Source of the DNA: Candidatus Berkelbacteria bacterium Licking1014_7
GTDB taxonomy: Bacteria; Patescibacteriota; UBA1384; GWA2-35-9; CG2-30-39-44
Direction: 5' to 3'
Length of the DNA: 33,061 bases
Assembly: GCA_007376535.1 (NCBI GenBank)
Contig: VMGK01000018.1
Coordinates: 1-33,061 of the forward strand
Part shown: piece after piece, positions 1 through 33,061 of the stretch
Layout of the letters: each line of letters starts with the position of its first letter
Position numbering within the stretch: position 1 is the first letter of the stretch
Program-made: the position numbers and the translations under genes
The notes under the pieces: generated by a model
Seen by the model: only the letters and a program-made list of their open reading frames with translations
Database searches by the model: none
What the model was told of the DNA's origin: nothing

Positions 1-27
1 GTTCTGCTCGTGCGCGCGGCGCACATC

Positions 28-110
28 GCATAACAGCGCCTATGCGAAATGTCGGTCTGGCGACTGCGGTCGCCATCCCGCCACATCGCATCAGGCGCGA
101 TACGTTGTGC
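28..110 (+). repeat. attC-like recombination site A
   Basis: R'' GCATAAC (28-34) and R' GTTGTGC (104-110); L'' GCGCCTATGCGA pairs with L' TCGCATCAGGCGC with extra bases; 83 bp, immediately upstream of the Nudix ORF. Confidence 0.6.
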
Positions 111-153
111 GAAATTTCGCTCACTGCCTTCTATAAAATAAATTCTATTTTTT

Positions 154-618
154 ATGCCCAACAAACCACATCCACAAAAAAGACATCAAAATATCCCCGC
201 TTCTTATTTGACTTTAATGAAAGATAACAATGTTTTATTGCTTCGGCGTTTTAATACAGGATACGAGGACGGAAATTATAGTATGATTGCAGGCCATGTA
301 GACCAGGGCGAGACTTTTACGCAATGTATTATTCGAGAGGCCGAAGAAGAAGCGGGAATATTTTTAAAGCCAGAGGATTTAAATGTTGTCCACGTGATGC
401 ATAGAAACTCGCGTACTACTGAAAACAACGAAAGGGTTGATGTCTTTTTTGTTGCTCGGCAATGGCAAGGCGAACCGCTGAACAAAGAGTCTCACAAGTG
501 CGATGATTTGTCGTGGTTTGAACTTGATAATCTTCCGGACAATGTTATTCCGTATATCAGACAAGCTCTCGAAGGCATAAAAAATAGAATTTATTATAGT
601 GAACATGGTTGGCAGTGA
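154..618 (+). CDS. NUDIX hydrolase
   Basis: ORF with Nudix box GHVDQGETFTQCIIREAEEEAGI (GX5EX7REUXEEXGU). Confidence 0.93.
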   Translation: MPNKPHPQKRHQNIPASYLTLMKDNNVLLLRRFNTGYEDGNYSMIAGHVDQGETFTQCIIREAEEEAGIFLKPEDLNVVHVMHRNSRTTENNERVDVFFVARQWQGEPLNKESHKCDDLSWFELDNLPDNVIPYIRQALEGIKNRIYYSEHGWQ

Positions 619-628
619 GCAAAACATC

Positions 629-826
629 ATATAACACCGAATATGAGGTTTAAAAAATTTGCGCAATTAGATTTTTAATTAAGGAGTGCAAAACTTTTTC
701 GACCCAAATTCTCTTTTCTCCGCTGGTTGGCAAAACAAGAAATGTGCGTTAAAATAGCATTGCTAATTAACAAAATTAATTCAATAAATCCGAAAAGCGA
801 ACTTCGCATACTCGGATACGTTGTGC
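629..826 (+). repeat. attC-like recombination site B
   Basis: R'' ATATAAC (629-635) 10 nt after the Nudix stop; L'' CCGAATATG vs L' CATACTCGG; R' GTTGTGC (820-826). Confidence 0.5.
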
Positions 827-923
827 AAAATCGCTCGCTCCGCTCGCAATTTTGCCCAATGGGCGGCGGCTTCGCCTCGTTATGCTCTGCCACTCGCTCC
901 GCGAGCGACATCGCACAACTGTC
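820..923. repeat. ~104-bp imperfect palindromic unit, copy 1
   Basis: GTTGTGCAAAATCGCTCGC...GCGAGCGACATCGCACAACTGTC; near-identical to 1361-1464 and 1773-1878. Confidence 0.92.
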
Positions 924-1205
924 AATTGGAAAGATGTTCCAAATGTTGATAAGTTTGATCATCTTCATGAAGAATTAATTGAGATGTCTCAACATTTGAG
1001 GTATAAGTCAGAAGAAGAACGCAAAAAATTTGTTGAAAATAACAAGGAGATTTTTGTAGATGGCATAGGTGATTTGTTTTTTGGAACTTGTCGTCTTGCA
1101 AATCAACTTGATGTAGATATTGAAGATGCATTTAATTTAGTTAGAAAAAAAATTCTTGCAAAATATAATCATAAAAATCCTGAAAATAATTTGACAAAAA
1201 AGTAA
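900..1205 (+). CDS. MazG-like nucleotide pyrophosphohydrolase, probably 5'-truncated (ORF opens within the repeat)
   Basis: NWKDVPNVDKFDHLHEELIEMSQ...FVDGIGDLFFGTCRLANQLDVDIEDAF resembles EExxE/GD MazG fold; reading frame runs directly out of the palindromic unit; true start unclear. Confidence 0.6.
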   Translation, partial: RERHRTTVNWKDVPNVDKFDHLHEELIEMSQHLRYKSEEERKKFVENNKEIFVDGIGDLFFGTCRLANQLDVDIEDAFNLVRKKILAKYNHKNPENNLTKK

Positions 1206-1213
1206 GCGGACTC

Positions 1214-1367
1214 GGGCAACACTTCAGGGATGCTGCGCTTTCGCTCCACTGCGTTCCGCTCACCCTCGTATAACAAGGGATATACGGTTCAGCCCTCAGC
1301 TCGGGCTTCACCCAAATTTTTCTTCCACTTCGTTTCAGAAAAACTTCGTATATCCCTGACGTTGGGC
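1214..1367 (+). repeat. attC-like recombination site C (alternative R'' at 1268)
   Basis: GGGCAAC (1214-1220)+TTCAGGGAT vs ATCCCTGAC+GTTGGGC (1361-1367); alternatively GTATAAC (1268-1274)+AGGGATATACG vs CGTATATCCCT. Confidence 0.5.
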
Positions 1368-1464
1368 AAAATCGCTCGCTCCGCTCGCAATTTTGCCCAA
1401 TGGGCGGCGGCTTCGCCTCGTTATGCTCTGCCACTCGCTCCGCGAGCGACATCGCACAACTGTC
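1361..1464. repeat. ~104-bp imperfect palindromic unit, copy 2
   Basis: Near-identical to copy 1. Confidence 0.92.
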
Positions 1465-1691
1465 ACATCAAAAAGCTAAAAGCCGTCTTAGATAAAAATA
1501 GAGATCAGTTAGAAGATGATATTGGAGATATATATTGGTTTTTAGCGCTTTTGGCTAATGGCAGTAATATAAATATGGATGAGGCGATTGATAAAGTAAT
1601 CAAAAAAAATGAAGCAAGATTTCCTGCTTCCGATGTTAAATCTAATCACACAAATCTTTATTTAGGTGGAAAAGATAAACAATATAAATAA
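1465..1691 (+). pseudogene. MazG-like pyrophosphohydrolase C-terminal fragment
   Basis: LEDDIGDIYWFLALLANGSNINMDEAIDKVIKKNEARFP resembles the second half of MazG-type domains; the N-terminal EExxE half is absent and the frame opens in the repeat. Confidence 0.55.
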
Positions 1692-1702
1692 AACGAGACT
1701 TC

Positions 1703-1779
1703 ATATAACGCTGGATATGGGGTTCCGCTTCGCTCCACCCATATTGCTTCGCAACATTGCATATCCCGATACGTTGTGC
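1703..1779 (+). repeat. attC-like recombination site D
   Basis: R'' ATATAAC (1703-1709) 12 nt after preceding stop; L'' GGATATG vs L' CATATCC; R' GTTGTGC (1773-1779); 77 bp. Confidence 0.6.
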
Positions 1780-1878
1780 AAAATCGCTCGCTCCGCTCGC
1801 AATTTTGCCCAATGGGCGGCGGCTTCGCCTCGTTATGCTCTCTGCCGCTCGCTCCGCGAGCGACATCGCACAACTGTC
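1773..1878. repeat. ~104-bp imperfect palindromic unit, copy 3
   Basis: Near-identical to copies 1 and 2 with a 2-bp insertion. Confidence 0.92.
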
Positions 1879-1948
1879 GGCTATGCGACGCTTCGCTCCA
1901 TTTTGCCTGTCCAAAAGCAAGCTTTTGTCCAGTCAAAACGGCGCATAA

Positions 1949-2426
1949 TATGACATATAGAAAAAAACAGAAAACAGAGAAGTATCGCAATGCAAAATCG
2001 TCTAAAAGTTGTCCCCGTTGTGGACTATGTGGGAAACATGGCAAATTGACTAAAACAGATTGTTGCGGTCAGTGGATTTGTGATGATGCAGACCAGTATG
2101 TTCTTTTTTCTTATGATAGAAATAGCTGCTATCGGAATCATGATAGATACACGCTCTGTTCGTATCATCATAATGAAGGACACAAAGGTGATTGGAAAGA
2201 GTGTCGAAAATGTATAGAGGGTTTAGAAACTGAGATGTACGTTTGGTATGGAACCAACGAGTATAATTTTGAGAAACTTCCGAATCCTCCCAAATATGAG
2301 CCGACAAAGTGCGCAGAGTGCGGAAAAATTATCAAACTAGGTGAAGACGGATATAGTGTGTTTAAGGGGAAGTATTTGTGTGAGAAATGCGAAGACTTTA
2401 AACACTATGAAAAGAAAGAAAAATGA
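1949..2426 (+). CDS. Cys/His-rich hypothetical protein (putative zinc ribbons)
   Basis: ATG at 1949; CPRCGLCG, CCGQWIC, CRKC, CAEC...CEKC motifs. Confidence 0.7.
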
Positions 2427-2442
2427 CCAGAATGAGTGAAAT

Positions 2443-3004
2443 TTGGCTCAGGCGCAAAAAATTATGGAACAAGAATCAAAATTTATTCCTCAATCAGAAA
2501 TCGAGAAAAACATCATCAATATTGGTTCAAGAGGCGAAACTGAAACTGAAATGATGTTGTCCAATTTTGCTCATACACCATTTAAGTTAGATGATGTTCA
2601 TTACGAGTCAGTGGAAGGATTCTGGCAAAGCATTAAATTTCCCGAAGGCAGTAAAGAGAGAGTAGAGACTGCAGAATTCATAGGGGGCAAGGCAAAGAGA
2701 GCCGGCAAAAGTACGAGAGGCATAAGAGAAATTGAGTACCAGGGTCCAGAAAATAGAAGTTGGCTCACCCGAGCATCATGAGTTAATGAAACAAGCGATA
2801 AGGGCAAAATTAGAACAAAACCCAGATGTACTGAAATTGCTATTAGATACAGGAGATAAACAAATTACCCACTTATTGAAAACTCCGGATGGGAGAACAT
2901 TGCCGGACAGCAAGACAATTCCCGGCGCGGTCTTTTCTCAAATACTTATGGATTTAAGAGAAGAATTTAGGAAGAGGATATCAGACAGAGAGTTTTTTAA
3001 TTAA
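2443..3004 (+). pseudogene. NADAR/YbiA-like (DUF1768) protein, frameshifted
   Basis: Frame 1: LSNFAHTPFKLDDVHYESVEGFWQSIKFPEGS; continues in another frame as EHHELMKQAIRAKLEQNPDVLKLLLDTGDKQI; break near 2755. Confidence 0.75.
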
Positions 3005-3253
3005 TTTTTTTTTGCTTTGCATACCGACTAATTGTTTTATCACTTTTCCGTCTTTTTTAATCAAAAATGTCGGAATGCTCATTATATTGTATTTTTGCGT
3101 TTTTTCCGCGTCTTTATCCACATTGTAACGGGTAACAGTAATTTTGTCACCCATTTCTTTTTTGATTTCCGCGATAATTGGTTTCATCGCTTGGCACGGT
3201 CCGCACCAGTCAGAGTAAAATTGGACTAACTCGGGTTTAGATTTTGTCGGCAT
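2981..3253 (-). CDS. thioredoxin family protein
   Basis: FYSDWCGPCQAMKPI active site and SIPTFLIKKDGK cis-Pro motif. Confidence 0.93.
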   Translation of the reverse strand: MPTKSKPELVQFYSDWCGPCQAMKPIIAEIKKEMGDKITVTRYNVDKDAEKTQKYNIMSIPTFLIKKDGKVIKQLVGMQSKKKLIKKLSV

Positions 3254-3266
3254 ATTGTTTTCTCCG

Positions 3267-3592
3267 TAAGGACGCGGGATTCGAACCAGAATCAATTTAG
3301 CAGAGTCAATTTTACTTCTATTCAAGACGCGAGGAGCGAAGCGATGCTAAAAGCATCGTGAGCGACGAGTCCCGTTAGAAGTAGAAGACGGGATAAGTCC
3401 GCGACTTCTAACGGGACGAGCAACACAGAAAAGGAGTAAAATTGACCTGCCCGAAGGGAAGTTAAAAAATGGCTGATTTCTTTATTGCTCCTCCTCGCAG
3501 TAGTTTCCCACTACTTCTTCGTCGGAGCGCTGCGAAATCATCTCATTTTTTAACTTCTAAACTTGACTCTGGTTCGAATCCCGCGTCCTTAG
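3267..3592. repeat. inverted tRNA T-arm-like fragments bounding nested hairpins
   Basis: taaggacgcgggattcgaaccaga at 3267 and its reverse complement tctggttcgaatcccgcgtcctta ending 3592; internal inverted repeats TCCCGTTAGAAGT/ACTTCTAACGGGA and GAAGTTAAAAAATG..GATTTC. Confidence 0.75.
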
Positions 3593-4096
3593 TGTGATTA
3601 AATTGATTATTTCTTGGCAGACAAATATGATTGTAGCATAAAAAATTGTTCCCATCAATTCATTTCTAAAAAACGGCAGACCGTACCAGTAGCTAAGAAC
3701 AAGTCCTGAAAAATTAACAGAATACATTCCTGAAAAAGCCCAGACCGCGGCATTCGTTATCAGGAAAAATACGATTGATGAAATAATGCCTAGTCCAATC
3801 ATTTTGCTGATTGAGAAATTTTTACGCAACTGCCAGCCCAAAAGCACGGTAGTAGTAAAACTAAGATAGACCGCCAACATAATTTTTATTGAATAAAATC
3901 CGATGATCGCGTCTGAGGCAAAAAGCGCCAGTATCGGAATAATGAGCGATATTTTTTTAGAAAATTGTCGTCCGCCAAAAAGCGCGATCGCGGCAATTGG
4001 AGTAAAGTTAGCCGGATGAGGCAAAAGCCGCGCCAGCGCCGCGCCAAAAATCAGAAAAATTCCAAAAAGAGTGTTAAAATTAAGAAATTTTTTCAT
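3557..4096 (-). CDS. ECF-transporter S-component-like membrane protein (DUF6580-like)
   Basis: LARLLPHPANFTPIAAIALFGGRQF plus several TM segments; downstream of B12 riboswitch and DUF4430 gene. Confidence 0.75.
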   Translation of the reverse strand: MKKFLNFNTLFGIFLIFGAALARLLPHPANFTPIAAIALFGGRQFSKKISLIIPILALFASDAIIGFYSIKIMLAVYLSFTTTVLLGWQLRKNFSISKMIGLGIISSIVFFLITNAAVWAFSGMYSVNFSGLVLSYWYGLPFFRNELMGTIFYATIIFVCQEIINLITLRTRDSNQSQV

Positions 4097-4118
4097 AGCA
4101 GATTTTGTCAGATAATAA

Positions 4119-4580
4119 TTATTCAAGCGGAGTTAATTCCCAACTGATTTCATCGGTTGGTTGGGTTTGGTAGGCGTCCGCTCCTTGCATACTCAAAACA
4201 CCGTTGACTTTGAATGCCCAGTAATTTTTATTTTCTTCTGCCGCAACGGCATTGATACTTTGAACCATTTCGCCAAAATCAAATGATTTGGTTTCAACCG
4301 TGTATTTTTCTTTGAGAATTTGCATAGCGGTTTTACCCTCTTCTCCTTGATACGAATAGGTGTTGGTTTTTGCTATTGGGGCGCTTTCATCTTTACTCTT
4401 ATCTATTGGCGTAATTTCTGGTTGTAAAATTTCATTATCATTTTCAGTCGTCTGGCTGTTGTTTTGCGCTGGCTGGTTGTTCGAAGAATTAAGGTTAGTA
4501 AAAAACGAGCCATAAGTGAGAATGAGCCCAAGCGCAATAATTATAACAACCGTGCTTACAAAAGTTGAATTTTTTTTCAT
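4119..4580 (-). CDS. DUF4430 (transcobalamin C-terminal-like) domain protein, membrane anchored
   Basis: MKKNSTFVSTVVIIIALGLIL anchor; NYWAFKVNGVLSMQGADAYQTQPTDEISWEL motif. Confidence 0.8.
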   Translation of the reverse strand: MKKNSTFVSTVVIIIALGLILTYGSFFTNLNSSNNQPAQNNSQTTENDNEILQPEITPIDKSKDESAPIAKTNTYSYQGEEGKTAMQILKEKYTVETKSFDFGEMVQSINAVAAEENKNYWAFKVNGVLSMQGADAYQTQPTDEISWELTPLE

Positions 4581-4594
4581 AGTTTTATCTCCGT

Positions 4595-4657
4595 AATTTG
4601 ACATATCCAAACCTGCAAACAGGTCAGACCTGTTTGCAGGTTTGGATATGTCAAATT
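4595..4657. repeat. perfect 31-bp inverted repeat with 1-nt loop
   Basis: aatttgacatatccaaacctgcaaacaggtc-a-gacctgtttgcaggtttggatatgtcaaatt. Confidence 0.98.
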
Positions 4658-4707
4658 GATTATGTTTTATTTTCAAACAAAAATCCCAGTCGAAAAACCG
4701 GGAAACA

Positions 4708-4850
4708 ATTTCCTTTCGACCGAAGGTTGGGGATTGTTTTGGTTGTGTTTTCTGGCTTGCCGCTTGGCATTTTAAGATTATGCGCTGCGGGTCACAGTTG
4801 CGGGACAGCTCCGGATTCTCACCGGAATTGCCACAACCAAAATATTATGT
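4708..4850 (-). promoter_or_regulatory. cobalamin riboswitch
   Basis: Minus strand: GGCAATTCCGGTGAGAATCCGGAGCTGTCCCGCAACTGTGACCC...AGCCAGAAAAC, matching the B12-box core. Confidence 0.93.
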
Positions 4851-4893
4851 TTTTAATATATTAATTCATTGTGGTCATAAAGCAAAAAATTTG

Positions 4894-5435
4894 TCAAGGG
4901 TCGGTAAAATTGTGGAATAATGAATTTTTTTTGAGAAACTTTATATGGTAGAGGACGATGCCGATTGAAGTTGCGACATTCAGCGAATTTTTTTTGCCGA
5001 ACATCGGAATCTCAATAATCAGGTCCGAATTTGAAAGCGCGCTCTCCCCTACTCCGCTAATTTCATTTTCTGTAATCAGCGCCAGCGGAAATTTATATTT
5101 AGGGTATAGTATATATTAAACTATTTGATGTTTGTTCTAAAGAAATAATCTGGATATTGGGTGTGTTGCGTTTGAGTTGATTAATCGCGAAAAGCGCGGT
5201 TTGGCAATATTTCCATGCGACAAAATTTTCCGCGCCGATGGCGGTTTTTTTGACTCGTCTATTTCCCTGTTTTTCGTCGGTTGGCGTGGGCGTGGTGGCC
5301 GCAGAGATAATTTTTTTTAACTCCTATTGCGTCAGCCGTGCGAAAAATCGCGCCCACATTATGCGCGGAGCGCAGATTGTCCAAGATGAGGTATATATCT
5401 TTTGTCGGGCGCAAAATTCTTCTTCTTTTTTGCAT
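4894..5435 (-). pseudogene. SpoU/TrmH-family RNA 2'-O-methyltransferase, frameshifted
   Basis: Minus strand frames concatenated: [26 protein letters not shown] / [15 protein letters not shown]...KTAIGAENFVAWKY / KYKFPLALITENEISGVGESAL...IIEIPMFGKKNSLNVATSIGIVLYHI; breaks at A8 and near 5110. Confidence 0.85.
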
Positions 5436-5647
5436 ATTTTTACCTTTTATGTTAACATAACATTACTAAGAACCCATTGCAAATCTCTCCAATCTACTAC
5501 AATATGCCACATTTGGCTACAAAATACTCATCGTTCGTCATCGTCCGCCTTGGCGGATGCTTCCTCCTCGCTCGCTTTGTGCGTTAGGCAAAATTAAATT
5601 TTGGGCAAATGTTAATATGATTTTAATTATGATAAAATTTAAGTGAT

Positions 5648-6481
5648 ATGAAATTCAAAATAGCTGTGGTTCAATTTGAGATTAATCAATATCAGCCAGA
5701 AAAAAATCTGAAAAAAGCAAAGGACTTTGTCAAAAAAGCTGCATTTTCAAAAGCCCAGATTATTGTTTTTCCGGAAGATTTTTTGAGTGGCGGCGTAAAT
5801 GATGATGAAATTATTCAATTTGCAGATAGTAAAGGAAAGTACAGAAAAATATTTCAAAACCTCGCCAAAAAATATAAAATAGATATTGTGGCGGGTTCTA
5901 TTATTGAAAAAAATAGAATCGGAAATTTTAATGTTTGTTATTATATTGATTCAACTGGAAAAATTAAAGGAAAATACAAAAAAATCAATTTGTGGCTAAC
6001 CGAAAGAAAAATGATTGTTTCGGGCAATGAAGTTTGTGTATTTAACACAAAATACGGAAAAGTCGGATTAATTATCTGTTGGGATTTAATTTTTCCAGAG
6101 ATATTTAGGAGAATGGTTAAGAAAGGAGCAAATATTATTTTTTGCCCAAGTTTGTGGTATAGGGGAAAAGCTTTTAAGCATTGCAAAAATTATAATCCCA
6201 AAACTCAAATTAATCGCGTCAATTCGTTATGCAAAATTAGAGCTAATAGAAATAATATTATTTTTGTTTATATAAATGCTGTTGGCAAACTTAGGACTTC
6301 TATCGGTAATAATTTTGATGAAGCGATTGGGCAGTCCCAAATAACTATTCCGGGGAGGATTGTTTTGCAAAAGTTGAATAATAAAGAAGAAATGTTTATT
6401 CAAGAAGTTGATACAGCTATTTTGAAAGATGCTGAAAGAGCATATAAAATTAGAGATGATTTGAGAAATAGAATTCTATGA
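5648..6481 (+). CDS. carbon-nitrogen hydrolase (nitrilase superfamily)
   Basis: VVQFEIN..NL, FPEDFL, KINLW, GLIICWDLIFPE: Glu-Lys-Cys triad. Confidence 0.9.
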   Translation: MKFKIAVVQFEINQYQPEKNLKKAKDFVKKAAFSKAQIIVFPEDFLSGGVNDDEIIQFADSKGKYRKIFQNLAKKYKIDIVAGSIIEKNRIGNFNVCYYIDSTGKIKGKYKKINLWLTERKMIVSGNEVCVFNTKYGKVGLIICWDLIFPEIFRRMVKKGANIIFCPSLWYRGKAFKHCKNYNPKTQINRVNSLCKIRANRNNIIFVYINAVGKLRTSIGNNFDEAIGQSQITIPGRIVLQKLNNKEEMFIQEVDTAILKDAERAYKIRDDLRNRIL

Positions 6482-7059
6482 AAATTTTAATGGTTGCCGA
6501 TTTGCACGGGCAGAAATGGATTTTGCAAAAATTGCAAAAGCATCTTGAAAAAAATAAATATGATGCGGTTTTTTCACTCGGCGATCTTTGCAATTCACAC
6601 GACCCCTATGCCTTAGTATATACTAAGGATTTTATTGATTTGATAAAGCGGAAAAATCACACTCCCCTATTTTTGATCCACGGAAACCAGGAGTCAGGGG
6701 AAGTCAAAACGCTTTTTGAAAAAGAAAATGTTTCAGTGCATTTGAGAGAACGCGCGTTGGGAAAATATCAAGTGGTGGGCGTGGGTTTTGGCGAGGAATT
6801 TCCCGCTGATCCGCAGTTTGCCGCCGGTAAAATTTTATTGACCCACGAACCGCCGCGATTTGCAGCGATTAAACAAATGCGTCGAGTCACGAATTTAGCC
6901 GGCGCGCCACTCGTCCATCTTTCAGGTCATCTTCATTACATTCAGCGTGCCGAAAAAATCGGCAAAACTTTATTTGTTCAATGCCCGACCGCCCAAAATT
7001 CGCTGATAACTGTTTTGCATTTACCGGGCAAAAAAATTGAGTTTGAAAAATTATTATGA
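6478..7059 (+). CDS. metallophosphoesterase (YfcE-like)
   Basis: MVADLHG, SLGDLCN, HGNQE, LTHEPP, LSGHLH motifs; ATGA overlap with previous gene. Confidence 0.9.
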   Translation: MKILMVADLHGQKWILQKLQKHLEKNKYDAVFSLGDLCNSHDPYALVYTKDFIDLIKRKNHTPLFLIHGNQESGEVKTLFEKENVSVHLRERALGKYQVVGVGFGEEFPADPQFAAGKILLTHEPPRFAAIKQMRRVTNLAGAPLVHLSGHLHYIQRAEKIGKTLFVQCPTAQNSLITVLHLPGKKIEFEKLL

Positions 7060-7076
7060 AATAATTAAAATGTTTT

Positions 7077-7814
7077 ATGGAAAATTATCACGAATCCAAA
7101 CCAGAGTTGGATATTGTAAAATCCATCAAAAACGATTTGAAAAAATTGGCAGATCCGAAAAAAGCCCAAAAATTGCAAAGATTTTTCAAAACAGAAAAGG
7201 GCGGCTATGGCGAAGGCGATAAATTTATTGGCGTTACAGTGCCAGATCAAAGAAAAGTCGCTCAAAAATATTGGAAGGCGGCTAATTTACTGGAAGCGGA
7301 AAAATTACTTCGCTCCCCTATTCATAGCCACCGCAACACAGCGTTGTTCATTTTAATAAAAAGATTTCAGAAATTTAGCGAGGAGCAAAAAAAGATAGTT
7401 GAACTTTATCTGAAAAATTTAAAATTTATCAATAATTGGGATTTGGTGGACTTGTCCGCGCCCCATATTTTGGGCGCTCATTTTTTTGACAAAGATCGCG
7501 CGACAATATTTCAATTAGCAAATAGTAAAAATTTATGGGCTCAAAGAATCGCCATAATGGCGACTTTTCATTTTGTGAGACGAAACGATTTTTCAGATAC
7601 TTTTAAACTTGCCAAAAAGTTTTTGACTCACAAGCACGATTTGATTCACAAGGCAATTGGCTGGATGCTTAGAGAAATTGGCAGTCGCGATCGGGCGATT
7701 GCGATTGAGTTTTTGGAAAAGCATTATCGCATTATGCCCCGTACTATGCTTCGCTACGCGATTGAAAAATTTCCGAAAAACGAAAGAAAAAAATATTTGG
7801 AGAAAAAATTATGA
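7077..7814 (+). CDS. DNA alkylation repair protein (AlkD family)
   Basis: FIGVTVPDQRKVAQKYWK, SPIHSHRNTALFIL, NNWDLVDLSAPHILG, HKAIGWMLREIG. Confidence 0.92.
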   Translation: MENYHESKPELDIVKSIKNDLKKLADPKKAQKLQRFFKTEKGGYGEGDKFIGVTVPDQRKVAQKYWKAANLLEAEKLLRSPIHSHRNTALFILIKRFQKFSEEQKKIVELYLKNLKFINNWDLVDLSAPHILGAHFFDKDRATIFQLANSKNLWAQRIAIMATFHFVRRNDFSDTFKLAKKFLTHKHDLIHKAIGWMLREIGSRDRAIAIEFLEKHYRIMPRTMLRYAIEKFPKNERKKYLEKKL

Positions 7815-8215
7815 AAATTACTCTGTGCGGGTCAATGAGTTGCGCCAAAAAGATGATGGCAGTTAAAGAAAGATTGGAGAAAGCTGGACATAAAATTTTT
7901 GCCCCGGAAAATATTTTGGAATACGTCAAAGGAGAAATTGAAATTGAGAACAAACGGGAGAAAATTATGCTAGACGCCATTCGGACATATTACGAAAAAA
8001 TTAAAAAATCCGACGCGATTTTGGTAGTCAACTTTACTAAAAATAAAATCAAAAATTATATTGGCGGAAATTCCTTGATTGAAATGGCTTTCGCTCATGT
8101 TTTGCGCAAGAAAATTTATCTGTTTAACCCGATACCAAGAATGTCCTACACTGACGAAATTGAGGCAATGAAGCCGATAGTAGTCGGGAGAAGTTTAAAA
8201 AAATTTATTATTTGA
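7811..8215 (+). CDS. nucleoside 2-deoxyribosyltransferase-like protein
   Basis: ITLCGSMSCAKKM, KKSDAILVVNFTKNKIKNYIGGNSLIEMAFAHVLRKKIYLFNPIP. Confidence 0.75.
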   Translation: MKITLCGSMSCAKKMMAVKERLEKAGHKIFAPENILEYVKGEIEIENKREKIMLDAIRTYYEKIKKSDAILVVNFTKNKIKNYIGGNSLIEMAFAHVLRKKIYLFNPIPRMSYTDEIEAMKPIVVGRSLKKFII

Positions 8216-8243
8216 AAAAGCGCTGGACAATTTTGCCAGCGCC
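8214..8243 (-). terminator. rho-independent terminator-like hairpin
   Basis: Minus: GCGCTGGCAAAATTGTCCAGCGCTTTTTC. Confidence 0.5.
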
Positions 8244-8339
8244 CTAGGTCTCAATGTATAGTATATATTAAGTGTTGTTAATATTATTTTGGGTTGGTAT
8301 TTATTTCGTTTTAGTTCCCAATGATGTCCGACAGCATAT

Positions 8340-8366
8340 CAAAAAAGCCGTTTCCCCAGAACGGCT
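8340..8366 (-). terminator. rho-independent terminator of the 8.4-10.2 kb operon
   Basis: Minus: AGCCGTTCTGGGGAAACGGCTTTTTT. Confidence 0.8.
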
Positions 8367-8397
8367 GTAGAATGTGATAATTGACTGTCCAGAAAGA

Positions 8398-9327
8398 TTA
8401 AGCGTCGCTTTCCAAAAATGTTTTTGCTCTTCGCCACAGTTCAGCCAAGCCAGCCAGCAAAATCAATTGATAGGCAGGCGAGTCCATATAGTGAGTAGTC
8501 CACCCATATCCCCAATTCGACGCTATATCACTTTGTTGAACAGGGTAGATGAGACACTCGTTAGAGATTTGCATTACAAACCAGCCATTTCTTTCAATTG
8601 TTATTTTGAAGTCGTTTTCATAGGGCGGTGAAATAAACATTTTCCGCCACGCTTGAAGCATTGCTTGGCGCGCGGCTTCTCCGTCTTCGGGGCTCGCTTT
8701 TACTCTAAGCCAGCCAACAAAATCAGCGCTAAAATGACCTTCCATCGGAAATGACTGCCCACTGATCATGCCAGTACGAAGAGTGATAAGTTGGGGTGTA
8801 AATGGACGCCCTGAATCCAGCAATTTGCGTCCCTGGTAAGCCAAGTTTACTGTCAGTGAAATGGGGCAAGATTCTGCTAATTGCAAAAAAACACATAAAC
8901 TGGCGCAAGTTCTATTCACTGCGTCCCATTCATGCTTAGTGGTTTTTCCTCTACCAAAGCAACGGGTACATTGGTTGCCCCATTCATCTTTTCCGTTCCC
9001 ATCACATTTGTTGCAAACACCAGTTTCTATTTCTATTGCCGGAAACGGAATATCATATCGAAGAAAATCGCTCTCTTCTCCCCGAAAAACAAAACTATTC
9101 CCCCAGCCAAATCGCGCCGGATAATCAAGATTGAACATTCCGATACCAAACGATTTTGACAGCATATCAGCGTGTAGAACTATCTCCCCCAATTTAGTAT
9201 GATAAATTACATCTTTATGCGTTCGTAAAGTCAACCCAACAGGATCTTCGCAAAATCCTAATCCATACCAGCAAGGTAATCTATGCGCTTCAATGTCTTC
9301 CGCTTGCCATCTTTTGTCTTTTTCCAT
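8398..9327 (-). CDS. hypothetical protein with DnaJ-type CxxCxGxG zinc motif
   Basis: 309-aa ORF; CNKCDGNGKDEWGNQCTRCFGRG. Confidence 0.8.
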   Translation of the reverse strand: MEKDKRWQAEDIEAHRLPCWYGLGFCEDPVGLTLRTHKDVIYHTKLGEIVLHADMLSKSFGIGMFNLDYPARFGWGNSFVFRGEESDFLRYDIPFPAIEIETGVCNKCDGNGKDEWGNQCTRCFGRGKTTKHEWDAVNRTCASLCVFLQLAESCPISLTVNLAYQGRKLLDSGRPFTPQLITLRTGMISGQSFPMEGHFSADFVGWLRVKASPEDGEAARQAMLQAWRKMFISPPYENDFKITIERNGWFVMQISNECLIYPVQQSDIASNWGYGWTTHYMDSPAYQLILLAGLAELWRRAKTFLESDA

Positions 9328-9349
9328 TTTTTGCCTCCTGTCCCTTCAG

Positions 9350-10180
9350 TCATATTTCTTCGCAATTATCAACTCTTACATCAAGGATACAATTCGGATC
9401 GAGCGATTTTTTCGCCTCTGAAATTGCTAATTCACGAGTAAAAGTATCGATTGTTTTACTTTGCATTTCTCCGTTTTTCGTAAAGACCAAAACCGTATAT
9501 CGGCGTTTTGGAATCGCCACAAAAGGTCTTGGCTCAGTAGACCAATATGGTTCTGGTTCTACCCTTTGACACTTTTCAGGATAAAATTGGTTAGCCGCTT
9601 CCCTTGCTTCTTCCCAATCCCGAGCATAGACATATCCGCAGGTATGGAAATCAGAATCTTTTACTCCCCACAATCTAAAAGGTTTTGATTCCCGGCTTCT
9701 TGTGAGGGTGAGCCATTTTTCGTTTTGATCGGTTTCTTCTATTCCAGTATCAGGATGGTTTTCCCAAATAGATGCTATTTGATAAATTTCGTCAAGCATA
9801 GTCAAAAGCAAAAAACACAAGCTATACGTTTGGCTGGGGCTGTCAACATTATGACCACACATGCTATTGCCCCTATAATCTGGATCTATACCGCAAGCAT
9901 TTCCCGGGACTGAAATGTGAAATCCAGTTCGTCTGAAAAGGAGAGTAATTTCATCAATGTTAAATTGTCCAGAGTTTAAAATTTGCTGAAAACGCTCCGT
10001 AATTCTATCCAGCAGTATGGGGCATTGAAAAACTTTTGGCATAATATCGTCTTTAAATCCGGGTGGGTATTTCCAGAAAACATTGTATGCGCCTATGGTT
10101 CTACCAGATACATATTGCCATTTAGGTAATACTTCCCAGAAGTCGTGGGCAGTCGGCGCCAAAGCATTAGATGAACTCAT
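9350..10180 (-). CDS. hypothetical protein
   Basis: 276-aa ORF, GGAGGAG-type ribosome-binding site upstream, no family recognised. Confidence 0.8.
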   Translation of the reverse strand: MSSSNALAPTAHDFWEVLPKWQYVSGRTIGAYNVFWKYPPGFKDDIMPKVFQCPILLDRITERFQQILNSGQFNIDEITLLFRRTGFHISVPGNACGIDPDYRGNSMCGHNVDSPSQTYSLCFLLLTMLDEIYQIASIWENHPDTGIEETDQNEKWLTLTRSRESKPFRLWGVKDSDFHTCGYVYARDWEEAREAANQFYPEKCQRVEPEPYWSTEPRPFVAIPKRRYTVLVFTKNGEMQSKTIDTFTRELAISEAKKSLDPNCILDVRVDNCEEI

Positions 10181-10475
10181 CCCTTCTCCTCCTTCCGATT
10201 GTCAAGGTAATGATGCTTTAGATGAAACATAGAATAATGATAGTAATAAGTCAAGACTAATACACGACTGAGGCAAAAATAAATCTATCTCAAATCTAAA
10301 ATGTCAAAAATCTATATTTTATATTCTTTTTAATGTTTTGAGATTTAAGTTGCCTGCCCCGTATAATTGCGCAGCAATTTGTTCGGGGTGATAGTGTTAT
10401 TTCAGGAGCGTGTTTTGGCGGACGGCGCAGCTTAGTTTATCTTGCGAGACAAGTTTTGCGTCTCATACTTTTTTG

Positions 10476-12920
10476 TCACCCGCATTTTGTCAGCTTGCAA
10501 CCCGGGCATTTGACGCAACCTTCTTCGTAAATCAAGATATCCCCGCACTCAGGGCAGAGATTGGTTGATTTGATCGACGATTTTTCAAATAAATTTTTGA
10601 TTTTTGATTTTTGATTTTTGATTTGCTTAAACACTAAGCCCAATTCTTTTTGACGCGCCAAATATCGTTCCAATGCTTTTCCCAGTGCGTCTGGCGGCGA
10701 TAAAATTAACTCGCCATTTTGCCAAACCGGGTTTGATCCGCGAATGCCTTTTAATTGTTCAATGATAATGTCAACTGGGATGCGACTGCGAAGCGCGATA
10801 GAAATCAGCCGCGCGATTGCCTCCACCAATGCGCCCGCGTCTCCGCCTGACTTGCCGATCTGGGCAAAAACCTCAAACAAGCCCTCTTTATCTTCATTAA
10901 TAGTGATAAATAAATTGCCCATACCAGTGGCAATTTTTTCAGTCGATCCCTGCACGACATCCGGTCTTTCTCTTGGTTCAACTTTGGGCGCAACCAGCGT
11001 TTCAGTCGGTTTTTGATCACTGCCTACCGTCAGAACTTGCGTATCGCGCGAGCCGTCGCGATAAATCGTAATTCCTTTGCAGCCCATTCGGTAAGACGAA
11101 AGATACGCTTCTTTAACATCTTCCACTGTGGCGGAATGGGGAAAATTAACTGTCTTGGAAATCGCATTGTCTGTGTGTTTTTGAAATGCGGCTTGAATTT
11201 TAATATGATCTGTTGGTTTTAAGTCATGCGCCACGACAAAAATGTTTTTAATATCTGCGGGAATTTTATCCGAATGTGCCACCGAGCCAGTTTTTGCAAT
11301 TTCATCCATTAATTCTTGACTGTCTAATCCCCTTTCTTTTATAATGTGTTCAAAATTTTTATCCACGACTAAAAGTTCGATTTTGGCGCCACTTTTGTCC
11401 CAAATGGATTTCCGTTTGTGCACTAAGGCAAAAATTGGTTCAATGCCTGACGAGCAGTCAGCAATCACTGAAATTGTGCCAGTCGGCGCAATCGTGGTGC
11501 GCGCCAAATTTCTCAACGCCGGGTCTCCCCTTTTGAAATCGTCTGATTTTTCAAAAAGCGGATAAGCGCCCCGGGTCTTGGCTAAATTCTGCGACGCGGC
11601 GCGCGCTTCGGTGTTGATAAATTCCATCACCTTTTCACCCATTTCCACGCCTGGCTGGCTGTTGTAATTGATACCAAGTTTTATTAGCATATCAGCAAAT
11701 CCCATTACCCCCAGTCCGATTCTTCTTAGACCTTTGGTTTTTTGTTCAATTTCAGGCACGATAAAAATATTCATATCAATCACATTATCCAAAAAATGCG
11801 TGGCAGTATATATCACTTCCCGAAGTTGATTCCAAGCCATTCCGCCTTCTTTGGCAAATTTTGATAAATTAATTGAGCCCAAAACGCAGGATTCGTATGG
11901 TAAAAGCGGCTGTTCGCCGCACGGATTTGTGGCCTCGACTAATCCCAACTCTTTGACTGGATTTGAGGTCGAATTATTTACCCGATCAATAAAAATCATG
12001 CCCGGGTCGCCGTTTCTCCAGGCATTTTCGCATATTTTGTTAAAAATCTCGCGCGCGTTTCTACTTTCAACAATCTTGCCAGTTCGCGGATTTATCAGAT
12101 CGTAGTCACTCCCCTCTTCTACCGCTTTCATAAAATCGTCAGTGGCTGAAACAGAAATGTTAAAGTTGGTGATGGCGGTCATATTTGATTTGGCGTTGAT
12201 AAAATTTTCAATGTCCGGGTGGTCGCATCTTAGCATTCCCATATTAGCGCCCATACGGATTCCGCCTTGCGAAATTTCACCAATGGCGGCATTGTAGACG
12301 CGCATAAAAGAGACCGGTCCGCCCGCGTTGTTGCCAGTGGTAGAAATTTGGTCGTTTTGGGGTCGCAGTCGGGAGAAACTATAGCCGCAACCACCACCGG
12401 TTTTGAAAATAAAGCAGGCGTGTTTAAGTGTGGTTATAATTGATTCAAGTGAATCCTCAATCGGGAGGACAAAACAGGCGCTCAATTGCTGCATTTCCCT
12501 GCCGGCTCCGCGCAAACAGGGTGAGTTAGGCATAAATTCTGCTTGCGCCATTAGATTGTAAAATTTTTTAGCGCTTTCAATGATTTTTGCATTTTTGTCA
12601 TAAAGTTTATCTGCTTGGCTAATGTTGGACGCCACGCGCCAATAAAGGTCTTGCGCCGTTTCAGTGGCTTTGCCGTTTGTATCTCGGATTAAATATCTTT
12701 TTTTAAGAATTACGCGCGCATTTTTGGAAAGTTCTGGCTTGACAAGGTCATTGGGCATTTCAAGGGTTTGGGCGCGCAATAAACTCTCTGGGGTCTTTTT
12801 AATTTTGTCTAAAAAATAGTCCTTTTTATGTTCGGTGTTTGTTCGCTTTTTTTCCGTGGCAAGTGAAACAATCGTAGGTTTGATAAGATCCAACCCCTTA
12901 GGTATTTTTGTCTCAGGCAT
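10476..12920 (-). CDS. nrdJ: adenosylcobalamin-dependent (class II) ribonucleoside-diphosphate reductase
   Basis: MPNSPCLRGAGREMQQLSACFVLPIEDS, NPCGEQPLLPYESCVLGSINL, C-terminal CPECGDILIYEEGCVKCPGC; AAGGAGG upstream of ATG 12920. Confidence 0.95.
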   Translation of the reverse strand: MPETKIPKGLDLIKPTIVSLATEKKRTNTEHKKDYFLDKIKKTPESLLRAQTLEMPNDLVKPELSKNARVILKKRYLIRDTNGKATETAQDLYWRVASNISQADKLYDKNAKIIESAKKFYNLMAQAEFMPNSPCLRGAGREMQQLSACFVLPIEDSLESIITTLKHACFIFKTGGGCGYSFSRLRPQNDQISTTGNNAGGPVSFMRVYNAAIGEISQGGIRMGANMGMLRCDHPDIENFINAKSNMTAITNFNISVSATDDFMKAVEEGSDYDLINPRTGKIVESRNAREIFNKICENAWRNGDPGMIFIDRVNNSTSNPVKELGLVEATNPCGEQPLLPYESCVLGSINLSKFAKEGGMAWNQLREVIYTATHFLDNVIDMNIFIVPEIEQKTKGLRRIGLGVMGFADMLIKLGINYNSQPGVEMGEKVMEFINTEARAASQNLAKTRGAYPLFEKSDDFKRGDPALRNLARTTIAPTGTISVIADCSSGIEPIFALVHKRKSIWDKSGAKIELLVVDKNFEHIIKERGLDSQELMDEIAKTGSVAHSDKIPADIKNIFVVAHDLKPTDHIKIQAAFQKHTDNAISKTVNFPHSATVEDVKEAYLSSYRMGCKGITIYRDGSRDTQVLTVGSDQKPTETLVAPKVEPRERPDVVQGSTEKIATGMGNLFITINEDKEGLFEVFAQIGKSGGDAGALVEAIARLISIALRSRIPVDIIIEQLKGIRGSNPVWQNGELILSPPDALGKALERYLARQKELGLVFKQIKNQKSKIKNLFEKSSIKSTNLCPECGDILIYEEGCVKCPGCKLTKCG

Positions 12921-13012
12921 CCAGCCCTCCTTCATGGACAAAATTAAGAACGAAGATCTTAGATTTAAGATATTAAAATTCTTAAATCATAAATCCATAT
13001 TCTTAAATCTGG

Positions 13013-14122
13013 TTATTTAAGTTTTCTTCTGATAAACGCTGGGACTTCGATTTCGTCCTCCTCTTCTTCTGGTTCAAACTCTGGCTCAAATTCAGTGGTT
13101 GGCATCGCCTCTTCTTGTTCTGCTGGTTGAATGGTTTTAAAACTTCTGGAAAATTTTCTTTCGGTCTCATATTCAAAGCCAGTGGCAATCACGGTAATTT
13201 TTATTTCTCCAGACATGGCTTCGTCAATAATCGCCCCAAAAATGATGTTGGCGTCTGGATCAGCCGCTTCTGTTATGGCTTTGGCGGCTTCATCGATTTC
13301 GTACATACTCATATCTGGTCCGCCGGTAATATTGAATAAAATTCCTTTGGCGCCGTCAATCGAAAGTTCAAGCAGTGGACTGTCGATCGCCGCGCGCGCC
13401 GCCTCAACCGCGCGATTGTCTCCCGAGCCCCTGCCGATGCCCATCAGCGCGGATCCAGCATCTTGCATTATGGTTTTTACATCAGCAAAGTCAACATTGA
13501 TGACGCCGTGCAAAGTGATAAGATCTGAAATGCCTTGCACGCCTTGTCGCAAAATATCGTCAACAATGCCAAACGCATCAAAAAGCGAGGTTTTTTTATC
13601 AATTACTTGAAGCAGGCGATCGTTGGGAATAGTAATTAATGTATCAACTTTGTCTTTGAGTTCTTCAATACCGACTTCCGCTACTTTTTTTCTGCGCGCG
13701 CCTTCAAAAGAAAATGGTTTGGTTATCACGCCCACAGTCAACGCTCCCAATTCTTTGGCAATGCCTGCCACCAATGGTCCGGCGCCTGTGCCAGTGCCAC
13801 CGCCCGCGCCATAAGTGACAAAAACCATATCCGAACCCTTTAAGGCCTCGTAGACCTCTTCTTTGTTTTCTTCGATTGCTTTTCTGCCTTTTTCAACATC
13901 GGCGCCGGCGCCGAGCCCGCGGGTGGTTTCCTTGCCGATTTGGATTTTAATTTGCGCTGGATTGTTGGCCAGATCTTGCGCGTCAGTATTGATGGTGATA
14001 AAATCTACGCCGCGAACTTTTTGCGAGATCATTCTGCCAATGGCATTGCCACCCGAGCCGCCCACGCCCACAACGCGAATAACAGCAAAGGTTTCAATTG
14101 GTGTTTCAATTTCTTTTGACAT
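13013..14122 (-). CDS. ftsZ: cell division protein FtsZ
   Basis: GVGGSGGNAIGRM, YGAGGGTGTGAGP tubulin signature, C-terminal EVPAFIRRK. Confidence 0.98.
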   Translation of the reverse strand: MSKEIETPIETFAVIRVVGVGGSGGNAIGRMISQKVRGVDFITINTDAQDLANNPAQIKIQIGKETTRGLGAGADVEKGRKAIEENKEEVYEALKGSDMVFVTYGAGGGTGTGAGPLVAGIAKELGALTVGVITKPFSFEGARRKKVAEVGIEELKDKVDTLITIPNDRLLQVIDKKTSLFDAFGIVDDILRQGVQGISDLITLHGVINVDFADVKTIMQDAGSALMGIGRGSGDNRAVEAARAAIDSPLLELSIDGAKGILFNITGGPDMSMYEIDEAAKAITEAADPDANIIFGAIIDEAMSGEIKITVIATGFEYETERKFSRSFKTIQPAEQEEAMPTTEFEPEFEPEEEEDEIEVPAFIRRKLK

Positions 14123-14131
14123 AGTAATTCA

Positions 14132-14160
14132 TTTATGCCACAGACAAAAATTTTTGTCAA
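14132..14160 (-). promoter_or_regulatory. putative ftsZ promoter
   Basis: Minus: TTGACA-N17-CATAAA; -35 abuts the CCCCCACACATA hairpin. Confidence 0.55.
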
Positions 14161-14161
14161 G

Positions 14162-14187
14162 CCCCCACACATAACTATGTGTGGGGG
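14162..14187. repeat. CCCCCACACATA palindromic hairpin, copy 1
   Basis: cccccacacataactatgtgtggggg. Confidence 0.95.
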
Positions 14188-14218
14188 TCAATCCCCCCCC
14201 TTTTTCTAAAAAAACAAT

Positions 14219-14233
14219 GTTCGGTATTTGTTC
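14219..14233 (+). promoter_or_regulatory. candidate LexA operator (GTTC-N7-GTTC) upstream of ftsZ
   Basis: ATGTTCGGTATTTGTTCG. Confidence 0.45.
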
Positions 14234-14322
14234 GCTACAATAATTGTGAATTATGAATGGTGAATAAATAATTTTCAATATTTGAAAAAATTTTACCAGC
14301 CTACCAGAAAGATGTTAAATAT

Positions 14323-14363
14323 GAAAAAGCGCCGCGGAGCAAAAGTCGCTTCAACGCGGCGCT
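14323..14363 (-). terminator. strong rho-independent terminator
   Basis: Minus: AAGCGCCGCG-loop-CGCGGCGCTTTTTC. Confidence 0.85.
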
Positions 14364-15052
14364 TGGGGTCAGTGGTGATGGCGCGGCTTCTTCAGTCGTT
14401 TTTCTGGCTTGTGCCAGATTATCCCCTGGGGTATTAACCACCGGTGGGACCATCACCTGTCAAGAGATGGAAGGCGTCGGGCTGCGCCTTCCGGTGGTCT
14501 CTCCTGTCCTTACTTTCTCCCCGAGGCATAACAAGCCCCCAAGGAGAACCCGTGGACAGGAGAATTCATGTAACCGTCCGGCTGGCCAAGCCGGTGAGTG
14601 TGATGGGGCGCAGCCAACTGGTGCCCCCTCAGATCGTTGTCCGCCCGCCGTTTTACGGGAAATGGCGGGTCGATCACGGTTTTGGAAAGGGTCGTCCGGG
14701 CGTCGTTGTCCGGCGGGTATTGAGGGCTTCATCCCTCACCCGGCTCCGCTCATTGGCGGAACACGACCCACATTACACCGGCGCACGTCAGCCAGCCGCG
14801 CCGCGTTCGGACGTCTACTTCCACTCCTTAGGATATGAGCGGAGAGTAGAGAGCCCTAGCAGGGGGCTGGCGCTGTGTGGGGCGGGATGAGAGAGACTGG
14901 GTGGGCGCGTTAACGCCACACTTGCCGGGCTTGTCCCGGCTGTCTCCCAGCTCGCCCCCTCTCTGTGGGGCGCCGGTGTCGATGCCTTGGTAAATCCGCA
15001 AGCTCAATCCGCCTTATCGGCGGAGAGCTCAAGCAGATTCTCATTGTCAATG
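14325..15052 (-). ncRNA. putative GC-rich structured RNA, identity unknown
   Basis: GC-rich block in AT-rich genome; consensus promoter at its 5' end, terminator at its 3' end on the minus strand; many internal hairpins (CTGGCACAAGCCAG, CCACCGGTGG, GGAAGGCG..CGCCTTCC); no coherent minus-strand ORF. Confidence 0.65.
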
Positions 15053-15057
15053 TTTGC

Positions 15058-15086
15058 ATTATAGCATATGGAAAAACATTTGTCAA
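15058..15086 (-). promoter_or_regulatory. consensus sigma70-type promoter for the putative ncRNA
   Basis: Minus: TTGACA-AATGTTTTTCCATATGC(17)-TATAAT. Confidence 0.9.
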
Positions 15087-15258
15087 GCCCATTGCTCAAT
15101 TTGAGAACAAAAATATGTATTTTAGGTATATTCTTTTCCCAAAAAAGCACACTTCGGAAGTATACTTTTTTAAGCCTGACAGATCAGAACAAAATTGCCC
15201 GCCCGAACCCTAGTATATACTAAGAGATTGGGGATAACCTTGTAGGTTGATATATGGT

Positions 15259-16503
15259 TTACGGCAACAACTGGCGAAAAAAATCCTTGACTTTTCCTAA
15301 AAACCCGGAGAGATCTTTGGGTACGGCAAAATTAAACCCGCTCTCTTTTCGGGTACGGAAGGTTTCATCCAATCCTTCAAGCAGTAACCCGATTGAGACC
15401 GAAAAACTTGGGTTATTCAGATTGTCAATCGCGCCAGAAACCCCCAGAATCGGCAGACCTTTTTGCGCTGGAAGCGATAATTCCTCTTTTGCCATTTCTA
15501 TACAACCTTTGATTTGACTGCCGCCGCCAGTTAGCACCACGCCGGCTGGCAGGCGCGAGTCCTTTTGGATTCTTTTGAGTTCTATCCGCGCTTTTTCAAA
15601 AATTTCTTTCATGCGCGCTTCGGTAATCTCCGCGATTAACTTTTTTTCAATTTTATTGGTTTCCCGCGGGTCAAAATTTTTCAGTCCAACTATGCCTTCA
15701 GCCGCATTTTCCGGGTTGCAATCGCCGAATTTGATTTTTATTTTTTCCGCTACTTCTAATGAGGTTTTAAGACCAATAGCAATGTCGTTAGTAACATGGG
15801 TTGAGCCAATCGGCAAAATGTTGCCGTATAAAAGTTCTCCTTCTTCCCAAATGGTGAGTGTGGTGGTGCTGGCGCCGATGTCAAGCAGTAGCACTCCGGC
15901 TTCCTTTTGTTTTTTGGTAAGCAAAGTGCGGGTTGAAGCCAGTCCGTTGAAAACCAATGTTTCTGGCTTTATGCCAACCTGCGTGATAGATCGCTCTAAA
16001 TTTTTAAGCGCGTTTGAAGATCCGCCGATAATCATCACTTCTGCTTCAAGCCGAATGCCGTTCATGCCGGTGGGGTCTTTGACAGATTCCTGTCCGTCCA
16101 CGATAAATTGTTCTGGAATAACATGCAAAATTTCTTGATTGGGCGGTAGCGCGATAGCGGCTGCCGCGTCCACCACCCGCTCAATGTCTTGATCAGTAAT
16201 TTCGCCGTTGGGGCGCGAGACAGCAATAATTCCTTTTGAAAGCGCGGTGATAATATGCGCTCCGCCTACGCCAGCAATTACTTTGTCAATCGGCGCGCCG
16301 GCTTTTCGTTCCGCCACTTCAAGCGCTGACGAAATCGCGCTCATCGTGTCTTCAATATCAATGATTATGCCTTTTCTTAGTCCAGCATTTGGCGTGGCAT
16401 TAAGCGACAAAATTTCAATCAGTCCTTCGCTGATTTTTCCGACTGCAAAAGCCACTTTGCTCGATCCAATATCCAGCCCAGCCACAATTTGAGATGATTT
16501 CAT
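15259..16503 (-). CDS. ftsA: cell division protein FtsA
   Basis: IVAGLDIGSSKVAFAVG, GVLLLDIGASTTTLTIWEEGEL, VVLTGGGSQIKG. Confidence 0.96.
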   Translation of the reverse strand: MKSSQIVAGLDIGSSKVAFAVGKISEGLIEILSLNATPNAGLRKGIIIDIEDTMSAISSALEVAERKAGAPIDKVIAGVGGAHIITALSKGIIAVSRPNGEITDQDIERVVDAAAAIALPPNQEILHVIPEQFIVDGQESVKDPTGMNGIRLEAEVMIIGGSSNALKNLERSITQVGIKPETLVFNGLASTRTLLTKKQKEAGVLLLDIGASTTTLTIWEEGELLYGNILPIGSTHVTNDIAIGLKTSLEVAEKIKIKFGDCNPENAAEGIVGLKNFDPRETNKIEKKLIAEITEARMKEIFEKARIELKRIQKDSRLPAGVVLTGGGSQIKGCIEMAKEELSLPAQKGLPILGVSGAIDNLNNPSFSVSIGLLLEGLDETFRTRKESGFNFAVPKDLSGFLGKVKDFFRQLLP

Positions 16504-16700
16504 AAAATTGAGTAATTATCTTGTAATATATGCGTATTTGTTCTAAAACATAAGATAAAAAATAAATCAAAAATCAAACAGCAAAAAGCAAAAACAAATA
16601 TTAAAATGTAAAAATATTTTTAATGTTTGATATGTCATTTTGATTTTTAATTTTTGATATTTGATATAATTATGTTTTGAGATTTGAGATTTATTTTTTA

Positions 16701-16840
16701 GACTTCTTCCGCAACAACCTTTTCTGCCTGCCGTCATTCATTCTTTTTTACGCTATCCGCCAGCTGGCGGAGTAATGGGATTTTACTGCGCCTCGCTCTT
16801 TCTTCTGAAAGGGCGGGGCTGCGTAAAATCCCTCTTGTAA
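16701..16840. repeat. dispersed repeat element (MITE-like) at truncated ybeY 3' end
   Basis: GACTTCTTCCGCAACAACCTTTTC shared with 25840-25862 (rc); TATTACAAGAGGG..CCCATTACTCCGCCAGCTGGCGGATAGCGTAAAAAAGAAT shared with 30807-30867. Confidence 0.8.
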
Positions 16841-17166
16841 TAAAACATAATTTTTTCAAAACCAAAATTAACAAACTCAGGACAGATGATTATTTCTCCA
16901 AGGTGAAGCGGATTGATTTTTTCTGATGCAATTTTAATTTCAGCCAAATTTTCATATAAAGGAAAACTTAACGTATCTGTCGCGCGGTTAATTTGCCGAT
17001 GTTTTTGATTGAGTTGCTTAATTTCCTCCTTGCCAATAAAACTAATATCTATTATAGCAGGATTTTTTATGTCCGTAAATATTTTTTTTAACTCACCGAT
17101 AATTCTTTTTTCTTGCCCGCTTGAGAGTTTGAAACCGCATTTGTGATAAAAATTAATTTTGATCAT
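16783..17166 (-). pseudogene. ybeY: endoribonuclease YbeY, C-terminally truncated
   Basis: NQKHRQINRATDTLSFPLYE and LGEIIICPEFV present; HGxLHLxGYDH metal-binding motif absent, tail encoded by repeat. Confidence 0.8.
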
Positions 17167-18067
17167 TGGGATATTTCAGCCGTTGATGATGAATAATTTC
17201 AACACCTTCAGTCAGCGCCTTTTTGATTTTATAAAGTTCTGATTGCGTGATACCTGAAAGTTCTATTTGGCGGTCATTGAGTTTTGATGAAATAATTTCA
17301 TTGATTATTTCGTCAATCATTTGTTTAGTCAAAATTTTCTGCGAGCGAATTTTTGACTCTACTCCATCTGCTAACATTAAAATCGCCGCCTCTTTGGTCT
17401 GGGGTTTAATGCCTTGATATCTTAGGTCTTTTTTATTGATTTTAATTTTTAATTCTTGAGCTTTTTTATGCAAGAACGAAATTTCGCTGGTGCCGTGCGA
17501 TTGAATGATGAGATCGATTATTCCCTGAGGCAAGTGGTACTGCTTTGCCAGCAAGACCCCATTTTTAACATGCGAAGACAATTTGAGCGCCTTTAATTTA
17601 AAGTCAGATATTTTTGTCAATTCTTTTTGAAGGGAGTTATTTTCAAAATAATATTCAGGATTAATCGCTTTGCCAATGTCGTGATAATATCCGCCGATGC
17701 GCGTCAAAAGCGGATCAGCGCCAATCGCTTTGCCAGCCCGATGCGCTAAATTTGCCACCATTAGCGAGTGGTGAAATGACGCCGGCGCCTTTTGCTGAAG
17801 TTTCAAAAGCAAAGGGTGAGACAAGGTGTCAAGCCGAAGTAGGGAGCGCAGAGTGTGAAGATATTCTTTAAGAACCGGTGTCGTGTAAATAACAATAAAA
17901 GTAATGATTATGGCTGAGATAAGACCGGAAAGCGCCATCATCAAAAGCCGCCAAAAACTTGAGAATTCAAAAGTCCTGCCAATGAGATTAAATAAAAAAC
18001 TCAGGCAAAAAATCGCCAGCCAAACAGCGACAAGCAAGATAAAAAGATAGCGATATTTTTTATGCAT
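17153..18067 (-). CDS. membrane-anchored HD-domain (HDIG, YqfF/PgpH-like) protein
   Basis: HSLMVANLAHRAGKAIGADPLLTRIGGYYHDIGK; TM helices at N-terminus; adjacent to YbeY. Confidence 0.9.
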   Translation of the reverse strand: MHKKYRYLFILLVAVWLAIFCLSFLFNLIGRTFEFSSFWRLLMMALSGLISAIIITFIVIYTTPVLKEYLHTLRSLLRLDTLSHPLLLKLQQKAPASFHHSLMVANLAHRAGKAIGADPLLTRIGGYYHDIGKAINPEYYFENNSLQKELTKISDFKLKALKLSSHVKNGVLLAKQYHLPQGIIDLIIQSHGTSEISFLHKKAQELKIKINKKDLRYQGIKPQTKEAAILMLADGVESKIRSQKILTKQMIDEIINEIISSKLNDRQIELSGITQSELYKIKKALTEGVEIIHHQRLKYPNDQN

Positions 18068-18524
18068 GGGAAAGTTTTTGCTTGACCAATTGACTGATTT
18101 TTTCTCCGCTGGCTTTGCCCGATGTCTTGGTTATTGCCGCGCCCATTACTTTTCCCATATCCGTGATTTGAGTGGCGCCAGTTTGCTGTATAATTTCATC
18201 AATAATTGTCTCTATTTCTTGATCTGAAAGTTGTTTTGGCAGATAGCCCTGTAAAATTATTTTTTCTCGCGCTTCTTTTTCAGCCAATTCTTTTCGGTTG
18301 ACTTTTTGAAAATCTTGTATCGCTTGGTCGCATTTTTTAATTTCTTGTTGAATGATTTTAATAATTTCTGCTTCGTCAGGCGCTTGGCCTTGTTCTTTTT
18401 CTTTGTTTTGCAGGGCTGATTTTAGTATTCTTAAAGTAGATACTTTTTGTTCGTCTTTTGCCTTAAAAGCGATTAGAAAATCTTGATTGATTTTTTCTAA
18501 AAGTTTGTTTTGTGTTTGGGTCAT
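18060..18524 (-). CDS. GatB/YqeY domain-containing protein
   Basis: MTQTQNKLLEKINQDFLIAFKAKDEQKVSTLRILKSALQNKE...MGKVMGAAITKTSGKASGEKISQLVK. Confidence 0.95.
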   Translation of the reverse strand: MTQTQNKLLEKINQDFLIAFKAKDEQKVSTLRILKSALQNKEKEQGQAPDEAEIIKIIQQEIKKCDQAIQDFQKVNRKELAEKEAREKIILQGYLPKQLSDQEIETIIDEIIQQTGATQITDMGKVMGAAITKTSGKASGEKISQLVKQKLSHA

Positions 18525-18571
18525 AGGATTTTTTTGAAAATTGAAAATTGAAAATTGCTCCGCTGGTGAAA

Positions 18572-18772
18572 TCAATATCCTCTTTTTCTTTTGCGATTTT
18601 CTTCGAGCCGTTGCGCTTCTTGTCGCCGCAAATTTTTTGATGGTTTACGACTAAAAAACCGACGATTTTTTACTTCAGTAAGAATGCCGGCTTGTTGGAC
18701 ATCGCGGTTAAAACGTCTCAGCATTACATCAAACGATTCTTGTTTTTTTGCTCTAATAGATATAATAATCAC
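18572..18772 (-). CDS. rpsU: 30S ribosomal protein S21
   Basis: QESFDVMLRRFNRDVQQAGILTEVKNRRFFSRKPSKNLRRQEAQRL. Confidence 0.95.
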   Translation of the reverse strand: MIIISIRAKKQESFDVMLRRFNRDVQQAGILTEVKNRRFFSRKPSKNLRRQEAQRLEENRKRKRGY

Positions 18773-18809
18773 CTCTCATTCAATCTCATTCAATTTTTTT
18801 TTGTAATTT

Positions 18810-19151
18810 TTATGCCATTTGACCCAATTTTTTCCCGCCGATTAAATGCAGATGAATATGGTCCACGATTTGTCCGGCATGTCGGCGAGTATTAAAGACC
18901 AATCGATAGCCCGTTTGGTCAATTTTTTTATCCTGGGCTAACTTTTGCGCGGTTAAAATCATCTCGCCTAAAAGTTTTTTATCTTGCGAGTTTGCCGTAG
19001 CCACATTTTCAATATGTCTTTTCGGGATTATTAAGATGTGCACTGGCGCTTTGGGATTTGCGTCATCAAAAGCAAAAATTTCGCCTGACTCAAATTGAAC
19101 TTTTGACGGGATTTGCTTTTGACTAATTTGGCAAAAAAGACAAGTCTTCAT
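18810..19151 (-). CDS. HIT family (histidine triad) protein
   Basis: CLFCQIS...FDDANPKAPVHILIIPKRHI...QIVDHIHLHLIGGK. Confidence 0.96.
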   Translation of the reverse strand: MKTCLFCQISQKQIPSKVQFESGEIFAFDDANPKAPVHILIIPKRHIENVATANSQDKKLLGEMILTAQKLAQDKKIDQTGYRLVFNTRRHAGQIVDHIHLHLIGGKKLGQMA

Positions 19152-19280
19152 AACAATTTCCAAACAATTTCCAAACATTCCAATTTACAATTCACAATCA
19201 ATTTACAAACTTTCAATTCTCAAACATTGAAACATTGATAATTGGAAATTCAATGAAAATTGGGAAATGAAAATTGAAAA

Positions 19281-19757
19281 TTAGTATCCATGATTTTGTT
19301 TGATATATTCCCGCCAATTTCTTTTCAGCCACTTGCGACTAAGCATTAGTATATCAGACAAACCTCGATCCGTCAATTCATTTTTGACTGCTCTGCCCTG
19401 GTGCGGATAATGGTGTTGGCGCGGATGCGGAGAAAACCAGCCCTGGCTGTAATGGGTTAATTCGTGCAAAATTGTAGCGTCAATGACAAAATCAGGGATT
19501 TCGCGATCCTGAAAATGACCGTTGATGGTGATGATGGTATTGGGGTTTTCTCGCCGTCTGCCGTGTTTAATTGAACCGAGTCGGGTTTTGGCGGGTCGGC
19601 CGAATTTAATAATTAGATTATTGGCAATTTCAAGATCAGGAAAATAGCGGTTTTTAAGGTTGATGAGTTGGTTTTTGAGCCATTTGTTATCGCGCGGATT
19701 TTCGCCAAAGTCCTGTCTTCGGTTGGTATTAGCGCGAAAAGTGATAATTTTGAACAT
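19281..19757 (-). CDS. SprT-like putative zinc metallopeptidase
   Basis: ATILHELTHYSQGW (HExxH). Confidence 0.65.
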   Translation of the reverse strand: MFKIITFRANTNRRQDFGENPRDNKWLKNQLINLKNRYFPDLEIANNLIIKFGRPAKTRLGSIKHGRRRENPNTIITINGHFQDREIPDFVIDATILHELTHYSQGWFSPHPRQHHYPHQGRAVKNELTDRGLSDILMLSRKWLKRNWREYIKQNHGY

Positions 19758-19992
19758 AGTATAGTTATTATAACAAAATAGCAAAGACGAAGCGATTTTC
19801 AATTTTTTTGTTTTTTTATCTTTTCGTGATTATTAGAGATAAAATTCGTGTTTGATTAGTGATAAAAATACAACAACTCTTGACTAACATATATTTTTAT
19901 GGTATAATGCCTTGTTATTCTGAAAACTCTAAAAAATATACTTTATCTGGCAAGTCAATTTAGAGTAGAAGGAATAACAGGAGCAATCCAAT

Positions 19993-20718
19993 ATGAAATC
20001 CCGTTTCAAAAGGGTTTTCAAAAATATTCAAAAATATGTTTTTATCAGGTCAAAACTCGCAGATCTAAATTTTTCTCAGGCGATTATCATCGTTTCTGGT
20101 TTGTTGGTGCTATTTTTTCAAATTTTTGCTTTTAATGTCTTGAGCGCGGATAATGAAAATTATCAGGCAGATATTAAAATAGATTTTTCTAATGATTTTC
20201 CCATAATGTTGCAAACAGATAATTTTGCAGTGAAAATTGTTGACTCGAAATATGAAATGGAGCAATCTCGCCAAAAAGCGGCGATTAAAAATAAATCAAT
20301 CAACCGGCTGGAAGTTTTGGCGCGATCAAGTGAAAATCGACCCGAAGGAGTTTCTTTCGCTCAGAAACGCGCCTTAGCGCAATCAACTGCCCAAAAATAC
20401 GGTATTGACTGGAAAATTCTTGAAGCGGTCTGGCAGGTTGAATCCGGCAAATCTTGGGATACTTCTCGCAGATCTTATGCGGGAGCGACTGGACCGATGC
20501 AGTTTATGCCCGGAACTTTCCGCGCCTATGCTGAAGATGGCGACGGCGACGGTCAGGCGGTCATCACCGACGCCAATGACGCTTTGGCATCCGCCGCCAA
20601 AATGTTGTCGCAAAACGGGTTGGCAGAGGGCAATTCCGACCAGGCGCTTTATAATTACAACCATTCTTTGGCGTATGTGAATAAGGTTAAAAGTATCGCC
20701 AATTCAATTGGGGAATAA
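19993..20718 (+). CDS. lytic transglycosylase (SLT-type domain)
   Basis: AQKYGIDWKILEAVWQVESGK...GATGPMQFMPGTFRAYAEDGDGDG...ALYNYN. Confidence 0.93.
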   Translation: MKSRFKRVFKNIQKYVFIRSKLADLNFSQAIIIVSGLLVLFFQIFAFNVLSADNENYQADIKIDFSNDFPIMLQTDNFAVKIVDSKYEMEQSRQKAAIKNKSINRLEVLARSSENRPEGVSFAQKRALAQSTAQKYGIDWKILEAVWQVESGKSWDTSRRSYAGATGPMQFMPGTFRAYAEDGDGDGQAVITDANDALASAAKMLSQNGLAEGNSDQALYNYNHSLAYVNKVKSIANSIGE

Positions 20719-20739
20719 GTTAGCCTTGACAATTCGGCT

Positions 20740-20806
20740 GATTGTCTCGGAGAAAGTTTGGCTGAAATGATATAATTAAACCAGCCAGATTTTCTCCGGG
20801 GCAATC
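20740..20806 (+). promoter_or_regulatory. long imperfect leader hairpin
   Basis: GATTGTCTCGGAGAAAGTTTGGCTG / CAGCCAGATTTTCTCCGGGGCAATC, differences compatible with G-U pairs. Confidence 0.7.
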
Positions 20807-20832
20807 TTTGAGCATGGAAGGAGGTGAATTAG

Positions 20833-21174
20833 ATGAGTAAGTGTTTGGCACATTTTGCCACCATGACGGCAGCAGTTGTGGCATTGACTTGGTTGGTTAT
20901 CATCCAGCCTAAGAACCTATTCTTGCCGTTGCCGTTATGGGCGGCGATGCTAGCCGTGGTGGCATATTGCCTTACGGCGAGGGCATTCCAAATCGTTACG
21001 AAGTACCCCCGTCGCTACGAGAGGGCGTGGCTAGTCGTCGCCTATGTGGTCTGTGTGGCGGCTGCCACATGGGCGGTGGTGACGTCGCTTGCCACCCCAG
21101 TGGTTGTTGTTCCAGCGTTCTTGGCTGGGGCAATGGCGAGGGAGATCTGGAGAGATTTTGCCAATCAGGATTGA
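20833..21174 (+). CDS. small hypothetical membrane protein
   Basis: 113 aa, hydrophobic helices; GGAAGGAGGTG upstream of ATG. Confidence 0.8.
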   Translation: MSKCLAHFATMTAAVVALTWLVIIQPKNLFLPLPLWAAMLAVVAYCLTARAFQIVTKYPRRYERAWLVVAYVVCVAAATWAVVTSLATPVVVVPAFLAGAMAREIWRDFANQD

Positions 21175-21188
21175 GCCTCGCCTCTCTC

Positions 21189-21235
21189 GCGCCGGTCGCG
21201 ACCGCAAGGTCCGCCGGCGCTTTTTCTTTTTATTT
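21189..21235 (+). terminator. rho-independent terminator
   Basis: GCGCCGGTCGCGACCGCAAGGTCCGCCGGCGCTTTTTCTTTTT. Confidence 0.85.
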
Positions 21236-22567
21236 GCCGTCTAGCCCTTTAGGGCATTTATCATTATCAATTCTTTCACTAATAGTTTTTTCTCGTTCTC
21301 TTTCTCGCTCAATAATCTTTTTTTCAAAACCGACATTTTTTGGCTGGTAAAATTTTTCACTGGCTAAATTTTCAGGTAAAAAGCTTTGCTCCACGACCGC
21401 CCCTTCGTAATTGTGCGGATACTGGTAATCCGCGCCATAGCCCATTGATTTAGCCAATTTGGTCGGCGCGTTGCGCAAATGCTTGGGCACTTCGCCGATT
21501 CTTTTGGTCCGGACAGTTTCTAGCGCTTTTTCTATGGCTAAATACGAGGCGTTAGATTTGGGCGCTTCAGATAAATAAACCACCACTTGTCCCAAAATAA
21601 TTCGCGCTTCCGGATAGCCGATATTGGCTACCGCCTGAAAGCAGGAATTAGCCAAAGTCAAGGCGTGCGGGTCGGCGTTGCCCACATCTTCGGACGCGAA
21701 AATCACCATTCTCCGGGCGATAAAACGCGGATCCTCGCCTGCCTCAATCATCCGCGCCAGCCAGTAGAGCGCCCCGTCGGCGCTCCCGCCGCGCATTGAT
21801 TTGATGAAAGCGGAAATCGTGTCATAGTGGTAATCCCCTTTTTTGTCAAAATATATTCCCTTTTTCTGAACCGCTTTTTTAACAACATCGGATGTTACCA
21901 GATTTTTGGTTAGGTTTAAGGTAAGTTCTAATATGTTTAGGGCGGCGCGGGCATCGCCCTCGGCTTCGTGAGCAATAAATTTTAGGGCAGTTTTTTTAAA
22001 TTTATGCTGGGGAAATTTTTCAGTCGCTCGCTTCAAAATCCGCAAAATTTCGTTTTCTTCCAGCGCTTCAAAGATAAAAATTCGCGAGCGCGACTGGAGC
22101 GGCGCGGTAAGGGCAAAACCGGGATTTTCCGTGGTGGCGCCGATTAAAATAATCGTGCCATCTTCTACGAAAGGCAAAAAACCGTCCTGTTGGGTTTTGT
22201 TGAAGCGGTGAATTTCGTCCACAAACAAAATTGTTTGTTTAGATTCAAATTTTAATCGGTCTTGCGCTTGGTTGATAGTTTGTCGTACTTCTTTTACTCC
22301 GGAAGTTACGGCTGAAAAGTGGACAAAATGCGCTTGGGTGTGCTGGGCGATTAGAAGCGCCAAGGTGGTTTTGCCAGTGCCTGGCGGTCCCCAGAAAATT
22401 AAGGATTGAGGTCGTCCGGAGCGAATTAAACTTTCCAAGGTTTTGCCTCTGCCCATAATTTTTCTTTGTCCGATAAAGTCCGATAACTGGCGTGGTCGCA
22501 GACGTTCTGCCAAAGGCGCGTTTTTTGTTCGCTCTTTGTTCGCTTTTTCTTCAAATAAATCTTGCAT
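21230..22567 (-). CDS. rarA: replication-associated recombination protein A (RarA/MgsA)
   Basis: PLAERLRPRQLSDFIGQ, FWGPPGTGKTTLA, LFVDEIHRFNKTQQDGFLP, MRGGSADGALYWLARM. Confidence 0.95.
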   Translation of the reverse strand: MQDLFEEKANKERTKNAPLAERLRPRQLSDFIGQRKIMGRGKTLESLIRSGRPQSLIFWGPPGTGKTTLALLIAQHTQAHFVHFSAVTSGVKEVRQTINQAQDRLKFESKQTILFVDEIHRFNKTQQDGFLPFVEDGTIILIGATTENPGFALTAPLQSRSRIFIFEALEENEILRILKRATEKFPQHKFKKTALKFIAHEAEGDARAALNILELTLNLTKNLVTSDVVKKAVQKKGIYFDKKGDYHYDTISAFIKSMRGGSADGALYWLARMIEAGEDPRFIARRMVIFASEDVGNADPHALTLANSCFQAVANIGYPEARIILGQVVVYLSEAPKSNASYLAIEKALETVRTKRIGEVPKHLRNAPTKLAKSMGYGADYQYPHNYEGAVVEQSFLPENLASEKFYQPKNVGFEKKIIEREREREKTISERIDNDKCPKGLDGK

Positions 22568-22756
22568 AACTTTACCATAGCACAAATAATTACAAAATCA
22601 AAAAGCAAATAGTAAAAACAAATATCAAATAGCAAAAATTAAATGTCAAAATCCAAATTGTTCCCCCGAAAGATATCGCAACGGGGCAGGCAAATGACAA
22701 ATGAATGACAAATGACCAAAGCCCTAATGACAAATAATTTGACATTTAGTCATTTG

Positions 22757-22772
22757 TCCGCCAGCTGGCGGA
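22757..22772. repeat. TCCGCCAGCTGGCGGA palindrome
   Basis: Also at 16756-16771, 25780-25795, 30834-30849 and (1 mismatch) 29149-29164. Confidence 0.95.
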
Positions 22773-22826
22773 TTAGGATTTGATTTGCCTGCCCCGTAAT
22801 CCGCCTCAGGCGGATGTTCGGGGACA

Positions 22827-23030
22827 TTTGCCTGCCCGGCGCAATGTCGTGCCAAAGGCAGATCCCTGCCCGTCCGGCAGGCGGGCGCCTCTGGCGGAAA
22901 ATCTACTTTGAGAAGACCTGCCCGCCATTGCTTCGCCCGCCCGCCTTTGACTGAGCCAAAGGCGATGTCGGGCGGGCAAGGCGATAGCAGGCGGGGGAAT
23001 AATCACCTATTTTTGCAAGAGATTGAATGC
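22827..23030. repeat. dispersed repeat family (TGCCTGCCC..GGCAGATC..CTCTGGCGGAAAATCTACTT..GAGATTGAAT), copy 1
   Basis: Shared with 30731-30921 and 32357-32455. Confidence 0.8.
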
Positions 23031-23260
23031 AGGTGGGAAATTTGGACTTTGGAATTTATCTTCGGGGCTTTTTAATTTCACGACTTACGCACTTTTAACA
23101 ATTTTAATATATTTTCGCAGGATAATTGACTTCGACGCCATCCGCAGCCGAGCGGGCCGGTCTTTGATCTTGCGAAGCAAGCATCAAGGATTCTTTACTT
23201 GAGAGAATTAGAGTAATTATTCGCGAGTAGATTAGCGGAATACGCCTCATCGGGGCTTGA

Positions 23261-23287
23261 CCCCCCCCACATAACTATGTGTGGGGG
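23261..23287. repeat. CCCCCACACATA palindromic hairpin, copy 2 (left arm variant)
   Basis: ccccccccacataactatgtgtggggg. Confidence 0.9.
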
Positions 23288-23288
23288 C

Positions 23289-23318
23289 TTGACAAATTCG
23301 GGTTTTGTTCGTAATAAT
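23289..23318 (+). promoter_or_regulatory. putative lexA promoter with LexA half-match in spacer
   Basis: TTGACA-aattcgggttttgttcg-TAATAAT; ATTC-N7-GTTC at 23296-23310. Confidence 0.6.
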
Positions 23319-23366
23319 GAAATTATAAGAGTTATTGAGAATCCGGCTGGATAATATTTTTTTACC

Positions 23367-23381
23367 GAACAAAAACCGAAC
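23367..23381 (-). promoter_or_regulatory. candidate LexA operator (GTTC-N7-GTTC) upstream of lexA
   Basis: Plus strand GAACAAAAACCGAAC, 18 bp before the lexA ATG. Confidence 0.6.
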
Positions 23382-23398
23382 ATAAAGATAACATAAAG

Positions 23399-24010
23399 AT
23401 GAAATTTTCTAAAAAACCCTCACTTACTCGCAAGCAACAGCAGATATTTATTTATATTGAAAAATATTTGCAAGAGCATGACTGCGCGCCAAGTTTTCGC
23501 GAGATAGCGACCGCTCTTCAAGTTTCCTCGCTTGCCACCATATCCGACCATATTCAGAATTTACGGCAAAAGGGTTATCTTACTTGCGAGAGAAATATGG
23601 CGCGTTCTATTCAACTTACACCCACTTGGGATGAGAGAAATTTTTCTATTCCTTTGCTGGGAGTGATCTCTGCTGGCAAGCCGATTCAGGCAATTCGCAC
23701 TCATGAGACGATTGATATTCCGCGCGATATGATGAAGCCAAATGTGTTTGCTTTGCGCGTTCGGGGCGATTCAATGATTGAAGATGGGATTTTTGAGGGC
23801 GATTATGTTATAATTGAAAAAATTGGCGAGCCCAAAAATGGCGATATTGTGGTGTCGTTGCTTGATAATGAAAATGTTACTCTAAAAAGATTTTATAAAG
23901 AAAAAGATCATATTCGCTTGCAGCCAGCCAATTCGAATTATGATCCGATTCGGGTTAAAAAAGTTATTATTCAAGGAAGGGTTTTGGGCGTGATCAGGAA
24001 ATATGTCTAG
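23399..24010 (+). CDS. lexA: LexA repressor / autopeptidase
   Basis: SLTRKQQQIFIYIEKYLQEHDCAPSFREIA HTH; GDSMIEDGIFEGDYVIIEK Ser; ENVTLKRFYKE Lys. Confidence 0.97.
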   Translation: MKFSKKPSLTRKQQQIFIYIEKYLQEHDCAPSFREIATALQVSSLATISDHIQNLRQKGYLTCERNMARSIQLTPTWDERNFSIPLLGVISAGKPIQAIRTHETIDIPRDMMKPNVFALRVRGDSMIEDGIFEGDYVIIEKIGEPKNGDIVVSLLDNENVTLKRFYKEKDHIRLQPANSNYDPIRVKKVIIQGRVLGVIRKYV

Positions 24011-24070
24011 CATTTTTTGCCTTAGGGCAAAAAATGAAATTTTCAATTTTCAATTTTCAATCAATTCTCA

Positions 24071-24439
24071 ATGTTTAATTTTCAAATTCCAAACATTATA
24101 TTATTTTTTTTAATTTTAATTTTTGCTGTTGTAATTTTTTTCCTTCTTTGGCGTCGGGCAGTAAGAATTTTAAAAGAGACCAAATTTGCCAAAAAATCAT
24201 TAGCATCTTGTTATGGAAAACTTAGCGAGCAGTTTATGCCGTTTTTAGCGCATTATCCTTATAATCCGCAGAATTTTCGTTTTTTGGGTTCACCAATTGA
24301 CGGAGTGCAGTTTGAGCAAGATAAAATTATTCTCGTAGAATTTAAGAGCGCCGGCAGTCAACTTAATTCCCGGCAAGCAAATATTAAAAAAATAATCAAG
24401 GCGAAGCAGGTTTATTTTCAACAAATCAATTTAAAATAA
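24071..24439 (+). CDS. membrane-anchored Holliday-junction-resolvase-like endonuclease
   Basis: N-terminal TM; FRFLGSPIDGVQFEQDKIILVEFKSAGSQLNSRQANIKKIIKAKQV. Confidence 0.75.
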   Translation: MFNFQIPNIILFFLILIFAVVIFFLLWRRAVRILKETKFAKKSLASCYGKLSEQFMPFLAHYPYNPQNFRFLGSPIDGVQFEQDKIILVEFKSAGSQLNSRQANIKKIIKAKQVYFQQINLK

Positions 24440-25042
24440 ATGAAAACCAAAGGACAAAAATTAGCCGACAAGATTTCGTATATATTAAATCCGGATATTT
24501 TAATTCCGGTCGTTATGGTGATTGGTTTTTGGTATAGCAACATTACATTGGTTAATAAAATATACGCGATTGTGGGAATTTTCTTTTTCAACTATATTAT
24601 TCTTTTATATTGGCGAGGTTTGCTTTTGAAAATTGGTATTGTGATTGATGATAAACTTTCCAATAGAAGAGTTCAAAGAATCAGAGTAGTTGCCCTGATG
24701 CCAGAATTTTTAATCTATTTGGCTGAGACATTGTTGATTGCCGAACTTGGCGCCAAACAACCGCTTTTTGCGATAATGATTTCTTTGATTATTCTTGCGG
24801 TTGTGTCTGGTATAATTAGCATTTTTTGGAAAATCTCAGCCCATGCCGAAGGATATACTTTTATGGTTGCAATTTTAGGATTTTTGTTTTCGCCGGTCTA
24901 TTGGTTTCTAATGGCAGGCATCCCGCTGGTCTGGTGGGCTCGTCTCAAATTAGAACGTCATACTCCCACTCAACTGGCGATGGGCACCTTGTTTCCACCG
25001 ATTATTGCATTTTTGGTCTTTCAATATTTTGGATTATTGTGA
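24440..25042 (+). CDS. integral membrane protein, possibly PAP2-like
   Basis: Multiple TM helices; KISAHAEG...RLKLERHTPTQLAMGTL. Confidence 0.6.
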   Translation: MKTKGQKLADKISYILNPDILIPVVMVIGFWYSNITLVNKIYAIVGIFFFNYIILLYWRGLLLKIGIVIDDKLSNRRVQRIRVVALMPEFLIYLAETLLIAELGAKQPLFAIMISLIILAVVSGIISIFWKISAHAEGYTFMVAILGFLFSPVYWFLMAGIPLVWWARLKLERHTPTQLAMGTLFPPIIAFLVFQYFGLL

Positions 25043-25166
25043 AGAATCCGGCTGGCATTCTTTGTTAAATTAAAATGAAAAAGCCCCGAAGATAAATTCC
25101 AATTTTAACCATCTACTCTGAATAAATGTATGATTTGATTTCATTTAGTCAAGAGTATTTGTAATT

Positions 25167-25643
25167 ATGCATATTTATAAACTTTCGCAAAATTCTGATT
25201 TTTTTACAGAAATTGAGAAAATTTGTCAAAAAAACGCGATTAAAGCCGGTTGGCTGAATGCCATCGGCGCGCTGTCATCAGTGACTCTGGCGCATTTTAA
25301 TCCTGATGGAAAAATTTATACTGAAAAAACGATTTCTAAACAAGTAGAAATTGTTTCGCTTTCAGGCGTGATTTCGCTTCGTCAAGGGAAAATTCATTTT
25401 CATCTGCATATAGTTGTCGCGGATAATCATTTTAAGACATATGCTGGACATCTTAAATCCGCTACTGTCAATCCAACCTGCGAAGTGGCGATTTTGTCTT
25501 CTCGCCAAAAATTAACCCGCGATTTTGATCCAAAAATTGGACTTGATATCTTGAATACGGTCTGGGCGACCTTTCGGGGTTTGACCCCCACACATAATTA
25601 TGTGTGGGGGCTTGACATAATCAAGGTTAACATATATACTTAA
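25167..25643 (+). CDS. PPC (DUF296) domain DNA-binding-like protein; C-terminal tail encoded by repeat hairpin
   Basis: IKAGWLNAIGALSSVTLAHFNP...GKIHFHLHIVVADNHFKTYAGHLKSATVNPTCEVAIL. Confidence 0.88.
   Translation: MHIYKLSQNSDFFTEIEKICQKNAIKAGWLNAIGALSSVTLAHFNPDGKIYTEKTISKQVEIVSLSGVISLRQGKIHFHLHIVVADNHFKTYAGHLKSATVNPTCEVAILSSRQKLTRDFDPKIGLDILNTVWATFRGLTPTHNYVWGLDIIKVNIYT
25585..25610. repeat. CCCCCACACATA palindromic hairpin, copy 3
   Basis: cccccacacataattatgtgtggggg, followed by cTTGACA-N17-TATACT. Confidence 0.95.
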
Positions 25644-25660
25644 AGTATAGGTCGAATAAA

Positions 25661-25862
25661 GACTTCTTCCGGAATAATTTTTCGTAGCGAGACATATTAG
25701 AAATTCAAGACACAAATCTCCCTGCCCCGTAAAATTTCTTACCTGCCTGCCGCAGGCAGGATTGTAATTTAAATTCTTCTCCGCCAGCTGGCGGACTACA
25801 TTCTTAATTCTTAATTAACCTAAGAATGACGGCAGGTAGAAAAGGTTATTGCGGAAGAAGTC
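25661..25862. mobile_element. MITE-like element, ~202 bp, terminal inverted repeats
   Basis: Ends GACTTCTTCCGGAATAATTTTTC and rc GACTTCTTCCGCAATAACCTTTT; internal segment repeated (rc) at 32527-32585. Confidence 0.6.
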
Positions 25863-25890
25863 CAATATTAAATACTAATTGAGTATAATT

Positions 25891-26136
25891 ATGACTAGAA
25901 CTAAAAGAAAAATTATTAAATTTTCAAATTATAGTTTTTGCGTTACTTTGCCTAAAAAAGCGGTGGATGCCCTTGGTTGGAAAAAGGGTCAAGCAGTGAG
26001 CGTAAACTTTGACGAAAAGAGTAAGCGGATTCATATTTTCAGAGCGCGCGCCAACGGCGATATGAAAAAACTAATTGTTCAGTCAAAGCAAAAGACCAAA
26101 AAGACCGCCAAATCAACTCCACGGCTCAGGTGGTAA
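25891..26136 (+). CDS. AbrB/MazE/SpoVT-like DNA-binding protein
   Basis: RKIIKFSNYSFCVTLPKKAVDALGWKKGQAVSVNFDEKSKRIHI. Confidence 0.88.
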   Translation: MTRTKRKIIKFSNYSFCVTLPKKAVDALGWKKGQAVSVNFDEKSKRIHIFRARANGDMKKLIVQSKQKTKKTAKSTPRLRW

Positions 26137-26172
26137 AAAAAACCCGACTTTTCAGTCGGGTTTTTTGTTTTT
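26135..26172 (+). terminator. rho-independent terminator
   Basis: AACCCGACTTTTCAGTCGGGTTTTTTGTTTTTTC. Confidence 0.92.
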
Positions 26173-26223
26173 TCAGCAATGTGATATAATGTGATATAAT
26201 GATTATAATTTTAATTTAATTTG

Positions 26224-26916
26224 ATGGTTATGAATGAACCAAAATATTTTGATATAGTAAAAGTAAGGGTTGACGCGCCAATTCTAAAAGAAACTTTTAG
26301 AGGCAGAATTCAGAAAAATCTTAACGCGCGCAAAAAGATCTGGCAGTTAAAATGGAAATTTCTTGATTTGACTTTAGGTGGTCTCTTACTTTACGGCTTG
26401 ATAGTGATTGTGGCTTTTTCCGGCGCCATCGCCACTACCAGAATTATTTCAGCCACTATTAGTCAGAAACCGGTGTTGGAGGTTTCGCCGAGTTTTTCTG
26501 ATTTTAAGGTTGAGAAGCTTAAGCCAACAAATCAACAAACCGACCATCAACCATCAACAAGCCAACCATCAGTCGCTCAATCAATCGAGCAAGATCCTTT
26601 TAAGATGATAGCAGAGCCAGCCACAGATGAAATCGCTAAAAATAGTTTTAAGATACGTATATTAAATGGTAATGCTCGAGATGGCGAGGCCGGTAAAATC
26701 AAAAATGAATTGACTGCCAACGGTTTCTCGGTGGGCGCGGTTGGAAACGCCAAAAATCAATATCCAACCACCCAAATTTATTATTTGGCTGGTAAAAACA
26801 AATCAGCAGAAAAGGTTAAAAGCGCGCTTTCAAAATATCAGGCAGAAACGCATGAGTCCAATGTTGGACTTATTGGAGACGGATACGATATATTAGTAGT
26901 GCTGGGGGTAAAGTAA
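26224..26916 (+). CDS. LytR C-terminal domain protein
   Basis: TM segment then FKIRILNGNARDGEAGKIKNELTANGFSVGAVGNA...YDILVVLG. Confidence 0.88.
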   Translation: MVMNEPKYFDIVKVRVDAPILKETFRGRIQKNLNARKKIWQLKWKFLDLTLGGLLLYGLIVIVAFSGAIATTRIISATISQKPVLEVSPSFSDFKVEKLKPTNQQTDHQPSTSQPSVAQSIEQDPFKMIAEPATDEIAKNSFKIRILNGNARDGEAGKIKNELTANGFSVGAVGNAKNQYPTTQIYYLAGKNKSAEKVKSALSKYQAETHESNVGLIGDGYDILVVLGVK

Positions 26917-26933
26917 AAAGTGAAAATTAATTT

Positions 26934-27089
26934 ATGCAATTCACTCAAGATCATATAATCGGGGCAATCGCTGGATTTTTAATCGGATATGTTACCGGAG
27001 TATTTACTTCCAAATTATTGAAAATAGTTATGGGAACTTTAGTGTTGGGGGCAGCCGTTGCTTATGTTTATTATAGATATCTTAGGTAA
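26934..27089 (+). CDS. small membrane protein (51 aa)
   Basis: MQFTQDHIIGAIAGFLIGYVTGVFTSKLLKIVMGTLVLGAAVAYVYYRYLR; below ORF-track cutoff. Confidence 0.6.
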   Translation: MQFTQDHIIGAIAGFLIGYVTGVFTSKLLKIVMGTLVLGAAVAYVYYRYLR

Positions 27090-27181
27090 AATGGTAGAAT
27101 AAAGAATCTTTTGTTAAATTAAAGATAATTGATAAAAAGGTTTTAGGACAAGGTAATAAATATTATAACAAGAATTATTAT

Positions 27182-27406
27182 TCAGATGATCACTACTATC
27201 ATCATAAAAAAGAAAAAAAGATCTCCCAGGTCGGTGCGTCCTCTTTGAAAATACCAGTGTAAATTATAATAGATTTTTGATTTATTTCTCAACCAGTTGT
27301 GCGCTGGCGTAAGGGCTGGAATAAAAAATTTACTGGCGCGACGAAGCTCTAAAGTTTTTCGATCTAATTCTAATTTTTTTGCTTGTTTTGAATCAACGAT
27401 AATCAT
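27182..27406 (-). CDS. small hypothetical protein
   Basis: 74-aa ORF MIIVDSKQAKKLELDRKTLELRRASKFFIPALTPAHNW; only weak support. Confidence 0.4.
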   Translation of the reverse strand: MIIVDSKQAKKLELDRKTLELRRASKFFIPALTPAHNWLRNKSKIYYNLHWYFQRGRTDLGDLFFFFMMIVVII

Positions 27407-27666
27407 TTTTGTAAAATTTTTGTCGCTTAAATTATATTAACACATTATTATTGCAAGAATGCAAGTGTTCTGATACCTTATTTGCCTGCCCCGTCTCACA
27501 GTACGGGATAAATTTTAGAAGGACAATGTAAACAAGGCAACAAAATCAAGAAAGGGGTAAAAATTTTAATTATTTGACAATTATTAGAAAAGGCGAGAAA
27601 ATGAAGATAGATCGGCTGCGAACTATAGATCAAACAAAATTAATCAATAGTAAAGAAGGAGAAAAA

Positions 27667-28902
27667 ATGAGCGAAAATTCAAATTCAGGAGAAAAAATTG
27701 CAATCCATACGCCATCTGCCCAGTTGTCTTCATCAGCAGTATCAACGGAAAAATCAAAAGCAGGTAAATCACCTTCAAAATTTAAGCAATTTTTTTGGGG
27801 AGACAAAAAGGCAAAAATTCGCGTCGTCTCAATTGTCTTGCCAGCGGTTTTACTGATTGCGTTAGTCGCGTCTGTTTATGTCCGTTATTTTAAGAATGAG
27901 TCCAATTTACCCAATGAGCCCAAATCAAATATTTTACAAACTATCACCAGACCAAAAGTTAAAAAAGTCGCCAGTCCTTTATCGGGCATAGAATATAATG
28001 AAGACATTGCCACTCGTCATCCGCTGGGTGTGGTGGTGGAAAATCATTCAGACGCGCGCCCCCAATCCGGACTGTCCAGAGCAGAAATTGTTTATGAAGC
28101 GATTGCCGAAGGAGGAATTACTCGTTTTATGGCAATTTTTGGTCCGCGCGAAGCGCAGGAGATTGGACCGGTTAGGAGCGCGCGCACTTTCTTTTTGGAT
28201 TGGATTCAGGAATATGATGGTTATTTTGCTTATGCGGGCGGCTCAAAAGACGGATTGGCGCAGATTATTTCTGACAATGTCAAAAGTTTGCCGCATACTC
28301 AAGGATATTTTGAAAGAAAGTCGCGCGGCAATGTGGCATCAGAACATACGCTTTTTACTTCCACCAAGGACTTATACAATTTAGCCGAGAAAAAGGGTTT
28401 CGGCAAAACCGCTAATTTTACAACTTTAAATTTTAAGGATGATGCCAAACTTGAAGATCGGGGTGATCAGGAAAAAATCACGATTAATTTTTCTACTAAT
28501 GTTTATCAAGTAGATTGGCTTTATGACAAAGAGCAAAATATTTATAAACGGGTGTTGGCTGGCGCCTCGCACAAAGATGACAAGACCGGCGAGCAACTGA
28601 CTGCCAAAAATATTATTATTCAAAAAGTAGACCACAGGTATATTACTTTTCCCGAGGATCCGACTGCCAAAGGCGTGTGGCGTTTTACTGACATTGGGCA
28701 GGGCGAGGCCTGGGTGATTTATGATGGAAAAATGCAAAAAGCGACTTGGAAAAAGTCGTCAGTTAAAGATCGCACCCGATTGTTTGATTCGTCTGGCGAC
28801 GAAATAAAATTTAATCGCGGAGTATTTTGGTATGAAATTATTCATCCCGACATCACTTTTAACGAAAGTAAAGTCGTAGATACTAATCCAGATAAAAATT
28901 AG
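27667..28902 (+). CDS. DUF3048 (YerB-like) domain lipoprotein/membrane protein
   Basis: ATRHPLGVVVENHSDARPQSGLSRAEIVYEAIAEGGITRFMAIF...GPVRSARTFFLDW; AAGGAG RBS. Confidence 0.93.
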   Translation: MSENSNSGEKIAIHTPSAQLSSSAVSTEKSKAGKSPSKFKQFFWGDKKAKIRVVSIVLPAVLLIALVASVYVRYFKNESNLPNEPKSNILQTITRPKVKKVASPLSGIEYNEDIATRHPLGVVVENHSDARPQSGLSRAEIVYEAIAEGGITRFMAIFGPREAQEIGPVRSARTFFLDWIQEYDGYFAYAGGSKDGLAQIISDNVKSLPHTQGYFERKSRGNVASEHTLFTSTKDLYNLAEKKGFGKTANFTTLNFKDDAKLEDRGDQEKITINFSTNVYQVDWLYDKEQNIYKRVLAGASHKDDKTGEQLTAKNIIIQKVDHRYITFPEDPTAKGVWRFTDIGQGEAWVIYDGKMQKATWKKSSVKDRTRLFDSSGDEIKFNRGVFWYEIIHPDITFNESKVVDTNPDKN

Positions 28903-29259
28903 TTTGATAGGGCTTCGTCAGAGAAGTGTTTCGGGTTGGATTAAATCAAAAAGCCCCGAAGATAAATTCCAATGTTCAAATTCCAATGACCAATCAAGCA
29001 TCAAATTCCAATGAATCAAAATATAATTTAGAGGAGAGATGCGCGAAGTTCGGCGAAGCGGTGATTGGTTTTGCAAAATCATTGAACATTGAGATTTGGA
29101 ATTTGATTGAACATTGATGCTTGAGAATTGGAATTTTTATCAATTGCTCCGCCAGCTAGCGGAAGCTTTCGGGGTGGTTTTGAGTTTTTCGTTTTGAGAT
29201 TTGAATTATTATCTTTCATTCTAAAATCATAAATCCATATTCTTAAATCTTTTTTGTCC

Positions 29260-30555
29260 TTAGTTCTTGATTTTACTTTTCAATTTATTTATCAGCCGTC
29301 CGTCGTTAATTGATTCTTGCGAATTTCTTTCCATATCTTTAACAATCACTGATTTGTCAAAGACCTCCCGTTCGCCCACAATCAGCACAAAGCGAATTTT
29401 CTTTTTGTCAGCCAGGTGCAATTGGGATTTAAGCGATTCTTTCCCCGGGGCAATAAAAGATTTGATGCCTTTTTTGATAAGTTCGGTCATAAGTTTAAGG
29501 GTTTTTTTTCTGGCTTTGGGTCCGAGTTGAATGAGCATCACCTGCGGTTTAGATGTTTCTGGCGCGTCAATATTGTTTTCTTTGAGAAATTCAATTATTC
29601 TCTCTACTCCAAAAGACATTCCAATGGCAGATGTTTTTTTTCCGCCCAATGTTTTAGCGAGACGATCATATCTGCCTCCGCCCGCCAAACTTGATTGTCG
29701 CTCCTTAACGTTTTTTATCACTACTTCAAAAGTGGTTCTGGTATAATAATCAAGTCCGCGGACTAATTTCGGGTTGAGATCATACGAGACGTTGAGTTCG
29801 TCTAAAAATTCTAATGTTTCGCTAAAATGCGTTTTGCAGTTTTCGCAAACCATATCTATAATGTCAGGGCTTGAAGAGGCGATTTTTTGGCAGGTCTTTT
29901 CCTTGCAGTCAAGAATTCGCAGCGGATTATTATTATTTATTCTTTTTTTGCAATCCCCACAAAGCATTTTTTTAAACGAATTAAAAAAATTTTGCAATTT
30001 TTCAGAAATGTCTGGTTTACATAATTCACAACCAACAGTGTTGATTTCAATTGAGCATAATTTTAAGATTTTTAAACTTTTAAGTATATCCCAAACAGTA
30101 TAGATGGTAAGCGCGTCGGTGGCGCTGGCGCTGTCTCCGATAACTTCAAAGCCAAATTGGGTGAATTGCCGTTGTCTGCCTTTTTGTGGTCGTTCGTAGC
30201 GAAAAAGCGGTCCGGCGTAATAGAGTTTGAATGGTTGGGGCGCGCCGGAAAAGCCGGTCTCTAAATACGAACGGATTATTCCCGCAGTGTAGTCAGGACG
30301 CAAGACCAATTTTTCTTCGTTGTCGTTTTTACTACTGCCTAAACGGGAAACCTCAAACATTTGTTTTTGCACAATGTCTGAATTTTCGCCAATCGGTCGC
30401 GCAAAGACCTCTGCGCGCTCAAAAATCGGTGTCTCGATTTTTTCAAAACCCTGTAAAACCATTTTTTTCTCAAAAATTTTCCAGATGAAATCGCGATATT
30501 TTTGATCTTGGGGCAAAATATCTTGCGTCCCCCGTGGTTTTAATAATTTTTGCAT
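29260..30555 (-). CDS. hisS: histidyl-tRNA synthetase
   Basis: KPRGTQDILPQDQKYRDFIW, LRPDYTAGIIRSYLE, YYAGPLFRYERPQKGRQRQFTQFGFEVIG, LVRGLDYYTRTTFE, SSLAGGGRYDRLAK. Confidence 0.98.
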   Translation of the reverse strand: MQKLLKPRGTQDILPQDQKYRDFIWKIFEKKMVLQGFEKIETPIFERAEVFARPIGENSDIVQKQMFEVSRLGSSKNDNEEKLVLRPDYTAGIIRSYLETGFSGAPQPFKLYYAGPLFRYERPQKGRQRQFTQFGFEVIGDSASATDALTIYTVWDILKSLKILKLCSIEINTVGCELCKPDISEKLQNFFNSFKKMLCGDCKKRINNNNPLRILDCKEKTCQKIASSSPDIIDMVCENCKTHFSETLEFLDELNVSYDLNPKLVRGLDYYTRTTFEVVIKNVKERQSSLAGGGRYDRLAKTLGGKKTSAIGMSFGVERIIEFLKENNIDAPETSKPQVMLIQLGPKARKKTLKLMTELIKKGIKSFIAPGKESLKSQLHLADKKKIRFVLIVGEREVFDKSVIVKDMERNSQESINDGRLINKLKSKIKN

Positions 30556-30730
30556 AGTATGAATTAAATTTTCAATTTTCAATTCTCAATTTTCAATAAA
30601 TTTACAATTCATTAAATCAAAAAGCAAAGAGTAAAAAGCAAAAACAAATATTAAAATGTAAAAATATTTTTAATTTTTGATATGCCTGTCCCGTATTCCC
30701 GCCACTGCGGTGCGGGATGTTCGGGGTTAT

Positions 30731-30921
30731 TTTGCCTGCCCAGTGAAATGTCATGCCAAAGGCAGATCCGCCTCTGGCGGAAAATCTACTTGCAAATTCC
30801 TATTCCTATTACAAGAGGGCATAAGCCCATTACTCCGCCAGCTGGCGGATAGCGTAAAAAAGAATACTGAGGGTCTTGACCCGAAAATTCTTTATAATTA
30901 GGATATTGCCAGAGATTGAAT
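30731..30921. repeat. dispersed repeat family, copy 2
   Basis: tttgcctgcccagtgaaatgtcatgccaaaggcagatccgcctctggcggaaaatctacttgcaa ... gagattgaatg. Confidence 0.85.
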
Positions 30922-31143
30922 GAAGATGGGATTTATCATTTTTGTGTCCCGAACTTGTTTCGGGATTGATTTTACTTCATTCTATTCTCAAATCCGGTAA
31001 AAGTCAAGACCCGGCGCAGGTTGGACAGGTTAGATAAAGAGTTCCATTTGTCATAAAATCTAAGATAAAATTAAACCCCGCGGTAAGCGGGGTTGTGTCG
31101 CTGCAAAAGGCGGAATTATCAAGACCAAATTGCGGGTAATTTA

Positions 31144-31542
31144 TCAACGCAACCAAACAATTTTATTTTTACCGCAATCCGGATCCGGACAATGAACGAA
31201 AAAGCAGTTTGAAAGAGCCAGTTTAACCAAGGAGATATTCTCCAATTTTGCGCTGCATGAGTCACAATTCGTAGGCATATAGGATGGTTTAATCTGGGGC
31301 AATAGAATCGGGTTTTCTCCGTTATCTGACAATAACTGAAATTTACCGCCTTGTTCATCTCGGATAAAGACAATTTTCCCCACTTCTAATTGGCAACTCT
31401 TTTCTATAACCTTATTCTTGACTCGGTATTCGGGATTAGTCACAAATTCCGGCTCTCTTCTTAATGGTACTCTTTGTTTCCTTGTCCTTGTTGCCCACTC
31501 TGTTTTCCACCCCGTTGATTTCGCTGTTCCTGTAATGTTCAT
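31144..31542 (-). CDS. hypothetical protein with Cys motifs
   Basis: 132 aa; CDSCSAKL...CPDPDCGKNK; GGCAAGAGA upstream. Confidence 0.65.
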   Translation of the reverse strand: MNITGTAKSTGWKTEWATRTRKQRVPLRREPEFVTNPEYRVKNKVIEKSCQLEVGKIVFIRDEQGGKFQLLSDNGENPILLPQIKPSYMPTNCDSCSAKLENISLVKLALSNCFFVHCPDPDCGKNKIVWLR

Positions 31543-31604
31543 CTTCTCTTGCCTCCTTTATCTTCAAATATATTTTTATCACAAAAAGCGGTTTTACGCA
31601 AGGA

Positions 31605-32219
31605 CTACTTACATGTCTTTTTTATCAAGATACCACGGAGACGAGGATTAGAGAGAACTAATCTTATGGTTCCGTTAGCAGAATAAGGATTATACTCAAT
31701 TGAAGTTTGCCATTTACCGTACCTAGCCCGAGTTGGAACGATTGAAATAGGATTGGAAAATTCGCTGCCGCCAATACAATCACCGCTCCCGCCAAATACA
31801 GTTTTATAATTGATATTGTCAGTTGAAAGATACAAACTAAAATCTTCAGCGTATATATCAACAGCGCAGTTATTAGTGGCAGAGGCAGCGTATGAAAATG
31901 AGAAAGCAGTGACATTATATAGAGATCCAAAATCATAAATGGTCTCTTTTGTATCGGTGCAACTGGAAGGATAAGTTACACTGGCAATAAGCGGTATCGT
32001 CCCGGAAATCAACTTCATCGGAATTGGCTTGGAGATCTTCTGTTCTTTTTTTTTCTGTTTTTTTTCTTTCTTCGTTTTTTCCGTCGCAATCTGTGCCGGC
32101 GCATCATAAGCAATGCCCTTGACTTGCTTTTTTGCTCGGTAATATATACTGAAGCCAAAACTCCCCAGCGCCAAAACAACCAAACACGCAAATAAAACCT
32201 TCTCAGCCCTCTCTTTCAT
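31605..32219 (-). CDS. hypothetical membrane-anchored secreted protein
   Basis: MKERAEKVLFACLVVLALGSFGFSIYYRAKK anchor, Lys-rich linker, extracellular-type domain; AGGAGGTGA RBS. Confidence 0.75.
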   Translation of the reverse strand: MKERAEKVLFACLVVLALGSFGFSIYYRAKKQVKGIAYDAPAQIATEKTKKEKKQKKKEQKISKPIPMKLISGTIPLIASVTYPSSCTDTKETIYDFGSLYNVTAFSFSYAASATNNCAVDIYAEDFSLYLSTDNINYKTVFGGSGDCIGGSEFSNPISIVPTRARYGKWQTSIEYNPYSANGTIRLVLSNPRLRGILIKKTCK

Positions 32220-32356
32220 CTTTTCAATCACCTCCTGTTTGTTAAGTTTCGCCCTCAACCTATTATAGACCCACTGCGCAATAACCTTTTCTACTACAAC
32301 ATAATAATTCCTTCCTTCGGTCGTCAAATGCAAAATGTAAGACACAAAATGCAAAG

Positions 32357-32455
32357 TGCCTGCCCGTCAAAGTGTCATGCCAAAGGCAGATCCGCCTCTG
32401 GCGGAAAATCTATTTGCAGTAACATATAATTAGGTTTCTGCAAGAGATTGAACGA
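32357..32455. repeat. dispersed repeat family, copy 3
   Basis: tgcctgcccgtcaaagtgtcatgccaaaggcagatccgcctctggcggaaaatctatttgcag ... gcaagagattgaac. Confidence 0.85.
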
Positions 32456-32772
32456 CGGCGGGTAGTCCAAAATTCAAAATTATTTTAAATTTTGCACTGT
32501 GATTTTAAGATTTCCCCGCTTGCTTCGGGGCAGGGAGATTTGTGTCTTGAATTTCTAATATGTTTCGCTACGAAAAATTATTCCGCAGTGGGTCTCATGA
32601 TTGTTTTAATAAATTTAGCAAATTCGGTCCATCGCTTATCGCAAATCCCGCTTCATTTCGCCTGCCCGCAATGCCTTGCGGCAACGCATGGCAGGCGGGG
32701 GAGCGTCCTAATACTTATGTGGATAACTTCTACTTGACAATCTTTTTTGTTTTGCTATACTATAATTAATCA

Positions 32773-33061
32773 CTACGAAAAAGACCCTTGCGAGGTTTTG
32801 TCCTTGCCGGGGGCTTTTTCATTTTGGGCTCCTAAAATAGATTTTTTATCATTTAGATAAACAATATTTGCATTTGTTCTTTTTAAGAGAATCGAGCATT
32901 TCTTTTTAATGCTTGGCGAAAGAATAACGGAAAGTTTATCTTTTTCTTTTAAGCATTTAACTAAACTGGCATAATCGCCATCGCTTGTAATAATAATTGC
33001 TTTTTTAAAATTATTTTCGTAAGCGTCTCGCGTCGCTTGAAGCACTAAATCAGCGTCGCAA
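32773..33061 (-). CDS. NYN (LabA/PIN-like) domain protein, truncated by window edge
   Basis: CDADLVLQATRDAYENNFKKAIIITSDGDYASLVKCLKEKDKLSVILSP; frame continues past 33045 to the window end. Confidence 0.85.
   Translation of the reverse strand, partial: CDADLVLQATRDAYENNFKKAIIITSDGDYASLVKCLKEKDKLSVILSPSIKKKCSILLKRTNANIVYLNDKKSILGAQNEKAPGKDKTSQGSFS

What the first reader, a model, noticed from the sequence alone, without database searches (positions are those of the whole stretch)
1..1880. Integron-type cassette array (CALIN-like) in a putative CPR genome
Sequence shows four sites with an attC layout (5' RYYYAAC-type box, paired L''/L' arms, 3' GTTRRRC-type box): 28-110, 629-826, 1214/1268-1367, 1703-1779. 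Three start 8-12 nt after a stop codon (site C with the R'' at 1214), and every ORF is co-oriented, as in integron cassettes. The cargo (Nudix, MazG x2, Cys-rich, NADAR-like) is nucleotide-processing accessory content. Integrons in this lineage would be unusual. No integrase lies in the window, and the host assignment is inference.
Basis: partly seen in the sequence, partly recalled or inferred. Interest (0 to 1): 0.87.

Follow-up and report, generated by a model that had tools for sequence, protein, structure and literature searches.

The report
Integron cassette array in CPR bacteria
The left end of this DNA piece is part of a gene-capturing "integron" in a tiny, uncultivated CPR bacterium, and matching integrons, driven by a recombinase that lacks the hallmark domain of known integron integrases, turn up in roughly one in eight CPR genomes sampled, which suggests a widespread gene-exchange system that standard tools would probably miss.

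Summary
An attC covariance model built only from four sites in other genomes finds four sites in the 33-kb window, all on the + strand: A 24-112, B 625-828, C 1264-1369, D 1699-1781 (E 4e-3, 5e-6, 6e-13, 3e-9). The host is a CPR genome. Its candidate integrase, a 272-aa tyrosine recombinase, lies on another contig that ends exactly at a conserved attI-like core (...ACGAGTTAG|). Eighty related recombinases occur across CPR lineages. In 37 of those loci the model finds about 90 attC sites (E<0.01), every one upstream of the recombinase and reading away from it. The sites show strong pair covariation, bottom-strand folding bias, and complementarity between each cassette's start and its own R''. 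In 380 sampled genomes, 36 of 49 with the recombinase have attC sites, against 17 of 331 without (p=1e-26). The recombinase lacks the ~40-residue IntI domain and falls outside the sampled IntI clade, so these are integrons by architecture but not classical IntI integrons. The window's own array looks partly decayed: a 104-107-nt unit sits at three cassette starts, and two MazG genes lack their 5' ends. Recombination activity is inferred, not shown.

The parts
1..23 (+). contig start; reads GTTCTGC..., possibly a cassette start or the 3' end of a cassette cut by the assembly
   Evidence: sequence; inference
24..112 (+). attC-A (R'' GCATAAC 28-34, L'' GCGCCTATGCG, L' CGCATcAGGCGC with one extra base, R' GTTGTGC 104-110)
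   Evidence: R1 22.4 bits, E=0.004; bottom strand -32.3 kcal/mol, z -6.3
154..618 (+). Nudix hydrolase gene (cassette 1)
   Evidence: PF00293 E=3e-19
625..828 (+). attC-B with a long variable part
   Evidence: R1 34.8 bits, E=5e-6
820..923 (+). E element, copy 1: 104-107-nt gene-less unit whose start (GTTGTGC) and end (GCACAAC) are complementary
925..1205 (+). MazG-like gene without its 5' end (cassette 2)
   Evidence: weak PF03819 match E=0.019; it begins at the end of E copy 1
1264..1369 (+). attC-C (R'' TATAAC, L'' AGGGATATACG, L' CGTATATCCCT, R' GTTGGGC)
   Evidence: R1 64 bits, E=6e-13
1361..1464 (+). E element, copy 2
1465..1691 (+). MazG-like gene without its 5' end (cassette 3)
   Evidence: PF03819 E=5e-5
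1699..1781 (+). attC-D (last attC of the array)
   Evidence: R1 48.4 bits, E=3e-9
1773..1878 (+). E element, copy 3
1950..2426 (+). Cys-rich protein gene; follows the last attC and is not closed by an attC, so not shown to be a cassette
   Evidence: no Pfam match; no R1 hit downstream

Best explanation
The region is the array part of a chromosomal integron of a lineage-specific CPR type. A tyrosine recombinase (in this genome G000:C3:68217-69032), transcribed away from the array, would insert circular gene cassettes at an attI site about 110 bp upstream of its gene (consensus TTCGnATAnAAACGA|GTTA), cutting at G^TT. Each cassette ends in an attC that folds as a single bottom strand, with the R''/R' and L''/L' arms paired. 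The cassette's first bases (TTNNNNG) complete its own R' box when it is a circle. Shown here by computation: sites, covariation, strand bias, attI, orientation, co-occurrence, one shared cassette. Inferred: the chemistry, single-strand use, present-day activity, and the link between contigs C3 and C21. In this genome the array looks partly degenerate: a gene-less unit (E) sits at three cassette starts and two MazG genes have lost their 5' ends.
For: Model trained on other genomes finds A-D only. In 87 loci, all attC hits at E<0.01 near recombinases lie upstream and read away. 102 sites: 92.5% of cells paired, 296 double-changed cells vs 94 +/- 9 in shuffles. Bottom strand more stable in 88 of 102; control 46%. 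Cassette start vs own R'': 169 of 200 bases match vs 109 +/- 6 shuffled, 0 of 5000 as high. Conserved attI. 75 of 82 cassettes have their longest ORF in array direction. Recombinase/attC co-occurrence 36/49 vs 17/331, p=1.2e-26. Recombinase within 600 bp of a contig end on the attI side in 33 of 80, on the other side 0 of 80, expected 4.4; several contigs, including this genome's C3, end within about 5 bases of the crossover. Same cassette at 82.6% over 1.56 kb in two families, with different next cassettes. One locus is on a finished chromosome, CP011209.
Against: No integrase or attI is on this contig. In the window, cassette starts do not match their own R'' boxes (2/5, 2/5 and at most 1/5 by direct reading), unlike most relatives. 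Extrahelical bases, typical of attC, are not consistently present. Site A is weak by sequence. 13 of 49 genomes with the recombinase show no attC at this sensitivity. Some attC clusters lie far from the recombinase. The repeated E unit with truncated genes could include assembly error. No recombination assay exists.
Confidence: 0.9

Rival explanations
1. A CALIN of ordinary integron cassettes, moved by a classical IntI acting in trans; the CPR recombinase is unrelated housekeeping.
For: Two sites in the genome are strong and no integrase is on this contig; CALINs are common in MAGs (PMC9024848, PMC9668308).
Against: No genome of 380 sampled has a TIGR02249 match over the cut-off. attC sites track the CPR recombinase and lie directly upstream of it. 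R1 does not match classical plasmid attC sites, so this is a separate site family.
Confidence: 0.05
2. Integrons that arose, or were re-invented, from a XerA-like recombinase independently of IntI, rather than a divergent IntI that lost its extra domain.
For: The CPR clade (100/99) is separate from IntI (100/97), with Bacteroidota XerA-like enzymes branching with it; R to HxxR spacing is 90 aa as in Xer enzymes, vs 131-133 aa in IntI.
Against: Best sequence and fold hit is IntI4/VchIntIA (2A3V); the C-terminal SPL motif is shared with IntI; attC/attI architecture and the G^TT crossover are the same. The node joining Bacteroidota and CPR is weak (84/40), only five IntI were sampled, and archaeal XerA was not included.
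Confidence: 0.4
3. The attC-like sites are REP-like or MITE-like palindromes, or terminators, not recombination sites.
For: The region is rich in palindromes, and E is repeated three times.
Against: R''/own-start complementarity, AAC/GTT cores, the match to attI, one-sided location and orientation, and co-occurrence with a recombinase.
Confidence: 0.02
4. The window's array is a misassembly at the repeated E unit, so its gene order is not real even though the sites are.
For: E is 104-107 nt, near assembler k-mer size; both MazG genes lose their 5' ends exactly at E; the contig starts in the array.
Against: E also sits at a cassette start or attI in two other genomes (G336 twice, G319 once), with own start/end boxes that change together.
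Confidence: 0.25

Closest known systems
Chromosomal (sedentary) integrons with IntI, e.g. the Vibrio integron (VchIntIA/IntI4, PDB 2A3V)
   Same: Array of co-oriented cassettes, each closed by a foldable attC; attI beside a divergently read tyrosine recombinase; G^TT crossover; bottom-strand folding bias; homogeneous lineage-specific attC families
   Different: Recombinase lacks the IntI additional domain and is outside the sampled IntI clade; attI lies ~110 bp upstream with its own consensus; attC has a conserved variable part (GGTTC..CACCCAwATT..AACWTC) and a short 5' spacer; extrahelical bases not evident
Archaeal integrons (Ghaly 2022, PMC9668308)
   Same: Integrons found in uncultivated prokaryotes by attC and integrase; arrays mostly fragmentary
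   Different: Archaeal IntI keep the IntI-specific domain; far fewer integrases were found there; no CPR genomes were covered
XerA-type recombinases (NF040815; PDB 4A8E, 5HXY)
   Same: Size and domain layout, no extra domain; NCBI names the family 'site-specific tyrosine recombinase/integron integrase'
   Different: Archaeal XerA acts at dif-like sites (general knowledge); the CPR clade sits beside attI and attC arrays; scores 218 bits vs a 220-bit cut-off
CALIN
   Same: The window contig alone would be called one
   Different: The same genome carries a candidate integrase and attI on another contig end

Membership tests
Integron (functional definition) | attC sites with paired R''/R' and L''/L' arms | tested here: met
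   R1 hits; covariation
Integron (functional definition) | attI next to a tyrosine recombinase gene, crossover G^TT | tested here: met
   conserved attI in 34 loci plus this genome's C3 end
Integron (functional definition) | cassettes are discrete units: own start complementary to own R'' | tested here: met
   met across relatives (169 of 200); not met for the three cassettes in the window
Integron (functional definition) | co-oriented, usually single-gene cassettes | tested here: met
   75 of 82
Integron (functional definition) | bottom strand of attC folds better | tested here: met
   88 of 102; A, C, D in the window, not B
Integron (functional definition) | extrahelical bases in the L stem | tested here: inconclusive
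   one extra base in site A, on the L' side; none in C or D
Integron (functional definition) | cassettes exchanged between genomes | tested here: met
   one clear case, G336/G311, 82.6% over 1,561 nt, different next cassettes
Integron (functional definition) | integrase-catalysed recombination | not testable with these tools
   needs an assay
IntI (classical integron integrase) | IntI-specific additional domain near patch III | tested here: not met
   R to HxxR spacing 90 aa vs 131-133 aa in IntI; IntI4 residues 186-237 unmatched
IntI (classical integron integrase) | TIGR02249 curated cut-off (265 bits) | tested here: not met
   221 bits
IntI (classical integron integrase) | falls within the IntI clade | tested here: not met
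   tree of 95 sequences, only five IntI sampled
Tyrosine recombinase | catalytic R, K, HxxR, H/W, Y | tested here: met
   invariant R133, H222, R225, H248, Y257 and conserved K158; PF00589

The most novel reading that the evidence does not exclude
CPR bacteria carry their own phylum-wide class of integrons, driven by a XerA-like recombinase that became an integron integrase independently of IntI and without the IntI domain held necessary for integron recombination, and the arrays are recombining in natural populations now, so that assemblies break at attI.
Probability: 0.4. Interest if true: 0.93.

Novelty: new variant of a known kind. Interest (0 to 1): 0.86.

Why it matters
Integrons are known from about 14 bacterial phyla and some archaea; the reviews and surveys read here (PMC8618304, PMC9024848, PMC9668308) do not list CPR/Patescibacteria. 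CPR genomes are tiny, so a platform for capturing genes there bears on how reduced symbionts gain functions. The recombinase lacks the domain by which IntegronFinder recognises IntI (PMC9668308 describes the rule), which would make surveys call these arrays CALIN or miss them. It makes testable whether the IntI extra domain is really needed to recombine folded attC, and where integrons came from.

Tried and rejected
The 107-nt repeat as a marker: 0 exact matches to a 60-nt stretch of it in genome contigs, and in this genome only the three array copies. Class-1 plasmid attC alignment (A5): MAFFT split the variable part, so no classical attC model was built and IntegronFinder was not run; instead R1 was run on those plasmids and gave no hits. 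Rfam has no attC family match in the window, only a cobalamin riboswitch. Site C with R'' at 1214: rejected, the model places R'' at 1268. MITE/REP reading: rejected. Literature searches found no report of CPR integrons, but the library holds only open-licence PMC papers and no preprints.

Full report
What was checked. The finding claims four attC-like sites at 1-1880 and a CALIN-like integron array in a CPR genome. The window is contig C21 (33,061 b) of a 806-kb, 41-contig, 94% complete genome. The same contig carries ftsZ and ftsA (13,013-16,503, my reading of the translations), so it is chromosomal.

Sites. By eye and by a simple scan all four have AAC...GTT cores and paired arms, but only A and C stood out from random sequence. 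I therefore took sites from related genomes: G227, G336 (two) and G002, found beside a recombinase. From those four alone I built covariance model R1. On the window R1 reports exactly C, D, B and A, all on + and nothing else at E<=5. The bottom strands of A and C fold far better than shuffles; D does not by energy alone.

The integrase. Classical integron-integrase models hit only two Xer-like proteins in this genome, below cut-off. One, 272 aa, starts 109 b from the end of contig C3 and ends in ...THVTNPNIKNIKSPL. Orthologues at 54-75% identity occur in 7 other genomes of the class. About 110 b upstream of each gene lies the same motif, AAACGA|GTT. Contig C3 stops at ...ATAACGAGTTAG. The window starts GTT... 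in an array. I infer, without proof, that C3's end and this array belong to one integron split by the assembly.

CPR-wide system. A scan of 84,980 species genomes returned 80 kept relatives, mostly labelled as CPR lineages: Portnoy-, Kerfeld-, Dojka-, Uhr-, Moran-, Nomura-, Peregrini-, Magasanik-, Wolfe-, Woese-, Gracilibacteria, WWE3 and others. R1 finds attC sites beside them; every hit with E<0.01 lies upstream of the recombinase and reads away from it, in 37 loci and up to about eleven sites per locus. One locus is on the finished chromosome CP011209. In an even draw of 380 phylum genomes, 49 have the recombinase and 53 have attC sites; 36 have both, Fisher p=1.2e-26. These totals use strict thresholds, and not every attC cluster is beside the recombinase.

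Why this is an integron mechanism. (i) 102 aligned sites: 92.5% of cells paired, 296 compensatory cells against 94 +/- 9 in shuffles; sliding the partner by one column drops pairing to 24-26% (the alignment was fitted to the structure, so the slide and shuffle controls are the fair part). (ii) The bottom strand is more stable in 88 of 102, mean -2.3 kcal/mol, against 46% and +0.07 for random segments. (iii) In 40 neighbouring cassettes the start (GTTNNNNG) matches the complement of the same cassette's own R'' at 169 of 200 bases, against 109 +/- 6 when R'' boxes are dealt out anew. This is what a cassette that passes through a circle must show. (iv) attI is conserved: 34 loci give TTCGnATAnAAACGAGTTATnnGAAAT. 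The seed AnGAGTT was chosen by eye, so the flanking positions carry the weight. (v) 75 of 82 cassettes have their longest ORF in array direction, median cassette 746 b. (vi) A cassette with a DNA methyltransferase-like gene is shared at 82.6% over 1,561 b by G336 and G311, which belong to different families, with different following cassettes.

Sign of activity. 33 of 80 recombinase genes start within 600 b of a contig end on the attI side and none on the other, where 4.4 are expected per side. Several contigs (L057, L060, L064, L091, L092, L093 and this genome's C3) stop within about five bases of the crossover. Assemblies break where cells in a population differ, so this points to cassette turnover in nature. 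It is suggestive, not proof, since repeats also break assemblies.

What it is not. The recombinase is not a classical IntI. The R to HxxR spacing is 90 residues, as in Xer enzymes, not 131-133 as in IntI. The profile matches IntI4 (2A3V) on both sides of residues 186-237 and skips them. TIGR02249 gives 221 bits against a cut-off of 265. In a 95-sequence tree the CPR enzymes form one clade (100/99) apart from IntI (100/97). Still, the closest solved protein by sequence and by fold is the integron integrase 2A3V (model pLDDT 82, C-terminus poor). G145 has a 24-residue insertion at that place, 235 bits, and attC sites too: possibly an intermediate. R1 finds no classical plasmid attC, so the attC families are distinct in sequence. 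I call it an integron by architecture and, probably, mechanism, with a non-IntI integrase. Whether this is a divergent IntI or an independent origin is open.

The window's own array. Cassette 1 carries an intact Nudix gene. Cassettes 2 and 3 carry MazG-like genes whose 5' ends are missing; in their place stands E, a 104-107-nt unit that begins with R' and ends GCACAACTGTC. E also follows attC-D. The three window cassettes do not show own start/own R'' matching. E-like units occur in G336 (at attI and after the last attC) and G319 (at attI), always with complementary ends that differ between genomes (GTTATCC/GGATAAC, GTTATGC/GCATAAC, GTTAGGC/GCCTAAC). In G336 they are followed by attC-like arms, so E looks like a gene-less cassette. 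How it came to truncate genes here is unexplained; local decay or misassembly are both possible. The Cys-rich and NADAR ORFs follow the last attC and are not shown to be cassettes.

Known or new. Surveys and reviews read here list no CPR integrons (PMC8618304, PMC9024848, PMC9668308). One groundwater survey ran IntegronFinder on MAGs including CPR and kept only complete integrons (PMC12259885); the passages read do not report integrons in CPR. The held library lacks preprints and most subscription papers, so novelty is relative to it. IntegronFinder demands the IntI-specific domain (PMC9668308), which these enzymes lack; I could not run it.

Noticed in passing
window 820-923, 1361-1464, 1773-1878; L036:8808-8890 and 11445-11532; L039:1-95: E element: a gene-less, palindrome-rich 82-107-nt unit sitting exactly at attI or after an attC R' box, with complementary ends that co-vary between genomes and an internal NNNNAAT-GGCGG..CCGCC-GTTNNNC hairpin like a mini attC.
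   Followed up: partly
window 2443-3004: NADAR/Phage_30_3-like gene split over two frames (2443-2781 and 2732-3004): a frameshift or sequencing error.
   Followed up: partly
window 4727-4853 (-): Cobalamin riboswitch aptamer (RF00174, 38 bits), with a DUF4430 protein and a DUF6580 membrane protein just beyond it on the same strand.
   Followed up: no
window 3267-3298 and 3560-3591: 32-nt inverted repeat that reads like a tRNA 3' end (GGTTCGAATCCCGCGTCC) on both sides of a palindromic stretch; ARAGORN finds no tRNA there.
   Followed up: partly
L022 (G145:C5) 2393-3307: 304-aa recombinase scoring 235 bits to the integron integrase model, with a 24-residue insertion where IntI has its extra domain, and an attC 2.2 kb upstream: possible intermediate form.
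   Followed up: partly
L049, L070, L098, L104, L120: CPR-type recombinases in bins labelled Actinomycetota, Micrarchaeota, Margulisiibacteriota, Deltaproteobacteria and Pacearchaeota: misbinning or transfer between phyla.
   Followed up: no
L154 (G311), L155 (G391), L156 (G392); G117, G118, G024: attC clusters in genomes without a close copy of the recombinase: CALINs or another integrase.
   Followed up: partly
L038:9917-10585, L035:450-1138, L124:393-1129: HNH-endonuclease-like genes as first cassette after attI in three genomes; the L038 and L124 proteins look alike by eye, as if one cassette family recurs at position 1.
   Followed up: no
L047:8299-8490 and L071:139-329: 96% identity over 192 b spanning an attC and the end of a cassette between bins labelled Kerfeldbacteria and Kuenenbacteria: recent exchange or shared attC.
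   Followed up: no
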